Shown in pieces: positions 1 through 64,000 of a stretch of 64,000 nt of DNA. Within the stretch, counting starts at the first letter, position 1, and each line of letters begins with the position of its first letter. The notes below the pieces were generated by a model that searched no databases, had not been told where the DNA came from, and saw only the letters and a list, made by a program, of their open reading frames with translations. Made by a program: the position numbers and the translations under genes. The DNA comes from Geobacter sp. DSM 9736 (GTDB lineage: Bacteria > Desulfobacterota > Desulfuromonadia > Geobacterales > Geobacteraceae): the NCBI RefSeq assembly GCF_900187405.1, contig NZ_LT896716.1, positions 2,546,001-2,610,000 on the forward strand, given 5' to 3'.

Positions 1-1324
1 AGGAGGATGGCCCGCGCCTTACGGCATCACCCTGGCTGCGGATCTTCTCAGCGCCATCATGGTAGTTACCGCCGGGCTGAGCGGCCTCGCCGTTACCATC
101 TATTCCCTCGCAAGCACCGACATCGAGCATGAGACCCTCGGGCACCACCCGCTCGTGCAGGTGCTCCTGCTGGGGGTCTGCGGCTCTTTTCTGACGGGAG
201 ATCTCTTTAATCTCTATGTCTGGTTCGAGGTGATGCTGATCGCCTCTTTCGCCCTCCTGGCCCTCGGCAGCCATCGGGGACAGATGGAAGGAGCTGTCAA
301 GTACGTCGCTCTCAATTTCACGGCGTCGGCTTTCTTTCTCGCCGGCATTGCGATTCTGTATGGCGTGACGGGGACCCTGAACCTGGCGGACCTTGCTCTT
401 CTTTCACGTGTACAGTCTCCCGGCGGACCGATGGCGGCTACCGCCACCCTCTTCCTGGTTGCCTTCGGCATAAAAGCGGCGGTTTTCCCGCTCTTCTTCT
501 GGCTCCCCGCCTCCTATCACACGCCCCCGGTGGCCGTTTCCACCCTCTTCTCCGCAATGCTGACAAAAGCCGGAGTCTACATGCTGATCCGGGTATTCAC
601 GCTCCTCTTCGTCCACGACCGTGAGTATATCCAGAACCTCATACTTATCGCGGCCGGACTCACCATGGTGACCGGAGTTCTCGGAGCGGTGGCCCAGCAC
701 GAGTTCCGGCGGCTGCTCTCGTTCCACATAGTGAGCCAGATCGGATACCTCCTCATGGGGCTCGGTCTCTTCAGTGCTGCAGCCCTGGCGGGGGCAATTT
801 TCTTCATGGTCCACGTGATCGTGGCCAAGGCCGCCCTCTTCCTCGTAAGCGGCATAGTGCTGCGGGTCGCCGGGCATCATGACCTGAAAAAACTCGGAGG
901 CCTCTATGAATCAAACCCTGCACTTTCCGCGCATTTTCTGATCCCCGCGCTCTCCCTCGCAGGCATACCTCCTCTTTCCGGTTTCTGGGGCAAGCTGGCT
1001 CTGGTGCGCGCGGGGATCGAGGGTGGACAATACCTGATCGTCACCACGGCCCTCGCGGTCAGCCTCCTCACCCTTTTTTCGATGACCAAGATATGGCAGG
1101 AAGCTTTCTGGAAGGAACGTCCGGCAGAGGCTGCTCCTTCCCGCCGGCACACGTTGCCTTCCGAAGCACGGCTGCTGCTCATGGGTCCGACGGCGGCTCT
1201 GGCCCTCTTCACAGTAGTGCTGGGAGCGGCTGCGGGACCGGCACTGCTCCTTGCGGATGAAGCTGCAGCACAGCTAATGAATCCGGACGGATACATCAAT
1301 GCCGTATTGGGCAAATCGCCATGA
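1..1324 (+). CDS. mrpD: Na+/H+ antiporter subunit MrpD, 5' truncated by window edge
   Basis: Membrane subunit of the Mrp cation/proton antiporter, related to the NuoL/M/N proton-channel family. The frame is open from base 2 ([10 protein letters not shown]...), before the first internal ATG at 59, and this matches the interior of MrpD, so the true start lies upstream. About 440 residues remain of a usual 490-500. The antiporter core motif around [13 protein letters not shown] and a buried Lys ([12 protein letters not shown]) are visible among many hydrophobic segments. Its stop overlaps the mrpE start (ATGA), so it is cotranscribed with mrpE-F-G; mrpA-C should lie to the left. The order with E, F and G makes the assignment firm. 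Confidence 0.93.
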
Positions 1325-1788
1325 GAACCTTTCTCTTCCACATTCTGCTCATGCTGGCCTGGATAGCCCTTACGGGAAATTTCACCGCTACGAACATGGC
1401 CGCGGGCCTCCTGCTCGGCATCCTGGTAATCTGGGTCGTTCAGAAAGAGCGGGAGGGATACGTGACGCGGCTCGGACATGTGGCAGGCTTTCTCCTCTTT
1501 TTCCTCCGGGAGCTGACTGTGGCGAATCTGCGGGTGGCTCACGACGTGCTCACCCCCCGCCACCGGATGCGGCCGGGCATCCTTGCCATCCCGCTCGATC
1601 TGGAGTCCGAGGCGGAAATTACCTTCCTTGCCACCCTCATCACACTGACACCCGGCACCCTGTGCCTCGATGTAACTGAGGATCGCCGCACACTCTATCT
1701 ACATGCCATGTACATAGATGACCCGGAGAAAGTAAGGCGGACCGTCAAGGAAGGGTACGAACGGCGGGTGCGGGAGGTGTTCCGGTGA
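1321..1788 (+). CDS. mrpE: Na+/H+ antiporter subunit MrpE
   Basis: Small membrane subunit (155 aa, normal length) of the Mrp antiporter complex. The N-terminus carries two close hydrophobic helices (residues 5-40), followed by the family's cytoplasmic domain with [18 protein letters not shown], which is the MrpE signature. The start ATG overlaps the mrpD stop by 4 bases and its own stop overlaps the mrpF start by 4, so translation is probably coupled. MrpE is needed for stable assembly of the complex; no catalytic residues are expected. Confidence 0.92.
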
Positions 1789-2069
1789 CTCTTGATCAGT
1801 TCATCATCAACTTCATCCTCCCTGTTCTCGCGCTGGGGATCATCCTCGCCTTCGCCCGGCTGGCCCGGGGGCCCGACCTTCCCGACCGCGTCATCTCCCT
1901 CGATCTCATGGCGAGCCTCATCATCTGCCTCGCCGCCGCATATTCGATAGCCGCGGACGAGCCCGCTTTCCTGGACGCGGCCATAGTCCTCTCGCTTGTC
2001 GTGTTCGTCGGCACCGTGGCATTCGCCTATTACCTCAGGAGGAGACGCAATGCGGATACTGACCGTTGA
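1785..2069 (+). CDS. mrpF: Na+/H+ antiporter subunit MrpF
   Basis: A 94-residue protein with three hydrophobic helices and the typical GPDLPDRVISLDL segment between helices 1 and 2, as in MrpF/MnhF/PhaF. It begins at GTG (1785), overlapping the mrpE stop by four bases. It is part of the membrane hetero-oligomer that exchanges Na+ or K+ for protons. The short charged tail (RRRRNADTDR) overlaps the start of mrpG. Confidence 0.92.
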   Translation: MTLDQFIINFILPVLALGIILAFARLARGPDLPDRVISLDLMASLIICLAAAYSIAADEPAFLDAAIVLSLVVFVGTVAFAYYLRRRRNADTDR

Positions 2070-2418
2070 AATGCTCCTGGTTGCCGGAAGCTTCTTCGCT
2101 TTCGTGGCTGCGCTGGGACTGCTCCGCTTCCCCGACCTCTTCATGCGGCTCTCGGCGACGGCAAAAGCGGGTACGGTCGGAACGGGTTTCATTCTCGGAG
2201 CTGCCGCTGTTCATTTCGACGATCCTGCCGTCACCGGGAAAATTGCGGCAATTATCGCTTTCACCGTACTCACCGCTCCGGTTGCCGCGCACATGATAGG
2301 CCGAGCCGCCTACTACAGTAAAATCCCCCTGTGGGAGGGCACCATTTGCGATGAACTCGGAGAAGGAGCGAAAAAGAGCGCCGACAAAAGGGGAGAAACA
2401 TCCGGAGAAGGAGAATAG
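2050..2418 (+). CDS. mrpG: Na+/H+ antiporter subunit MrpG
   Basis: The reading frame is open further upstream, but the ATG at 2050 has an AGGAGG ribosome site at 2038-2043 and gives the normal MrpG N-terminus. The product is 122 aa with three hydrophobic helices and the conserved LRFPDLFMRLSATAKAGT segment. It is the last gene of the mrp operon and overlaps the end of mrpF by 20 bases. The hydrophilic tail of about 25 residues (GEGAKKSADKRGETSGEGE) is longer than in many homologues and has low complexity. Confidence 0.92.
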   Translation: MRILTVEMLLVAGSFFAFVAALGLLRFPDLFMRLSATAKAGTVGTGFILGAAAVHFDDPAVTGKIAAIIAFTVLTAPVAAHMIGRAAYYSKIPLWEGTICDELGEGAKKSADKRGETSGEGE

Positions 2419-2527
2419 GCAGGCAGAACCTGAGGATGTCCCTCAGCGGATGGTATAATTGATAGTGAGCATTAATGGAATGGAATCCAGGTATGCGGTG
2501 CTGTAAAAATCCGGAAAGGAGGAAATC

Positions 2528-2962
2528 ATGAAAAAGACTATGGTGATGCTTTTCCTGGTAGCACTGATGTTGCCGGTGGTCCTGATGTCGGGATGCGGGG
2601 CGAAGACGCCCGACGAGAAGGCCGATGCGATCGTTTCCGAGCTTAACGACAGCCTCCAGCTGACCGACGTGCAGCGACGGAACCTCGACAGCATCATGAA
2701 CGAGATCCTCAACAAGCGGACCCAGATAGACCGGCAACTGGCGGACCAGATCCAGTACGGGTTCACTTCCCAGCTTCGCAAGGACAAGTTCGACCCTGCG
2801 GAATTCGAAGAGTTCATGCTCAAATACAACGAGCAGTCCAACGAGATGGTTCGGTTCATCGGCCAGAAGCTGTCCGAATTTCACGCCATGCTGAGTCCGC
2901 CGCAGCGAAACCGGCTCGTGGAGGAAATCGCCAAGAACAGGGAGCGGTGGCTCATGCAGTGA
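2528..2962 (+). CDS. Spy/CpxP-like periplasmic lipoprotein
   Basis: Predicted lipoprotein of 144 aa: a hydrophobic signal peptide ends in a lipobox (LMSGC) with Cys23. The rest is helical and charged, with the pattern L-T-D-V-Q-R-R-N-L ... LSPPQRNRLVEEIAK seen in the Spy/CpxP/heavy-metal-resistance group, so a periplasmic stress or metal-sensing role is likely but unproven. An AGGAGG site sits just before the ATG (GGAAAGGAGGAAATC). It stands alone after the mrp operon, with a TATAAT-like -10 at about 2453-2458. Convergent with the next gene. Confidence 0.7.
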   Translation: MKKTMVMLFLVALMLPVVLMSGCGAKTPDEKADAIVSELNDSLQLTDVQRRNLDSIMNEILNKRTQIDRQLADQIQYGFTSQLRKDKFDPAEFEEFMLKYNEQSNEMVRFIGQKLSEFHAMLSPPQRNRLVEEIAKNRERWLMQ

Positions 2963-2970
2963 CGGGAGGA

Positions 2971-4278
2971 TCATCGGGAGGATGGCACCCCCATTTCCGG
3001 GTGCCATCTTTCCATGTGCCTCGCATGGGTTTCGAGATAGGCACCCTGCTTGAAGAACCGGTCGTAGAACCCGGTATCCAGGTGCTGGGCCTGCAGGCAT
3101 GTGATGAGGAAGATCGACGGCACGGTGCCCGGGAATTTCCCGAAGGTGTCGAAAACGTACTGCGCCTGCAGAGCTATGCATTCACGGAATTCTTCGCTAT
3201 GCACCTGCGCTGCGGATCGAACCTTTGCCGATTCCTTCCACGGCCCCGGCGTCTCGGGATGAAAGGGACCGCCGGGTCCGAATTTCCGGAGGCATACCGC
3301 CTCCACCGCGTTCCGCATGTCGGGAACGTGGGGCGGACAGAACCCTTCCATCACCCCTTCCAGCCCTGTCGGATTAGGGTAGGGCCAGCGCTCGTCGATG
3401 TCGAAGCGGAAACCGAGGCCGGGAACGGCCGGATCGCCACTGGCGCCAAGGAGGCTCCAGGGATCCACCCCGTTGAACATCCACCCCCCCAGCCCCATCG
3501 CCTGGAGCATGAGGGCTCCCGCATAGCAGCTTGTGGACAGCTCTGCCGAAAGTTCGGCCATCGACCACTGCTCCACGAAGGTGAGAGGCCATGTATTGGA
3601 GACTTCGACTAAGCGGGAGAGTCGCTCTATGCCGGGGACTGGACGTCTGTGGACGTCATCGTAGAGGACGAGGCCGTTCTGCAGCATGTAGCAGAGGTTG
3701 AGGAGGACGTGCTGGGCAAGGTCTCCCACAGGAATGACGAGAAGAGTTCCCGGACGGTTGACAACCCAGGTGTTATGAGGCTCCACGTAGGGGACCTCCG
3801 GCGGCAGGCCCAGCCGTCCATCCTGGATTTTCCTGATCCGCCTCCCGACGCCTTCCAGGAGTTCCTCGATCTCGAGCTCCCCCTTTTCGTCCCTTTCCGA
3901 TACAGCCGGCGAATCCCGCATATTCAGGACATAAACTCCCTCGTCGTCCGTGAAAAAAGTCATGCTCGTGTGGAACCCTGCGGCTGAAGGGAACGTCCGC
4001 CCTCCGGCGGCCCCGGCATAGTTGGACAGGTGCGGGGCGTAGCGCTGCGCGCGGAAGATCATGTGGTGCCAACTGGTGCTCCCGCCGCACGCCGTCACGA
4101 CTAGGAGCCTTTCCAGCTCGCTGAGGGGAAGGGGCGGGTGTTCAGATCTATGGGCAAAGATGCCGTCCGGGATTTCGGCCCCCCTAAAAAAACGGCGGGA
4201 GCGCCGGCCTGCAAGGGCATCGAGAAGCGCAAAGGCCTGCATGTCGTGGAATCCTGGGGGCAGCTTCAGCTTTTTCAA
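2971..4278 (-). CDS. Nitroreductase-like flavoprotein (putative)
   Basis: The open frame extends back into the neighbouring permease gene, but that part is a shadow. The real start is probably the TTG at 4278 (LKKLKLPPGFHDMQ), preceded by AAGGAG at a suitable distance and 20 bases after the permease stop. This gives about 435 aa. The N-terminal part has LLDALAGRRSRRFFRG, then ELERLLVVTACGGSTSWHHM, resembling the R-R-S-x-R-x-F and SAPS-type start of nitroreductase-fold proteins; the middle has ELSTSCYAGALMLQAMGLGGW, like the helix after the FMN site. The substrate is unknown. Likely cotranscribed with the AI-2E family permease upstream. Confidence 0.5.
   Translation of the reverse strand: MKKLKLPPGFHDMQAFALLDALAGRRSRRFFRGAEIPDGIFAHRSEHPPLPLSELERLLVVTACGGSTSWHHMIFRAQRYAPHLSNYAGAAGGRTFPSAAGFHTSMTFFTDDEGVYVLNMRDSPAVSERDEKGELEIEELLEGVGRRIRKIQDGRLGLPPEVPYVEPHNTWVVNRPGTLLVIPVGDLAQHVLLNLCYMLQNGLVLYDDVHRRPVPGIERLSRLVEVSNTWPLTFVEQWSMAELSAELSTSCYAGALMLQAMGLGGWMFNGVDPWSLLGASGDPAVPGLGFRFDIDERWPYPNPTGLEGVMEGFCPPHVPDMRNAVEAVCLRKFGPGGPFHPETPGPWKESAKVRSAAQVHSEEFRECIALQAQYVFDTFGKFPGTVPSIFLITCLQAQHLDTGFYDRFFKQGAYLETHARHMERWHPEMGVPSSR
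2981..3011 (+). terminator. Hairpin terminator after the lipoprotein gene
   Basis: A perfect 10-bp stem (2981-2990 with 2999-3008) is followed by TTT. It would end transcription of the upstream + strand gene. It lies inside the 3' end of the convergent nitroreductase-like gene and therefore also encodes its last residues. Confidence 0.55.
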
Positions 4279-4298
4279 CGGCTCTCTCCTTTTCCAGC

Positions 4299-5384
4299 TC
4301 AACCGGCGCCTTCGGAATCCCCCAAAACATCTTCCACATACAGCATCCTCACTGCCACCATGGCGGCCGCCGCAAGAGGGGTCGCAAGAACAACGCCGAT
4401 TCCACCCACCAGCACCCCGAGTGTAATCTGCGCGAACAGCATCATTGCCGCCGGCATTTCCACCGCCTGCTGCTGAACGAGCGGGGTGAGCAGGTTGCTT
4501 TCCACAGCCTGCACGGCCAGATAGAGAAGAACGACGTAGAGCGCCTGCTGCGGACTCTGGGTAAACGCGAGCAGCACCGCGGGCACCGCCGAGAGGATTG
4601 GGCCGAGGTAGGGAACGAAGGCAAAAACTGCCGCCAGCAGGGCGAGCGCCAGGGCAAGGGGCATCCCGAGCAGCCACAGTCCCAACCAGGTCAACACCCC
4701 CACCATAGTCATCGACAGGAACGTGCCCACCAGCCACCACCTAAGTGTGTGACTTATCCGCTCCAGCACCTGACGGACCCTGTGCCGCCGGGGCACCGGA
4801 AAAAGCCGGACCAGGCCGTTTACGTAGGGGTCGGGCTGGAACGCGAGGTAAAGGCCGAGAAAACAGATTATGACCAGGTTAGCGACCCATCCGAAGGCGG
4901 TGGAGAGGGCGCCGGTCATCCGGCCGAGGACGTTTATCCGGCGGGAGGTCCAGTTGATGGATTCCACCTGATCGACAACCTTTTCGCCCCATGGTTGGAT
5001 CAGCAGGTGCTGCTTCACCTGTGCTGCCTTCTCCGGCAGTGCTACCGACAGTTCCGTCAGTTGCGCTATCACCGGAGCAGCTACTAGCTTACCTCCCCCC
5101 CAAAGAACCAAAGCCAGAAAGAGGATGAAGAGTGCAACGGACCAGCCGCCGGACAGCGGTGAACGGGCGGCGACCCAGGAAGCAGGTGCCCTCAGCAGCA
5201 CCGCCACCAGTATCCCGGCAAAGACGAGCAGAAGCATGTCTATCGTGTACCAGAGAAACGCCAGCAGCACGCCCACGCCTACTGCGATGCCCACCGCAAT
5301 CAGCACACGCGCGACATACTCTGCCCGGTCTGTTTCGGATTTAACGGAAATGCCTGACTGGTCTTGCGCAGGAATCGGAGAAAT
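4299..5384 (-). CDS. AI-2E family transporter (PerM/TqsA-like permease)
   Basis: Integral membrane protein of the AI-2E exporter family, with about eight hydrophobic helices and the C-terminal family signature: FVPYLGPILSAVPAVLLAF then LTPLVQQQAVEMPAAMMLFAQITLGVLVGGIGVVLATPLAA (in pieces). Members export autoinducer-2 or act as Na+/H+ antiporters; the substrate here is not known. The only canonical start is GTG at 5306 (335 aa), but the frame stays open to a TGA at 5397-5399 and encodes a plausible cytoplasmic leader (KSETDRAEYVAR). A GGAGG lies 6 nt before an ATT at 5382-5384, so I annotate a possible AUU start giving 361 aa. Confidence 0.8.
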   Translation of the reverse strand: MSPIPAQDQSGISVKSETDRAEYVARVLIAVGIAVGVGVLLAFLWYTIDMLLLVFAGILVAVLLRAPASWVAARSPLSGGWSVALFILFLALVLWGGGKLVAAPVIAQLTELSVALPEKAAQVKQHLLIQPWGEKVVDQVESINWTSRRINVLGRMTGALSTAFGWVANLVIICFLGLYLAFQPDPYVNGLVRLFPVPRRHRVRQVLERISHTLRWWLVGTFLSMTMVGVLTWLGLWLLGMPLALALALLAAVFAFVPYLGPILSAVPAVLLAFTQSPQQALYVVLLYLAVQAVESNLLTPLVQQQAVEMPAAMMLFAQITLGVLVGGIGVVLATPLAAAAMVAVRMLYVEDVLGDSEGAG

Positions 5385-5636
5385 AAGACACCTCCGTCAA
5401 ATCAGGGTGATCAACCTTGGACGCTTCGCCGTCTGGACATGAACTTCTCTTTTTAAGAAAAGCTTATAGGAGCAGCAATTAATGTCAAAAGGCTCACCGC
5501 ACCCAAGGTTCGGCAGCCTTTGGTCGAGTAGCCGCTGTAATCCAAAATTCCGGGTTCAGGAAAAAGCACCTCGCCCAGCTCAATGAAGTCGCCGGTATTC
5601 ATTTTCCTCGAAGAAGTATACCGGTATCGCAACAAC

Positions 5637-7040
5637 TCAGCCGCGCGGTTCTCCCTGTGTGGAACCAGGAGGAAGCAATTTTCCGGAAATACGCGATGGA
5701 TTGTCTGCATCGGCTATCAGAGAGGCTCGTGCCAGAATATAAGCCTTTCGGATGCCCCACCTAGCATCTTTTTCCTCTAAACCTGCACGGCTTACCTCCA
5801 GTACGCGTTCCGCATGGCGGAGCAGGGCCTGCCGGTCCTCCTCCCGCCTCACGTGTGGGGCGATGTCTGTGATGACATCCAGCATGCGGCTCAGGACTGC
5901 CGCGCTGGACCTGCCGTAATGCCTGATCTGGTTCAATGCGGTGTCGGCGAGTTCCGAAAAGGTTTCCGTCTCGGCTATGATTCGCAAGCGCCCCTCATCG
6001 TCGCGCCGGAACGGCGATGGTATCGAGCGCCCAGCCATCCGGCGCAAACCCTGCCCCAGATAATCGATGCAGATAATGGCGGTAAACGGGTCGTTGATGC
6101 CTGGGGAAAGGGAGCGTACGGCAATTTCGACGATCTGGCTGATCACGAATCCCACGTCCTGGGTCGCCGTACGCTGATTATCGAGGACAAAGGCGTCGTT
6201 GACAGCGTCATGAACCTCCTGAATCTCCGAATTCTTCGGCCAGACACGAGCAATCACATCGTCTTCCCCCACAAAATCTCCAGGCCGCTTGAACAGGCGG
6301 ACAACAACGTCATTCTCCTTCGCGACCTTCATGAGGAGGTCATTGTCCAGAGCCTTCACGTAACCAAACACGGGTGATCTTATTTCTTCGCAAGCCGCCT
6401 TGAGATCTTCCGCAACCTTCCATTGGGCCGGCTCATCCGGCTCCTCCCGGCCGAGCCGGTCCGGAAAGAGCCGGTCGATTGCCTCTACCAGGTCCCGGCC
6501 TACGACTGAGATGATGTTCGAGGCCTGGATCAGGGCTGAGACGTGGTGGATGAAGTATATGAGGACGCCGAGACTGAACATCGCCAGCAGGACCCCCATG
6601 GAGACGGAAACATGAGGTACGAACGTCTCTCTGTCGATCCCCCTGATCATGCGGAGTGTGAGCAGGCAGAAGATGAAGGTGGAGATAAAGGTTCCCAGGA
6701 CGATCTGATTTCCCTTGTCCCGCATGAAATTGCGGAGCAGAAAAGGACCGAACTGCTGTGAGGCGAGCGTGAGAGCAACGATGGTGATGGAAAAGGTGAC
6801 GCCGGCAATCGTGATCATGGATGCCGAGACGACGGCCAGGACCTCCCGGGCGCCATCGGGGCCACCCCTGTAGATCCAGCCGAGCCTGCGGGTAGCATCC
6901 TCGCCCAGTTGGACGTCCACAGTGTAGGAGGCGACCCAAAGTGCGACAGAAGCAACCGACATTATTGTTGGAACGAACCAGTAGCTCGTGCGGAGCGTGT
7001 CCCAGGAAGCTCTGATTTTCACCAGTCTCGGAAAAGTCAT
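5637..7040 (-). CDS. DUF2254 family membrane protein
   Basis: A 467-residue protein with four hydrophobic segments in the first 165 residues (about 20-45, 65-90, 105-125, 145-165) and a long soluble C-terminal part. The segment AGVTFSITIVALTLASQQFGPFLLRNFMRD and the later SLSPGINDPFTAIICIDYLG are characteristic of the DUF2254 family. The biochemical function is unknown; similar proteins are found near envelope and ion-channel genes. Here it directly follows an MscS channel remnant on the same strand, which could hint at a former two-gene unit. Confidence 0.85.
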   Translation of the reverse strand: MTFPRLVKIRASWDTLRTSYWFVPTIMSVASVALWVASYTVDVQLGEDATRRLGWIYRGGPDGAREVLAVVSASMITIAGVTFSITIVALTLASQQFGPFLLRNFMRDKGNQIVLGTFISTFIFCLLTLRMIRGIDRETFVPHVSVSMGVLLAMFSLGVLIYFIHHVSALIQASNIISVVGRDLVEAIDRLFPDRLGREEPDEPAQWKVAEDLKAACEEIRSPVFGYVKALDNDLLMKVAKENDVVVRLFKRPGDFVGEDDVIARVWPKNSEIQEVHDAVNDAFVLDNQRTATQDVGFVISQIVEIAVRSLSPGINDPFTAIICIDYLGQGLRRMAGRSIPSPFRRDDEGRLRIIAETETFSELADTALNQIRHYGRSSAAVLSRMLDVITDIAPHVRREEDRQALLRHAERVLEVSRAGLEEKDARWGIRKAYILARASLIADADNPSRISGKLLPPGSTQGEPRG

Positions 7041-7088
7041 GACCTCGAATCCGCCGAAGCCGTCGTATCGCCTTGTGGATTCTGCTTT

Positions 7089-7305
7089 CGCAATGAAGCG
7101 TCATCACGTGCGTCCAGTGCGCCGGCCCCACGCGGCGGCCGTATCCACCAGCGCGCACGCATCATGACGCTGGAAGGGGCCAGGTCCTTAACGAGAACAT
7201 CAGGGGCAGGGTCCTTCAGCACTCCTTCCGTCCCGTGCATCGCATCGAGCCTCAGGCCCTTGGCCCTCTCCACATCATCTCCATAGCCTATACCGATCTC
7301 GCTAC
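7089..7305 (-). pseudogene. Remnant of an MscS-type mechanosensitive channel (C-terminal part)
   Basis: On the minus strand from about 7300 the peptide EIGIGYGDDVERAKGLRL then EGVLKDPAPDVLVKDL and SSVMMRARWW is the cytoplasmic beta/alpha-beta domain of MscS channels (family pattern: GIGYGDD-DKA ... LKDPAPQVLV-EL-DSSV). No channel helices precede it, there is no start codon in context, and the frame appears broken near 7090-7096, where the tail seems to continue in another frame. I read it as a decayed fragment about 70 residues long. It abuts the stop of the upstream exported protein gene. Confidence 0.6.
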
Positions 7306-7988
7306 TGCTTCTTGACCCAACGGGCAAATATTCCCGGCTTATTCTCGAGCTGCCCGAATATCCCTTCGTCCAGATCAACTTTGAGTTGCTTCTGAATCTC
7401 ATCAATTTTGAAATTCTGGAAAACACCTCGCACCTTCACCTTCTGCCCCTTCTGCGGATTCTTCACTACGGCGGGCCCTGCACCCACGACGACGATTTCC
7501 GCCACTCCCTCCGGAGCCTCTGAAAGAATGAATGCATTCTTTGTGAGGACTCGCTTCACATAACCATCGGCTACTACCGACTTGCCGTAGTAGGTCACCG
7601 GTTCCGCCACAACTACGGTAACGACGATGGGAACGTCCACGTCAGCTTTTTCCTGCATTTTCTTACGTTTCTCGATCATCTTCTGATACTTCTCCTTCTG
7701 CTGCGGGTTAAGGACCTCCATTACCTTCTGCTGGTTTTCCTCAAGTATCCGGGTCTCCTTTTCCCGTGCCTCCCGGTACACCTCTCTGATCCTGTCTGCC
7801 TGCTCGTTCAGGACAGGGCGTACCTTTTCCTTCTGTTCCTTTGTCAGGTTCAGCTTCCTGCTGAAATCTTCAAAGCTTTCCTTCGGGTTGTATTCTCCTT
7901 TCTTCCCCTCCCTCGCAAACGACGGTGAAACGCTGCAGACGCAAAATGCCGCCAGCAGAAGGATCAGGTGTGAACAGATACGCTTCAT
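7302..7988 (-). CDS. Exported Spy-like protein with C-terminal OB-like domain
   Basis: The ATG at 7988 is preceded by AAGGAGACC and starts a clear signal peptide (cut near SFA-RE, residue 25). The mature protein (228 aa in all) has a charged helical region at 35-120 with repeated L-N/T-x-E-Q-K-E-K (KLNLTKEQKEKVRPVLNEQ; LNPQQKEKYQKMIEKRKK), as in Spy/DUF3106-type periplasmic proteins. A second domain follows (about 130-228), rich in beta strands (VPIVVTVVVAEPVTYYG, KVKVRGVFQNFKID), perhaps an OB fold. The role is unknown; a periplasmic chaperone or stress function is an inference. Confidence 0.65.
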   Translation of the reverse strand: MKRICSHLILLLAAFCVCSVSPSFAREGKKGEYNPKESFEDFSRKLNLTKEQKEKVRPVLNEQADRIREVYREAREKETRILEENQQKVMEVLNPQQKEKYQKMIEKRKKMQEKADVDVPIVVTVVVAEPVTYYGKSVVADGYVKRVLTKNAFILSEAPEGVAEIVVVGAGPAVVKNPQKGQKVKVRGVFQNFKIDEIQKQLKVDLDEGIFGQLENKPGIFARWVKKQ

Positions 7989-8193
7989 ATAGGTCTCCTT
8001 TCGCACGTTTTCGAGTAAGCAGCTCACCTGAAATAGTAGCTGGTAGAAAAGGGAAGTCAAAAACGGGTTGCCGTTGCTGGCTTCATCGCCACCTGCAAGC
8101 GCTCGCTCCTGCTTGCACTTGCCCATCCATGCATTAGGCTTATCTAAAGAGGCAGAATCAGCTACAGGAACCGTAAGCCGGGGAGGCCGCCGC

Positions 8194-8622
8194 ATGCCTT
8201 TCAATGAAATGCTGATAACAGGCTCTGCCTGGGTTCTGGAGGTATGCGGGATTGTTGCCATCGCAGTGGGGGCGCTCTTCTCCTCCGTGCGAAGCCTGCT
8301 GATGTACCTGAAGAAGGGAACCTCGGCCGATGTCTATGCACGCTACCGCAGGCAGCTCAGCAAGGCGATCCTGCTGGGGCTCGAATTCCTTGTGGCAGCG
8401 GACATCATAAGGACGGTGGCGATAGAGCCGACCTTCCGCAGCGTAGGCGTCCTGGCGGGGATAGTACTGATTCGGACCTTCCTCAGCTTCACCCTGGAGG
8501 TGGAAATCAGCGGCCGATGGCCCTGGTCGCATGGCAATGGGGAGAGACCCGACATCCGGGAAACGAGCAGCCGCAAGACAGGTGAGCGCAATGAAAAAGT
8601 TGAGCCGGAGGTAGCGGCCTGA
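8194..8622 (+). CDS. DUF1622 family membrane protein
   Basis: Start chosen at ATG 8194 with GGGAGG upstream; the open frame before it has no protein-like content. The 142-aa product has three hydrophobic helices (about 10-35, 58-78, 84-104) and matches the DUF1622 pattern: E-V-x-G-I-x-x-I-x-x-G, RRQLSKAILLGLEFLVAADIIRT, then VLIRTFLSFTLEVEISGRWPW. The function is not known. A hydrophilic tail of about 30 residues ends the protein. It lies 47 bases before the copper-storage gene on the same strand and may be cotranscribed with it. Confidence 0.8.
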   Translation: MPFNEMLITGSAWVLEVCGIVAIAVGALFSSVRSLLMYLKKGTSADVYARYRRQLSKAILLGLEFLVAADIIRTVAIEPTFRSVGVLAGIVLIRTFLSFTLEVEISGRWPWSHGNGERPDIRETSSRKTGERNEKVEPEVAA

Positions 8623-8669
8623 AGTCCGGGAGGGAAACAAACCCATGATGAACAGCGAAAGGAGATGAG

Positions 8670-9098
8670 ATGCGAACCCAGGAAATGCTTCAGACACACC
8701 CGCGAAAACCGGTGGCCCAGGATATGTTCAACGACCTTGCAGCCTGCATCACGGCATGCGTCGAGTGCGCCGACGTCTGTACTTCCTGCGCCGATGCCTG
8801 CCTCGGTGAACAGAACGTTCAGATGCTCACCCGCTGCATCCGGCTCAACCTCGACTGTGCGGACATCTGCCAGACGACGGCACGCCTTCTCACCCGGCAG
8901 ACGGAACCGGAGCCGCAACTTCTGCGGATTCAGCTGGAGGCGTGCGCTATCTCCTGCCGCATGTGCGCCGAGGAGTGTGAAAAGCACGCCGAGATGCACA
9001 AGCACTGCCGCATCTGCGCCACAGCCTGCCGCAGCTGCGAACAGATGTGCCGCCAGATGATCAAAAGCCTGCCCGCCGGGGCGGGGCTGTCCCACTGA
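8670..9098 (+). CDS. csp: Cys-rich four-helix copper-storage protein (Csp / DUF326 family)
   Basis: A 142-aa protein with 18 cysteines, most in C-x-x-C or C-x-x-x-C spacing along predicted helices (ACITACVECADVCTSC; CAISCRMCAEEC; CRICATACRSCEQMC). This is the pattern of bacterial Csp proteins, tetramers of four-helix bundles that hold many Cu(I) ions on Cys residues lining the bundle core. No signal peptide is present, so it is likely a cytosolic Csp3-type store. A GGAGATGAG site precedes the ATG. A copper-exporting ATPase gene lies about 5 kb downstream, fitting a copper-handling neighbourhood. Confidence 0.88.
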   Translation: MRTQEMLQTHPRKPVAQDMFNDLAACITACVECADVCTSCADACLGEQNVQMLTRCIRLNLDCADICQTTARLLTRQTEPEPQLLRIQLEACAISCRMCAEECEKHAEMHKHCRICATACRSCEQMCRQMIKSLPAGAGLSH

Positions 9099-9107
9099 AA
9101 ATGAATT

Positions 9108-9139
9108 GCCGGGAGCCGTGTTCTCGGACGGCTCCCGGC
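9108..9139. terminator. Strong hairpin after csp
   Basis: A perfect 12-bp GC-rich stem (9108-9119 with 9128-9139) with an 8-base loop begins 10 bases after the csp stop. There is only a weak T-rich stretch after it (CTCTTCCCC). It separates csp from the convergent outer-membrane remnant. Confidence 0.5.
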
Positions 9140-9161
9140 AGCTCTTCCCCATCCTCAACGT

Positions 9162-9604
9162 CTAGAACCAAGGCCATGTCAGCGAGTGCTGAAAAGCAAC
9201 GGTGGCCCGGAAATCGGGAGACTCGTCACCAAACCCGGCGCCGGCGCCGACTGCGATCACGGTGAGCGGCGTGAGCTGCCGACGGAATCCCAACTCCACC
9301 ACGTTCGATTCCTTATCCTTCTCACGCTCGTTTTCACGGATGATGTCGATGACCATCATCGTATCCGGGTCGACGCGTCCGCTGAACCCGAAAATCGCCT
9401 TGTACATGTCGGCGCGTTCCAGCTCCTCTGCACGGCCACTGTTGTGGGTCCACGCCACGTTCAGATGCATCCGGTGGAGCCATGACGTCTTTACGAAGGG
9501 CATCTTCGAGGTGACGAGTTTGAGTGTAGTGTCAACTCCGCTGCTGTAGCGGCCCGAGGGAAAATCCGCATTGGCGGAGAGGGCAACGGCGTCATTACCA
9601 CATG
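9162..9604 (-). pseudogene. C-terminal remnant of an outer-membrane beta-barrel protein
   Basis: The frame from 9503 (first ATG) gives 113 aa, but protein-like sequence continues upstream in frame to about 9600 (NADFPSGRYSSGVDTTLKLVTSKM) without a start codon. Alternating hydrophobic/polar strands (LHRMHLNVAWTHN, VVELGFRRQLTPLTVIAVGAG, DFRATVAFQHSL) and a C-terminal Phe (WPWF) are typical of the last strands of an outer-membrane porin or transporter. The amino-terminal two thirds are missing. An ATG with a GGAGG in front of it exists at 9603 but is out of frame and stops after two codons. Confidence 0.5.
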
Positions 9605-9802
9605 AACCTCCTTTCCAGCGAAGTGGGCCTGTTCATGACCCTAGCAGACAACGGTATGGATGAGAAAACCGGTACATCCCGGAGGTGAGGGGCGAGCTTT
9701 GCTATAATCTTATCAAAAATTAATTCAACGGCCGCAACGCTGTCGCAACTCGATCCTCAGGACAAGCGGGGTGACTGAAGCAAATCCTGCCGGCCACACG
9801 AC

Positions 9803-10564
9803 ATGAACAACAGAGAAAACGGGACAGATCAACGGGAGAAGTCGGCCCTTCTCGATCAGCTTAGCAATCTGCTGGAAGGACCGGTCACAGCTCTCGGCTT
9901 CATGTGGCTGATGCTCATGGTGATCGAGCTGGTGTTCGGCCTCACCTACGGCCTGGAGATCCTGGTCTACGCCATCTGGGGGGTCTTCCTCATCGACTTC
10001 CTGCTGCGCCTCTACCTGGCTCCACGGAAGGCACTTTTTCTCCGGCAGAATGTCATCACCGCGGTTTCATTGATCGTTCCCGCCCTCCGGCTCCTGAGAA
10101 TATTCCGTTTCGCCATTCTGCTGCGCCTTATCAGGAGTACCCGCGGGTTGCGGCTGCTGAAGGTCGTCGGCACCTTCAATCGTACCCTTCTCGGCATCAG
10201 AAGGCGCCTCGCCCACCGCGGCATCGGATATGTGCTCGTGATGAGCCTGGCGGTGGCCCTTTTGGGAGCGGCGGCAATGTATGCGTTCGAGCGGGAAGGT
10301 CCTGCGCGGAAGGGCTTTGCCGATTACGGTGATGCGTTGTGGTGGGCGGCGATGGTGATGACGACGATGGGTTCTGAGTTCTGGCCCCGCACGGCGGAGG
10401 GGCGCCTGATATGCCTTTTCCTCGCGCTCTATGCTTTTGCCGTCTTCGGCTACACGACAGCCACGATCGCCTCATTCATCCTCGGACCGCGGAGCGATAA
10501 CAAATCAGGTGACAAGCGACCCTACAAACGGATAAGGAGCCGAAGCAGGAGAACTAAAGCGTAA
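9803..10564 (+). CDS. Voltage-gated-like ion channel with atypical filter
   Basis: A 253-aa protein of the bacterial ion-transport (6-TM) family. Hydrophobic segments occur at about 32-55 and 58-75, and an S4-like helix has spaced arginines (RLLRIFRFAILLRLIRSTRG, about 95-115). S5 is at about 148-167, followed by the pore helix DALWWAAMVMTTMGSEFWP and S6 (LFLALYAFAVFGYTTATIASFI). The filter reads TTMGSEF where potassium channels have T-V-G-Y-G, so ion preference cannot be assumed. The basic tail (KRPYKRIRSRSRRTKA) is cytoplasmic. A TATAAT box at about 9711 may be its promoter. Confidence 0.82.
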   Translation: MNNRENGTDQREKSALLDQLSNLLEGPVTALGFMWLMLMVIELVFGLTYGLEILVYAIWGVFLIDFLLRLYLAPRKALFLRQNVITAVSLIVPALRLLRIFRFAILLRLIRSTRGLRLLKVVGTFNRTLLGIRRRLAHRGIGYVLVMSLAVALLGAAAMYAFEREGPARKGFADYGDALWWAAMVMTTMGSEFWPRTAEGRLICLFLALYAFAVFGYTTATIASFILGPRSDNKSGDKRPYKRIRSRSRRTKA

Positions 10565-10876
10565 GGTTGATGAGGCTTAGAAGCCATCGGCAAGTAAGCC
10601 GCGCGGTTCGGTCCCTCCGGTGAACGTTTCCGGAGACCGACCAAATACTAAAGCGAGTCGCAGCCCTTCGTGCGGCCGGTCGAGAACCCTCGCTTACCGT
10701 CCCGCTGGCTCAAACATGCTGTTACCGTGCAGACGCTCAAGCTTCTTCCCACTATTCCCAATAGTGGTGGAACCACAAGGATCCAAACCAGCCGGATTGA
10801 AAGCGACCGGGGGGGGTGTAGACTTTGTAACTGAGACCGGAAAAGACGGCTCGTCCGGGAAAGAAAGGAGAAGCGC
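10565..10876. other. Intergenic region without a recognisable gene
   Basis: About 310 bases between the channel gene and the next exported protein. I see a small hairpin (CACTATT/AATAGTG around 10750-10766) and a run of eight G at about 10810, but no convincing ORF or promoter. Short open frames here show no signal peptide, motif or ribosome site. Confidence 0.4.
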
Positions 10877-11416
10877 ATGAAACGAATATCAGGAATGCTC
10901 ATAACGGGAGCTATGCTCATCACATGCGCCGGCGCAGGTGCAGCCTTCGGCCAGCCAGGGGGCAAGGGGATGGGGAGGCAGGGGGGAATGAAGGACGGTA
11001 TGATGCAGCAGATGTTGAACGAGCCTCATCCGAAGCTGGCCATGGCCTACAAGAGAAACCTGGTGAATTTCGCCGGCACCCTCAAAGCCCACATCGCCAA
11101 GACCGGAAAGGTGGACAGGCAGTTCGCGGAATCTGCGGTGGAGGAGATGAAACGTAGCCTCGGCCAGATGAAGACCCATCACGACGAGCACATGAAGACG
11201 ATGTCTGACCAGATGAAACAGCAGATGGGCGAGAAGATGAAGATGATGGACGATCGTATCGCAACGCTCCAGCAGCATCTGGACACACTCGAAAAAGAAG
11301 TGAAGGCCGAGGCGCCGGACCCGAAAAAGGTGACGGCAGAGGTCGATCAGATCCTCAAGCAGTGCGACATGATGAAGATGGATAAAAAGTCCCAGAGGAA
11401 GAGCCGGACGAGGTAA
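10877..11416 (+). CDS. Exported Met/His-rich helical protein, function unknown
   Basis: A 179-aa protein with an N-terminal signal peptide (residues 1-25, cut near AFG-QP), a Gly/Met-rich linker (GGKGMGRQGGMKDGMMQQM) and a long charged helical body with many Met and His (MKTHHDEHMKTMSDQMKQQMGEKMKMMDD). The composition suggests a periplasmic metal-binding or chaperone protein of the Spy type, but no diagnostic motif is present. An AAAGGAG site lies 10 bases before the ATG. The lysine/arginine-rich C-terminus (KKSQRKSRTR) is unusual. Confidence 0.6.
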   Translation: MKRISGMLITGAMLITCAGAGAAFGQPGGKGMGRQGGMKDGMMQQMLNEPHPKLAMAYKRNLVNFAGTLKAHIAKTGKVDRQFAESAVEEMKRSLGQMKTHHDEHMKTMSDQMKQQMGEKMKMMDDRIATLQQHLDTLEKEVKAEAPDPKKVTAEVDQILKQCDMMKMDKKSQRKSRTR

Positions 11417-11496
11417 ACAGGAAGCGCTTTCGGAAGCCCCCGTTTCCCGGGGGCGCTCCGAGGGCCCCCCGGAACATGTGACGGAAGGAGGTTGCG

Positions 11497-12045
11497 GTGA
11501 ATGTTTTACGCCTGAAGTCATGGTCCCCTTATCTGGTAGGCGCTGCGATAGGCGTTCTGAGCTGGTTCGCCTTTGCCAGTGCCGACAGGCAGATCGGCAT
11601 CACCACTGCTTTCGAATACAGTGCTGCCCTTGTCCAAAAAGCCGCCGCACCGCAGATTGCCGAGCAGAACACCTATTATGCAGAGAAAGCGAATGAGAAC
11701 AAATCACCGAAGATCGACTGGGAATGGATGCTGGTCGTCGGCGTATTCATAGGCGCCTTCGTGAGCTCAAAGCTCTCGGGGGATCGCCCGGGGGAAAAGG
11801 TACCACAGCTCTGGCGCTGGAGATTCGGTGCAAATCCCGCTGCACGTTATACCGGAGCATTCGCGGGGGGACTCATCATGATGTTCGGCGCACGGGTTGC
11901 GCAGGGATGCACCAGCGGCCATGCCATAAGCGGCTTCCTTCAACTGGCGCTGTCCAGCTGGATCTTCGCGCCGGTGATGTTTACGGCGGCGGTTGCAACG
12001 GCCTTCCTGCTGTACGGAAGGGAGGGGCGGAATCATGTTGGATGA
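11497..12045 (+). CDS. YeeE/YedE family inner-membrane protein, half 1 (thiosulfate/sulfur uptake type)
   Basis: A 182-aa membrane protein starting at GTG 11497, with GGAGG at 11487-11491. It contains the family signature GARVAQGCTSGHAISG (about residues 129-144) with the conserved Cys that in the TsuA/YeeE family relays thiosulfate or another sulfur species through the pore. In many bacteria the transporter is split in two adjacent half-proteins, as here with the next gene, which overlaps by 11 bases. The segment at 40-65 before the second helix is an extra periplasmic loop. The substrate is inferred. Confidence 0.85.
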   Translation: MNVLRLKSWSPYLVGAAIGVLSWFAFASADRQIGITTAFEYSAALVQKAAAPQIAEQNTYYAEKANENKSPKIDWEWMLVVGVFIGAFVSSKLSGDRPGEKVPQLWRWRFGANPAARYTGAFAGGLIMMFGARVAQGCTSGHAISGFLQLALSSWIFAPVMFTAAVATAFLLYGREGRNHVG

Positions 12046-12592
12046 TCCTGCAAAACTTTTACTCGGACTTCTCACCGGGATTGTCTTCGGGTTCCTCCTG
12101 CAAAAGGGACAGGTCGCCAAGTTCCATGTGATACTCGGCCAGCTGCTGCTGAAGGATTGGACGGTTGTAAAAATCATGGGGACGGCGGTTGCCGTCGGCA
12201 CGATCGGTGTGAACATCCTTGTCGCGACGGGACTGGCATCGCTACACATCCAGACTGCTTCCGTCGGGCGGGTCGTGGGAGGCGGGATTCTTTTCGGAAT
12301 AGGAATGGCGATTTTCGGGCTCTGTCCCGGCACGAGCGTAGCGGCAAGCGGTGAAGGGCACAGGGACGCCATGGTGGGGGTGCTCGGGATGCTCTGCGGC
12401 GCAGCGCTGTACGTGGCTCTGTTTCCGTGGCTCCAGCCCCTTTTCAAGGCGCTGCCCGACTACGGCAAGGTCACGCTGCCGCAGGCCACCGGAACAACCA
12501 CCTCGCTCTGGGCAGGAGGGGTCGCTCTGATTTTCGCCACGGGGCTTATCCTGCTCCGGGTCCGGGGCTCGCAGCTACATCCGAAACGGTAA
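12035..12592 (+). CDS. YeeE/YedE family inner-membrane protein, half 2
   Basis: A 185-aa membrane protein starting at ATG 12035 (GGGAGGGG upstream), overlapping half 1. It carries the second signature GMAIFGLCPGTSVAASGEGHRDAMVG with its own conserved Cys. Together with the upstream half it should form a complete YeeE-like pore. The overlap implies translational coupling. There is no sulfurtransferase or TusA partner next to it in this window. Confidence 0.85.
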   Translation: MLDDPAKLLLGLLTGIVFGFLLQKGQVAKFHVILGQLLLKDWTVVKIMGTAVAVGTIGVNILVATGLASLHIQTASVGRVVGGGILFGIGMAIFGLCPGTSVAASGEGHRDAMVGVLGMLCGAALYVALFPWLQPLFKALPDYGKVTLPQATGTTTSLWAGGVALIFATGLILLRVRGSQLHPKR

Positions 12593-12763
12593 CTGTGCCT
12601 CATGGATCGTGGGTGGACCATAGTGTCCGTCTGCTTTTGCCCGAAGGGGTGCCGGGCCATCTCCGAAAACCTCCCCTGCGGCTGCCATCCCCGCATCGAG
12701 TGCCGCTTCTCAAGTTCGTGCTACACTTTCAGGAGAAGCGGCAAATCAGAAAGGAGACGCCTC

Positions 12764-13306
12764 ATGGACACTGCAACATCGCGAGTAGACGGAAAGATGC
12801 TCATCACCGCTGCGGCTGCCGGTCTCCTTGCATCCGCCATCACAGGCCTGGCCGACAGGCTACTGGATCGCCTGGTGAGCGAAGAGCAGAAAAAACGTGA
12901 CCGGCAGGTAAGAAAAGGAACGGCTCACGCCGTCGCAGGGCCATATTTTGCCGAGAAAATAGCGGGACACGAACTTACTGAAACGGGACAGAAACGGGCA
13001 CGCGCAGCTTTCAGCATTACCTATTCCCTCGTCTGGGGGACGATCTACACACTTCTCAGAAAAAAATACCCGCAGCTTGCAAGGGGAGCCGGCCTTCCCT
13101 TCGCCCTTCCCTTCTTCTTTGCCTGCGACGGATTACTGGCGCCCCTGCTGGGGGTTTCGCCGAGCCTGAAGAAGGTGCCGTGGCAGCCGAAGGCGAAGGA
13201 GATGGTTAACCACCTCGCCTGGACGGCGGCGGCCGAGATGGTGCTTCGGGGGACGGGAAGAGGGACTCAGCGCACATGGCCTGCAGGTCAGCCGGGAAGG
13301 GCATAG
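12764..13306 (+). CDS. YagU/DUF1440-like membrane protein
   Basis: Start chosen at ATG 12764 with AAAGGAGACG upstream. The 180-aa product has a first hydrophobic segment with LITAAAAGLLASAITGLADRLLDR, then PYFAEKIAGHELTETGQKRARAAFSITYSLVWGTIY and GLPFALPFFFACDGLLAPLLGV, resembling the DUF1440/YagU inner-membrane family. The function is not established in general. The C-terminus is hydrophilic. It stands alone between the sulfur-transport pair and the hydroxylase-like gene. Confidence 0.6.
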   Translation: MDTATSRVDGKMLITAAAAGLLASAITGLADRLLDRLVSEEQKKRDRQVRKGTAHAVAGPYFAEKIAGHELTETGQKRARAAFSITYSLVWGTIYTLLRKKYPQLARGAGLPFALPFFFACDGLLAPLLGVSPSLKKVPWQPKAKEMVNHLAWTAAAEMVLRGTGRGTQRTWPAGQPGRA

Positions 13307-13379
13307 AAAGGGTGAGCAGCGGGGAGACAGGGATGGCCAGAAGCGCAACCTGTGTCCAATACCTGCAAAGGGGGCTGTA

Positions 13380-14384
13380 ATGGCACGATCACGAGAAATA
13401 ATGTACCGGGAACTTCCCTCATGGCTCAATGCAGTCCTGGTCTTCGGGACCCTTGCAACGGTGGTGTTCTTCGAAATGAAGCGCCCGCTGCGCAAGTCGA
13501 GGCAAAGCAAGGCTTCCCGCGACACCAGGAATGTTTTCATGTCGCTCACGACGGCAGCGACCATAGCACTCACGGAAAAACCGGTTACCGCCCCACTCTC
13601 CCGGATGGTGGAGCGGCACGGCATCGGCCTGCTGAAGCTCCGCCGGCTGCCGGTGTGGGCCGACCTGCTCCTTTCCGTGGTACTCCTCGATTACACGCTC
13701 TACATCTGGCACTACCTTACCCACAAGGTGCCCTTTCTCTGGCGCTTCCACCTCGCCCACCACGTGGACCTGGATCTGGACGCCTCGACGGCGCTTCGGT
13801 TCCACGCGGGAGAGATGCTCCTTTCCGTGCCGTGGCGCACAGCTCAGGTGGCAGTTATCGGCGTTTCGCCCCTCGGTCTGGCGCTGTGGCAGACGCTGAC
13901 CCTAATGGAGATCATGTTCCACCATTCCAACACCCGGCTGCCCTTCGACGTTGAGCGCCGATTGTGCAGGGTGATCGTAACCCCTCGGATGCACGGGATT
14001 CATCACTCCATCGTCCAGGATGAAACGGATTCAAACTGGTCCACCATTTTCAGCTGGCCCGACTATCTCCACCGCACCATCCGGCTGAACGTCCCCCAGG
14101 ACAGGATCACCATCGGAGTGGCGGCTTATCAGAACCCTGAAGAACTCACTACCGGGAAGATCCTCAAGCTGCCGTTCGTCGTGGACCGGCCCAGCTGGCA
14201 CATGGTGGACGACGGCAAGCCGCAGCGCGAGCCGTTACCGGGCCCGGTGACCTCACTGGCAGAAGAAACCGGACCGAAGGTGCCCGCAGCTCCTTCGGAA
14301 GAGGATATCACAGGGCTGCCGTTGCACGAATTCTGGCAGGGGCTCAGAAGGAGGTGGAGCGCTTCCATCACCGGAAGAGCGTGA
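13380..14384 (+). CDS. Fatty acid hydroxylase / sterol desaturase superfamily protein
   Basis: Integral membrane diiron enzyme family: the histidine clusters are present in order as H-x3-H (WHYLTHK), H-x2-HH (HLAHHVD), FHHSN and H-x2-HH (MHGIHHS), which bind the two irons. At 334 aa it is slightly longer than many members, with a Pro/Glu-rich tail of about 90 residues outside the conserved core. Three or four membrane segments are visible (17-37, 84-110, 150-185). The substrate (a lipid) is unknown. It is followed by the copper ATPase on the same strand, 41 bases away. Confidence 0.8.
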   Translation: MARSREIMYRELPSWLNAVLVFGTLATVVFFEMKRPLRKSRQSKASRDTRNVFMSLTTAATIALTEKPVTAPLSRMVERHGIGLLKLRRLPVWADLLLSVVLLDYTLYIWHYLTHKVPFLWRFHLAHHVDLDLDASTALRFHAGEMLLSVPWRTAQVAVIGVSPLGLALWQTLTLMEIMFHHSNTRLPFDVERRLCRVIVTPRMHGIHHSIVQDETDSNWSTIFSWPDYLHRTIRLNVPQDRITIGVAAYQNPEELTTGKILKLPFVVDRPSWHMVDDGKPQREPLPGPVTSLAEETGPKVPAAPSEEDITGLPLHEFWQGLRRRWSASITGRA

Positions 14385-14425
14385 CGTAAAGACGCTTCGC
14401 CTCGGGTAGCTGACTGCCGGGAGCT

Positions 14426-16873
14426 GTGCACGGAATGCTCATGGATCAGGACAAGACAATCGCCCCCTCGGGGATGGACACGGCAAAGGACCCGGTCTGC
14501 GGAATGGACGTCTCACCTGCCTCGGCAGCCGGCTCCGCGGAATATTCAGGGCACACCTGGTACTTTTGCAGCGCCCGTTGTGTCGAGAAGTTCCGTGTCT
14601 CCCCCGAAACGTACCTGAAAAAAGAAGCGCACAAGGACTCAATCTCTTCGGATACCGAATACACCTGCCCGATGCATCCCGACGTCCGGCAAACCGGCCC
14701 CGGCTCCTGCCCGAAGTGCGGCATGGCCCTCGAACCCACGACTCCAGCGCCTTCGCCCGGCGTCGAGTATACCTGCCCCATGCACCCCGAGATCATCCGC
14801 TCCGAGCCGGGCTCCTGCCCCATCTGTGGAATGGCGCTGGAGCCGCGGACGGTCACGGCGGGGGAAGAGCCGAACCCGGAGCTTTCGGACATGAGCCGCC
14901 GTTTCCGGATCGGCCTCCTGTTCGCCTTGCCGGTCTTCCTCATTGCCATGGGGGAGATGATGTTCGCCCGCTCACTCCACCCCGCTCTCTACGGGCGCCC
15001 TGCCGCTCTTGCGCAGCTCGTCCTGGCAACTCCGGTGGTGCTCTGGGGTGGGTGGCCTTTCTTAAGGCGCGGCTGGCAGTCCATCGTCAACAGAAGCCTC
15101 AACATGTTCACCCTCATTGCCATCGGCACCGGCACCGCCTACGTCTACAGCGTCGTCGCCACCCTCTTCCCCGGGATTTTCCCCGCCTCGTTTCGCGGCC
15201 ACGGCGGCCAGATCGCCGTCTATTTCGAAGCGGCGGCAGTCATCACCGTGCTCGTGCTCCTGGGCCAAGTCCTGGAGCTGCGGGCGCGCAGCCGAACCGG
15301 CAGCGCAATCAGAGCGCTGCTTCAGCTTGCGCCGGCGACGGCCCGAAGGCTTTCGGAAACCGGTGAAGAGGAGGTTCCCCTCGAACAGGTGCTGCCGGGG
15401 GACCGGCTGCGGGTACGCCCGGGAGAGAAGGTGCCTGTGGACGGTGTTGTGCGCGAAGGGCTGAGCTCGGTGGATGAATCGATGATAACCGGCGAACCCA
15501 TTCCGGTGGAGAAGCCACCGGGAAGCCGGGTCACCGGAGGGACGGTAAACGGCACCGGGAGCTTCATCATGGAAGCGGAGCGGGTTGGGAGCGATACCCT
15601 GCTCTCCCGGATCGTGCGGATGGTGGGGGAAGCACAGCGGAGCCGGGCGCCGATCCAGCGCCTGGCGGACCTCGTCTCCTCATGGTTCGTGCCGGCAGTG
15701 ATTGCAAGCGCAATCATCACCTTCATCGTCTGGAGCCTCGTCGGTCCCGAGCCATCCATGGCCTATGCACTCGTGAACGCGGTGGCGGTGCTCATCATCG
15801 CATGCCCGTGCGCCTTGGGGCTCGCCACCCCCATGTCCATCATGGTCGGAACGGGGCGCGGAGCGATAGCGGGGGTTCTGATAAGGAATGCGGAGGCGCT
15901 GGAAGTGCTCGAAAAGGTGGATACTCTGGTGGTGGACAAGACCGGCACCCTCACCGAGGGGAAACCCCGCCTCGTCACCGTGTCTACCGAACCCGAATTC
16001 GATGAACAGGAGGTTCTTCGCCTGGCGGGCAGTCTCGAACGGGGGAGTGAGCACCCCCTTGCAGCGGCCATAGTAAAAGGCGCCGAAGAGAGAGGCATGG
16101 CACTGGCCGAGGCACGGGAATTCGAGACGCTTCCCGGCAAGGGGGTTATCGGGAGGGTCGAGGGGCGCTCCATACTTCTCGGGAACCGCCAGCTTTTCGC
16201 TGAAAAGGGAATCCCTCCGGGTTCTCTCCCGGAGCGGGCTGAGGCCCTTCGCCGGGAAGGACAGACAGTAATGCTCGTGGCGATGGACGGCAGCCCCGCC
16301 GGCATCATAGGCGTTGCCGACCCGGTAAAGCAAACGACGGGAGAGGCAATCCGCCTTCTCCACGATGAGGGGGTGAGGATCGTCATGCTTACCGGCGACA
16401 GCCGCGCCACCGCAGAGGCAGTGGCACGGAAGCTCGGCATCGACGAGGTTGTGGCGGAGGTGCTCCCCCACGAGAAGAGTGACGCGGTATCCCGCCTCCA
16501 GGAATCGGGGGGCACAGTCGCGATGGCGGGGGACGGGATCAACGACGCACCGGCTCTCGCCCGCGCGCACGTGGGGATCGCCATGGGAACGGGCGCCGAC
16601 GTCGCCATGGAGAGCGCAGGAATTACCCTCGTAAAGGGGGATCTGCGCGGCATCGCCCGAGCCCGCCGCTTGAGCCGGGCCACCATGAGGAACATCAGGC
16701 AGAACCTCTTTTTCGCCTTCATCTACAACGTGCTCGGCGTGCCCATTGCTGCGGGTGTCCTCTACCCGGCATTCGGGCTGCTGCTCAGCCCCATGATCGC
16801 CAGCGCGGCCATGACGTTCAGTTCGGTGTCGGTGATAGCGAACGCGCTGCGGCTTCGCAAGGTCGATCTGTAA
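14426..16873 (+). CDS. copA: Copper-exporting P1B-type ATPase with YHS and tandem heavy-metal-binding domains
   Basis: Drives Cu+ out of the cytoplasm using ATP. Order of parts: YHS domain (KDPVCGMDV ... SARCVEKF, about 18-60), two short zinc-ribbon-like metal-binding domains ([11 protein letters not shown] ... [10 protein letters not shown] and [11 protein letters not shown] ... [10 protein letters not shown]), eight membrane helices with the CPC metal site ([11 protein letters not shown]), phosphorylation site DKTGT, nucleotide-binding HP motif ([10 protein letters not shown]) and hinge [10 protein letters not shown]. No classical HMA domain is present; that architecture is common in Cu+ ATPases of this YHS/HMBD type. 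Start uncertain: GTG 14426 or ATG 14435 (both after GGGAG). 815 aa. Confidence 0.93.
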
Positions 16874-16956
16874 GGTGAACCCGAAAGACGCAGGTTGTCA
16901 CAGACGGGCAGGTGCTTCATTGAATTTCTAAGGAATTTGGTGTAAAGTCCCTCCCG

Positions 16957-17298
16957 ATGAACGGCACGCGGCGAACCCCATGGAGCAAAAGACACGCGGG
17001 AAAGGTGGCTCTGGCAGTCTCCTTTTTCCTGGTATTCCTCGGGATGCGGGTCCCGGATATCACCAGGCCCCACTCGCCCAAGCCCCGCCCACGTGCCGTC
17101 ATAGAAAGCCCTGTCAAAGCCGGTCAGCCGGCAGGACAGAAGGCAAGCGCAACCTCCGTCTTTGAGGCCTGCCAGCCCCCCACGGCTCCCGGCCTCCCCC
17201 CGCTGTTCAGGACTTCATTCCTCTGCAAGCTAGAGAGCTTCAGCTCGATCCTCGTACAACAGCACGTTGCCCGCGCTCCTCCCTTAATCCCCGCGTAA
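16957..17298 (+). CDS. Small Pro-rich exported/membrane protein, hypothetical
   Basis: 113 aa beginning at ATG 16957; a basic N-terminus and one hydrophobic segment (residues 16-31) suggest export or anchoring. The rest is proline-rich (TRPHSPKPRPRAVIESP; QPPTAPGLPPLF), ending QQHVARAPPLIPA. In outline (short, one N-terminal helix, aromatic/proline tail) it resembles the hypothetical protein at 24161-24514 and small proteins often found beside copper genes, but no family motif is certain. The ribosome site is weak. It follows copA by 83 bases. Confidence 0.35.
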   Translation: MNGTRRTPWSKRHAGKVALAVSFFLVFLGMRVPDITRPHSPKPRPRAVIESPVKAGQPAGQKASATSVFEACQPPTAPGLPPLFRTSFLCKLESFSSILVQQHVARAPPLIPA

Positions 17299-17433
17299 TC
17301 CCCCAAAACCGATGATGCCTGCCCGGTTTGCGCCTCGCGGCGCGACCCCGGGGACACCTGCATCTTGCGTGTCCTGCAAGGCACACATGCATCCAACCAG
17401 CTATATATGAATAACTATCAAAGGGGAGAAGCT

Positions 17434-18015
17434 ATGAATAGGATATTCAGCAAATATTTTACTGTTGTCGCGCTTGGAGTACTTGTCGCCGGCGGCTGTG
17501 CCAGGAAGGACCTGGTGAAAAAGGAGGAACTCACTGCACCCGCAGCAACGGTACTAAATGCGGAAGCACCTGCCGGCACCGACTCCAGTGATCAAGCCGC
17601 CATCGAAGAGCAAGCGGTCAAGGAGACTCCTGTGGGTGGCAGACCGGCAGATAACGCAGGCAAGTCCCTGGCTCAGGAGCTCGCCCTGGAAAACATCTTC
17701 TTCGACTTCGATTCGTACCTTCTGTCGCCTGCCGCCCGTGATGCACTCACTCGGAATGCCCGCGAGATAAAAGGCAAGTCCGGCGTTAAATTCCGAATCG
17801 AAGGGCACTGCGACGAACGGGGCTCGGACGAGTACAATCTGGCCCTCGGTGAAAAGAGGGGAAAGGCCGCACTGGAATATCTGGTAACGTTGGGAGTTCC
17901 GGCGGAAAGGCTGTCGGTAATCAGCTACGGTAAAGAGAAACCTGCCGTCCCGGGGAGTGATGAAGCTTCGTGGGCGAAAAACCGGCGGGACGAATTCGTG
18001 GTAACGGCACAATAG
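17434..18015 (+). CDS. pal: Peptidoglycan-associated lipoprotein (Pal-like, OmpA C-terminal domain)
   Basis: Outer-membrane lipoprotein of 193 aa. Start ATG 17434 with AGGGGAG; lipobox VAGGC with Cys22. After a linker the OmpA-like peptidoglycan-binding domain (about 82-190) contains IFFDFDSYLLSPAARDAL, IEGHCDERGSDEYNLALGEKRG and the final RRDEF: the usual Pal signature, in which the Asp and Arg hold diaminopimelate. The tol genes are not adjacent in this window; the gene is followed by a TPR protein instead. This may be an additional Pal paralogue. Confidence 0.85.
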   Translation: MNRIFSKYFTVVALGVLVAGGCARKDLVKKEELTAPAATVLNAEAPAGTDSSDQAAIEEQAVKETPVGGRPADNAGKSLAQELALENIFFDFDSYLLSPAARDALTRNAREIKGKSGVKFRIEGHCDERGSDEYNLALGEKRGKAALEYLVTLGVPAERLSVISYGKEKPAVPGSDEASWAKNRRDEFVVTAQ

Positions 18016-18167
18016 CTGTTCAGGATAGTGCCGTAAGTTCCCTGTTGGACTTCTACGGTGGACATCGATGCCGGTGCTGCCGCAACAGGAACCGTTTCTG
18101 CTGCAGGATGAAACCTTTCCCTGCAACAATGCATGGAAAGGTCTCTATTCTGCGACCTGGAGATCAT

Positions 18168-20042
18168 ATGAAAAATATGCAAAAATTATTGCTACTTATG
18201 CTTTTCGCCTCCATATCCTGCGGTTTCACCTGGGGGTTCGGAGAAGAGAATAAATGTGACAAAGCCAAGGATATCGTAAGAAATCTATCCGGCAATGAGG
18301 ACGAGCGGAGGAATCAGGAGGAAAAAGCACTGGAACTTTGCCCTGACGGGGCGGCAGCCAATTTCGTAGAGGCTCTGCGCCGTGAGGAAGCGGGAGAAAC
18401 GGAACAGGCCGTCGCCCGGTACCGCAAGGCGTTGGCCCTAGATGATACGCTCTCGGTTGCTCACGGCAACCTGGGGCTTCTGCTGGCGCAAAGAGGGGAT
18501 GTTTCCGAGGCGTCGGTCGAGCTTACCAGAGGGCTGATGGGAAAGGCGGACCCGCAATACCACAAGGCGCTGGCAGAGATTCTCCTTGGACAGAAGGCGT
18601 ATCACCTGGCTGCCTTCCATTATTCCGAAGCAGCCCGGGCTTTCCCTGGAGACAGCCCGGTCATGATCGGCCTGGCCGAAGCAATGTTCGGCGCGGAGCG
18701 GTTAGAGGACGCAGAAAGGGAACTCTCCCGTATCCTGGCTGTGGAGCCGGACAACCAACGCGCACGCCTCCTGCGGGCAAGGGTGTACCTCTCCCTCGAC
18801 CGGCCGGATGAAGCCCTGGCGGAGCTTGAGAACGCCTCTGTCAGGAACCCGGAAGACAGGAACATTCACCGGTTCATGGCCGACATCCTCAAAGACAGGG
18901 GAGATTATGAGAATGCCATGAAAGAATACCGGCTTGCCGGAGCTGCCGACACAATCGACCCAGCCGAATACATCCGCACGGGTGACGAACGCTACTCGGA
19001 AGGCGACTTCGAGAAGGCAGCCGACGCCTTCGAGGCTGCCCTGAGCGTTAAGCCCGAGCAGCCCGACGTTCTTCAGAAACTCGGGGATGCCTTCATGGCG
19101 GCCGGCCGTGACGATGAAGCCATTGCCGCATACCGTAAGGCCGTCTCCCTGAAGGGTGCCGACGGCGATCTTTTCTACAACCTTGGAGTTCTTAACGAGC
19201 GCAAGGGTCTCCTCGATGAGTCGGCAACCCAGTACCGGCAGGCTTTGAAGCTCTCCCCGGCCAACGGTGACGCCCGCAGGAGGCTCGCTGAGATATATTT
19301 TCTGCGGGGGGACTTCGAGGAAGCGGCGGAGCAGTACAAGGAACTCATCAAAGTCAGGAACGACAATCCCGTACTCCATTTGAAACTGGGAAAGGTTTAC
19401 GAGAAGGGGAAGAAGTACCCGGAGGCGCTGGCGGAGTATCAGGAAGCAGTACGGCTCGCCCCTGACAATCTTGAGGCCCGCAGAGAACTGGCATCTCTTT
19501 TCACTAGAAGGGGCCTGGTGGACGGAGCAGAAGCCCAGTACCGGGAGGTGCTTCGCCTTAAAAAGGAAGACTCGGATGCACGCTCCGCGCTCATTGCAAT
19601 TGCCGTAAAAAAGAAACGATACGAGGATCTCTTCGTCCTGCTCAAGGAGGGTTCCGAGCTTTACCCTCAGGATCCCGGAGCCCACTACAAGTTGGGAATC
19701 ATCTACGAATTCAGGAAGGATTTCGAAGCGGCCATTGCCGAATATGAAAAAACCGTCGGACTGAAGAGCGACCATGCGAAGGGACTGAACGCCCTTGGGC
19801 GGCTCTATCTGAAAAAAGGGCAGATCAAAGAAGCCAGAGAGGCTCTCGAAGCCGCCAAAAAAGCGGACCCGAACCTCGACGAGCCGCCGCTGCTCCTCAG
19901 CCGGATAAAGAATGACCTGTCGCCCGAACCGGCCCAGTATAAGAAAAAAGCCGGCAAAAAGCAGAAGAAGATCGTCAAAAAGAAGACGAAACAAAAAAAT
20001 GTGAAGCACACGCCCAAGCAGAAGAAGACGAAACGGCGGTAA
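18168..20042 (+). CDS. Tetratricopeptide repeat protein, exported
   Basis: Start chosen at ATG 18168 (CTGGAGATC upstream), giving a signal peptide (KLLLLMLFASISCGFTWG; possibly a lipobox at Cys18). About 14 TPR units follow from residue 55 to 600, many with A-x-x-x-Y-x-x-A-L and P-D-x-x-x-A-R patterns (PNLDEPP at the end). The last 40 residues are extremely lysine-rich (KKKAGKKQKKIVKKKTKQ), which could bind nucleic acid, lipid headgroups or acidic polymers; this tail is unusual. 624 aa. It is 152 bases after the Pal-like gene and may share its transcript. A scaffolding role is inferred. Confidence 0.8.
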   Translation: MKNMQKLLLLMLFASISCGFTWGFGEENKCDKAKDIVRNLSGNEDERRNQEEKALELCPDGAAANFVEALRREEAGETEQAVARYRKALALDDTLSVAHGNLGLLLAQRGDVSEASVELTRGLMGKADPQYHKALAEILLGQKAYHLAAFHYSEAARAFPGDSPVMIGLAEAMFGAERLEDAERELSRILAVEPDNQRARLLRARVYLSLDRPDEALAELENASVRNPEDRNIHRFMADILKDRGDYENAMKEYRLAGAADTIDPAEYIRTGDERYSEGDFEKAADAFEAALSVKPEQPDVLQKLGDAFMAAGRDDEAIAAYRKAVSLKGADGDLFYNLGVLNERKGLLDESATQYRQALKLSPANGDARRRLAEIYFLRGDFEEAAEQYKELIKVRNDNPVLHLKLGKVYEKGKKYPEALAEYQEAVRLAPDNLEARRELASLFTRRGLVDGAEAQYREVLRLKKEDSDARSALIAIAVKKKRYEDLFVLLKEGSELYPQDPGAHYKLGIIYEFRKDFEAAIAEYEKTVGLKSDHAKGLNALGRLYLKKGQIKEAREALEAAKKADPNLDEPPLLLSRIKNDLSPEPAQYKKKAGKKQKKIVKKKTKQKNVKHTPKQKKTKRR

Positions 20043-20081
20043 GCTCAGTTACTTCAGCACCATCATCTTGTCCCGGAACTC

Positions 20082-20119
20082 CGGTGCAGCCGAATCAGCG
20101 CCTCTTCGGCTGCACCGGA
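20082..20119. terminator. Perfect 14-bp hairpin between convergent genes
   Basis: Arms 20082-20095 and 20106-20119 pair perfectly with a 10-base loop. It lies between the TPR gene and the convergent sensor kinase. No T-run follows on the + strand (AAAAACGGG), so it may act as a weak bidirectional terminator. Confidence 0.5.
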
Positions 20120-20152
20120 AAAACGGGCATTGCCCGACAGCAACTCCATAGC

Positions 20153-22042
20153 TCAAATTTCAATCCTGAACTCGGCTCCGTTGCCTACGTTACGGGCAGT
20201 GAGACTCCCGTTCATGTTCTTCTCGATGATCACCTTCGACATGTAGAGCCCTATGCCGGTCCCGCTCCCCTCCTTCTTGGTTGTAAAGTAGGGCTGGAAT
20301 ATCATGGGCAGTATTTCTTCCGGTATCCCCCCTCCGTTATCCCTGATGGCAACTACAGACCTGTTGTTCTCGCTGGATATCACGATCTGCACCTGCGGGT
20401 CGCGGACATCACGCTCCAGGAAGATGTCGCGAGCGTTGTTCAGAATATTGAGCAAGACCTGGATGAATTCATTCGGATATCCGATTACCCTGAATTCCCC
20501 TTCCGCCTTCAGGTCTACTGAAATTCCACAACTGGAAAAAGAGGGAGATATGAAGTTGAGGCTCCATCCAACCAGCTCATTCACCACAAAAGTTTTTTTC
20601 TCTTTGTCGTATCTGAGAAAATTGCGGAAATCATCGATCGTCCGCGACATGAATCCGATATTTTCAAGGGTTCTCTCGATGGTGGACTTCACATCATCTT
20701 TCGATGCCTGATCCAGTTCGTACTTCACTCCCAAAGTTTGAACCAGAAGCGCAATATTGTTGAGCGGCTGTTTCCATTGATGGCCGATGTAGGTAATCAT
20801 CTCTCCCATCGCTGCCTGCCTGCTCTGCTGAATCAGGGCCTGGTCCTTTTGGCGAATTTCCGCGACTGCTTCGGCAATTCTGCCCTCAAGGGTGCAATTC
20901 AATTCTTCCAGCTGGTGCTGCTTCTCTGCAAGGGCCGCCTCGGCCGATTCCCGCCGACGCATGTCCTCGGCAAGGGAAGCAGCCATAAAATCAAAGGCGG
21001 CGGCAAACTCTCCCAGTTCTCCCCCCTTCACGAACTCAGGAACCCTGACCTCCAGATCCCCGGCGGCAATCCGTTGCGACGTTGCCTCCAGTGCGGAAAT
21101 ACGATCGATTATCGAAAATTTGGCTATGAGCAGCACTACCAGAAGCGCCGCAAGTATGAAGGGGACAAGAACGCTCAGCTTCAAAAGGAGAGCCTTGTTT
21201 GCTTTCTGTACGACCGCATCTACGGGGATTCCGCTGACGATATAGACATATGGATCTGTTTCACCGGCGAGGAAAAGCTTTCGGTGGCTTATGAAAAACT
21301 CTGTTGCACCGTCGAGGCCTGAACCGGTGAACTGACTCTTGTCGGGGTCCGACTTTATGTGCCTGAACAACGTCAGGTCCAGAGGTTTCCCGACATAAGC
21401 TGCAGGTGCGATGCCCCTGCTTATAATGGTTCCCCTATGATCTGTAATCGCATACATGGAGCCTGGTGGGAGGCCTGAGCGCTTGAGAAGATCCCTGAAA
21501 AAGTCCAGATCGAAATTCAGGGAGATGATACCCTCGAGTTCCCCTATCCGGTCCTCCATGGGATAGCCGAAGTTAATGGTCGGTTTCCTGAAAGTTCTGC
21601 CGATCCCGAATTCGCCTGATGAAAATCTTCTCGTCGCCGAAGCGTTTTTGAAGTACCTCCTGTCCGCAACCGAAACAGGGGATCTCCTCGGCGCTGCAGA
21701 GGCCCACAATCTTCCGGTCCGGTCGGAAACCGCGAGATTTACATACTGAGGATTCAACCCCCGGATTTTCCGGAGAATAAGTTCGGTTCTCTCCTGGTCC
21801 TGATTTCTTATTTCGGATGATTGAGCCAGCGCGCTGGCCAGTTGCTGTGCACCGGCAACGAGATTCTCCATCTCCGATGCGATATCCACGGCAAGGCGCT
21901 CTGAATCCGCCTGGGCTTGGGCGATGGATTCCCGCCTTTCTGAAAATACATCATTGATGGCTATTCCAACCGCGGGCAGAGCCAGAATCCCTGCCAGGAT
22001 CAGAAGGTTCCTTCTTATGCATGCAGTGAACAGTCTGAACAT
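20153..22042 (-). CDS. Cache/HAMP sensor histidine kinase
   Basis: Membrane-bound sensor kinase of about 629 aa. The chosen start is ATG 22042 (GAGGGG five bases upstream), giving the N-terminal helix RNLLILAGILALPAVGIAIND. A periplasmic Cache-like domain follows (DRRYFKNASATRR...; DPYVYIVSG), then a second helix (LSVLVPFILAALLVVLLIA), HAMP (ATSQRIAAGDLEVRVPEF), a coiled coil, the phospho-acceptor motif AAMGEMITYIGHQWKQPLNNIALLVQ, and HATPase boxes (NILNNARDIF, DNGGGIP, GTGIGLYMSK). No response regulator is next to it, so it is an orphan. The His box IGHQWKQPLN is the type found throughout Geobacter. Confidence 0.9.
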   Translation of the reverse strand: MFRLFTACIRRNLLILAGILALPAVGIAINDVFSERRESIAQAQADSERLAVDIASEMENLVAGAQQLASALAQSSEIRNQDQERTELILRKIRGLNPQYVNLAVSDRTGRLWASAAPRRSPVSVADRRYFKNASATRRFSSGEFGIGRTFRKPTINFGYPMEDRIGELEGIISLNFDLDFFRDLLKRSGLPPGSMYAITDHRGTIISRGIAPAAYVGKPLDLTLFRHIKSDPDKSQFTGSGLDGATEFFISHRKLFLAGETDPYVYIVSGIPVDAVVQKANKALLLKLSVLVPFILAALLVVLLIAKFSIIDRISALEATSQRIAAGDLEVRVPEFVKGGELGEFAAAFDFMAASLAEDMRRRESAEAALAEKQHQLEELNCTLEGRIAEAVAEIRQKDQALIQQSRQAAMGEMITYIGHQWKQPLNNIALLVQTLGVKYELDQASKDDVKSTIERTLENIGFMSRTIDDFRNFLRYDKEKKTFVVNELVGWSLNFISPSFSSCGISVDLKAEGEFRVIGYPNEFIQVLLNILNNARDIFLERDVRDPQVQIVISSENNRSVVAIRDNGGGIPEEILPMIFQPYFTTKKEGSGTGIGLYMSKVIIEKNMNGSLTARNVGNGAEFRIEI

Positions 22043-22346
22043 GCCACCCCTCGCCATCATGTCGAAGATGCCGGACATCATCGTCATTACCATAACTTAA
22101 GCTACAAATGCATCCATTAAATTAAAGCGACTTATACATTTTATTATTATTAAAATCCGGCCATGCCGATCCCCGTTCTGGCGGGCTGGATAGAGCCGGC
22201 ACCGGCGCTCTGAATTTACTCTCATTGAAGATGCCTTCAAAAAGCCTTGACATCCCCCAGGTCGTAAAGTAGTTTTCGTGGCTCCTGAATTAAATTATAT
22301 CAATCATAAACACCACCTCTCCTCCGGAATTTGGGCTGTCAACGCA
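22043..22346 (+). promoter_or_regulatory. Intergenic region with candidate promoter for comF
   Basis: About 300 bases between divergent genes. TTGACA at 22247-22252 and TAGTTT at 22270-22275 (17-base spacing) would start a transcript about 65 bases before the comF start. The rest is AT-rich (22100-22160) with no ORF supported. Confidence 0.4.
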
Positions 22347-23090
22347 ATGTCACTGTTCAGGGAACCTCTGAAGATTTTTTGCCGGGCGGCTCTCGACATC
22401 ATATTTCCACCTCGCTGCCATTTCTGCGGCTCCTGGATGTCGAACGGAAACGATCTCCACCTCTGCGATGAATGCCTCCGGGAGATGCGCTCCATTTCCT
22501 CCCCCCTCTGCACGGCATGCGGCATCCCCTTCAGGACGGAAGGCGGGATCAACCACCTCTGCTCGGTTTGCAGCACAAGACACCCTCCCCTCACGATGCG
22601 CGGAGCTCTGCTGTATGAGGGGAAAGCTCGGGAGCTGATCCACCGCTTCAAGTACCAGCACAAGGTTCAGATTTGTCGTCCACTGGGTCTCTTTACGGCA
22701 GAGCTGCTAGGTAATTTCGTATCTGCGGCTTCACCATCCCTGATCATCCCCGTCCCACTCCACCCGCGGAAACTACGGGAACGTGGATTCAACCAGTCTC
22801 TGCTCCTCGGTCAGGTGCTCGCACGGCAGTGGCGTGTCCCCCTCTGCCGGCGAAGCCTGCGCCGCACCCGATTCACCCTTCCGCAGACCGAACTCTCCGC
22901 GGAAGAGCGGGCGGCCAACGTGAGGGGAGCGTTCGCCGTATGGGATGACGCAGCAATCAGGGGAAAACGTATCCTTCTGGTCGACGACGTCTGCACCACC
23001 GGAAGCACCATAAGGGAATGCGCAAAGGTTCTTCTCCGCTCCGGCTCAGAAGAGGTATTTGCAGTCACGGTCGCCCGCGCACCCTTGTGA
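22347..23090 (+). CDS. comF: ComF family phosphoribosyltransferase-like protein
   Basis: A 247-aa member of the ComF/GntX family, associated with DNA uptake and amidophosphoribosyltransferase fold. N-terminal zinc-ribbon cysteines are clear (CHFCG ... CDEC, then CTACG ... CSVC). The PRPP-binding loop is ILLVDDVCTTGST (about 218-230). Other conserved parts: LIHRFKY, PVPLHPRKLRERGFNQS. The frame is open from 22278, but ATG 22347 gives the usual N-terminus; the ribosome site is weak. Confidence 0.85.
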   Translation: MSLFREPLKIFCRAALDIIFPPRCHFCGSWMSNGNDLHLCDECLREMRSISSPLCTACGIPFRTEGGINHLCSVCSTRHPPLTMRGALLYEGKARELIHRFKYQHKVQICRPLGLFTAELLGNFVSAASPSLIIPVPLHPRKLRERGFNQSLLLGQVLARQWRVPLCRRSLRRTRFTLPQTELSAEERAANVRGAFAVWDDAAIRGKRILLVDDVCTTGSTIRECAKVLLRSGSEEVFAVTVARAPL

Positions 23091-23115
23091 ACAGCGGTTA
23101 TACGCATCAAAGGGC

Positions 23116-23144
23116 TTGACATCGCAGTGCAAACTCGGTAAATT
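23116..23144 (+). promoter_or_regulatory. Sigma-70-like promoter of the c7 cytochrome gene
   Basis: TTGACA (23116-23121), 17-base spacer, TAAATT (23139-23144). It is located 35 bases before the cytochrome start, with an AGGAGGAG ribosome site at 23168-23175. Confidence 0.6.
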
Positions 23145-23178
23145 GTACGGGCTTTCAAACTATAATGAGGAGGAGAAC

Positions 23179-23451
23179 ATGAAGAAACTTGTTACTGCTG
23201 CCATGTTGATCGCATTTGCCGCGTCTTCCGCGCTGGCCGCCGATGAAATCGTCACAATGAAGGCAAAGAACGGTGACGTGAAGTTCAACCACACCAAGCA
23301 CAAATCTTCCGGCGACTGCAAGGTATGCCACGGCGATAAAGCTCCCGGCAAGCTCGACCTGGACAAGGACACCGCCCACAAGGTCTGCAAAGGGTGCCAC
23401 GAGACAAAGAAGGCCGGCCCCACCAAGTGCGGCGAGTGCCACAAGAAGTAA
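23179..23451 (+). CDS. ppcA: PpcA-type periplasmic triheme cytochrome c7
   Basis: A 90-residue precursor: signal peptide ending ALA-ADE, mature protein of about 70 residues with exactly three C-x-x-C-H heme sites (CKVCH, CKGCH, CGECH) and extra His ligands (FNHTKHK, TAHK), the pattern of PpcA-family cytochromes. These shuttle electrons across the Geobacter periplasm between inner-membrane and outer-membrane cytochromes and couple electron and proton transfer. The conserved stretch KAKNGDVKF ... KAGPTKCGECHKK is near identical to the paralogue at 28912. Exact letter (ppcA-E) cannot be assigned with certainty. Own promoter and terminator, so monocistronic. Confidence 0.93.
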   Translation: MKKLVTAAMLIAFAASSALAADEIVTMKAKNGDVKFNHTKHKSSGDCKVCHGDKAPGKLDLDKDTAHKVCKGCHETKKAGPTKCGECHKK

Positions 23452-23472
23452 TTCTTCCATTTATCATGTGAT

Positions 23473-23497
23473 AAGGCCCCTTTCGGGGCCTTTTTTT
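23473..23497 (+). terminator. Rho-independent terminator of the c7 gene
   Basis: AAGGCCCC / GGGGCCTT stem with a TTTC loop followed by seven T residues, 22 bases after the cytochrome stop. A textbook terminator. Confidence 0.9.
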
Positions 23498-23619
23498 ATG
23501 CTTCCAACAGCAATGCGCTGTCCGGCAACAGCCTTCATCCTTGTAAAACAAGGTTATGTTTGCTATGGTAATGCTCCGGTCCGGACCTACTCAAGCATCA
23601 GAACAGGGGAATCAACATT

Positions 23620-24087
23620 ATGGCGACAGGGTACGACTTCAGGAAGCTGCGCAGACTGATCATGATCCACACAGTGGTGCAGATCTTTTTCTTCGTACTG
23701 CTCATCTTCATGGCCGTAAACTTCCAGGAGACTTTTCGGGCCAAGGGGATGCCCCAGGTCTTTCTCAACAGCATAATCGCCACGGTGCTGATCCAACTGG
23801 CCATCTTCTACCCTATCAAAAAGGCAGCCGGGCGCGAGGTAGAGCGGGAAATAACCGCCAGCGCGGCGGGGCTCACGCCAGAGCAGCTCAAGGAGCTGCG
23901 TAAAAAGCGGGTTTTCAGCGACTTCATCAAGACCTCCATCTTCATCTTCTTCTTCACGTTCATCGCCAAGGCCCCACCTGCCACCTTCGTCCTCAGCACC
24001 ACGTTCTTCACCTTCGCAGTGACGGCCCTCACCTATTTCCAGTGCTTCAATTTCGCGGCGCGACGCGCCATCAGGGAACGAAGCTGA
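23620..24087 (+). CDS. Hypothetical four-helix membrane protein
   Basis: A 155-aa protein with four clear hydrophobic helices (about 14-33, 45-64, 102-120, 123-143) and a charged cytoplasmic loop in the middle (KKAAGREVEREITASAAGLTPEQLKELRKKR). I do not recognise the family. The regular layout, ribosome site (AGGGGAATC) and codon use support a real gene. It stands alone between the cytochrome and another small gene. Confidence 0.65.
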   Translation: MATGYDFRKLRRLIMIHTVVQIFFFVLLIFMAVNFQETFRAKGMPQVFLNSIIATVLIQLAIFYPIKKAAGREVEREITASAAGLTPEQLKELRKKRVFSDFIKTSIFIFFFTFIAKAPPATFVLSTTFFTFAVTALTYFQCFNFAARRAIRERS

Positions 24088-24160
24088 CCGGGGACGAAGG
24101 CGGACTTAATCCTCCTATTGACAAAAAGGTGCTGGTTATCTATCGTCTCGGCAGGTAAAG

Positions 24161-24514
24161 ATGATGAAAGTTTGCCGTTCAGGATACGCGCTCAGGTTGG
24201 TAGCGCTGCTGATGCTCTTCATGGTGCTGAAGGTATATGCCGTAACGCCTGCACCCGAAGGGGAAAAGAACGGTCCGCTCCTGAAGGGGACCGGCTCTAC
24301 GGTCTGCTGCACCCTCGAACAGGCCGCCCCGGCCCCCCATGAAGAGCACAAGCCTCCCAAGCACTCGTACACGGATTACGATTCGCTGCTGGCCTCGTCC
24401 GGTGCGGCTCCCGTCTACGCGCCCCCTCTCCTCCCGCTCCCTCATTCCGTCCATTCCGCAGCCGCACTCGATACCTATCGAACTATTTTCGTCCCTCCAC
24501 AGAATCACGCCTGA
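24161..24514 (+). CDS. Small exported Pro-rich protein, hypothetical
   Basis: 117 aa starting at ATG 24161 (or the adjacent ATG 24164), with an N-terminal hydrophobic segment (LRLVALLMLFMVLKVYAV) that may be a signal peptide. The remainder is rich in Pro, Ala and His (AAPAPHEEHKPPKHSY; YAPPLLPLPHSVHSAA) and ends IFVPPQNHA. It contains a CC pair (TVCCTLE). It resembles in layout the small protein at 16957, so both may be one loosely conserved class. Function unknown. Confidence 0.45.
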   Translation: MMKVCRSGYALRLVALLMLFMVLKVYAVTPAPEGEKNGPLLKGTGSTVCCTLEQAAPAPHEEHKPPKHSYTDYDSLLASSGAAPVYAPPLLPLPHSVHSAAALDTYRTIFVPPQNHA

Positions 24515-24636
24515 TTTGCAGCCGCCCTTACTGTATGCTTTAAATATCGCGCCGGCCCTTGGACCGGCAGCAGGTTTTTCCTCGAAATCTTTATTCCGGC
24601 ACGGCCCGGAACAGCTACTATCTGAAAGGATAATCT

Positions 24637-25170
24637 ATGTCTCACGTACCCGAAACCGCCATACCGTCAACCCCTCTTGTCGGCATACTCACCGGCAGCC
24701 CCAATGATCTGCCGACCGTCGTCAAGGTCCGCGACACGCTGACCGAGCTCGGCATCCCAAGCGAAATCATCGTGGCATCGGCCCACCGTACCCCTGACAA
24801 GGTGCTCGCCTACCTAGAGCGTGCGCACCGTGAGGGGGTTCAGGTGTTGATAGGCTGCGCCGGGGTGGCGGCACATCTCGCCGGGGTCATAGCAGGACAT
24901 ACGCGACTCCCGGTGATCGGCCTGCCTCTCGGAAACGGCCCCCTTACGGGACTCGACAGCCTTCTCTCGACTGTTCAGATGCCGCCGGGGGTACCTGTAG
25001 CCACCGTCGCCATAGACGGCTCCCGCAACGCCGCAATGCTTGCAGCCAGAATTCTGGCCCTGAAGTACCCGGAGATCGACAAGGCTCTGGAGCTTGCAGC
25101 CCAGCGGGAGCGGGCACGTTACGACCAGACCGCCGACGAAGCTCTGCGGGCACTGACGAAGGGCAACTGA
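24637..25170 (+). CDS. purE: N5-carboxyaminoimidazole ribonucleotide mutase (PurE)
   Basis: De novo purine synthesis: moves the carboxylate of N5-CAIR to give CAIR. 177 aa; class I PurE signatures are present in order: VGILTGSPNDLP (family G-S-x-S-D, here P-N), VASAHRTPDKV, IGCAGVAAHLAGVIAGHTRLPVIGLPLG, GLDSLLSTVQMPPGVPVATVAI. The His of SAHRTP is the catalytic base. The Asn for Ser in the first motif is a mild variation. An AAAGGATAA lies before the ATG. It precedes the carbonic anhydrase gene, a pairing that makes sense because PurK/PurE chemistry uses bicarbonate. Confidence 0.9.
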   Translation: MSHVPETAIPSTPLVGILTGSPNDLPTVVKVRDTLTELGIPSEIIVASAHRTPDKVLAYLERAHREGVQVLIGCAGVAAHLAGVIAGHTRLPVIGLPLGNGPLTGLDSLLSTVQMPPGVPVATVAIDGSRNAAMLAARILALKYPEIDKALELAAQRERARYDQTADEALRALTKGN

Positions 25171-25194
25171 CAGGAGAATCGAGGGAGAATCGAG

Positions 25195-25824
25195 ATGAAG
25201 GACATCCAGCGCTTCATTGCGGGGTTCCGCAAGTTTCAGGAGAATTATTTCGGGAAGGAATCGGAGCTGTTCGAGCCTCTCAAGGCGGGCCAGAGCCCGA
25301 AGACGATGATCATCGCCTGCTCCGATTCCCGCGTAGACCCCGCCATACTCACCAACTGCTCCCCCGGTGACATCTTTACGGTCCGCAATGTCGCCAATCT
25401 GGTCCCACCGTGCGAGGAAAACGGGGGGCAGCACGGCGTGAGCGCAGCGCTTGAGTTTGCGGTCTGCCACCTGGGGGTCGAGCACATCATCGTGCTGGGC
25501 CACTCCCAGTGCGGCGGGATCAATGCCCTGATGGCCGGCACATGTGGATGCAAGGGAGGGGGATTCATCTCACGATGGATGACCATCGCTAACGCAGCCC
25601 GTGAACGTGTTCTTGCGGAGCTGCCCGATAAGGACAGCAAGCTCCAGCAACGGGCAGCGGAGCAGGCGGCGATCCTTCTATCCCTTGAGAACCTCCGGAC
25701 CTTTCCCTGGATCTCGGAGCGCATCGCTGCCGGAACGCTTTCGCTCCACGGGTGGTACTTCGACATATCGGCGGGGGAACTGCTGGAATATCAGCCGGAG
25801 CTGGGAAGGTTCGAACCGCACTGA
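25195..25824 (+). CDS. can: Beta-class carbonic anhydrase
   Basis: Converts CO2 and bicarbonate. 209 aa; zinc ligands are Cys42 (ACSDSRVDP), His103 and Cys106 (LGHSQCGG), with the Asp44/Arg46 dyad intact. The length and the run TVRNVANLVPPCEE fit bacterial beta-carbonic anhydrases. No signal peptide, so cytosolic. It begins 24 bases after purE and is probably cotranscribed. A 14-bp hairpin terminator follows. Confidence 0.93.
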   Translation: MKDIQRFIAGFRKFQENYFGKESELFEPLKAGQSPKTMIIACSDSRVDPAILTNCSPGDIFTVRNVANLVPPCEENGGQHGVSAALEFAVCHLGVEHIIVLGHSQCGGINALMAGTCGCKGGGFISRWMTIANAARERVLAELPDKDSKLQQRAAEQAAILLSLENLRTFPWISERIAAGTLSLHGWYFDISAGELLEYQPELGRFEPH

Positions 25825-25857
25825 GGTATACGATTCAGTTTATTTTTAGCAGGTAAA

Positions 25858-25898
25858 GGGCACGGCAGAAGAGGGTGAGACCTTCTTCTGCCGTGCCC
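25858..25898. terminator. Hairpin terminator between convergent genes
   Basis: A perfect 14-bp stem (25858-25871 with 25885-25898) with a 13-base loop, located between the carbonic anhydrase and helicase stops. It probably terminates both directions, although no long T-run follows. Confidence 0.65.
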
Positions 25899-25927
25899 TG
25901 TCGCACATTCCCTCCGTGCTCTCCACT

Positions 25928-28429
25928 TCAGGCAAAGAATCGCTCCATCTCCCCATAGAGCTCCTCCGAACTCCCCTTCATCATCACCGCTTCCGGCAGC
26001 GCCCTGAGAAAAAATCTGCCGTAGCTCTTGGTAAGCACTCTGCTGTCGAGGATAAGGACGGCGCCGCGGTCGTCGCGGCTTCTTATGAGGCGCCCGAAAC
26101 CCTGCTTGAACTTGATCACCGCCTGCGGGACCGTATATTCCATGAAGGGGTCTCCACCCGTGGCGGCGATATGCTCCGCACGTGCAGCGAGAATCGGTTC
26201 CGTGGGAACCTTGAAAGGCAGCCTGGTTATCACCACAAGCTGGAGGGCTTTTCCCTGGACATCGACCCCCTCCCAGAACGAGTCAGTTCCGAACAGCGCG
26301 GCTCCCGGCTCTTTCTTGAAGCGCGAGAGGAGCAGATGGCGGTTTATCTCCCCCTGGCGAAGGGGCGTAATGCCGAGGGTCTGCAGGCGGGGGGCAAGGC
26401 GGTTGAATGTCCGTCCGAGGAGGTCGTAGGAGGTGAAGAGTACGAAGGCGCGCCCACGGGAAATCGTGAGAGCACGCAGCAGCTGATCCTGCAGCGCGGC
26501 GGCGAATCCGGGGGCGGTGGGCTCGGGAATGTCTGCGGGAATACCGACGAAGGCCTGACGTTCGTAATCGAAGGGTGAAGCAAGTAGCAGCTCCGTTACA
26601 CGGGACTTCTCCAGGAGGGACACCCCCGTACGTTTCTGAAGATAGTCGAAGCGCTCCCCCACCGCGAGGGTTGCCGAGGTTATCACTACAGTCTTGAACT
26701 TGTCGAAGATCACAGACTTGATCGATTCGGCGACCTCCAGGGGGGAGGCGCATAGCCTAAGAAGCATCCCCCTGCTTCCCTTGCGCAACTCGAACCAGCG
26801 GCAGAATCCCTCATCCCTTCCCACAAAGAAAAGAAGCTGCTCAATGCTGCCTTCTAGCCTCCCCTTGATCCCCTTTAGGTCCACCAACGGCCCCGCCATC
26901 CGGTCAAGTACCGGGTCGGGGAGCATCCTGCAAGCCTTCAGGAATCTGCCCAGTACCGAGGTATAGTCGGAAAGGGTTTCGGCCAGCGCGCGGACCTCCT
27001 CTGCGGCCTCGCGCCAGAAGTCGCTCCCGTACACCTCGGGGACGAGGCGAAGCTTCTGTTCCCGTGCCGAATCCTCTCCTTTCAGGTAAGCAATGAGGGC
27101 GACACCGATAGCATCCATCGCGCGGCCCACCGTGTCGGAAAGGGCGAGGCGCTTGGGCACCAGGGCCGTTTCGAGGATGCCGGCTATCTCCATGTAGGTG
27201 TCGTCCATGCTCTCCGGAACCTCCCTGGAAAGCAGTGCTGAAAGCTGAGGAAGCAGGCCGCGCTGCGGCTTTCGGGGATGCTGCAGCCGCCCGAGGACCT
27301 TCAGCAATCCCTGTCGCGAGACCTGTCCCGAAAGGTGGCTCGTCGCCACGTCCTCCAGGTGGTGCCCCTCGTCGAATATGAGCCGCTCGAAAGGAGGAAG
27401 GATGGCCGATGCGGAGTAGCCTGTCTCCTGGCGCACCGCCACGTCGGCCATTAGGAGGGCGTGGTTCACCACGAGCAGGTCGGCACTGGCGCCCTCCCTG
27501 CGTGCCGTATAGAAAAAGCAGCGGGAATAGTGGGAGCATTTCACCCTGCCGCACTGATCCGCCTCGCAGCAGACCTCCTCCCATGTCTCGTCGCGCGGGA
27601 TGAATGAAAGGTCGCTGCGGCAGCCGCTGGCAGTGGAGCGGCTCCATTCCACGATGGCGTCAAGTTCCGGGGCTCCCTCATCCTTGAAGAGAGTGGGGTC
27701 TTCTCCTGCTGCGCCGAGCTTTCGCAGGCAGAGATAATTGTTGCGCCCCTTGACCAGCACCGCCCTGAACTCGATCCCCCCCTGCTTGCGCAGAAAGGGA
27801 AGGTCCTTCTTCGTCAGCTGCTCCTGGAGATTGATGGTGTTGGTGGAAACTACGACCCGTTCCTTGTTCCGGACGGCCCAGAGAAGGGCGGGGAGGAGGT
27901 ATGCGAGAGATTTGCCGGTGCCGGTGCCGGCTTCGATCACCGCCACCCGCTCCTCGTTGAAGGCCTCGGCGACGGCGAACGCCATCCTTGTCTGCTCCTC
28001 CCGGTGTTCGTACCCGGCCAGACCTGCAGAAAGGATCCCGCCGGGGGTATACCAGCGCTCGATTTCAGGATAGGAGAGACGTTCCGTGCTGGGACGCGCA
28101 AAGGGGGAAACAACCTGATAGCATCGCTCGACACGGTTGTCGACGATGTAGAACCCGACTCCCTGGTTTCCCAGAATGGAAGCGATTTCCACATCTGCCT
28201 GGGAGGGGGTGAGCTGGCCGGAGGGGTGGTTGTGAATGACCACGTCGCCGAAGGATGTGGCGATCATGATGGCTGCAACGGCATCGCGGTTTCCCCGGGC
28301 AAGGGGCTCGACCTCGATGACGATGCGTGCCTCGTCGGTACGTCCGAGGAAGAAGACCTCGTTGCCGTCCGCCTCGGCAATCGATTGCTGCATCTGCAGC
28401 ACGGCGGCAGGAGAAAAGTAGCGGTTCAT
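25928..28429 (-). CDS. DinG/XPD-type helicase fused to an N-terminal RadC-like JAMM domain
   Basis: 833 aa. Residues 1-115 form a JAMM/RadC-like domain with the full metal motif H66-x-H68-P-x6-S76-x2-D79 (HNHPSGQLTPSQAD) and an upstream Glu. From about 125 the protein is an ATP-dependent superfamily 2 helicase of the DinG type: Walker A AGTGTGKS (168-175), an iron-sulfur cysteine set (CRSDLSF ... VCCEADQCGRVKCSHYSRC), the DEGH box (FDEGHHLEDVA), then TSATLAVGERFDY, LFTSYDLLGRTF, SFWEGVD and QGFGRLIRSRDDRGAVLILD. DinG unwinds R-loops, forks and damaged DNA. The fused domain is usually a separate RadC-type protein. Single gene. Confidence 0.88.
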   Translation of the reverse strand: MNRYFSPAAVLQMQQSIAEADGNEVFFLGRTDEARIVIEVEPLARGNRDAVAAIMIATSFGDVVIHNHPSGQLTPSQADVEIASILGNQGVGFYIVDNRVERCYQVVSPFARPSTERLSYPEIERWYTPGGILSAGLAGYEHREEQTRMAFAVAEAFNEERVAVIEAGTGTGKSLAYLLPALLWAVRNKERVVVSTNTINLQEQLTKKDLPFLRKQGGIEFRAVLVKGRNNYLCLRKLGAAGEDPTLFKDEGAPELDAIVEWSRSTASGCRSDLSFIPRDETWEEVCCEADQCGRVKCSHYSRCFFYTARREGASADLLVVNHALLMADVAVRQETGYSASAILPPFERLIFDEGHHLEDVATSHLSGQVSRQGLLKVLGRLQHPRKPQRGLLPQLSALLSREVPESMDDTYMEIAGILETALVPKRLALSDTVGRAMDAIGVALIAYLKGEDSAREQKLRLVPEVYGSDFWREAAEEVRALAETLSDYTSVLGRFLKACRMLPDPVLDRMAGPLVDLKGIKGRLEGSIEQLLFFVGRDEGFCRWFELRKGSRGMLLRLCASPLEVAESIKSVIFDKFKTVVITSATLAVGERFDYLQKRTGVSLLEKSRVTELLLASPFDYERQAFVGIPADIPEPTAPGFAAALQDQLLRALTISRGRAFVLFTSYDLLGRTFNRLAPRLQTLGITPLRQGEINRHLLLSRFKKEPGAALFGTDSFWEGVDVQGKALQLVVITRLPFKVPTEPILAARAEHIAATGGDPFMEYTVPQAVIKFKQGFGRLIRSRDDRGAVLILDSRVLTKSYGRFFLRALPEAVMMKGSSEELYGEMERFFA

Positions 28430-28498
28430 CGCTCCTGAAGATACTACCTTCGCCGCCGTGCCGCAATGCTTTTCAGGGGGAGAAACGGCGCTCCCGCA

Positions 28499-28780
28499 TT
28501 AGTTTTGCTTGTGGCATCCGCTGCATGTGGTCGGTCCGGACTTGGTGTCCTTATGGCAGTCGGTGCACAGCTTGTGAGCCGTTTCCTTATTGAAACCTTC
28601 GATCTTCCCTCCGGCTTCGGATGTATGACACGGCTTGCAACTGTCGAGTGCTTTCTGATGCTTTTCGTGGGAGAAAGGCACATCGCCTGCCTTTTTACCG
28701 GGAAGCATGATCGTTTCCTGCGCCGAAGCCGTTCCGGTCATGAACAGTGCACATGCCATGAGTGTGATGATTGTTTTCAT
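28499..28780 (-). CDS. Divergent PpcA-type triheme cytochrome c7
   Basis: A 93-aa precursor with signal peptide (ASA-QE) and three heme motifs (CKPCH, CTDCH, CSGCH) at the spacing of the c7 family, plus distal His in FSHEKHQ and TAHK. The N-terminal part of the mature protein (ETIMLPGKKAGDVPF) is unlike the other two c7 proteins here, and the protein is less lysine-rich, so redox partners may differ. The next gene upstream on this strand is another c7, about 130 bases away, but a terminator lies between, so they are separate units. Confidence 0.9.
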   Translation of the reverse strand: MKTIITLMACALFMTGTASAQETIMLPGKKAGDVPFSHEKHQKALDSCKPCHTSEAGGKIEGFNKETAHKLCTDCHKDTKSGPTTCSGCHKQN

Positions 28781-28852
28781 TGCGGTCCCCCCCTTTGTTC
28801 ATGAAAATAGTAGCTACAATACTACCCCCTAATCATGCTTTTGCAAGGGCCC

Positions 28853-28892
28853 AACGAAAAAGGGGGCGGAGAAAAATCTCCAGCCCCCTTCC
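28853..28892 (-). terminator. Terminator of the second c7 gene
   Basis: On the minus strand: GGGGGCTGGAGA / TCTCCGCCCCC imperfect stem followed by TTTTT, 20 bases after the stop of the gene at 28912-29193. Confidence 0.75.
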
Positions 28893-28911
28893 ATCTCTGT
28901 CGGCCTACCTG

Positions 28912-29193
28912 CTACTTCTTGTGACATTCGCCACACTTGGTGGGGCCGGCCTTCTTCTGCTCATGGCATCCCTTGCACAGCTTGTGCGCAGCATCCTTGT
29001 CGAAGTTTTCGATCTTCCCCGGCCCCTTCTCATGGCAGGTTTTGCAATCTTTAACGTATTCCTGGTGCTTCTTGTGGCCAAACTTCACGTCACCATTCTT
29101 GGCCTTGAGGACCATTTCATCCGCCGCACCCGCCGCAAAGGCGAGCCCTGCACAGTACAGTGTCATTGCTGCTGCTGCGATAATTTTCTTCAT
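28912..29193 (-). CDS. PpcA-type triheme cytochrome c7
   Basis: A 93-aa precursor; signal peptide ending AFA-AG, three heme motifs (CKTCH, CKGCH, CGECH) and distal His in FGHKKHQ and AAHK. Very close to the cytochrome at 23179 (shared KAKNGDVKF and KKAGPTKCGECHKK), so a recent paralogue. Periplasmic electron carrier. Preceded by AAAGGAGC. Upstream on this strand TTGCAA, a 16-base spacer and TACTAT (about 29237-29260) form a candidate promoter. Confidence 0.92.
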   Translation of the reverse strand: MKKIIAAAAMTLYCAGLAFAAGAADEMVLKAKNGDVKFGHKKHQEYVKDCKTCHEKGPGKIENFDKDAAHKLCKGCHEQKKAGPTKCGECHKK

Positions 29194-29312
29194 GGTAATG
29201 CTCCTTTCTTCATTTGAAAAATTCTACATCTATAGTAGCGGCATAATTTTGTTTTGCAACTGGGGGAGGAACTGAACAATGGAAATTCGGGATCGGGACG
29301 TTCGCCTTGAAT

Positions 29313-29349
29313 GAAAAAGGGCGGCGTGCACCCGGCACGCCGCCCCTTT
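29313..29349 (-). terminator. Terminator of the PEPCK gene
   Basis: An 11-bp stem (29319-29329 with 29335-29345) with a 5-base loop; on the minus strand it is followed by TTTTT. It lies about 25 bases after the PEPCK stop. Confidence 0.85.
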
Positions 29350-29371
29350 TGCTTTACGCTATGTTTCTCCG

Positions 29372-31228
29372 TCAGTCGTTGTATCCTTCCACTGCGGTCG
29401 GATCCATCTGCTCCCAGTGCTCGGGCGAACGCCAGAGGCTGGAGAGTATCAGTTCACGGATGTGGAGGAACTCCTTGGGGAGGCGGTCGTATATCTTTAC
29501 GAACAGCTCCTCGTGGGAAATGATTTCATCCTTCCAGCCGTCCCTGTCGACCGACATCAGTTCGTAGAACTGCTCCCGCGACACGGTATTATCGAGGCCG
29601 GTCCAGTCGATATCCTCGTACTTCGGCATCCAGCCCAGCGGGCTCTCTACCGCAGCGCCACGGCCGTGAACGCGATCGACGATCCACTTGAGGATCCGCA
29701 TGTTCTCACCGAAGCCCGGCCAGAGGAACTTCCCGTTTGCATCCTTGCGGAACCAGTTCACGCTGAAGATGCGCGGGGGGACCGGAGTAGTCCGCCCGAT
29801 CTGGAGCCAGTGGGCGAAGTAATCGGCCATGTGATAGCCGCAGAAGGGAAGCATGGCGAACGGGTCGCGACGGACGTTTCCGATGGAGCCCACGGCGGCT
29901 GCAGTGGTTTCCGATCCCATGGTTGCGGCTAGATAGACGCCGAAGGGCCAGTTGAGGGACTGGTAGACGAGAGGAATGACGTTACTGCGACGGCCGCCGA
30001 AAATGAAGGCGCTGATGGGCACCCCTTTCGGGTTCTCCCAGTCCGGGTCGATGGAGGGGCACTGGCTGGCCGGCGAAGTGAACCGGGCATTCGGATGTGC
30101 GGCGGGGCGGCCACAGTCGGGAGTCCATTCTTTCCCCTGCCAGTCGATCAGCTTGGCGGGGGGCTCTTCCGTCATCCCCTCCCACCAGACATCCCCATCG
30201 GGAGTGAGCGCTACGTTGGTGAAGATGGTGTTGGCGGCACAGGAGGCCATGGCGTTGGGGTTGGTGTGCGCCGATGTTCCGGGAGCCACGCCGAAGTACC
30301 CGTACTCGGGGTTGATGGCGTAGAGCTGCCCGTCGGAGCCGGGCTTGATCCAGGCGATGTCGTCGCCGATGGTGGTAACTTTCCAGCCATTGTCCTGGAA
30401 AGACTTGGGGGGGATCAGCATCGCGAAGTTCGTCTTGCCGCAGGCGCTGGGGAAAGCCGCTGCTACATAGGTCTTCTGCTTGTCCGGTGATTCCACACCG
30501 AGTATCAGCATGTGCTCGGCGAGCCACCCTTCATCCTTGGCAATCTTCGAGGCGATGCGCAGAGCCAGGCATTTCTTCCCGAGAAGCGCATTGCCGCCGT
30601 AGCCGGAGCCGAAAGACCAGATGGATCTCTCCTCCGGGAAATGAACGATATATTTCTCCTTGTTGCAGGGCCAGGGGACATCCTGCTGCCCCGGAGCCAG
30701 AGGAGCGCCGACGGAGTGGAGGCATGGAACGAATTCACCATCGCCCAGGACATCGATGACGGCTTTTCCCATCCGGGTCATGATGCGCATGTTGACGGCT
30801 ACGTAGGGGGAGTCCGATATCTCGACGCCTATCTTGGCAATGGGAGAACCAAGAGGGCCCATGCTGAAGGGAATAACGTACATGGTCCTGCCGCGCATGC
30901 ACCCCTTGAAGAGCTTCGTCAGAGTCTCCTTCATTTCCTTCGGGTGCATCCAGTTATTGGTGGGACCGGCATCCTGCTTGGAGATGCTGCAGATGAAGGT
31001 GCGGTCCTCGACCCGCGCCACATCGATCGGATCGGACCAGGCGAGATAGCTGTTGGGACGCTTCTGCTCGTTCAACTTCCGGAAGGTACCGCTCTTGACC
31101 AGCTTGTCGCAGAGCTGGTCGTACTCCTGCTGCGAGCCGTCACACCAGTAGACATCCTCCGGTTCGCACAGCGCCCTGACTTCCTCCACCCACTTTTTCA
31201 GTTGTTGGTTTTTAACTTCGTAACTCAT
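29372..31228 (-). CDS. pckG: Phosphoenolpyruvate carboxykinase (GTP)
   Basis: Gluconeogenic enzyme making PEP from oxaloacetate with GTP. The start is ATG 31228 ([27 protein letters not shown] upstream), giving 618 aa, typical of the GTP-dependent class. Motifs in order: [31 protein letters not shown], kinase-1a loop FPSACGKTN with catalytic Cys, IGDDIAWIK and [12 protein letters not shown]. Single gene with its own terminator. The upstream frame to 31396 is not protein-like. Confidence 0.95.
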
Positions 31229-31567
31229 GCCTCGTGCCCCTTCCCCCTTGATTGGAATGTGTATGCACTTCAAACAGCCACTCCCACTAGGGGGAGCGAG
31301 TCTTGAAACCATCGAGTAAAACAGCATCTCACCAGTGGCGGGTCCACCGACAAAATCCCTGTTACATCCGGAGGATAGGCAGCAGTGACGTGGCACCCGC
31401 TTTTTAACCGCGTTAAAATATCACAAGCCTGAATAAAACTAAAGTGAAATCACATGAGTCAAGTGTATACAATTTTGTGAAGAGCGGTATACTTAGCAAG
31501 GTTCGCGTGGAGGGACAGCTACATTAACGCGCTCACATTAGTTCAATAGTACACAAGGAGGAGAAAA
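31229..31567. promoter_or_regulatory. Divergent intergenic region between pckG and rubredoxin
   Basis: About 340 bases without an ORF that I can support. The part 31405-31500 is AT-rich and holds two GTATAC palindromes (about 31465 and 31486), TATACAAT and TATACT boxes suitable as -10 elements for the rubredoxin, and GTTAAAATATCAC facing pckG. I cannot assign a regulator. Confidence 0.4.
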
Positions 31568-31726
31568 ATGCAACGATGGGTATGCACAATTTGTCAGTAT
31601 GTTTATGATCCTGCCGCAGGAGACCCGGACAACGGTGTGGCGCCGGGAACGGCCTTCGAAGACGTGCCGCAGGAGTGGGTGTGCCCGGTATGCGGGGCGG
31701 GAAAAGACGTGTTCGAGCAGGAATGA
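31568..31726 (+). CDS. rub: Rubredoxin
   Basis: A 52-residue one-iron protein with both iron-binding knuckles: CTICQYVY (Cys6, Cys9) and CPVCGAGKD (Cys39, Cys42), plus the standard [22 protein letters not shown] stretch, split here as [12 protein letters not shown] and [10 protein letters not shown]. Small electron carrier, in anaerobes often serving rubrerythrin or superoxide reductase. An AGGAGGAG site is 6 bases before the ATG. Single gene; a short GGGCAG/CTGCCC hairpin follows the stop. Confidence 0.95.
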
Positions 31727-31778
31727 CGGGCAGCAGCACTGCCCGCAGCCTGAGGTGACGGGGTTACTCCGGAATCGG

Positions 31779-31955
31779 TTACTTCTTGGTGGCCTGCTTG
31801 ATTACGTCAACGGAAGTTTCGCCGGCAACGACCTTGATGCGCCAGACCAGGCCGCATTCGCCACACTCCTTTACCGGCGACTCCTCGGCGGTGAACCCTG
31901 CGGAATGAATGTCGATCTCGACTGACTTGCGGCTCCCGCAATTGGGACATTTCAT
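31779..31955 (-). CDS. Small zinc-ribbon protein, hypothetical
   Basis: A 58-residue protein read on the minus strand, start at 31955 after AGGAGGAGC. It has two Cys pairs, CPNC (3-6) and CGEC (about 32-35), spaced as a zinc ribbon, then VWRIKVVAGETSVDV. I do not recognise a named family; the sequence resembles small DNA- or RNA-associated zinc ribbons only in layout. It lies 23 bases downstream of nothing on its strand except the next gene's stop context: it is upstream-adjacent to the aminotransferase end (31987), so it may be the second gene of that transcript. Confidence 0.7.
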   Translation of the reverse strand: MKCPNCGSRKSVEIDIHSAGFTAEESPVKECGECGLVWRIKVVAGETSVDVIKQATKK

Positions 31956-31986
31956 GCTGCTCCTCCTTTTGTTGGTTGAGGCGTGG

Positions 31987-33057
31987 TTACAGTGTTGCCA
32001 GCGTGCGCTCGACTACGGCGAGGAACTCCTGCAGGTCAAGTACCTGCATGTCGCCCATGTGGGCGATCCGGAAGGTCTTGCCCTTGATCTTTCCATATCC
32101 GTCGTCGAAGGCGAATCCCTGCTCCCCCAGCTTCTTCTTCAAAGCCGCCAGATCGGCATTCTTCGCATTGGACGCACAGGTGAGCGTCAGCGAGCAGTAC
32201 CGCTCCTCGGGGAAGAGGGGGAAGCCGTGCTCGCGCACCCACCCACGGACAAGATCTGCCATGTCACGGTGCCTCTTCCACCGGGCTTCGAGCCCCTCGG
32301 CAAAAATGCGGTCCAGCTGGCGGTCGAGGGCGTAGATCTGCGAAATGCACGGTGTTGACGGAGTATTGTCCTTCTCGTCGTTGGCCGCAAATTCGAGAAA
32401 ATCGAAATAATACCCTCGGGCAGGTACCGTTTTTGCACGCTCCAGAGCCTTCTCCCCCGCCGTGAAAACGGCAAGTCCCGGAGGAAGGGCGAAGGCCTTC
32501 TGGACCCCGAAGATGCAGCAGTCGATCCCGAGCTGGCCCAGAGGGATGTCGAGGGCGCTCATGGAAGAGACGGTGTCGATGATCGACACCACCTCGGGAT
32601 ACCTGCGAAGAACTTCCGCGATCTCGGGGAGGGGCGACATGACGCCGGTGGACGTCTCGTTATGGATAAGGGTGATGGCATCGTAACGGCCGCCGGCCAG
32701 CGTCTTCTCCACCAGTTCGGGCGTTATGGGCTTACCCCAGTCGACCTTTATGGCATCCGCCTCTTTCCCGCAGCGTAGCGTAACGTCATGCCACTTGTCG
32801 GAGAAGGCTCCATTGCAGAAATTGGCGCACCGTTTCCCGATGAGGTTGCGAACCGCCCCCTCCATCACGCCGAATGCACTCGACGTGGAGAGGAACACAC
32901 GGTCCGTCGTCGAGAGCAGCCTGCGCAGCTTCTCCTTGATCCCTTTGTGGAGAAGGGCATATTCCGGCATCCGGTGCCCCACCATCGGCGTCGCCATGGC
33001 TTCCAGAATTTCAGGCGCTACCTCGATCGGTCCGGGAATAAACAGCTTCTTGTGCAT
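31987..33057 (-). CDS. Class V pyridoxal-phosphate aminotransferase (serine-pyruvate / alanine-glyoxylate type)
   Basis: 356 aa from ATG 33057 (GAGGTG upstream; a TTG two codons earlier is less likely). Class V fold: FIPGPIEVAPEILEAM, GHRMPEYALLHKGIKEKL, LIHNETSTGVMSPLPEIAEV, DTVSSMSALDIPLG, then the PLP lysine in FGVQKAFALPPG (about residue 190). The family covers alanine-glyoxylate, serine-pyruvate and (S)-ureidoglycine aminotransferases and some phosphoserine-like enzymes, so the substrate is uncertain. Promoter candidate on the minus strand: TTGACA at 33129-33124. Confidence 0.85.
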   Translation of the reverse strand: MHKKLFIPGPIEVAPEILEAMATPMVGHRMPEYALLHKGIKEKLRRLLSTTDRVFLSTSSAFGVMEGAVRNLIGKRCANFCNGAFSDKWHDVTLRCGKEADAIKVDWGKPITPELVEKTLAGGRYDAITLIHNETSTGVMSPLPEIAEVLRRYPEVVSIIDTVSSMSALDIPLGQLGIDCCIFGVQKAFALPPGLAVFTAGEKALERAKTVPARGYYFDFLEFAANDEKDNTPSTPCISQIYALDRQLDRIFAEGLEARWKRHRDMADLVRGWVREHGFPLFPEERYCSLTLTCASNAKNADLAALKKKLGEQGFAFDDGYGKIKGKTFRIAHMGDMQVLDLQEFLAVVERTLATL

Positions 33058-33100
33058 GTACAAAGCACCTCATGGAGAATATAACACCATTTTTCTGGCA

Positions 33101-33179
33101 AGCTAACAAATGTGAATACGGCTTGTCAAGAATTGTGCGGCCTGGGACGGTTGACAACCCCGGTGAGTCGCCTGTATTC
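33101..33179. promoter_or_regulatory. Back-to-back promoters of the aminotransferase and S1-protein genes
   Basis: Rightward: TTGACA 33151-33156, 17 bases, GTATTC 33174-33179. Leftward: TTGACA (33129-33124), 17 bases, TTAGCT (33106-33101). The -35 boxes are only 21 bases apart, so the two promoters could be coregulated. Confidence 0.5.
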
Positions 33180-33214
33180 TTTCGGCAAAAACAAAGACCA
33201 AGGAAAAAACTACA

Positions 33215-34426
33215 ATGAAAGACGACAAAAGCAACGCCCCCGAAGGGATGGAAGAGGAAAGCTTTGCCGACCTTTTCGAGCGAAGTTACCGGCAGACCGG
33301 CCGCATCGAGCCGGGACAAAAGGTTGAGGTGCGGGTACTGAAGATATCCGGTGACTGGGTGTTTCTCGATACCGGGCGCAAGGGGGAAGGTGTCCTCGAC
33401 AGGAGGGAGCTGTGCGACCCGGAAGGAAATCTTACAGTAAAGGAAGGCGACACGGTCACTGCCTACTTCCTCGGCATCCAGAACAACGAACTTCGCTTCA
33501 CCACACGGATCGGCGGGGGCGCAGCCGGGCTTGCACAGCTGGAGGAGGCGTACCGTGCCGGGATACCGGTGGAAGGATTCGTGGAGAAAGAAGTGAAAGG
33601 GGGATTCGAAGTAAAGCTGGCGGGCACGATCCGGTCATTCTGCCCCTATTCGCAGATGGACATACGCCGGGTGGACGCTCCATCGGACCTCATAGGACGG
33701 CACTTCCCCTTCCGCGTCACCGATTATGGGGAAAGGGGGCGCAACATTGTCGTGTCGCGGCGGGCACTCCTGGAGGAAGAACAGCGCAGGCAGAAAGAGG
33801 CGCTCCGGGAGACGCTGAAGGAAGGGATGACGGTTCGCGGAACGGTAAGTTCCCTCCAGAAATTCGGAGCGTTCGTTTCGCTGGGGGGAGTCGAGGGGCT
33901 CATTCCCATGGCGGAACTAGGGTGGGGACGGGTTAACGATGTGCGTGACGTGCTGTCTGCAGGCCAGGAAGTCGACGTGGTGGTCAAACAGATCGACTGG
34001 GCCAACGACCGCATAACCCTTAGCCTCAAGGAAACCCTCGCCGACCCGTGGATAGAGGTGGCGGCCCGCTTCCCGGAAGGGAGCTATCATACCGGACGCA
34101 TCTCGCGCCTGGCTCCTTTCGGCGCTTTTGTAACCATCGGCGAAGGCATCGACGGTCTCATCCATATCTCGAAACTCGGCGGCGGAAAACGAATCAACCA
34201 CCCACGTGAAATTGTGAAGGAGGGGGATTCCGTCGAAGTGAAGGTTGATGCGGTAGACCGGGAGCAGAAGCGGCTCTCGCTGTCGCTGGCGGCGGCAAGC
34301 AGGGAAGAGGAAGAGGAGGCCATGACGCTGGACCGCTTTAAGCGTCAGGCATCTGAAGCTCCCAAAACCATGGGGACGCTCGGAGATCTGCTCAAGGCGA
34401 AGATGGGAAAAGACAAAAAGAGCTGA
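33215..34426 (+). CDS. Protein with four S1 RNA-binding domains (ribosomal protein S1-like)
   Basis: 403 aa with four S1 domains at about 30-100, 112-185, 195-270 and 285-360. The third and fourth have the clearest motif (GTVSSLQKFGAFVSLGGVEGLIPMAELGW and GRISRLAPFGAFVTIGEGIDGLIHISKLG, each abbreviated here). It is shorter than true S1 (about 550-590 aa, six domains) and is likely a secondary RNA-binding protein of the YhgF/S1-like type; translation or RNA-decay roles are inferences. Candidate promoter just upstream. Its stop is one base from the next start, so the HAF-repeat gene is cotranscribed. Confidence 0.85.
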   Translation: MKDDKSNAPEGMEEESFADLFERSYRQTGRIEPGQKVEVRVLKISGDWVFLDTGRKGEGVLDRRELCDPEGNLTVKEGDTVTAYFLGIQNNELRFTTRIGGGAAGLAQLEEAYRAGIPVEGFVEKEVKGGFEVKLAGTIRSFCPYSQMDIRRVDAPSDLIGRHFPFRVTDYGERGRNIVVSRRALLEEEQRRQKEALRETLKEGMTVRGTVSSLQKFGAFVSLGGVEGLIPMAELGWGRVNDVRDVLSAGQEVDVVVKQIDWANDRITLSLKETLADPWIEVAARFPEGSYHTGRISRLAPFGAFVTIGEGIDGLIHISKLGGGKRINHPREIVKEGDSVEVKVDAVDREQKRLSLSLAAASREEEEEAMTLDRFKRQASEAPKTMGTLGDLLKAKMGKDKKS

Positions 34427-34427
34427 C

Positions 34428-35639
34428 ATGAACAGTAGATGGCCGGTCCAACTGTTGACGGTGCTGGTTCTAACGGCTTCGCAGGCGTCCGCCCGCAGCC
34501 CCGAAGCCAGGACTACGTCCCTCGGCACGCTCGGAGGAGCCGGAAGCACCGCGGTTGCCATCAACGACAAGGGCACCGTCGCCGGCTTCAGCGATACCGC
34601 GACGCCCAACATCGAACACGCCTTCATCTGGAAAAACGGGAGGATGACGGATCTGGGGGCACTCGGCAAGCATGAAAGCAGCCGGGCCAAGGCCATCAAC
34701 AACAACGACGAGATCGTCGGAGACAGCTTCGTAAAGGGAGCGATCCATGCCTTCCTCTGGAAAAAGGGAAAAATGATCGACCTGGGCACCCTCGGCGGCA
34801 AGAACTCCTTCGCAATCGGCATCAATGACCGGGGAGAGGTCATCGGAAACAGCGAGACCTCCAAAGGGAAGTCTCACGCGTTCCTCTGGAAAGAGGGGAA
34901 AATGATCGACCTGGGCACCCTGGGAGGCGCGTCCAGCACGGCGGTAGCCATAAACGAACAGGGGGAGGTCGCCGGATATTCACAGATCAAAGGTTCCGGG
35001 AAAGCGACCCACGCGTTTATCTGGCGCCGAAACCGGATGACCGACCTGGGCGCCCTCTCCCGCAAGTGGCCGACCTACGCTTCGGACCTCAACGACAAAG
35101 GAGAGGTGATCGGTGACGGCTACGTGTCAGGCAGCAGGATCGATGGCTACATCCTCAAAAACGGTCGCCTCGCCGACCTCGGAAAACCCGCTTCCGAATC
35201 CACCTCACCCCACAGCACCCGGACCCTGAAGATCAACAACCGGGGACAGATCATCGGCGGCCTCACCTATCCCGACGGCACCTCGTGGGGGTTTTTCCGG
35301 GAAAATGGCACCATGACCAGAATCAAGGGGGTTGGAAAGGCGAGCGGAAGCACCCTCTACGACATCAACGGCAAGGGGTGGACCGTCGGATCCAGCAGCA
35401 TTCGTGATGAAGACTCGACCAGGCTGGACAGGGCCTTCCTCTGGTGCAACGGCAACACTATTTCACTTGGAGCCGAACGGGGCGAACTGACCCAGGCCCT
35501 ATCGATCAATGAAGCAGGACAGGTGGTCGGGTGGAGGAAAGAGGGAAAACGTTCGGACAATCTGTGGCAGCGACCTTCAAAAGCGGTTCTGTGGAAACTT
35601 CCCGAAGGGGCATGCGAACAGGAGACTGTCAGGCGGTGA
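34428..35639 (+). CDS. HAF-repeat exported protein (beta-propeller-like)
   Basis: 403 aa with a signal peptide (cut near ASA-RS, residue 24). About seven HAF repeats follow, each with HAFLWKxGKM-x-DLGTLGG ... A-x-x-IN-x-x-G-x-V-x-G, for example at residues 28-60, 66-104, 108-145 and 150-195. Such repeats are found in extracellular bacterial proteins and probably fold as a propeller. No enzymatic motif. Only one base separates it from the S1 gene, yet the two products would sit in different compartments, which is odd. Repeats 3 and 4 are nearly identical at DNA level, a sign of recent internal duplication. Confidence 0.85.
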   Translation: MNSRWPVQLLTVLVLTASQASARSPEARTTSLGTLGGAGSTAVAINDKGTVAGFSDTATPNIEHAFIWKNGRMTDLGALGKHESSRAKAINNNDEIVGDSFVKGAIHAFLWKKGKMIDLGTLGGKNSFAIGINDRGEVIGNSETSKGKSHAFLWKEGKMIDLGTLGGASSTAVAINEQGEVAGYSQIKGSGKATHAFIWRRNRMTDLGALSRKWPTYASDLNDKGEVIGDGYVSGSRIDGYILKNGRLADLGKPASESTSPHSTRTLKINNRGQIIGGLTYPDGTSWGFFRENGTMTRIKGVGKASGSTLYDINGKGWTVGSSSIRDEDSTRLDRAFLWCNGNTISLGAERGELTQALSINEAGQVVGWRKEGKRSDNLWQRPSKAVLWKLPEGACEQETVRR

Positions 35640-35712
35640 AGGAAGACGGGCCGACGCGGGGCCACTGCAGGGGAAGACGCGCGGCGAGCAAATAGAACAG
35701 GGAGCGTAGAGC

Positions 35713-36246
35713 ATGAAATCCGAACGGGTGAGGATGATACTGGCAAGCCTGGCAATGCTGGTCTGGCCGGCGATAATGTGCGGGGCCGCCCATGGCCGGG
35801 AAGAGCGATGGTCCAAGCTCACCGAAGATGCCGAGCTTGTCTTCCACATCGACGAGAAGTCGATCCAGAACACCAGATCCGGCACCACCATCTTCTGGGT
35901 CAAGCTCACCGGCAGGAAAAATGATTTTCTCAGGAACGAATACAAGCTCCCGGAACTGGACTATATCCTTTTCAACTACGAGATAGACTGCAACAAGGGG
36001 ATCTACAAGCCCCGCGGCATCTACTACTATGCGCGGTCCGGAAAACAGCTGGACAAACAGGTACCTCTCTCCACAGACATGACAGATGCAGAGCCTGTCC
36101 CCCCCGAGTCGGTGATGGAGCTCGCACAGAATTATGTCTGCGCCGAGGAACTGTCCCTTCCCGAAGCACAATCCCCCTCCTCTCCCGAACTGGAAGGAGG
36201 CGCACCGGGCCTCTCCCCCGAGACCGCACCGGCTCAGATCCGGTAG
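35713..36246 (+). CDS. Exported protein resembling surface-adhesin E domain proteins
   Basis: 177 aa; N-terminal signal peptide (MILASLAMLVWPAIMCGAAHG). The body has the pattern W-x-x-L-x-x-D-x-x-x-x-x-x-H-I-D-x-x-S-I with TIFWVKLTGRKNDFL and YEIDCNKGIYKPRGIYYYARSGK, seen in short bacterial proteins related to surface-adhesin E / DUF-type repeat proteins. The final 35 residues are Pro/Glu-rich. Function not established. It follows the HAF gene by about 70 bases on the same strand. Confidence 0.6.
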   Translation: MKSERVRMILASLAMLVWPAIMCGAAHGREERWSKLTEDAELVFHIDEKSIQNTRSGTTIFWVKLTGRKNDFLRNEYKLPELDYILFNYEIDCNKGIYKPRGIYYYARSGKQLDKQVPLSTDMTDAEPVPPESVMELAQNYVCAEELSLPEAQSPSSPELEGGAPGLSPETAPAQIR

Positions 36247-36331
36247 AGGATCTTCCCCCGCTGCTCCTTGCAGCCGGGCGGTTCTCTGCTACAGTAAATG
36301 AACTGCCATAACAGCTGGTCCAGGAGGTCCC

Positions 36332-36802
36332 ATGTCTCTGGAAGGTACGAAAGCTCCCGGCTTCACACTCGAAGGGAGCGACGGAAAACGGCACAGCCTT
36401 TCTGATTACGCCGGGAAGACTGTGGTCCTATACTTCTATCCCAAGGACAATACCCCCGGATGCACGAAAGAAGCATGCGCCTTCCGCGACCTCGCTCCGC
36501 GACTTGCCGCGATGGATGTGGTTCTCCTCGGCATCAGCAGGGACAGCCTTGCCTCTCACGACAGGTTCATCCGCGAGTTCAACCTCCCCTTCACGCTCCT
36601 CTCCGATCCCGAAAGCAACGTAATGCAGGCCTATGGCGCCTATGGGGAGAAGATATCGTACGGCAAGAAGAGCATCGGCACCATCAGATCGACGGTAGTC
36701 ATCGGATCCGACGGCACCATCGTCAGACATTGGCCGAAGGTGGCCAAAGCGGAGGAGCATCCGGCCGAAGTAGTCGAATACCTCCAGACCATCCTCTCAT
36801 GA
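36332..36802 (+). CDS. bcp: Bcp/PrxQ-type peroxiredoxin
   Basis: Thiol peroxidase of 156 aa that reduces hydroperoxides. Peroxidatic Cys44 lies in TPGCTKEACAF and the resolving Cys49 is five residues later, the alpha-2 type of PrxQ. Normal length, cytosolic, no signal peptide. AGGAGG precedes the ATG. It is followed after 10 bases by a thioredoxin gene that could supply its electrons; the pair looks like one antioxidant operon and that thioredoxin is probably a selenoprotein. Confidence 0.94.
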   Translation: MSLEGTKAPGFTLEGSDGKRHSLSDYAGKTVVLYFYPKDNTPGCTKEACAFRDLAPRLAAMDVVLLGISRDSLASHDRFIREFNLPFTLLSDPESNVMQAYGAYGEKISYGKKSIGTIRSTVVIGSDGTIVRHWPKVAKAEEHPAEVVEYLQTILS

Positions 36803-36812
36803 CGGAGTAGCA

Positions 36813-37259
36813 ATGGAGAGGGAAAGCTACATAATTCATTGCCCTTCCTGCGGCACCGCCAACAGGGTCCCCGGCACGAGCGAGGGGAAAGCGGGGAAGT
36901 GCGGCAACTGCCACAATGCGCTTCCCCCGCTCCACAGCAGACCGGTCCCCCTCACGGACCGGAGCTTCGACCAGTTCCTCAAGGGGTATCGGGGCCTCGT
37001 GCTCGCGGAGTTCTGGGCCGGCTGGTGACCGCACTGCCGGCATTTTGCACCGGTGGTGCAACAGATAGCGCAGGAACTTGCCGGGAAAGCGGCGGTGGTG
37101 CAGGTTAATACCGAAGAAGCACCCGGCGTCTCGGGTCGGTACGGCATACGGAGTATACCCGCCATGCTGCTTATGCGGGGTGACCAGGTGGTCGATCGCA
37201 AAGGCGGGGCCCTTCCGAAGGAAACGGTGCTGGCCTGGGTTAAGAGCCACCTGCATTAG
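36813..37259 (+). CDS. trxC: TrxC-type thioredoxin, probable selenoprotein (in-frame TGA at codon 72)
   Basis: The frame reads through one TGA at 37026-37028 and then continues in the same frame to a TAG at 37257-37259, giving 148 aa. Residues 8-33 hold a zinc ribbon (Cys10, Cys13, Cys30, Cys33) as in E. coli Trx2. The thioredoxin fold follows: FDQFLKG, VLAEFWAGW-[TGA]-PHCRHFAPVV, VVQVNTEEAPGVSGRYGIRSIPAMLLM with the cis-Pro, and GALPKETVLAWVKSHL. The TGA replaces the first Cys of the C-x-x-C active site, so U-P-H-C, while the resolving Cys75 is kept. A hairpin fit for a bacterial SECIS starts 16 bases after the TGA. Read as selenocysteine. The alternative is a nonsense mutation, less likely given position and hairpin. 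Confidence 0.85.
37026..37061 (+). promoter_or_regulatory. Candidate bacterial SECIS element
   Basis: Directly after the in-frame TGA (37026-37028), bases 37045-37051 and 37055-37061 form a perfect 7-bp stem (TTGCACC/GGTGCAA) with the loop GGT; with one pair opened the loop is CGGTG. Bacterial SelB recognises a hairpin whose apical loop shows a G-U in about this window (16-37 bases after the UGA), and here the loop is 24 bases away. It lies wholly inside the coding region, as expected in bacteria. Confidence 0.7.
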
Positions 37260-37276
37260 AACTCTCTGGAGATACC

Positions 37277-37693
37277 ATGGAAAGAGCCGACCTGCTCGCA
37301 CTCGTCATATATACCGGGATCGGCACGGGGCTCATCGGCTTCCTGCTACTTGCCGCCTGGTGGCTCGGGAGCGGCGCCCGATCCCCCGAGAAGGAAGCAG
37401 CTTACGAATCGGGGATGATCCCCACCGGGAACGCGCGGCTCGCCTACCCCGTCCCATTCTACCTTGTCGCCATCTTCTTCATCGTCTTCGACGTCGAGGC
37501 GGTCTTCATCTTTACGTGGGCGGTCGCGTGGGACGAACTTGGGCTCCCGGGAATGGTGCATATAACCATCTTCATCGTCGTCCTGCTCCTGGGGCTAGTC
37601 TGGCTCTGGATCAAGGGGGGGCTCGACTGGGGACCGACGATCTCGAACAGGCGGAATTCCGAAAAAAGACCTCGACAGGGATATTCAGAATGA
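37277..37693 (+). CDS. nuoA: NADH-quinone oxidoreductase subunit A
   Basis: Membrane subunit of complex I, 138 aa with three helices (10-35, 68-90, 96-115). The family signature YESGMIPTGNARLAYPVPFYLVAIFFIVFDVEAVFIFTWAVAW contains the E/D residues of the quinone-site loop. The last 20 residues (NRRNSEKRPRQGYSE) are charged. It opens the nuo operon, 17 bases after the Sec-thioredoxin stop, with AACTCTCTGGAGATACC before the ATG, so the two units may share a transcript. Confidence 0.95.
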   Translation: MERADLLALVIYTGIGTGLIGFLLLAAWWLGSGARSPEKEAAYESGMIPTGNARLAYPVPFYLVAIFFIVFDVEAVFIFTWAVAWDELGLPGMVHITIFIVVLLLGLVWLWIKGGLDWGPTISNRRNSEKRPRQGYSE

Positions 37694-37748
37694 TCGGGAT
37701 AAAAAAGGGAAAAAACTCCAGATTTTCTTCCGTTCACCCCGTAGTCGC

Positions 37749-37871
37749 AGGTTGTTCAAAAATAGGCAGATCGTCGCACCCGCAGAAAGCCCCACGGAGG
37801 CGTAGCAGCGCTACGTCGCACACGGCGGCTTTCGAGGAGGGCGGCGAGATGGCTGTTTTTCAACAACCTCT
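37749..37871. repeat. MITE-like repeat, copy 1 (between nuoA and nuoBCD)
   Basis: A 123-bp element bounded by imperfect inverted ends AGGTTGTTCAAAAATAG and CTGTTTTTCAACAACCTCT. Inside are CCCACGGAGGCGTAG, CAGCGCTACG and CGGCTTTCGAGGAGGGCGG, giving further internal pairing. A longer copy (184 bp) occurs at 47607-47790 in the same operon. No ORF. It lies only 13 bases before the nuoBCD start, so it probably changes the leader of that gene. Confidence 0.85.
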
Positions 37872-37882
37872 CGGGAGATCAC

Positions 37883-40264
37883 GTGACAGACGCTCCTGAA
37901 CACGCACGCGACAACATCCTTCTCACCCGGCTCGACGACCTTATCAACTGGGGACGCGCCAACTCCCTCTGGCCGATGTTTTTCGGCCTCTCCTGCTGTT
38001 TCGTGGAGATGATGACCTCCTTCACCTCACGCTACGACATCTCCCGATTCGGCGCCGAGGTTTTGCGCGGAACGCCTCGTGAAGCGGACCTTATGGTAAT
38101 TGCCGGGACCGTCTTCAAGAAGATGGCCCCCTCGATCCTGCGGCTCTACGAGCAGATGGCAGAGCCCAAATGGGTGATCTCCATGGGGAGCTGTGCCAAC
38201 TCCGGCGGAATGTTCGATGTCTACAGCGTAGTGCAGGGGGTAGACCAGATCCTTCCGGTGGATGTCTACGTACCCGGCTGCCCGCCGCGCCCCGAAGCGT
38301 TTCTCCAGGGGCTAATCCTTCTCCAGGAAAAGATCAGGACCAGCGAACGCCCGGCAAGGCCGGTCCTCCACATGAAGGGAGGAACTCAGGGAACCACCTC
38401 CCCGGTTCTTGTGGACGGCGTGACCAAATCGCGGGATACACGGGGGCCGGGACTCGAAGGGGCCGCCACTCGCGGCACCGAGATGCAGCACCCGCAGTTC
38501 CGTTTCTCCCGTTCGGACATCATGTGGCGCCCGCCTGCACCGCGCAATCCGTTCCCGGAGTTCGGGCTGGAAGGTGAACTGGAAGCCCGCTTCGGCAATG
38601 AGGTCCGATACGACCCTTCCGCCACCGACATGCCCACCTGGCGCGTGCCGCCGCATCTGGTACCCGACGTGCTCCGTCACCTGAAGGAGAGACCTCGTGC
38701 CCCTTTCCGGCGCCTGGAAGACATGACGGCAGTCGACGAGTCGTGTCGGCGCGAGAAAAGCGACTACAAGGACTTCACCGCCTACTACCACCTCCTTAAC
38801 TTCGAGACCCCCGGCTACATACGGATCAAGACGGAGCTGGAAGGGCGCTACCCGGAACTGCCGACTGTCACCGGCGTCTTCCCCTCCGCCGGTTGGTACG
38901 AGCGGGAAGTCTACGACATGTTCGGCATACGCTTCCCGGGTCACCCGAACCTGCGGCGCATCCTGATGCCCGGGGACTGGGAGGGGCACCCGCTCCGCAA
39001 GGAGCATCCCTTCCGCGCCAACGAAATGCCGCCGTACACACTTGAAGATGCCCGCAGCCACAAGCCGCTGCCCGCCCAGGACTTTTTTGACCGGGTTGAC
39101 GAGGAGAACCTAATACTCAACCTGGGCCCGCAGCACCCGGGCACTCACGGAGTTCTCAGGGTGGTCCTCAAGCTCGAAGGGGAAGAGATCGCCGATGTGG
39201 ACACGGAGATAGGCTACCACCACCGCGCCAAGGAGAAGATGGGAGAGCGCCAGAACTGGCACCAGTACATCCCCTACACGGACAGGGTCGATTACCTCGC
39301 CGGCGTCATCAACAATCTGGCCTACGTAAATTCGGTCGAGAAGCTCTGCGGCATCTCCATCCCCGATCGCGCAATCTACATCCGCGTGATGCTCACCGAG
39401 CTCTTCAGGATCGCCAACCATCTGGTATGGCTTGGGACTTTCGCCGCAGATGTAGGAGCCATGACCCCGGTATTCTACACATTCACCGACCGTGAAAAGA
39501 TCTACGACATAGTGGAAATGATCACCGGCGGCCGGATGCATCCCGCCTGGTTCCGGATCGGCGGCGTGGCAGACGATCTGCCGGAAGGATGGGAAGCGCC
39601 GGTGGCGGAGTTTCTCCGGTGGTTCCCCCCCCGGCTCAGAGAATACGAGGGGCTCCTGAACGACAATCCCATCTTCACCGCGCGCCTCAAGGGGGTCGGT
39701 ACCATCAGCCGCGAAGACGCCATCGAGTGGGGTATTTCGGGACCAAACCTCAGGGCTTGCGGGATGGAGTGGGACCTTCGCAAGAAGATGCCCTACTGCG
39801 GCTATGACCGCTTCGACTTCGACATCGCAGTCGCGGAAGGGGGGGACTGCTACGCCCGGTATCTCGTGCGGATCGAGGAGATGAAGCAGTCGCTCCGCAT
39901 CGTCGAACAGGCCTACCGTGGAATGCCGGGTGGACGCTGGATATCGGAGCAGTACCGCTACACACTGCCCCAGAAGCGGGACACACTTGAGGATATCGAA
40001 TCCCTGATCCATCACTTCATAAACACTACAAGAGGGATGGCTCCGCCAAAGGGAGAGTGTTACGCGCCGATCGAAGGGGCAAAAGGGGAGTATGGCTACT
40101 TCGTAGTTTCCGACGGGATCAACATCCCGTACCGGGTAAGGATCAGGACCCCCGGATTCGCCCACATGCAGGCGCTGCCCCTCATGACCAGAGGATGGCT
40201 CGTGGCGGACCTGCTGGCGGTGCTCGGCTCCATCGACTTTGTTCTGGCCGAGGTGGACAGGTAG
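37883..40264 (+). CDS. nuoBCD: NADH-quinone oxidoreductase, fused subunits B-C-D
   Basis: 793 aa carrying three complex I subunits in one chain. NuoB part (about 1-155) has the N2 iron-sulfur ligands Cys38-Cys39 ([10 protein letters not shown]), Cys104 (MGSCANSGG) and Cys133 (VPGCPPRP). A linker (160-210) leads to the NuoC part (about 210-375; [41 protein letters not shown]). The NuoD part (about 395-793) has [13 protein letters not shown] and the quinone-cavity residues around [19 protein letters not shown]-like [10 protein letters not shown] and the final [27 protein letters not shown]. Fusion of C with D is common; a full BCD fusion is rarer. GAGATC precedes the start. Confidence 0.95.
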
Positions 40265-40310
40265 GGGAAAGCAGGTAAAGGTAAAGGTTGAGGTAAGAAC
40301 CTGAACCCCG

Positions 40311-40790
40311 GTGAGTGAAATGATTCCGAAAGAACTGGAAAAAGAGCTGCAGACACGAGTTGCTTCAGCCATTACACCGCGGGAAGCGGCGGTGGACGTC
40401 ATGAAGGAACTTCAGCGCTACTACGGCTGGCTTACCGACGAGGCGGTCGTCGAGGCCGCGCAGCTGCTCGGGCTCTCCCCCCTCCAGGTGGAAGAGCTGG
40501 CGACCTTCTACGAAATGATCTACCGGAAGCCGGTCGGGAAGAAGGTGATTCATGCCTGTGATTCCATCTCCTGCTGGTCCATGGGTGGGGAAACTCTACT
40601 CGCTCACCTTGCGGCTGCGCTGGGGGTAAGGGAGGGAGGAACCACCGGCGACGGCGCCTTCACGCTCCTCCCTTGCGCCTGCCTCGGAATGTGCGGCGAC
40701 GCTCCCGCCCTGATGATAGGCGAGCGCCTCTACGGCAGGGTAACGCCGGAAGAAGCTGTCCATGTCCTGGAGCGGGAACGGACCGGATAA
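40311..40790 (+). CDS. nuoE: NADH-quinone oxidoreductase subunit E
   Basis: Thioredoxin-fold 2Fe-2S subunit (159 aa). Cluster ligands: HACDSISC (Cys84, Cys89) and LLPCACLGMCG (Cys124, Cys128). The N-terminal helical part (AVVEAAQLLGLSPLQVEELATFYEM) is standard. Start GTG 40311 or ATG 40320; both are in frame and about 20-30 bases after a GAGG. It is separated from nuoF by two unrelated genes and two inverted repeats. Confidence 0.94.
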   Translation: MSEMIPKELEKELQTRVASAITPREAAVDVMKELQRYYGWLTDEAVVEAAQLLGLSPLQVEELATFYEMIYRKPVGKKVIHACDSISCWSMGGETLLAHLAAALGVREGGTTGDGAFTLLPCACLGMCGDAPALMIGERLYGRVTPEEAVHVLERERTG

Positions 40791-40801
40791 ATCCGAAAAA
40801 G

Positions 40802-40937
40802 CACCACAGAGCCACAGAGGACACGGAGAAGTCAAAAGATCGCCGATGAACCGTAAAGTAAGGCGTATCACTGCTTGATTATTCGTCCAACGAGTTTTGG
40901 CTTTCTCTTTCTCTGTGCTCTCTGTGCCTCTGTGGTG
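40802..40937. repeat. Inverted 'cacagag' repeat element, gene-free copy
   Basis: Arms 40802-40828 and 40911-40937 are imperfect inverted repeats of about 27 bp built from CACAGAG units (23 of 27 match). The 82-base centre has no ORF. Similar arms flank 41667-41815 and 43095-43513, the last enclosing a GxxExxY gene. It sits in the leader of the cytochrome c gene. Confidence 0.8.
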
Positions 40938-40967
40938 ACATGGTTTTAATTCCTTAGGAGGAATCGT

Positions 40968-41297
40968 ATGAAAAAGCCCTTGTTTACTCCCTTCTGCATC
41001 CTTGCCGGCTTTGCCCTTTCCGGCGCACCGGCCCTGGCGGCCCCGGACAGCAAAAACGACGGCAAGGCACTGTTCGAGCAGCACTGCCAGGCATGCCATG
41101 CCGGTGGCGGCAACACGATGAACCCGGCAAAGACACTGAAGAAGAAAGAGCTGCAGGCCAACGGCATCAAGACCCGGGATGACATCATCAAGGTTGTCCG
41201 CAATCCGGGTCCGGGAATGACTCCCTTCGATCAGAACACGCTGAGCGATCAGCAAGCCGGAGCTATTGCGGACTACGTCCTGAAGTCGTTCAAGTAG
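40968..41297 (+). CDS. Monoheme class I cytochrome c
   Basis: A 109-aa precursor with signal peptide (cut near ALA-AP) and one heme site CQACH (Cys40, Cys43, His44); the distal ligand is probably the Met of GPGMTPF. The length and the end (LSDQQAGAIADYVLKSFK) match small cytochrome c5/c6-type carriers. Periplasmic electron carrier. AGGAGG precedes the ATG. It interrupts the nuo operon between nuoE and nuoF, in the same direction, so it should be coexpressed with complex I; whether it works with it is unknown. Confidence 0.9.
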   Translation: MKKPLFTPFCILAGFALSGAPALAAPDSKNDGKALFEQHCQACHAGGGNTMNPAKTLKKKELQANGIKTRDDIIKVVRNPGPGMTPFDQNTLSDQQAGAIADYVLKSFK

Positions 41298-41332
41298 CCT
41301 GACATCCGGCTGTTTCTTGGTAATCTTGACCT

Positions 41333-41704
41333 ATGATCGAGATCAAGCGGATTTATGACCCACCGTCACCGTCCGACGGCCTGCGGATCCTTGTCGACCG
41401 TCTCTGGCCCCGCGGCGTCAGGAAGGATGAGGCGCTGGTGGACGAATGGCTGAAGGAACTGGCTCCTTCGGACGAACTGCGGAAGTGGTTCGGCCACGAT
41501 CCTGCAAAGTGGGAGGAGTTCCGCGGCAGGTATCGAAGAGAGCTGGCGGCTCACAGGGAAATCCTCGATCGGTTGAAGCGGGACGCGGAACGGGAAAAGG
41601 TGACCCTCCTCTTTGCGGCGAAGGATGCGGAGCACAATAATGCGGTGGTCCTGAAGGAGTTTTTGAGCTTGCCACAGAGGCACGGAGACGCAGAGGAAAC
41701 CTGA
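41333..41704 (+). CDS. DUF488 family protein
   Basis: A 123-aa cytosolic protein of the DUF488 family, with IKRIYDPPSPSDGLRILVDRLWPRGVRKDEA, ELAPSDELRKWFGHDPAKWEEFRGRY and TLLFAAKDAEHNNAVVLKEFL (given in part). The fold is not enzymatically assigned; members are widespread near stress genes. The last 12 residues (SLPQRHGDAEET) are encoded by the left arm of a 'cacagag' repeat, so the C-terminus was replaced or extended by repeat insertion. Confidence 0.85.
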   Translation: MIEIKRIYDPPSPSDGLRILVDRLWPRGVRKDEALVDEWLKELAPSDELRKWFGHDPAKWEEFRGRYRRELAAHREILDRLKRDAEREKVTLLFAAKDAEHNNAVVLKEFLSLPQRHGDAEET

Positions 41705-41815
41705 AAAAAGGGGAAAAGGCTTTTCACGAGCAGAGAGGTGACTCAGCGGATCGGATTACAGAATCAAGAAGCCTGAAGTAGACATTCTCCGCGTCTCTGT
41801 GCCTCCGTGGCAAGC
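41667..41815. repeat. Inverted 'cacagag' repeat element, copy 2
   Basis: Arms 41667-41697 and 41785-41815 are imperfect inverted repeats of about 31 bp. The left arm encodes the end of the DUF488 protein and the right arm ends 11 bases before the nuoF ATG, so the element has replaced nuoF's usual leader. The middle holds no gene. Confidence 0.8.
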
Positions 41816-41826
41816 ATCAATTGTAC

Positions 41827-43092
41827 ATGGAACTCGTCCTCTTCAAACATAACCGCCCCGGCCGTGCAGTCACCTTCGAAGAATATCGCGCGGAAGGGGG
41901 CTACGCGGCGCTGCAGCGGGCACTTAAAGAGCTTGCACCCGCCGACGTGCAGCAGATCGTCATCGACTCGGGGCTGCGCGGACGGGGGGGCGCCGGGTTT
42001 CCCACCGGGAAGAAGTGGTCCTTCGTTCCCCGGGACCTGCCGGGTCCCCGCTGGCTGATCTGCAACTGCGATGAGATGGAGCCGGGGACCTACAAGGACC
42101 GGGTGCTGCTGGAGCGCAATGCCCACTCCCTGGTGGAGGGGATGCTGCTGGCCTCGTATGCGCTGGGAGTAAGGCACGCATTCATCTTCATCCGCCGCGG
42201 CTACGAGGCGGCGGCGGAAAATCTGAGAGCCGCAGTCAGAGACGCCTCAGCGGCCGGCCTGATGGGCGAGAACATCGCCGGCAGCGGATTCTCCTGCGGG
42301 ATCGACATCCATGTTTCCGCAGGCCGCTACATCTGCGGCGAGGAGACGGCCCTTATGAACGCGCTTGAGGGACGGCGGCCCAATCCGCGGGCAAAACCCC
42401 CGTTCCCCGCCATCAAAGGGCTCTGGGGCGGCCCGACGGTGGTCAACAACGTGGAGACGCTGGCAAATATCCCGTACATCGTCGCCAACGGCCCCGATTG
42501 GTTCAGGGGGCTTGCGAAGGTGCCAGAGGCTGCTGGAATGAAGCTTTTCTGCATCAGCGGCCACGTGCGAAACCCCGTCTGTGTGGAGCTTCCGCTGGGA
42601 GTGACGCTGGGGGAGATCATCGACGGCCCGTGCGGAGGCATGGCGCCGGGGAAGACGTTCAAAGCATGCATACCGGGGGGAGCCTCGACGCCATACCTGA
42701 CGCCGGAGCATTTCGGTCTCCCCCTTGATTTCGACGCCGTGGCAAAAGCGGGTTCGCGACTCGGAACCGGGGGCATCGTAGTATTCGACGAAGGTACCTG
42801 CATGGTGGGAGCGACCCTCAACCTGATCCGCTTCTTCGCCCGGGAGTCGTGCGGCTGGTGCACGCCGTGCCGCGAAGGTCTCCCTTTCGTGCGGGAGATA
42901 CTTACGCGACTGGAAGCAGGAGGAGGGGAAGAGGAGGACCTGGATATCCTGCGGGAGCACGTGAAGTACCTTAACTACTCCTTCTGCGCCCTCGCCCCCG
43001 GAGCAATGGGGCCGGTGGAGGGGCTTCTGCGGCTCTTCGAAGACGAGGTGCGGGAGCATATCAGAAAGAGACGTTGCCCTTACCGAAACTAA
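41827..43092 (+). CDS. nuoF: NADH-quinone oxidoreductase subunit F
   Basis: NADH- and FMN-binding subunit, 421 aa. Signatures: GLRGRGGAGFPTGKKWSF (NADH/FMN), CNCDEMEPGTYKDR, AYICGEE-like RYICGEETALMNALEG and the 4Fe-4S ligands ESCGWCTPCREG plus a later Cys (YSFCALA). ATG 41827 is chosen; a TTG two codons upstream is possible. I see no good ribosome site because the repeat arm ends just before the start, so translation may be weak or depend on the repeat. Confidence 0.94.
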   Translation: MELVLFKHNRPGRAVTFEEYRAEGGYAALQRALKELAPADVQQIVIDSGLRGRGGAGFPTGKKWSFVPRDLPGPRWLICNCDEMEPGTYKDRVLLERNAHSLVEGMLLASYALGVRHAFIFIRRGYEAAAENLRAAVRDASAAGLMGENIAGSGFSCGIDIHVSAGRYICGEETALMNALEGRRPNPRAKPPFPAIKGLWGGPTVVNNVETLANIPYIVANGPDWFRGLAKVPEAAGMKLFCISGHVRNPVCVELPLGVTLGEIIDGPCGGMAPGKTFKACIPGGASTPYLTPEHFGLPLDFDAVAKAGSRLGTGGIVVFDEGTCMVGATLNLIRFFARESCGWCTPCREGLPFVREILTRLEAGGGEEEDLDILREHVKYLNYSFCALAPGAMGPVEGLLRLFEDEVREHIRKRRCPYRN

Positions 43093-43094
43093 TT

Positions 43095-43513
43095 CAGCCA
43101 CAGAGACGCAGAGACACGGAGTCTAGGCAATCAACGCACTTACAGAAAGAATCATTGGTTGCGCCATCGAGGTCCACAAGAACCTGGGGCCGGGGCTGCT
43201 TGAGTCCGTATATGAGAAAGCGCTATGTTACGAACTGAGCGCCGGAGGGCTACGGTTCGAAAATCAGGTGGCGATTCCTGTTGTTTACAAGGGAAACGTT
43301 TTGGGGGAACACCGGCTTGATCTCCTTGTAGAAGACCTGGTCATCGTCGAGTTGAAGGCTGTGGATCGTTTCGATCCCGTATTCAAGGCGCAACTCCTCA
43401 GCTATCTGCGGCTGGCTCAAAAGCAACTCGGCCTTTTGATCAACTTCAACAACCCTGTTCTCAAAGATGGGATAACCAGAGTCATTCTCTGAGTCTCTGT
43501 GTCTCTGTTGCGA
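43095..43513. repeat. Inverted 'cacagag' repeats enclosing a GxxExxY gene
   Basis: Left arm 43095-43121 and right arm about 43486-43513 are inverted copies of the same repeat class as at 40802 and 41667. Together with the enclosed ORF they form a 419-bp unit that looks like an inserted cassette between nuoF and nuoG. The right arm overlaps the stop of the ORF. Confidence 0.75.
43130..43492 (+). CDS. GxxExxY protein (PD-(D/E)xK nuclease-like)
   Basis: About 120 aa: [19 protein letters not shown] then [15 protein letters not shown] (the G-x-x-E-x-x-Y signature) and [18 protein letters not shown], the D ... E-x-K active-site pattern of the PD-(D/E)xK fold. The frame begins after a TAG at 43124 and has no ATG, GTG or TTG until a GTG at 43268, which would cut off the signature. 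An ATC at 43130 lies 9 bases after GGAG. Either a rare start is used or the gene is dying. The function of the family is not established. Confidence 0.7.
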
Positions 43514-43524
43514 GATGAGGCCTC

Positions 43525-45429
43525 ATGCCCAAGCTGATAATCGACAACATACCGGTCGAAGTCCCCCCCGGGACCAACGTACTGGAAGCCGCACGGGCTG
43601 TTGGGATCGTCATCCCTCACTTCTGCTACCACGAGGCTCTGGGCAGCGTCGGCGCCTGCCGGCTGTGCGCCATGAAATTTGTGGAAGGCCCGGTGAAGGG
43701 GGTGCAGATGTCGTGCATGATCCCCGCACAGGACGGCATGGTGGTTTCCACCACCGACGGAGAGGCGGCACGGCTCCGGCAGCTCGTGATCGAGTGGCTG
43801 ATGATCAACCATCCCCATGACTGCCCGGTATGCGACGAGGGGGGGGAATGCCTCCTCCAGGACTACACGGTTGCGGGAGGGCACGGCATCCGCCGCTTCC
43901 AGGGGAAGAAGCGCACTTTCCTCAACCAGTACCTGGGGCCGTACATTCACCACGAGATGAACCGGTGCATCGAGTGCTACCGCTGCTCCCGCTTCTATCA
44001 GGAGTATGCCGGCGGCACCGACCTGGGCGCCATGGGGAGCGCGGGCCGGGTCTACTTCGGCCGGTTCACGGAAGGAGAGCTGGAATCCCCCTTCTCCGGG
44101 AATCTCCTGGATATCTGCCCCACCGGTGTCTATACCGACAGGACCGCCCGCTACCGTGCCCGTTACTGGGACTACCAGATGGCACCCTCCATCTGCCCCT
44201 GGTGCTCGCTCGGATGCAACACTCTCCCGGCGGCGCGTTACCGGGAGCTGCTGAAGACGGCTGCGCGCCGCAACGATGCGGTGAACGGCTGGTTCATCTG
44301 CGACCGGGGGCGCTTCACCAAGGATCCCGTCAACGATCCCGCACGCCCGCGCACCCCGCTGATCGACGGAAATGAGGCCCAGTGGGAAGAAGCTCTGGAT
44401 ACGCTTGCGTCGCGCCTCCAGGATTTTATAAGAGTCAACGGAGCCGGTAGCCTTGCAGTCGTCGGCTCTTCCCGCCTGTCGCTGGAAGGGGCCCTGCTTC
44501 TCCAGCGGCTCTCTGCAGCCCTCGGCGCCGGGTTCCTCTGTTTTTTCTCCGACGATGGAGAAGCCCGGCGCGCCGCTGCGGCCGTCGAGCATCTTCATCG
44601 GGATAACGCGGCGTCCCTTGCCGAAGTCCGTACCGCGGACATGATCGTCCTGGACAACTGCGACCCGCTCAGGGAGGCCCCCGTGCTGCTCCTGGCCGTG
44701 CGGCAGGCATGGCGGAAGGGTGCCCGGATTTTTTCCGTCGGCGCCACCCCGGCAGGAGAACTCGCCCGGACCGTGTCCATTGAAATAACCGATGCACGGG
44801 AACTGGATGCCGTTCCCTTGGCGGAAGCAGAACGGGGGGTCATTATAACGGGGAGGCCTCACCCCGATCTTCGCCGGGCCGGACTCAAACTCTTCTTCAT
44901 CCTGGAGGACCCCAACTCCTTCGGTGCAGCCCTTCTCGCCCGGGAGCATCGTGGAGTCGATCTCTCGCAAGCTCTCGACACGGGACGGGTCAAGGGGGTA
45001 ATCGCCATCGAGGCGGATCTGCCTAAGGTTCCCACAGAAGTGGCAATCCTTGCCGCTGCGGACTGGCTTGCCACTGAGGACGTGGCCCGGGCCGGGGTTT
45101 TCCTCCCGACCGCCGCATGGGTGGAGATGGACGGCACCTGGATCAACAATGAGGGACGCGCCCAGCGTTTCCAGCGGAGTTTCAGCCCAGGGAGGCCCGT
45201 CAAGCAGGAGCCGACGGTGCACCCGCCGCACACCCCGAGACATCTTCCTCCCGGAAGCGATCCGAAACCCGCCTGGGAGGTTGCAGCCGCCCTGCTGCAG
45301 CGGCTCTCGGGAGAACGGGTTACGGAACCGCTCTCTGGAAGATGGGAGGTGCTGCGCGGCCTCGATCCGAATACGGAAGGGTTCAGAATGCTCGATCCTC
45401 TCCCGGGCTCCGAAAAAGGTGCCACATGA
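43525..45429 (+). CDS. nuoG: NADH-quinone oxidoreductase subunit G
   Basis: 634 aa, a shorter form of NuoG. N-terminal ferredoxin domain with 2Fe-2S ligands Cys34, Cys45, Cys48 and Cys64; then HPHDCPVCDEGGECLLQD, the second cluster set CIECYRCSRF, and CPWCSLGCN plus FICDRGRF for the molybdopterin-type part. The C-terminal half (about 300-634) is a degenerate molybdopterin-oxidoreductase fold. Start ATG 43525 has GAGATGAGG before it. Its stop overlaps nuoH (ATGA). Confidence 0.94.
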   Translation: MPKLIIDNIPVEVPPGTNVLEAARAVGIVIPHFCYHEALGSVGACRLCAMKFVEGPVKGVQMSCMIPAQDGMVVSTTDGEAARLRQLVIEWLMINHPHDCPVCDEGGECLLQDYTVAGGHGIRRFQGKKRTFLNQYLGPYIHHEMNRCIECYRCSRFYQEYAGGTDLGAMGSAGRVYFGRFTEGELESPFSGNLLDICPTGVYTDRTARYRARYWDYQMAPSICPWCSLGCNTLPAARYRELLKTAARRNDAVNGWFICDRGRFTKDPVNDPARPRTPLIDGNEAQWEEALDTLASRLQDFIRVNGAGSLAVVGSSRLSLEGALLLQRLSAALGAGFLCFFSDDGEARRAAAAVEHLHRDNAASLAEVRTADMIVLDNCDPLREAPVLLLAVRQAWRKGARIFSVGATPAGELARTVSIEITDARELDAVPLAEAERGVIITGRPHPDLRRAGLKLFFILEDPNSFGAALLAREHRGVDLSQALDTGRVKGVIAIEADLPKVPTEVAILAAADWLATEDVARAGVFLPTAAWVEMDGTWINNEGRAQRFQRSFSPGRPVKQEPTVHPPHTPRHLPPGSDPKPAWEVAAALLQRLSGERVTEPLSGRWEVLRGLDPNTEGFRMLDPLPGSEKGAT

Positions 45430-46415
45430 CCCCGGCTGTCCTGGACATGCTTCTGCTCCTGGCGAAGATAGGGCTCGTCTACTTCGTGATCCTCACTTTC
45501 GCCGCCTACCTCGTGCTGGCCGAGCGGCGGGTTCTCGCGTGGATACAGGACCGCAAAGGGCCGAACCGCGTAGGTCCTTTCGGGCTGCTGCAGCCCCTGG
45601 CGGACCTGATCAAAATGCTTACGAAAGAGGATTTCCGCCCCGCCGGCGCCGACCGCTGGCTCTTTCTTCTGGCGCCCGCGATGGCGGCGATCCCCGCCCT
45701 CATGATCTTCGGCGTCATCCCCTTCGGAGCTCCCGTCGACATCTTCGGCCGCACGGTTCCACTCGTGGTTGCCGACCTGAACGTGGGGCTCCTCTTCTTC
45801 CTGGCCCTCTCATCCATCGCCGTCTACAGTGTGGCGCTGGGGGGCTGGGCCTCCAACTCCAAGTACGCCCTGCTCGGCGGGATCAGGGGCCTTGCGCAGC
45901 TCATATCATACGAACTCTCCATGGGGCTGTCGGTGGTCCCGGTGGTGATGCTCGCCCGCTCCTTCAGTCTCACCGAAATAGTGGATGCCCAGAGCACCGT
46001 GCCCTTCATAGTGTACCAGCCGGTGGCCTTCGTCATCTTCCTCATCAGCATCGCGGCGGAGTGCAGGCGGATCCCTTTTGACCTTCCAGAGGCTGAATCG
46101 GAGCTGGTTGCCGGGTTTCACGCCGAATATTCGGGTATGCGCTTCGGCCTCTTCTTCGTCGGCGAATACGTGAACGTAATCGCCCTCGGTGCTCTGGCCA
46201 CCACCTTCTTTCTCGGGGGGTGGCACGGACCGCTTCTCCCCCCCCCGGTCTGGTTCTTCATCAAGGTGTCGCTCTTCGCCTTTTTCTTCATCTGGATGCG
46301 CGGGACCCTGCCCCGGCTGCGCTACGACCAGCTGATGCACCTGGGGTGGAAAGTGTTGACTCCTTTAGCCTTGCTTAATATACTAGCGACCGGCTGGTGG
46401 CTATTGCTCCGCTGA
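45426..46415 (+). CDS. nuoH: NADH-quinone oxidoreductase subunit H
   Basis: Membrane subunit next to the quinone site, 329 aa, eight helices. Signatures: ERRVLAWIQDRKGPNRVGPFGLLQPLADLIKML and ECRRIPFDLPEAESELVAGFHAEYSGM (in parts), with the acidic residues of the quinone/proton E-channel. ATG 45426 overlaps the nuoG stop by four bases. nuoI is displaced by an ankyrin gene. Confidence 0.95.
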   Translation: MTPAVLDMLLLLAKIGLVYFVILTFAAYLVLAERRVLAWIQDRKGPNRVGPFGLLQPLADLIKMLTKEDFRPAGADRWLFLLAPAMAAIPALMIFGVIPFGAPVDIFGRTVPLVVADLNVGLLFFLALSSIAVYSVALGGWASNSKYALLGGIRGLAQLISYELSMGLSVVPVVMLARSFSLTEIVDAQSTVPFIVYQPVAFVIFLISIAAECRRIPFDLPEAESELVAGFHAEYSGMRFGLFFVGEYVNVIALGALATTFFLGGWHGPLLPPPVWFFIKVSLFAFFFIWMRGTLPRLRYDQLMHLGWKVLTPLALLNILATGWWLLLR

Positions 46416-46498
46416 CCCACTTTCGGCCGCCGGCTCGTTCGGCAACAACGGACTTCGTGGTTTCCAACTGCAGCAATGACAGGGAAAGGAGAGGGCCG

Positions 46499-46969
46499 AT
46501 GGAGACGTTACTCAGGGCAGGAAGCGCGACCGAAAAGGGGGAATGGATGATGCAAAATGTCAACGGACGGGACAGGCACGGGCACACTCCTCTCATTAAC
46601 GCCGCAAAAGCGGGGGACATGGAAACAGTCTCCGATTTACTGCGGCGGGGCGCCGACCTGGACGCGCGCAGCGACAAGGGAAAGACCGCCCTCCACTATG
46701 CGGCTGCCAATGGTCATGTCGAGGTGGTCCGGCTGCTCGTACAGAGCGGCGCCACCGTCGATGCCCGCGACAGGGAAGGGCACACCCCTCTCATGTTCGC
46801 GGCAATCTACGGCTGCAACCACACCGTCCAGGCCCTCATCAACAGCGGCGCCGATACTCGCGCCAGAACCCTCGCCGGCAACACCGCCATGGTCTACGCC
46901 GAAAACAACGGCCGGCCTCTTGCCCTGGCCCTCCTGAAGAAAGCACAGCGTACGGAGGGGACCGCCTGA
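46499..46969 (+). CDS. Ankyrin-repeat protein inserted in the nuo operon
   Basis: About 156 aa from ATG 46499 (GGAGAGGGCC upstream). From residue 25 there are four ankyrin repeats, each with H/G-x-TPL-x-x-A-x-x-x-G-x-x-x-x-V-x-x-L-L-x-x-G-A (HGHTPLINAAKAGD; GKTALHYAAANGHVEVVRLL; GHTPLMFAAIYGC; GNTAMVYAENNGRP). Small cytosolic protein-binding scaffold; no signal peptide. It lies between nuoH and nuoI in the operon direction, so it is cotranscribed with complex I. It could be an assembly factor or simply a passenger. Confidence 0.88.
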   Translation: METLLRAGSATEKGEWMMQNVNGRDRHGHTPLINAAKAGDMETVSDLLRRGADLDARSDKGKTALHYAAANGHVEVVRLLVQSGATVDARDREGHTPLMFAAIYGCNHTVQALINSGADTRARTLAGNTAMVYAENNGRPLALALLKKAQRTEGTA

Positions 46970-47067
46970 AGAACAAGCCCACTGCCGGGGGGCCGCCTTC
47001 GGCCCCTCAGCTTTCCGCATGAATCGGTCAGCCGGCCCCGTACGTCATACCAGAGAGGTCACCCATC

Positions 47068-47607
47068 ATGCTCAAAGCCCCCCTGATACGTGACACCAAA
47101 GCCATTCTGACCGGCTTCGCCACTACCTTGAAGCACCTCCTGCAGCGCCCGGTGACAATCCAGTACCCGGAGCAGAAGCGGACTCCCCCCCCCAGATACC
47201 GCGCACGGATCGTCCTTACCAGGGACCCGGACGGCGAGGAGCGGTGCGTTGCGTGCTACCTCTGCTCGGCCGCATGTCCGGTGGACTGCATCTCCATCCA
47301 GGCCACTGAATCCCCGGAAGGGCGGCGGTACCCGGAGTGGTTCCGTATTAACTTCGCCCGCTGCATCTACTGCGGCCTCTGCGCCGATGCATGTCCGACC
47401 CTGGCGATCCAGATGACCCCCGACTACGAGTTCTGCAAGCGGAACATCATGGAGATGATCTATGAGAAGGAAGACCTCCTCATCGACAACGGGGGCAAGG
47501 ACGGGAGCTACAACTATTACCGCCATGCAGGGATGGGGGTCGTCCAGCCCCGGGGGAGCAGCCCGGGGGAGGAGCCGCCAGTGGACCCACGGGACCTGAT
47601 GCCCTAA
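47068..47607 (+). CDS. nuoI: NADH-quinone oxidoreductase subunit I
   Basis: Ferredoxin-like subunit with two 4Fe-4S clusters, 179 aa: CVACYLCSAACPVDC and CIYCGLCADACPTLAI. The N-terminal amphipathic segment (LKAPLIRDTKAILTGFATTLKHLLQRP) anchors it to the membrane arm. GAGAGG lies about 10 bases before the ATG. The extra tail (RGSSPGEEPPVDPRDLMP) is disordered. Its stop codon touches the left end of the MITE-like repeat. Confidence 0.94.
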   Translation: MLKAPLIRDTKAILTGFATTLKHLLQRPVTIQYPEQKRTPPPRYRARIVLTRDPDGEERCVACYLCSAACPVDCISIQATESPEGRRYPEWFRINFARCIYCGLCADACPTLAIQMTPDYEFCKRNIMEMIYEKEDLLIDNGGKDGSYNYYRHAGMGVVQPRGSSPGEEPPVDPRDLMP

Positions 47608-47790
47608 GAGGCTGTTGAAAAGCGGGTTGTTCAAAAATAGTCAGATCTTCTAGCACCCGCAGAACGCCCCACGGAGGCGTAGTACCCTATGGGGCATAAA
47701 CAGCGCTACGCCGCACAAGGCGGCTTTCGAGGAGGGCGGCGAGATGGCTGTTTTTAGCTTCGCTGAAACTTCGTTTTCAACAACCTCTCT
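47607..47790. repeat. MITE-like repeat, copy 2 (between nuoI and nuoJ)
   Basis: A 184-bp element whose outer ends AGAGGCTGTTGAAAA and TTTTCAACAACCTCT are inverted repeats. It contains the same core as copy 1 at 37749 (GTTGTTCAAAAATAG ... CCCACGGAGGCGTAG ... CGGCTTTCGAGGAGGGCGGCGAGATGGC, in parts), but with an extra segment TACCCTATGGGGCATAAACAG and a longer right end. The left end begins on the last base of the nuoI stop. Confidence 0.85.
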
Positions 47791-47836
47791 AGCCCTCCCG
47801 GCGCGGCCGGATTCTCTGTGATAAAATGAACTGATA

Positions 47837-48379
47837 ATGGAGCAGACCCTCTTCTACATACTGGCTGCCGTCACCGTCGCTGCAACCCTGTTTGCCATCA
47901 CCGAACGGCACACGGTGCATGCCATCGTCTATCTCGTCACATCCTTCTTCGCACTCGCCGTGATCTTTTTCCTTCTCGGCGCGCCCGTCGTGGCCGCGTT
48001 CGAGGTGATCATCTATGCAGGAGCAATCATGGTGCTGTTTCTGTTCGTCATCATGATGCTCGACCTGGGCCATCCCGAGAAGGTACGTACCCCGGGAATA
48101 CTGGAGTGGGTGCCGGCTGCTATTCTCGGGACGGTCACCCTGGGCTCCCTGGTGGCCCTCGTCGCAGGCCGTTCGTCGCTGCCAGGCACCGGAACCGGTT
48201 ACATCACCATCCGCGACTTCAGCGTAACCCTCTTCAGAAATTACGGCATCGCCGTAGAGATAATCTCGCTGCAGCTTCTCTTCGCCCTTGTAGGGGCGCT
48301 CTACCTCGGCAGGCGCAACGGATCGCGTTCCGAAAATCGTTCCCCGGGAACAGGCAGGACCGGAGAGGGGACCGAATGA
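47837..48379 (+). CDS. nuoJ: NADH-quinone oxidoreductase subunit J
   Basis: Membrane subunit, 180 aa, five helices. The region VVAAFEVIIYAGAIMVLFLFVIMMLDLG carries the pi-bulge helix typical of NuoJ. The start ATG 47837 is 46 bases beyond the MITE-like repeat. It overlaps nuoK by four bases. The tail after residue 160 is polar. Confidence 0.93.
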   Translation: MEQTLFYILAAVTVAATLFAITERHTVHAIVYLVTSFFALAVIFFLLGAPVVAAFEVIIYAGAIMVLFLFVIMMLDLGHPEKVRTPGILEWVPAAILGTVTLGSLVALVAGRSSLPGTGTGYITIRDFSVTLFRNYGIAVEIISLQLLFALVGALYLGRRNGSRSENRSPGTGRTGEGTE

Positions 48380-48684
48380 TCGTGCCCCTTCTCCACGTGC
48401 TTCTGCTGGCGGGCATCCTCTTTGTCCTGGGCCTCGTCTGCACCCTGGTCTGGCGCTCCAACGTGATCATGATGCTCATCGGGATCGAGATCATGCTCAA
48501 CGCCGCGATGCTCGCCTTCATCGGCGGAGCCAACCGGTGGGGAGCGGCCGACGGCCAGGTCTTCGCCCTCATGATCGTGGCGATGACCTCCGCCGAGGTT
48601 TCCCTAGCCCTGGCGCTGGTTGTCTACCTGCACAGGCGGAAGAAGACGGTGAACACCGACGAGTTCAGTTCGATGAAGGGATGA
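48376..48684 (+). CDS. nuoK: NADH-quinone oxidoreductase subunit K
   Basis: A 102-aa three-helix membrane subunit. The conserved acidic residues in helices 2 and 3 are present (LIGIEIMLNAAMLAFI and VAMTSAEVSLALALVVYLHRR, each partly quoted), forming part of the proton path. ATG 48376 overlaps the nuoJ stop with GAGAGGGGACC ahead. The C-terminal tail is slightly longer than usual. Confidence 0.95.
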   Translation: MIVPLLHVLLLAGILFVLGLVCTLVWRSNVIMMLIGIEIMLNAAMLAFIGGANRWGAADGQVFALMIVAMTSAEVSLALALVVYLHRRKKTVNTDEFSSMKG

Positions 48685-48693
48685 AAAGGCTGC

Positions 48694-48734
48694 AATAGGT
48701 CTTATACGACCTATAGGACCTATGGGACCTATAA
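48694..48734 (+). repeat. 9-bp tandem repeats before nuoL
   Basis: Three direct copies GACCTATAG (48708-48716), GACCTATGG (48717-48725) and GACCTATAA (48726-48734), preceded by the inverted unit ATAGGTC at 48695. The first base of the nuoL start codon is the last base of the third copy, and an in-frame ATG inside the repeat (48722) offers a second possible start. Together the copies could form small hairpins covering the ribosome site. Confidence 0.8.
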
Positions 48735-50611
48735 TGAACCTCTACCTTACCCTCATACTCCTCTTCCCCCTCCTGGGGGCGGTGCTCAACATGGTGATCG
48801 GCCGGAAGCTGCCGCGCCTGGTGAGCGAAACGATGGCTTGTGCCGTCGTATGGGGAGCTTTTGCCTGCACCGCCCTTGCATTCGCAATGTACCGGGCACC
48901 GGTGCGGGTCGAACTGGCTTCGTGGCTCCAGGATTTCGATTTTTCAGCCCCCATCGCACTCTATCTCGACCCGCTCTCCCTGGTGATGACCCTCATGATC
49001 ACCTTCGTCTGCGGCCTCATACACGTCTACGCGGTCGGGTACATGCGGGGGGAGGAGAGCCATGCCCGCTTCTTCGCGCTCCTCAACCTCTTCGTCTTCG
49101 CCATGCTCGTGCTGGTGCTGGCTGACAACCTGCCGCTCCTGTACCTCGGGTGGGAGGGGGTCGGCTTCTGCTCCTACGCCCTCATCGGGTTCTGGTACCG
49201 GGACGCCGGGAACGCCGATGCCGGCCGAAAGGCATTCATCACCACACGGATCGGCGATACCGCCCTCGGGATCGGCATCGTCTGGTGTTTCCAGCTCTTC
49301 CGGACCCAGTCCATCAGTGAGATCAACCAGATGGGGTTCCTTCTCCCCGTGGGGGTGATCACTGCGCTGGGATTCCTCTTCCTGCTGGGAGCTGCCGGGA
49401 AATCAGCCCAAGTCCCTCTGATGGTGTGGCTTCCCGACGCCATGGCAGGACCTACGCCCGTCTCCGCCCTGATCCACGCCGCCACCATGGTGACTGCAGG
49501 TGTCTATCTCATGGCGCGGATGTTTCCCCTCTTCAGCGTATCGGCACCGGTGATGGCGGCCGTCGCGGTAACTGGAGCCGTAACCGCGCTTTACGGGGCG
49601 ACCTGCGCCCTGGCCCAGCGTGACCTTAAACGGGTGCTGGCCTACTCCACCATCAGCCAGATCGGCTACATGATGCTCGGCGTCGGCGCGGGAGCCATTA
49701 CCGCCGCCACCTTCCATCTGCTCGTCCACGCATTCTTCAAGGCGCTTCTCTTCCTCTGCGCAGGAGTCGTCATAACGGCGCTCCACCATGAGCAGGACAT
49801 CTTCAGGATGGGGGGGCTGCGCAGGAAGATGCCCTACACCTTCTGGACCTTCTTCATCGGCGCGGCATGCCTGGCCGGCTTGCCCCCCACCGGCGGGTTC
49901 TTCAGCAAGGACGCCATCCTCGCCGCTGTCTGGGCCAAAGGTGGTCTGCTCTACGGCACGCTTTTCATCCTGGGCATCGTGACGGCGCTCCTCACCTCCA
50001 TCTATACATTCAGACTCGTCTATCTTGTGTTTGCCGGAGAAGGGGTTAAGGAAGCGGAGCATGTCCCCCGGGTGATGCAGACGATGCTCCTTCCCCTGGC
50101 GATTCTCGGTTTTTTCGGAGGGTTTCTCCACCTTCCCGACTACCTGCTCGAAGGTGGGGGCTGGCTCGGGGGATTCTTCTCCACCGCCCTGCCCAGAGGT
50201 ATACCAGTTCCTCACGACACCGAGCTTATCGTGGAAGGAATCGCCGGTACCGTAGCGCTGGCTGGGGTCATTGCGGTGCACCTCCGCTATGGGGGGCTGC
50301 GCAGGCAGACCCGCATCGAAGCGGCGGCGACCGGGCCCGCAGGCGCTGCCGGCTTCTTCCTGAACGGCTGGTACGTCGACGGCCTCTACCGGATTCTCTT
50401 CATCAGGCCATTCGAGTGGATGGCAGGCTTTCTGTGGCGGCGGGTTGACGAAGGCGTAATCGACGATTCGCTGGACGCGATGGCCGCATCGGTGGGTAAG
50501 GCCGGGAGAAGTCTCGCCGGCTGGACAAGCGGCAGGGTGTCGGTCTACCTGGCCAGTTTCGCCGCAGGAGCCGCTGTTCTCCTGGGATGGCTGGCATGGG
50601 GGAAGTTCTGA
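48734..50611 (+). CDS. nuoL: NADH-quinone oxidoreductase subunit L
   Basis: The largest antiporter-like subunit, 625 aa, about 16 helices and the long lateral helix at the C-terminus. Core signatures: LGWEGVGFCSYALIGFWY, GAAGKSAQVPLMVWLPDAMAGPTPVSALIHAATMVTAGVYLM (in part; with Lys and His of the proton path) and LLVHAFFKALLFLCAG. The chosen start is ATG 48734; ATG 48722 lies in the 9-bp repeat. No clear ribosome site. Stop overlaps nuoM (TGATG). Confidence 0.94.
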   Translation: MNLYLTLILLFPLLGAVLNMVIGRKLPRLVSETMACAVVWGAFACTALAFAMYRAPVRVELASWLQDFDFSAPIALYLDPLSLVMTLMITFVCGLIHVYAVGYMRGEESHARFFALLNLFVFAMLVLVLADNLPLLYLGWEGVGFCSYALIGFWYRDAGNADAGRKAFITTRIGDTALGIGIVWCFQLFRTQSISEINQMGFLLPVGVITALGFLFLLGAAGKSAQVPLMVWLPDAMAGPTPVSALIHAATMVTAGVYLMARMFPLFSVSAPVMAAVAVTGAVTALYGATCALAQRDLKRVLAYSTISQIGYMMLGVGAGAITAATFHLLVHAFFKALLFLCAGVVITALHHEQDIFRMGGLRRKMPYTFWTFFIGAACLAGLPPTGGFFSKDAILAAVWAKGGLLYGTLFILGIVTALLTSIYTFRLVYLVFAGEGVKEAEHVPRVMQTMLLPLAILGFFGGFLHLPDYLLEGGGWLGGFFSTALPRGIPVPHDTELIVEGIAGTVALAGVIAVHLRYGGLRRQTRIEAAATGPAGAAGFFLNGWYVDGLYRILFIRPFEWMAGFLWRRVDEGVIDDSLDAMAASVGKAGRSLAGWTSGRVSVYLASFAAGAAVLLGWLAWGKF

Positions 50612-52104
50612 TGGAGCAGATCCTCCTCACCCTTCTCGTCTTTCTCCCCCTGGCGGGATGTGTCGCCCTGATCCCCTTCTGGAAGCGCGACGGAGTAGCG
50701 CGGGGTGTCGCCTTCACCTTCGCCCTGGCGGAACTCCTTCTCGCCGCCGGCGCATGGCGCCCCGCACCGGCGCCCGTCACCGGCGGAGCTCCCCTCCCCG
50801 GGTTCTTCCACTGGCAGGACCTCCCCTGGATCGAGCGCTTCGGCATCCGCTACCTCCTCGGGATGGACGGCATCAGCTACCTCCTCGTGCTCCTCACCGC
50901 GTTCCTGACGGTAGTGGCGATGCTCGTTTCGTGGCGAAGCGTGCGGGAGCGGGTTCCCCTTTTCTTCTGCACACTGCTCCTGATGGAAACGGGGATTATA
51001 GGGGTCTTTCTCGCCCTCGACCTTTTTCTCTTCTACCTCTTCTGGGAGGTCATGCTCGTCCCCATGTTCCTCCTCATCGGGATCTGGGGGCACGGGCGGC
51101 GAATCTATTCCGCGGTGAAGTTCTTCCTCTACACCCTGGCTGGCTCGCTCCTCATGCTGCTGGCCATCATCGCCATCTACTTCATCCACGGCAACCAGAC
51201 GGGAACCTTCAGCTTCGCGCTCCCGGCTCTCCTGGGAACAAACGTACCTGAAAACCTCTCTCTCTGGCTTTTTGCGGCGTTTCTCCTGGCCTTCGCCATC
51301 AAGGTGCCGGTTTTCCCGCTCCACACATGGCTTCCCGACGCCCATACCGACGCACCGACGGCGGGCAGCGTGATCCTCGCCGGGCTGCTGCTGAAGACGG
51401 GAGCCTACGGGATCATCCGTTTCGCGATCCCCCTCTTCCCGCAGGCGGCGGCGGAGTTCCGCCCCCTGCTCTACGCAGTGGCGGTAATCGGCATCATATA
51501 CGGCTCCTGGATAGCCTATGCCCAGACCGACATGAAGCGGCTCGTCGCCTACTCCAGCGTAGGACACATGGGATTCGTCGCTCTGGGTATCGCGTCCTGG
51601 TCACCGGTCGCCATGTCGGGAACCGTCCTCCAGATGGTCAACCACGGCATCACCACCGGCGCTCTCTTCGCCCTCGTCGGGATGCTGGACGAGCGCGCGC
51701 ACAGCCGGGAGATCGCCGACTTCGGCGGACTGTGGGGAAAGATCCCCATCTTCAGCTTCTTCTTCCTATTCTTCTCGATGGCTTCGGCGGGGCTCCCCGG
51801 CCTCAACAACTTTGCGGGGGAATTTCTCATCCTGGCCGGCTCTTTCCGGGTATTCCCCCTTCCGGCGGTTTTCGCGCTGGTGGGGATCATCCTGCCCCTC
51901 GTGTACACCGTGCGACTCGTCCAGGAACTGCTCTTCGGTCCCGGCGGGGAGACTGCGGCCAGTGAACTCACCCTCCGTGAAGGCTCGGTGCTGGCGGCTC
52001 TTGCCATGATCGCGATCTATCTGGGCACCCACCCGGCGCCGGTCCTCGCCATGCTTCAGGTACCGGTGGAAGCGCTGGTGGGGCCGCCGGGAGGATCGCC
52101 ATGA
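50611..52104 (+). CDS. nuoM: NADH-quinone oxidoreductase subunit M
   Basis: Antiporter-like subunit, 497 aa, 14 helices. Signatures: FLFYLFWEVMLVPMFLLIGIWG, FAIKVPVFPLHTWLPDAHTDAPTAGSVILAGLLLKTGAYG (in part) and MVNHGITTGALF. The start ATG 50611 overlaps the nuoL stop by one base (TGATG). An upstream in-frame ATG at 50587 lies in the end of nuoL. Overlaps nuoN by four bases. Confidence 0.95.
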   Translation: MEQILLTLLVFLPLAGCVALIPFWKRDGVARGVAFTFALAELLLAAGAWRPAPAPVTGGAPLPGFFHWQDLPWIERFGIRYLLGMDGISYLLVLLTAFLTVVAMLVSWRSVRERVPLFFCTLLLMETGIIGVFLALDLFLFYLFWEVMLVPMFLLIGIWGHGRRIYSAVKFFLYTLAGSLLMLLAIIAIYFIHGNQTGTFSFALPALLGTNVPENLSLWLFAAFLLAFAIKVPVFPLHTWLPDAHTDAPTAGSVILAGLLLKTGAYGIIRFAIPLFPQAAAEFRPLLYAVAVIGIIYGSWIAYAQTDMKRLVAYSSVGHMGFVALGIASWSPVAMSGTVLQMVNHGITTGALFALVGMLDERAHSREIADFGGLWGKIPIFSFFFLFFSMASAGLPGLNNFAGEFLILAGSFRVFPLPAVFALVGIILPLVYTVRLVQELLFGPGGETAASELTLREGSVLAALAMIAIYLGTHPAPVLAMLQVPVEALVGPPGGSP

Positions 52105-53495
52105 CACTCGCCGACCTTTTGGCAGCCATGCCGCTCCTCATCCTGGCAGTAGCTGCGCTCCTGGTCCTGCTGGCAGGGGCGGTGAAGCCGGGCCGATCGG
52201 GTACAACCATCGGCATAGCAGCCCTGACGGCAGCAGGCATCTGGGCCATCGCCGCTCCCGCCCCTCCCGGAGCGGCCACCATCGGCATCGGCGACACCCC
52301 GTTTTTCCGTTTCTTTACCCTCTTCTTCGCTCTCACGGCGGCGGCTACCCTTCTCCTTTCCCTGGACCACAACGAGCGCCGGGAAATAAGGGGGGAGGAG
52401 TATCCCGCCACGATCCTTTTCGCGGCGTTCGGCATGGTGGCGCTAGCGGGAGCGACAAACCTGCTGATCTTCTTCCTGGGCCTCGAAGCGCTTACCTTCG
52501 CCTTCTACATCCTTGTGGCCATCGACCGGAACAGCCCCGGATCGGCGGAGGCCGGACTGAAGTACCTCATTCTGGGCGCGGTGGCCGCGGCATTCATCGC
52601 TTTCGGCCTCGCTCTCATCTATGCCGGAGCCGGCACTCTCTCCATCGCTCCGGCGATGCAGGCGGCCTTCGGCGGCGTCACACCTCTCGCTGTCGCAGGA
52701 TGGGGGTTTGTTCTGATCGGGATCGCATTCAAGGTCTCCCTCGTCCCGGCGCACCTATGGACCCCTGACGTCTATGAAGGAGCCCCCGCGCCGGTCGTGG
52801 CCTTTCTCTCCACAGGCTCCAAGGGGGCCTCTTTCGCCGCTCTCCTTCTGCTCCTCTTCGGGCGGGACCCCGGCTATCTCCGCGAGCCGCTCTGGGTGCT
52901 CTCCCTCCTTTCGATGGTGGTGGGAAACCTGGCCGCGCTTCTCCAGACCAATATCAAGCGGATGCTCGCCTACTCCTCCATCGCGCAGATGGGGTACGTC
53001 GCCCTGGCGCTCCTTTCGGGAAAAGGGGGTGGATACGAGTCTGTCGTTTTCTACATTGTGGCGTATGCGGCCATGAATATCGCCGCCTTCGGAGTGGTTG
53101 CCGTTCTGGATAGGGAAAGGATCGAGGAATATCGGGGGATTGGGTACACACGCCCTCTGGCAGGGGGAGTGCTGGCGCTGGCAATGCTGGGGCTGGCGGG
53201 AATCCCGCCGACGGCCGGATTCACCGGCAAATTCTTCATATTCGCTGCGGCCATCCGCAGCGGCGAGGCGCTCCTCGCGGTCATCGGGATACTCACCGCA
53301 GCGGTTTCTGCATTTTATTACCTGCGTGTGGTGGTGAATCTCTACATGCGGCAGCCGGAACAACCGGAAAGTGCCGGTCGCCATTCCATCCCGGAATTCG
53401 TGGCCCTTGCCGGCTCCTCAGCCGTCACGGTTGCTCTCGGCGTCTACCCCGACCCGCTGCTTCAGGCAATCGGCAGGATTCTCGTACTGCCGTAG
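52101..53495 (+). CDS. nuoN: NADH-quinone oxidoreductase subunit N
   Basis: Antiporter-like subunit, 464 aa, 14 helices, last gene of the operon. Signatures: NLLIFFLGLEALTFAFYILVA, FKVSLVPAHLWTPDVYEGAPAPVVAFLSTGSKGA (in part) and RMLAYSSIAQMGYVALAL. Start ATG 52101 overlaps the nuoM stop. A hairpin terminator follows 14 bases after the stop. Complex I set A to N is therefore complete, with B, C and D fused. Confidence 0.95.
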   Translation: MTLADLLAAMPLLILAVAALLVLLAGAVKPGRSGTTIGIAALTAAGIWAIAAPAPPGAATIGIGDTPFFRFFTLFFALTAAATLLLSLDHNERREIRGEEYPATILFAAFGMVALAGATNLLIFFLGLEALTFAFYILVAIDRNSPGSAEAGLKYLILGAVAAAFIAFGLALIYAGAGTLSIAPAMQAAFGGVTPLAVAGWGFVLIGIAFKVSLVPAHLWTPDVYEGAPAPVVAFLSTGSKGASFAALLLLLFGRDPGYLREPLWVLSLLSMVVGNLAALLQTNIKRMLAYSSIAQMGYVALALLSGKGGGYESVVFYIVAYAAMNIAAFGVVAVLDRERIEEYRGIGYTRPLAGGVLALAMLGLAGIPPTAGFTGKFFIFAAAIRSGEALLAVIGILTAAVSAFYYLRVVVNLYMRQPEQPESAGRHSIPEFVALAGSSAVTVALGVYPDPLLQAIGRILVLP

Positions 53496-53508
53496 TGAAT
53501 AAAGAAAA

Positions 53509-53544
53509 GGCGGAGAAGCGGGCCCTCCCGCCCGATTCTCCGCC
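53509..53544. terminator. Terminator of the nuo operon
   Basis: GGCGGAGAA... (53509-53522) pairs with ...TTCTCCGCC (53531-53544), a stem of about 14 bp with slight mismatch and a CCTC-type loop. It lies between nuoN and the convergent OmpA gene and likely serves both. Confidence 0.75.
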
Positions 53545-53570
53545 TGCATATCATCTCGATAGCAAACCTG

Positions 53571-54227
53571 CTACTTCTTCTCGACAGGCTTTATGGTGAT
53601 ATCCACCCTCCTGTTCTTGGCCCTTCCCCCGTCGGTCTTGTTGTCCCCCACGGGCTTCAGCTCACCGTATCCCGCAGTAGAAACCCTTGAGGAATCCACT
53701 CCCTGACCGACGAGAATCTGCTTCACCGATGCCGCCCTCCGCTCCGAGAGCCGTTGATTCACATCCGCAGTTCCGGTGCTGTCGGTATGGCCGGCAACGT
53801 AGATCATCGTCTGGGGATACTGGTTCACGACCTTGGCGAACTTTCGCAGCTCGTCCGCAGCCGAACCGCGAACCGTCGCCGAATTCACGTCGAACAGCAG
53901 GTCCCCCTTGAAATTCACCCCGAGGTCGTTCTGGTCGCGGCTGATGCTGACGCCGTCGGCGCCCCCCAGTTCGCGGCGCATGGCTTCCTCCTGCTTATCC
54001 ATGTAATCGCCTATGAGCGCGCCGCTGATGCCCCCCACCACCGCTCCGGCTCCCGCCCCGATCAGGGTCGATTCCGTATCGCGGCCGATGACCTGGCCGA
54101 GGAGAGCGCCGGTGGCAGCTCCGGCTCCGGTCCCCAGGAGGGAACCTTTCTTCGTGTTGGACAAGGGCTGGGAACACCCGGCGAGAGCCGTCGCAACAAG
54201 CGCGGCCCCTATCATGACTTTCTTCAT
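53571..54227 (-). CDS. OmpA-family lipoprotein with glycine-zipper segment
   Basis: 218 aa; lipobox LAGC (Cys18). Residues 25-75 are glycine-zipper repeats (GSLLGTGAGAATGALLGQVIG; LIGAGAGAVVGGISGALIG), which may embed in or span a membrane, followed by an OmpA-like peptidoglycan-binding domain (about 105-218) with LLFDVNSATVRGSAADEL, VAGHTDSTGTADVNQRLSERRAASV (in part) and KNRRVDITI. This YiaD-like layout (zipper plus OmpA) is common. Outer-membrane anchoring to the cell wall is the expected role. AGGAGGTTGTAGAGG precedes the start on the minus strand. Confidence 0.9.
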   Translation of the reverse strand: MKKVMIGAALVATALAGCSQPLSNTKKGSLLGTGAGAATGALLGQVIGRDTESTLIGAGAGAVVGGISGALIGDYMDKQEEAMRRELGGADGVSISRDQNDLGVNFKGDLLFDVNSATVRGSAADELRKFAKVVNQYPQTMIYVAGHTDSTGTADVNQRLSERRAASVKQILVGQGVDSSRVSTAGYGELKPVGDNKTDGGRAKNRRVDITIKPVEKK

Positions 54228-54380
54228 CCTCTACAACCTCCTTGCTTGGAACTGCTTCGATTCTAGTAAAAGGAGGGCGGGTTTGCCAAGCACGGAATGC
54301 TGAGGATGCGCTAAGGGTATGGAAGGGAGTGAACAGACAGCTTGAGACCGGGGACATCTGCCTCGCTGGACCTTCGCCCT

Positions 54381-54800
54381 TTAATTCTCAGGCGGCAGCA
54401 GAATGATGGACAGCGGATCGTTAATGCGAAGATCTCGGCTAATCGGCAGGCGATGTTCGCGAGCTTCGTCCAGCGATTCGAAGCTGCCCGCGGAAACGAA
54501 GAATGAGTGCTGCCCGTCCTTGTCGACGACCGGGATGATCGACGAGAGAAGTCCCAACGCCGTGACCTGGAGGTGGAGGTTGTTCGCTCCCTCCACAACG
54601 GCGAACTCGCCAACCAGGATTGCGTATTTCCCATTTTCCGGGAGCGGCGTCGGCAGCAGGAGCTGCTCCAGCGCAACCCATTCATACTGCCTCTGCGTAC
54701 CCGGCAGATTCGCCGATCCATCCCCGTCACCGCAGGCGGTCATTGTTGCTGTAACAATAAAGGCAGCTACAGCATATCGAAAAGCTCGCTTCATCGTCAT
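54381..54800 (-). CDS. Small lipoprotein with SPOR-like C-terminus
   Basis: 139 aa; lipobox TMTAC with Cys23 and a Gly/Asp-rich linker. The last 60 residues (DKDGQHSFFVSAGSFESLDEAREH ... RDLRINDPLSIILLPPE, in part) follow the SPOR-domain pattern (Y/F-x-V-x-x-G-x-F-x-x-x-x-x-A), usually binding denuded peptidoglycan at division sites. Function is an inference. Between the OmpA gene and the pyrophosphatase on the same strand. ATG 54800 or the ATG two codons later may be the start. Confidence 0.6.
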   Translation of the reverse strand: MTMKRAFRYAVAAFIVTATMTACGDGDGSANLPGTQRQYEWVALEQLLLPTPLPENGKYAILVGEFAVVEGANNLHLQVTALGLLSSIIPVVDKDGQHSFFVSAGSFESLDEAREHRLPISRDLRINDPLSIILLPPEN

Positions 54801-54915
54801 AACCGAAAATTGTTGTAAGAATTGCGATCTGTCATGTCGGCATAGCCCGGAGAATGGGAACCGAAACTCAAGCCCTCTCTCGATCAGACGCCCGTCCCCT
54901 TATTGCCTGGCACGC

Positions 54916-56562
54916 TCACAATGCGCCCAGCACCTTCAGTAGGTGCGGCACCATCTGCTTCTTGCGGGACATGACGCCTTTAAGCTCGTAAAGCTGCGGC
55001 TCCACCTGCGGGTACCCCATGACATGGGCCAGTTCGTTCTTTCCCTCGACGAGGAACAGGGTGCTTTCCGTGTAGATGTCCGTCACCATCAGCCCCGCCA
55101 GGTGCAGGCGGTGCTCCCGCCTGATCCGCTTGAGCGCCTCGCGCAGGACATCCTTGAGATCATGGAACTCGTCAAAACCGACCACCTCCACCTGCCCGAC
55201 GCCGAAAAGGGTATCGGCGGCGCTGAAGTGCTTGAAGTCGGCTCGGATCGCTTCTTCCGGAGTCCCGTAGGCGGAAAAGCCGCTGCACGACGAGAAGATG
55301 TCCCGGCCGAATTCCGCATGATCCAGGCCCGCCCGCGTCTCCAGCCATGCAGTCATCTCCCGGTCCCGGGCTGTCGTCGTCGGTGATTTGAGGATCACCG
55401 TGTCCGAGAGAATCCCTGCCAGGAGCAGTGCAGCGATTCGCTGTTCCGGCTCCACGCCCCGTTCGCGGTACAAAGAGGCCACCACGGTGCACGTACTGCC
55501 GACCGGCGCGACCATGAAGGTGATCGGCTGATTGGTGGGGGGATTACCCAGCTTGTGGTGGTCGATCACTTCCAGTATCTCCACCGCATCGGCCCCCGGC
55601 ACCGCCTGGGCAAGTTCGTTGTGATCCACCAGGATCAGGGAGTAGGGGACAGGGGAGAGGAGCGAAGATTTCGTGGCCACACCGGCGATGCTGCCGTCCT
55701 CTTCCACCACGATCACGGCGGGCTCACCCGAATGGAGCAGCTTGAGCCGAAGGTGCTCCACCGGCTCCGAGACGCCGATCTTCTCGAAATGAGGCTCGAC
55801 GAAGCATGACAGCGGCATGGAGAGTCGCGCCAGCCACGTTGCTGTCGCGGTGTCATGGGGGGTGGAAATGACGGTGACTCCGGCCTGCCCGGCCCGCTCC
55901 AGGAGGTTGGAGCTGACCGCCATCCCCCCGGTGACCACCAGCAGTCGCACGTTCTTTTCGATGGCGGCAAGGTGGATGGAGGGACGGTCGCCAGTCATGA
56001 TCAGCAGCGAAGCAGGGTCGTAGCCGTCGATCCGGCTCGTGAACAACTCCTCCCTCATGGCGCCGATGAACAGATGGAGATGCTCCACTTCGTCAGAGGG
56101 ATCGCCGGCAAGAAAGCTTCCGTCCAGGCAGGCGGCAAGCGAGCGGAGAGAGGTGTCCACGCCACGTCTGCGATCGGTGCCTGCAACCAGGTATTTTTCC
56201 GACAGCTTCAGCAGCGAGACGACCCCCAGAGGCACATCTTCGTCATCCGTCACCGCCAGCACCCTTATGGAGTGGCGGTGAAAGAGCTCCAGCGCGTCCT
56301 TGAGCGGCATATCGGCTTTGGCGGTAACAGGCCTGCGGTTGATGATGTCCCGCACCTTGGGGTGGACGTCCGCCAGGTAGAGGGGAGCTTCGATGCCAAG
56401 GCGTTCGAGGATATAGCGGGTCTGAGGATTGGGTGTCCCGGCCATGGCCGCGGAAACCCCATCCTGCCCCAGCTGTTTCTTGAGTTCAGCATAGGCAATC
56501 GCCGACGCAATGGAATCGGTATCCGGGTTTTTGTGCCCGATCACGTAGATCTGTTTTGTCAT
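54916..56562 (-). CDS. ppaC: Family II (Mn-dependent) inorganic pyrophosphatase with regulatory CBS domains
   Basis: Hydrolyses PPi to two phosphates. 548 aa. The DHH catalytic core is split by inserts: start GHKNPDTDSIASAIAYAEL (metal ligands), then CBS domain 1 (about 70-125), a DRTGG-like region (about 180-250), CBS domain 2 (about 255-310), and then the rest of the core with LVDHNELAQAV and EVIDHHKLGN. The C-terminal DHHA2 domain ends in GVMSRKKQMVPHL. CBS-PPases are inhibited by AMP and activated by ATP or Ap4A. Single gene; start ATG 56562 with GAGAACATTT ahead. Confidence 0.93.
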   Translation of the reverse strand: MTKQIYVIGHKNPDTDSIASAIAYAELKKQLGQDGVSAAMAGTPNPQTRYILERLGIEAPLYLADVHPKVRDIINRRPVTAKADMPLKDALELFHRHSIRVLAVTDDEDVPLGVVSLLKLSEKYLVAGTDRRRGVDTSLRSLAACLDGSFLAGDPSDEVEHLHLFIGAMREELFTSRIDGYDPASLLIMTGDRPSIHLAAIEKNVRLLVVTGGMAVSSNLLERAGQAGVTVISTPHDTATATWLARLSMPLSCFVEPHFEKIGVSEPVEHLRLKLLHSGEPAVIVVEEDGSIAGVATKSSLLSPVPYSLILVDHNELAQAVPGADAVEILEVIDHHKLGNPPTNQPITFMVAPVGSTCTVVASLYRERGVEPEQRIAALLLAGILSDTVILKSPTTTARDREMTAWLETRAGLDHAEFGRDIFSSCSGFSAYGTPEEAIRADFKHFSAADTLFGVGQVEVVGFDEFHDLKDVLREALKRIRREHRLHLAGLMVTDIYTESTLFLVEGKNELAHVMGYPQVEPQLYELKGVMSRKKQMVPHLLKVLGAL

Positions 56563-56675
56563 AAATGTTCTCGCAATGGCAGGATTAGGGTAGCTTCCTA
56601 TATGTAGGCAGCCTTTTCAAAGGTTCGCGGCAGTTGACCCGTTCGGACAGCCCTTCCGCCCAATCGCATCCCTGC

Positions 56676-56704
56676 TTGACTTTACACACTCCAAGGTGTA
56701 AACG
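56676..56704 (+). promoter_or_regulatory. Promoter and operator palindrome of vapBC
   Basis: TTGACT (-35) at 56676-56681 followed by TTTACAC (56681-56687) and its inverted partner GTGTAAA (56696-56702), with 8 bases between. The palindrome overlaps the -10 area and is placed where VapB-VapC complexes usually bind for autoregulation. Confidence 0.55.
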
Positions 56705-56724
56705 TTTGTGTAACGGAGGTGCCC

Positions 56725-56922
56725 ATGGCAACTAATCTAGCTATCGATGATAAGCTGCTCGAAGAAGCCCGCATTGTCGGCAAACATGCTACAAAAAAGG
56801 CGGTGGTTAACGAAGCACTTGCGGAATATATCCAGCGCCGCAAGCAAGCCGAAATCATTAAGCTGTTTCATTCGGTAGAGTATGATCAGAACTACGACTA
56901 TAAGAAGCAGCGGCAAAAGTAA
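56725..56922 (+). CDS. vapB: VapB-type antitoxin
   Basis: 65-aa antitoxin: TNLAIDDKLLEEARIVG is the ribbon-helix-helix DNA-binding part of VapB (family II), followed by HATKKAVVNEALAEYIQRRKQ and a charged tail that should wrap VapC. ATG 56725 has GGAGG five bases before it; a GTG two codons upstream is less likely. It overlaps vapC by one base. Confidence 0.93.
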   Translation: MATNLAIDDKLLEEARIVGKHATKKAVVNEALAEYIQRRKQAEIIKLFHSVEYDQNYDYKKQRQK

Positions 56923-57332
56923 TGAAAGTCCTTGTCGACACATCCATATGGTCATTGGCACTGCGGCGAAATCTGCCTTCTGATGGCCAGGAGGTGTCTG
57001 AACTAACCGAGTTAATCAGGGAGTCCCGGGTTCAGATGATCGGACCAATACGTCAGGAACTCCTCTCGGGCGTAAAGAGCCACTCTCAGTTTCAGAAACT
57101 ACGCAATCATCTGCGGCCATTTCCTGATCTCGAAGTTACAACCCGCGATTTTGAGTACGCGGCTGAGTTCTTCAACCTCTGTCGCAGCAAGGGAATCCAG
57201 GGATCAAATACCGACTTCCTCATTTGTGCCATAGCGGCGCATCACAAGATGCCCATTTTTACCACCGATGGGGATTTCACCCTATTTCAGGCTCACCTGC
57301 CAATTTTGCTCCATAACCCTCGCTCCTTATAA
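56922..57332 (+). CDS. vapC: VapC PIN-domain toxin ribonuclease
   Basis: 136-aa PIN nuclease that cleaves RNA unless bound by VapB. Acidic site: VLVDTSIW (Asp6), a middle Glu (PIRQELLSG), NTDFLICAIA (Asp near 102) and TTDGDF. The full-length gene is intact. The last 190 bases of the gene plus 18 bases beyond are repeated at 59543-59752 with very few changes. An attC-like site follows the stop. Confidence 0.93.
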   Translation: MKVLVDTSIWSLALRRNLPSDGQEVSELTELIRESRVQMIGPIRQELLSGVKSHSQFQKLRNHLRPFPDLEVTTRDFEYAAEFFNLCRSKGIQGSNTDFLICAIAAHHKMPIFTTDGDFTLFQAHLPILLHNPRSL

Positions 57333-57770
57333 TTTTCTCCGCCAACGGTTCGGCAGTTGACCCGCCAGCCCAGTCTTTTCAGGGCGGGCGGTGTCTAACT
57401 GACTGGTTGTGCGTTTATACTCAGTTTCATCTTCCGCTTTTGGCGTTTTAAGAAATTTATGCTCTTCATCAATCTGAGGACGGAACCTCTCAATGGCAGA
57501 TATGTCAACTTGAAACATTCGGCCCATTAGAGAAAGAGAGTCAAAAAGTATCGTACACGCAGAGATCAACGTTATCTCCAAGTCTTTTGATGTTGGTCCC
57601 CAGTCAATTATGTCTATGCCTTCGGCATTCTGCTGCAGGTACCTCACAACAGCACCTAGCCCAGGGTGAGCTTCTGAACTAAACAGCCTGTAAAAACTGT
57701 AGGTTTGCGAATGGAGGTTTTCAATCACGATTCTGTCATTCTTCGATATATTCTTCTTTTTCAGTTCCGA

Positions 57771-57773
<3 letters not shown>
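57327..57773 (-). pseudogene. N-terminally truncated hypothetical protein
   Basis: On the minus strand the frame is protein-like from about 57770 (LSELKKKNISKNDRIVIENLH) to 57327, about 148 residues, with RYLQQNAEGIDIIDWGPTSKDLEITLISACTILFDSL in the middle. Its upstream end runs straight into the GAGTAAAGGGGACGCTCTTATC repeats of the transposase element, so the beginning was lost by that insertion; GTG 57728 is the first standard start. The last 25 residues cross the attC-like site and the vapC end. Family not recognised. Confidence 0.45.
57340..57412. repeat. attC-like recombination site 1
   Basis: Begins CGCCAAC and ends GTTGTGC, 73 bp, starting 8 bases after the vapC stop. Inner arms GCAGTTGAC and GTCTAACTG pair with one unpaired base, and CCCGCC/GGGCGGG continue the stem. 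The layout (inverse core, imperfect stem with an extrahelical base, core) is that of integron attC sites, but the core departs from GTTRRRY at one position. Confidence 0.45.
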
Positions 57774-59472
<1,699 letters not shown>

Positions 59473-59542
59473 ACGGAAGGTGGGTCAATTTTCAATTACC
59501 GATCTTTGGGTAAAGTGGGTCAATTTTCGACTGCCGTTGACA
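59473..59542. mobile_element. Right end of the IS21 element
   Basis: Contains two direct copies of GTGGGTCAATTTTC (59480-59493, 59515-59528), the multiple repeats that IS21 transposase binds, and ends CTGCCGTTGACA (59531-59542). The vapC duplicate begins in the next base, so this is the element boundary. Confidence 0.7.
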
Positions 59543-59734
59543 ACAACCCGCGATTTTGAGTACGCGGCTGAGTTCTTCAACCTCTGTCGCAGCAAGGGAA
59601 TCCAGGGATCAAATACCGACTTCCTCATTTGCGCCATAGCGGCGCATCACAAGATGCCCATTTTTACCACCGATGGGGATTTCACCCTATTTCAGGCTCA
59701 CCTGCCAATTTTGCTCCATAGCCCTCGCTCCTGA
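59543..59734 (+). pseudogene. Duplicated 3' half of vapC
   Basis: Encodes TTRDFEYAAEFFNLCRSKG ... LPILLHSPRS, identical to the last 64 residues of VapC except Asn to Ser near the end. The DNA copy spans 59543-59752 against 57139-57348 with four base changes. It lacks the first active-site Asp, so it cannot be a toxin. It starts at the IS21 end. Confidence 0.9.
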
Positions 59735-59744
59735 TAATTTTCTC

Positions 59745-59807
59745 TGCCAACGGCTTTAGGGTCTGCTGAGGAGCGTCAGCGGAAACAGCAGCACCCGAGT
59801 GTTAAGT
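59745..59807. repeat. attC-like recombination site 2
   Basis: 63 bp from TGCCAAC to GTTAAGT (a perfect GTTRRRY core on +). Inner arms GGGTCTGCTG and CAGCAGCACCC pair with two unpaired bases. It starts 10 bases after the duplicated vapC stop and ends 6 bases before the stop of the next, opposite gene. On the minus strand the inverse core is ACTTAAC, also a perfect match (RYYYAAC). Confidence 0.55.
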
Positions 59808-59813
59808 GCTCAA

Positions 59814-60428
59814 TTACATTGTCCCTGGAAAATACCAAACCTTTTCTGTTGACTCCTCGAAGGATATGGGGCCAAAAATTATTTTCTCTTCCGGCGTTGT
59901 CAATACAATCTCAGGTATTACAAAATTCAGATTGTTTTTGTTTTGAAGTGAGCCAATTGAATACTCTAGAATGTATCTATTTTCAGTAACACCAATATGG
60001 TCTGGTCGTTTAACTTGAGGAACAACAACATGACCAGAAATCTCCTCCATGTAATTGTCATTTAAATGTGGGCCGTGATGCCAACAAATTATCTTACTTG
60101 GAGAGAGGCGATTGACGGGGTTCAGGGTTTCTATGAAGATAGCATTCAAGGTGCAATTAACAGATTTTTCGTAAGGATCGATACTCAAATGGATTTTGAC
60201 TGAATTACTCCTATCAGCAAATGCATGTAAAGTGAGCTTAATTGCGTCTTTTTCGATAATTACTTCGTCTTTTGGTGCGGGAGAGTAACCGATAAGGCTT
60301 GATGTCATTTGAACAATAGAATACTGGGATGTAGCGGCAACGTTTGGTTTAATAAATGACTTTTGTACTGGGTAAGCACACCCCGAACAAACTAGCATTG
60401 AGATTATTGTTAGAACTTTGAATCTCAT
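59814..60428 (-). CDS. AT-rich hypothetical lipoprotein
   Basis: 204 aa; signal peptide with lipobox VCSGC (Cys16). The body is beta-rich with no family I recognise. Codon use and low GC differ sharply from the surrounding genome, a sign of transfer. AGAAGGAATA precedes the start. It lies between attC-like sites 2 and 3 in the way of a cassette gene. Confidence 0.7.
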   Translation of the reverse strand: MRFKVLTIISMLVCSGCAYPVQKSFIKPNVAATSQYSIVQMTSSLIGYSPAPKDEVIIEKDAIKLTLHAFADRSNSVKIHLSIDPYEKSVNCTLNAIFIETLNPVNRLSPSKIICWHHGPHLNDNYMEEISGHVVVPQVKRPDHIGVTENRYILEYSIGSLQNKNNLNFVIPEIVLTTPEEKIIFGPISFEESTEKVWYFPGTM

Positions 60429-60440
60429 TATTCCTTCTCC

Positions 60441-60502
60441 ATTTAACGGGGGTGAGCACAGCAGCGGAGCGAAGCGGAGACTGCTGCTGCACTTGGTTGT
60501 AC
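60441..60502. repeat. attC-like recombination site 3
   Basis: 62 bp from ATTTAAC to GTTGTAC. ATTTAAC (GTTAAAT on minus) is a perfect core, the other end has one mismatch. Arms GAGCACAGCAG and CTGCTGCTGCAC pair imperfectly. It separates the two AT-rich genes; on the minus strand it follows the stop of the upstream gene and precedes the start of the next by 12 bases. Confidence 0.5.
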
Positions 60503-60516
60503 ACTCTCACTTCGCC

Positions 60517-61467
60517 CTACTTTGGCGGCTCAGTATCAACTGAAGCATTGGAAGCCTCGGACTGATGTTCGGCTAAGTATTTTTCGACGAGCTTATTTTT
60601 AGTCTTTTCAAGGGTCTCGTCGCAATTACCATGAAATTGCTTACACATTGAAAAGTTAAACCTAACGCCTGTCAGCTTTTTGTATTCGGAAGTTTTTTCT
60701 TTGATAATGTCATCGCATCGTATTATGTTGATCTTCAGATCTTCTATTCTACTTAAATTGACAACTCCATATTTAGCCGAGTATTGTTTTTCCTTTTTAA
60801 TTGCTTCTTCATTCTCTTTCTTGTCCACCATAGCCTGACAAACCTCACAACTTAGCTCCGGCTTTAAATATTCAGGGTTCTGTTCCGCCCAATCATTGGC
60901 CTCTCTGTATGCCTTTTCTGCTTTTTGTTGTCTCAGTCTCTCCAACTCAGCAAGCCTTTCAAGCTTCTCTTTTTTAAGCTTGTTTTCTATCTCAAGCTTT
61001 TGTCTCTCTTCTTTTTCTCTTTGCACCTCAGCCCTGTATATCTCTGTAGCCTCAGATAATTTTTGATTTGCAGTGGATATTTTGTCATTGAACGCCACAA
61101 TGAAGTCTTTGGACAAGAATTTCTTGCCGTTTTGAATAATTCTTTTATTACCTTTTATGATTTTATTAATTTTAGATAATTCGTTTTTTGCTTCCACATA
61201 AATTTCTTTATCTCTTGTTGTCAGATATTTTTCACATAACGTATCGAACTTTGCCATACTTTGCAAAACACCTATGGCCATGAAGTCAAGTATAGGATTA
61301 AGCTCATCGGAGGTGATTTCGTGCGCCTTGTACAATGTTCTTAGTTCATTTTTTGCTGCCTCAATTTCGCCTTTTATCATAAGGCTTTCGTAGTCGCCTT
61401 TAGCTACCGCGACTGATGCTGAATACAAAAGCCAGAGCCCAAGCATCAAAAATGTACAGACTTTCAT
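60517..61467 (-). CDS. AT-rich exported coiled-coil protein, hypothetical
   Basis: 316 aa with a signal peptide (cut near VAVA-KG, residue 22). Residues 130-200 form a long charged coiled coil (EKEERQKLEIENKLKKEKLERLAELERLRQQ, in parts). Four Cys appear in two pairs (CEVCQ; CKQFHGNC), possibly disulfides. No family recognised. Low GC, unlike the chromosome. Cassette-like position beside attC-like site 3. Confidence 0.7.
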   Translation of the reverse strand: MKVCTFLMLGLWLLYSASVAVAKGDYESLMIKGEIEAAKNELRTLYKAHEITSDELNPILDFMAIGVLQSMAKFDTLCEKYLTTRDKEIYVEAKNELSKINKIIKGNKRIIQNGKKFLSKDFIVAFNDKISTANQKLSEATEIYRAEVQREKEERQKLEIENKLKKEKLERLAELERLRQQKAEKAYREANDWAEQNPEYLKPELSCEVCQAMVDKKENEEAIKKEKQYSAKYGVVNLSRIEDLKINIIRCDDIIKEKTSEYKKLTGVRFNFSMCKQFHGNCDETLEKTKNKLVEKYLAEHQSEASNASVDTEPPK

Positions 61468-61547
61468 CTAGTTGCCCCCTCTCTTGCCGTTCTTCTTAAT
61501 ATTTTGATTTGTTGGTACAACTCGTAATTGAGCAGTTATAGCCAGGC

Positions 61548-61602
61548 TTATAGATATAGAAACTTGTTTCTACATTTATAAACAAGTTTCTATATCTATA
61601 AA
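61548..61602. repeat. Long perfect palindrome
   Basis: Bases 61549-61569 and 61581-61601 are perfectly inverted (21 bp, extending by a few bases with one mismatch) around a loop of about 11 bases. A second short palindrome TTTATATTAATATAAA lies at 61612-61627. It is between the DUF1835 stop and the AT-rich gene start. No T-run beyond, so perhaps an operator, terminator or insertion scar. Confidence 0.75.
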
Positions 61603-61662
61603 CCTTAAATGTTTATATTAATATAAACCTCAGTCCGCCTCTACCGCCCCCGACTCCCGGCC

Positions 61663-62541
61663 CTAACACCGTCGAAGCTGCCACTCCACCTCACTCACCC
61701 GAAACAACCCCAGCTCCGCCCCGCCCTTCCACTGCGGCAGCCGCTCCTTTGGCCCCTCAATCCTTACCAGCCCCCGATCCGCCAGAGCATTGATCTTCCC
61801 CCACAGCGTGATGTCCCCCCAGTACTGCGGCGGCTCATCATGCGCGGAAACGTACTTAAATATCTCAGCAGGAGCCTCACAACCTGAGCGCACCGCCTCC
61901 AGCGCCAGCCGTTGAAGAAGGCCCAGCCCTGTAGCCGAATCCGGCTGCTCCTTCATCCACCTGCTCACCGCAGCGGGAACCCACGGCAACGGAGCATCCG
62001 CGCAGGCTGCAAACTCGGCAAACGCATCCTGGTCCTGCAACGCGAAGGCCCGATCAACGCGCTGGGCGAACTCAAACTGGTCCAAGGTCACCGGCTCGCA
62101 CCGGTTATAGAGGGATGCGAACTGGTCGGGAGAGAGCTGCCCGAGGCCGTGGAACGGGTCGATGCCGGGGAAGGCATCGACGCAGATGAGGGATGCATCG
62201 GCATTCCCCAGGTGCTTCAGGCACGCCAGAATGTGGCAGAGCATCGACTGGTCGAAGAGGCACGCGTCGAACCAGAGAATGATGTCATGCGCCGCTGCTT
62301 CCCGCAGCCTGGAATACTGCGCTCTCAGCGTCTCCAGCGCATGCTCCCGGCTCAGCCCCCCGGCGGTGAAGTCTGCGAGAAACCGCGCCCGCGCCGACAG
62401 TGTCCCGTCATCCGGCCATCCCGGATTTCTCGGCCCCTCGTACAGGATGTCGTGCCAGATGAACACTTCTCCGGGCAGGCCGCTTTTTGAGAGGCTTCCT
62501 CCCGCGATGTCCCCGCTCGTTATGTGAAGAGGTGTAGTCAT
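61663..62541 (-). CDS. DUF1835 domain protein
   Basis: 292 aa. N-terminal LHITSGDIAGGSLSKSGLPGEVFIWHDILYEGP then LWFDACLFDQSMLCHIL and LSLIC/DAFPG-like LICVDAFPGIDPFHGLGQL match DUF1835, whose role is unknown (often next to sigma factors). The C-terminal part (IFKYVSAHDEPPQYWGDITLWGKINALADRGLVRIEGP, in parts) resembles a winged-helix. High GC, chromosomal. AGGAGGATGA precedes the ATG. Confidence 0.8.
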   Translation of the reverse strand: MTTPLHITSGDIAGGSLSKSGLPGEVFIWHDILYEGPRNPGWPDDGTLSARARFLADFTAGGLSREHALETLRAQYSRLREAAAHDIILWFDACLFDQSMLCHILACLKHLGNADASLICVDAFPGIDPFHGLGQLSPDQFASLYNRCEPVTLDQFEFAQRVDRAFALQDQDAFAEFAACADAPLPWVPAAVSRWMKEQPDSATGLGLLQRLALEAVRSGCEAPAEIFKYVSAHDEPPQYWGDITLWGKINALADRGLVRIEGPKERLPQWKGGAELGLFRVSEVEWQLRRC

Positions 62542-62753
62542 TCATCCTCCTTACAGCGCGTACACAGGATGCCGGAAAGGGTTCATACATACGCCCTCTG
62601 CGTGCACAGGCATCTCATTACGAATGGGGTCTTATAGCACGTAAGAACATTAAAAGAAACTGGAGGAAGAGGCGCGACGGGGATAGGCAGAAGTGAGGGA
62701 TGTACGGGAGAACTAAAGAGTCGTCGGATGCAGTAGCGGCGAGTGATCGTGTG

Positions 62754-64000
62754 CTAATCGGAGCTGTTCAGCAGCTTCCGGATCATTTCCATGTCCTTGT
62801 CCAGGTCCAGGGGTTTCACGAAATACGCGTCCATGCCGGCTGCGAGGGCTTTTTCCTCATCCTCGGGGAATCCGCCCGCGGTCATGGCAATAATCGGGAT
62901 ATGCTCACCGGTCTGCAGCTCTTTCTCCCGTATCAGACGGGTCGCCGTCAGGCCGTCCATTCGCGGCATCTGTATGTCCATCATGATCAGGTCGTACTCC
63001 CCCTTCTCCCACAGTTCCACCGCCTCCGCTCCGGTCTGCGCCAGGTCCATCCCAATACCGCGAAGTTCCAGGAGCTGCCGCAGGAGAATGGCCGCTATTC
63101 TGTCGTCTTCGGCCACCAGGAACCGGAGGGGTTTTTCGCCCTCAGACGCCGGCTCGCCGGTTGACTCCACCGCCGGTGAAGTGGTGGCAGGAGCTTCCTT
63201 GGCGGCTTCCGAGGCCTCGTCGGTTTCGATACGGAACTCGGCTCCTTCCGCAATGTTGCGGACAGTCAGCTTCCCGCTCATGTTCCGTTCAATGATGGTT
63301 TTAGACATAAACAGCCCCAGCCCCGTGCCCTTGTCGGGCCCTTTCGTCGTGAAGTACGGGTCGAACACCCGGCTGATGATCTCCGCCGGAATTCCCCCCG
63401 CATTATCGGAAACGGTAATGACGGCTTTGGAGCCTTCCTTGAAGACCTTGATAGTGACAGCCCTTTGAGTGCTCCCTCTCCTGGCTTCGAGAGCATCCCG
63501 TGCATTCTGGAGAATGTTGAGAAGCACCTGGGAATATTCGTTTGGGTACCCGATGCTGACCGGATCGTCGGCAACCTCGACTTTGACTTCGATCCTCAGG
63601 TTACCCAAGCTCTGCTCCAGCAGAGACAGCGTGCGGGCAAGCACCTCCGCGACCCTGAACCGGACCCTCTCCTTGTCGGGCCTGAAGAAATTCCTGAAAT
63701 CATCGATGGTGCGGGACAGGTGGTGGATGGTATCGAGGGCTTTTCGGGCCGAGGCGTCGAAATGCCCTTTACTGAACTGCCCCATATCCGATCGCAGCTG
63801 CAGGTCCTGGATTATCAGGGCGAGGACGTTCAGCGGCTGGCGCCACTGGTGCGCGATATTGCCGATCATCTCACCCATTGCGGCCTGACGCCCCTGATGA
63901 ACGAGCATCCGCTCCTTTTCCTGGAGGGCTTCCATGGCCTCCAGCCGCGCGGCCATCTCGTCCCCGAGATGCCCCAGGGCGTCTGTGAGCTCCACCGTCC
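62754..64000 (-). CDS. Hybrid sensor histidine kinase, 5' part outside the window
   Basis: At least 415 residues; the frame is open at the window edge, so the sensing part is missing (GTG 63993-63995 is probably internal). A coiled coil leads to the His box AAMGEMIGNIAHQWRQPLNVLALIIQ, then the HATPase boxes NILQNARDALEA, DNAGGIP and GTGLGLFMSK. After an acidic linker comes a receiver domain (about 290-413) with acidic pocket AEDDR, phospho-Asp in IMMDIQMPRMDG, and KPL. The His box matches the kinase at 20153. The output receiver suggests a phosphorelay. Confidence 0.92.
   Translation of the reverse strand, partial: TVELTDALGHLGDEMAARLEAMEALQEKERMLVHQGRQAAMGEMIGNIAHQWRQPLNVLALIIQDLQLRSDMGQFSKGHFDASARKALDTIHHLSRTIDDFRNFFRPDKERVRFRVAEVLARTLSLLEQSLGNLRIEVKVEVADDPVSIGYPNEYSQVLLNILQNARDALEARRGSTQRAVTIKVFKEGSKAVITVSDNAGGIPAEIISRVFDPYFTTKGPDKGTGLGLFMSKTIIERNMSGKLTVRNIAEGAEFRIETDEASEAAKEAPATTSPAVESTGEPASEGEKPLRFLVAEDDRIAAILLRQLLELRGIGMDLAQTGAEAVELWEKGEYDLIMMDIQMPRMDGLTATRLIREKELQTGEHIPIIAMTAGGFPEDEEKALAAGMDAYFVKPLDLDKDMEMIRKLLNSSD

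Follow-up and report, generated by a model that had tools for sequence, protein, structure and literature searches.

A thioredoxin gene with a very probable in-frame selenocysteine codon and bSECIS hairpin between bcp and nuoA of Geobacter sp. DSM 9736

Thioredoxins encoded with an in-frame TGA are already on record for the genus Geobacter: Table 1 of PMC1914089 lists a cluster of three, with GSU3446 of G. sulfurreducens as the example, and PMC1794560 reports a thioredoxin selenoprotein in G. metallireducens, G. sulfurreducens and G. uraniumreducens, its Table 1 giving seven TGA thioredoxins across bacteria and dashes for Sec/Cys conversions in this family. The UxxC thioredoxin also appears among the known selenoproteins in the pertinent sections of the reviews PMC9312934 and PMC13188914. 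The selenocysteine (Sec) thioredoxin family of Geobacter is therefore published (2006, 2007; GSU3446), and the gene analyzed here is a further member of it. It resembles the GSU3446 cluster by description, as a TGA-containing thioredoxin of a Geobacter species; unlike our account of the present gene, the accessible descriptions of that cluster in PMC1914089 and PMC1794560 give neither an active-site dipeptide nor a zinc ribbon. Nor did we find a description of the U-P-H-C motif or of a zinc ribbon in Sec thioredoxins in the main texts of the open-licence literature.

Three other systems share parts of the architecture reported below. Thioredoxin 2 (TrxC) combines a zinc ribbon with a thioredoxin domain, as the present protein probably does, and its active-site dipeptide is G-P; the present protein differs from it in having Sec for the first cysteine, a P-H dipeptide and a TrxC score below the cut-off. 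DsbA, the active site of which is C-P-H-C, also has P-H separating its redox residues, and this dipeptide raises the redox potential. A Sec-thioredoxin of Treponema denticola was reportedly studied experimentally by Kim et al. in 2015; going by what is described of this UxxC thioredoxin, Sec is its first active-site residue, as in our protein.

The gene lies in the window, by which we mean the whole 64,000-nucleotide stretch of DNA that was analyzed, and the source genome is one complete contig of 3,957,683 bases. The features discussed below are, in window coordinates:

36332..36802, + strand: PrxQ/Bcp-type peroxiredoxin gene, ending 10 nt short of the thioredoxin start codon (domain matches, coordinates)
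36803..36812, + strand: gap CGGAGTAGCA with a Shine-Dalgarno-like GGAG, a putative ribosome-binding site, before the thioredoxin ATG
36813..37259, + strand: thioredoxin gene, very probably for a selenoprotein of 148 residues with Sec at codon 72; TrxC-like, with a putative zinc ribbon and a thioredoxin domain (frame, domain scores, homologues, model)
36840..36911, + strand: putative zinc-ribbon cysteines C10, C13, C30 and C33, N-terminal (no variation across 38 aligned rows; Zn_ribbon_Thio2 27.0 against a cut-off of 27.1)
37026..37028, + strand: in-frame TGA, very probably read as Sec, first residue of the W-U-P-H-C redox motif (TGA at 76 of 90 loci, Cys codon at 14, any other at 0)
37045..37061, + strand: very probable bSECIS hairpin of 7 bp with apical loop GGT at 37052-37054, 23 nt from TGA to loop (folding, pair conservation)
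37277..37693, + strand: nuoA (complex I chain 3), starting 17 nt past the thioredoxin stop (domain match, coordinates)

A single frame encodes the thioredoxin and, as the first-pass annotation had noticed, is broken by just one TGA, which falls on codon 72, exactly at the first active-site position of W-U-P-H-C; a search of the organism's own genome likewise flagged the thioredoxin match here with '1 TGA' inside. With C written for U, the product matches the PF00085 thioredoxin domain at 85.1 bits (cut-off 23.5), and its AlphaFold model has a mean pLDDT of 94.8. The NCBIfam TrxC model (NF008229) is the top match at 116.8 bits, under its curated cut-off of 125, and the Pfam Zn_ribbon_Thio2 score of 27.0 is just under 27.1; as both fall slightly short of curated cut-offs, we label the protein 'TrxC-like'. 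The initial assignment to TrxC thus stands as a best match but not at the curated threshold, and the zinc ribbon described as intact has all four of its cysteines but likewise a score below its cut-off. In Foldseek searches, again with C written for U, thioredoxin 2 structures rank first among PDB entries (the top four being 3p2a, 7d6l, 7ysi and 2ppt), at 31-35% identity. Over both domains the rmsd to these structures is 7.4-8.0 A, as against 0.8-1.7 A (up to 2.5) for most of the single thioredoxin domains among the listed matches; therefore, in the predicted model, the zinc ribbon is probably placed differently relative to the thioredoxin domain than in the thioredoxin 2 structures. The likeness to DsbA does not extend beyond the dipeptide to the domain level: the DsbA family is absent from the eight Pfam matches of the protein, no DsbA entry occurs among the best 50 of 1222 Foldseek matches, which are thioredoxins, their fusions and complexes, and the residue preceding the conserved Pro116 is isoleucine, as in the solved thioredoxins aligned with it.

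For comparison we assembled 90 homologous loci, including that of the window, from among the matches listed in 196 genomes (its own and those of relatives) plus three added fetches. The window's own gene recurs as a duplicate (L029) that stands outside all counts; a contig-edge fragment of G013 with one TGA was left out, as were other distant matches scoring under 95 bits, and L080, a short locus with further stops, is included wherever sites and hairpins are counted. At the Sec site these loci have TGA in 76 cases, TGC in nine, TGT in five and nothing else, so that the alternation between TGA and Cys codons which the first-pass annotation had proposed to look for is complete, TGG occurring at 0/90. 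P-H-C follows the TGA in all 76 Sec forms (WUPHC 57, TUPHC 18, SUPHC 1), which makes the P-H dipeptide a trait of the family and not an oddity of the window gene. The 12 close Cys forms read WCPHC (10), WCTHC (1) and TCPHC (1), and the two distant ones, L117 and L118, have CGYC and CGPC. The 76 Sec loci are distributed over 71 genomes, with two copies each in G005, G019, G052, G064 and G114; among the loci taken, no genome has a Sec and a Cys form together. A scan of named genomes with the window protein as query returned zero matches. When run with the alignment, the scan used the peptide pattern EFWAPWC, and could therefore find Cys forms and distant thioredoxins but not Sec forms; the first eight of the best 80 of 176 loci are all Cys forms, and their records bear the names Geobacter, Geobacteraceae or Desulfuromonadaceae.

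The presence of TGA at the same site in 75 other loci excludes a chance origin. It also bears on the plainest alternative, that the TGA simply ends translation, or stems from a sequencing error or a recent nonsense mutation, leaving either a broken gene or a 71-residue zinc-ribbon peptide. Decay may indeed occur in this family, as L080 has additional stops and may have decayed, and two TGA-bearing drafts considered further below have no detectable Sec machinery. Against this, the TGA sits at the identical site in 76/90 loci, the alternative codon is always Cys, the protein downstream of the site is conserved in a 38-row alignment (a chosen subset of the 90 loci comprising the window, 31 other Sec and 6 Cys forms, L116 being among those omitted), and the window's genome is a single complete contig with full Sec machinery; we thus regard a broken gene as extremely improbable. 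Homologues that end at this TGA would have argued for it, but apart from L080 the proteins run on past the site. A related alternative is a selenium-dependent switch, in which selenium shortage would lead to termination and to a stable 71-residue zinc-ribbon peptide with a role of its own. The zinc ribbon is indeed encoded entirely upstream of the UGA and its four cysteines are invariant in the 38 rows (C10, C13, C30 and C33 occur in 86, 85, 87 and 87 of 87 rows, with L080, L117 and L118 left out); the Cys-form relatives, however, keep the same N-terminal region without any option of termination, and such a switch appears very unlikely beside a plain selenocysteine codon.

The second line of evidence for that selenocysteine codon is the hairpin TTGCACC-GGT-GGTGCAA, in which 37045-37051 pairs with 37055-37061 and which begins 16 nt past the TGA codon. 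It had been reported as a 7-bp hairpin with a GGT loop 24 bases downstream, and we measure 23 nt from TGA to loop. All seven stem pairs are kept in 74/76 Sec loci and in 2/14 Cys loci, and the loops of the 76 Sec loci are GGC (38), GGT (36), GGG (1) and GTC (1). Across 65 distinct Sec rows 99.6% of stem cells pair, a value that 0/500 shuffles reached, as compared with 65.5% and zero compensatory changes in the 12 close Cys rows (the distant L117 and L118 being left out). Changes on both sides are seen in 2/7 stem pairs (5 cells in the 65 distinct Sec rows), for instance C-G to U-A at pair 21-35 in the window itself, and further pair types in the stem are not above chance (157/500 shuffles as high); covariation is thin because the stem barely varies. 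The codons that form the stem are frozen in 72 distinct rows, with GCA at +7 in 70/72, CCG at +8 in 72/72 and GTG at +10 in 72/72, and at a conserved alanine at +14, seven codons past the frozen GCA, all four Ala codons are in use. Such synonymous freezing points to a constraint on the RNA and not on the protein alone.

Published bSECIS limits are a loop of 3-9 nt, a stem of 4-16 bp, a G in the first two loop positions, 16-37 nt from the UGA and a minimum free energy of -7.5 kcal/mol or lower, as given in PMC13188914. The window hairpin lies within these limits as there stated, with its GGT loop, seven possible pairs, 23 nt and -8.2 kcal/mol when folded alone, the isolated 17-mer forming six of the seven pairs in its minimum-energy fold. 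The comparison with known bSECIS elements proposed in the first pass favors the hairpin, with one qualification: when 50 nt of the window RNA are folded freely, a longer competing stem is preferred and leaves the hairpin a probability of about 0.15, the z-score of that fold against shuffles being only -1.25. Trimming 9-15 nt from this stretch, starting at the T of the TGA, puts the hairpin at the core of the minimum-energy fold. With 15 nt removed, TGA included, it is the minimum-energy structure of the window RNA, and 74/76 Sec forms pass the same trimming test (five inner pairs, 33-nt stretch). A ribosome stationed on the UGA and covering those 9-15 nt might hence free the hairpin. The competing stem (37031-37059), considered as a rival element, was rejected: its 10 pairs are all kept in just 1/76 Sec and 1/14 Cys forms, and it thus does not track the TGA. 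An Rfam scan of 36700-37400 gave zero matches above threshold; an RsmY match overlapping the hairpin (17.2 bits, gathering score 57) and a mir-197 match (20.5 bits against 74) were treated as chance.

The genome also encodes the selenocysteine machinery, and all four genes that the first pass had named as a check score above their cut-offs: tRNA-Sec at 76 bits (cut-off 47; anticodon TCA by ARAGORN), SelB at 378.6 (242.25), SelA at 609.3 (267.9) and SelD at 351.6 (125). The SelD frame itself contains one TGA; after it, this gene (L025, G000:C1:2274293-2275210:-) has a hairpin whose GGC loop resembles the GG-C/U loop of the thioredoxin family. A thioredoxin reductase scores 384.3 bits (cut-off 343.45), and the genome also encodes an ordinary thioredoxin (117.1 bits). 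This setting leaves a negligible likelihood that the UGA is read through as Cys or Trp by a route other than Sec insertion: Cys does replace Sec in 14/90 loci, but loci with TGA retain a SelB-type hairpin that most loci with Cys codons have lost, the genome encodes a dedicated tRNA-Sec (anticodon TCA), and TGG is found at none of the 90 sites. Together, the restriction of the site to TGA or Cys codons, the Sec machinery and the tracking of TGA by the hairpin lead us to infer, from sequence comparison, that the window UGA is very probably a selenocysteine codon and the downstream hairpin its bSECIS, as was first suggested for this locus.

To trace Sec/Cys exchange we used a tree of 89 rows (L080 dropped, L117 and L118 included), the midpoint root of which is uncertain and in which the tree tool flagged long branches, the window's included. 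The tree needs four changes of the Sec/Cys label, all four forced by its starred branches. One falls where the two distant Cys rows attach, and the other three lie inside the family, at a clade of 10 Cys rows, at L075 and at L116. L075 and L116 are Cys forms among Sec forms that retain 7/7 stem pairs and the GG loop; because hairpin and loop are kept, a change from Sec to Cys with a relic SECIS is the simplest account of both. The family thus appears to have undergone three Sec-to-Cys reversions, two of them with a relic SECIS hairpin, and for the clade of 10 Cys rows the apparent direction of change follows from parsimony. In the accessible text of PMC1914089 and PMC1794560 we did not meet these three apparent reversions. 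As side observations, the T-U-P-H-C sub-branch has the active-site Trp replaced by Thr; L058, L060 and L063 have identical protein rows in the tree although their genomes belong to two families (f4, f4 and f3), and L048 and L049 (both f4) also have identical rows. The identity of protein rows across two genome families suggests that the T-U-P-H-C genes have spread horizontally.

SelA was matched in 66/71 Sec-form genomes and in 12/14 Cys-form genomes (10/12 of the close ones), and tRNA-Sec, in the 29 genomes examined besides the window's, in 14/17 Sec-form and 10/12 Cys-form genomes. The Sec-form genomes without a SelA match are G016, G018, G086, G090 and G133, of which G016 and G133 have tRNA-Sec and SelB matches and G018 SelB only. 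G086 and G090, drafts that are 96% and 92% complete, gave no match for SelA, tRNA-Sec or SelB, and their thioredoxin genes (L099 and L055) are of the TGA form with an intact hairpin; possibly the relevant contig is missing from a gapped draft, or the gene was stranded after loss of the Sec trait. The Cys-form genomes G098 and G115 are likewise without a match for all three.

Upstream of the thioredoxin, as had been noted, is the PrxQ/Bcp gene, which ends at 36802. Given gaps of just 10 nt from Bcp to the thioredoxin and 17 nt from the thioredoxin to nuoA, the three genes are likely co-transcribed. We found no terminator-like site on the + strand between Bcp and nuoA; a promoter scan of 36150-37950 on both strands gave zero sites, which is uninformative because only 0.5 were expected. 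Within flanks of up to about 1.5 kb, some of them cut by contig ends, Bcp was detected at 8/90 loci and nuoA at 16/90, and a Bcp-linked operon was accordingly rejected as a rule for the family. At the six nuoA loci of relatives for which orientation was read, nuoA is downstream on the same strand in 6/6. The window also contains a repeat of about 122 bp with inverted ends GGTTGTTCAAAAA ... TTTTTCAACAACC (37738-37880), placed after nuoA and before the next nuo gene. With 40 of 131 candidates scored, the genome has at least 41 copies of it at 85% identity or higher, the window copy included; one of them lies directly downstream of selB (C1:2921023). The frame that follows, at 37883-40264, is a single one of 793 residues with NuoB, NuoC and NuoD domains in a row, an apparent NuoBCD fusion.

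We propose that SelB carries Sec-tRNA(Sec), with its anticodon UCA, to the UGA, directed by the stem-loop that begins 16 nt past it and has a GG-U or GG-C loop, as its conservation indicates. The product would be a TrxC-like thioredoxin, probably cytosolic, with an N-terminal zinc ribbon and a W-U-P-H-C thioredoxin domain. By analogy with thioredoxin chemistry, the selenolate of Sec72 would attack the substrate disulfide and Cys75 would resolve the resulting selenenylsulfide, and the thioredoxin reductase of the genome could recycle the protein. Likely clients would include Bcp/PrxQ, the gene for which seems to share one operon with the thioredoxin gene and, further on, the complex I genes, and it is plausible by analogy that this peroxiredoxin is an electron-accepting client. 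A bolder and rather doubtful proposal is that the U-P-H-C thioredoxins of this order form a functional class of their own, in which Sec and an invariant DsbA-type dipeptide are tuned to a dedicated partner, be it the co-encoded PrxQ or a complex I assembly step, and not to the task of a general reductant; such dedication might explain why some members of the family have kept the gene next to the nuo operon.

A gene that a plain reading cuts in half is thus very probably an intact selenoprotein gene. The published cluster, of three members in Table 1 of PMC1914089 and seven in that of PMC1794560, grows to 76 Sec-form loci with a common SECIS and motif. As Table 1 of PMC1794560 shows no Sec/Cys conversions for thioredoxin, this set of Sec and Cys forms with its three apparent reversions could offer a natural system in which to study how and why Sec is given up.
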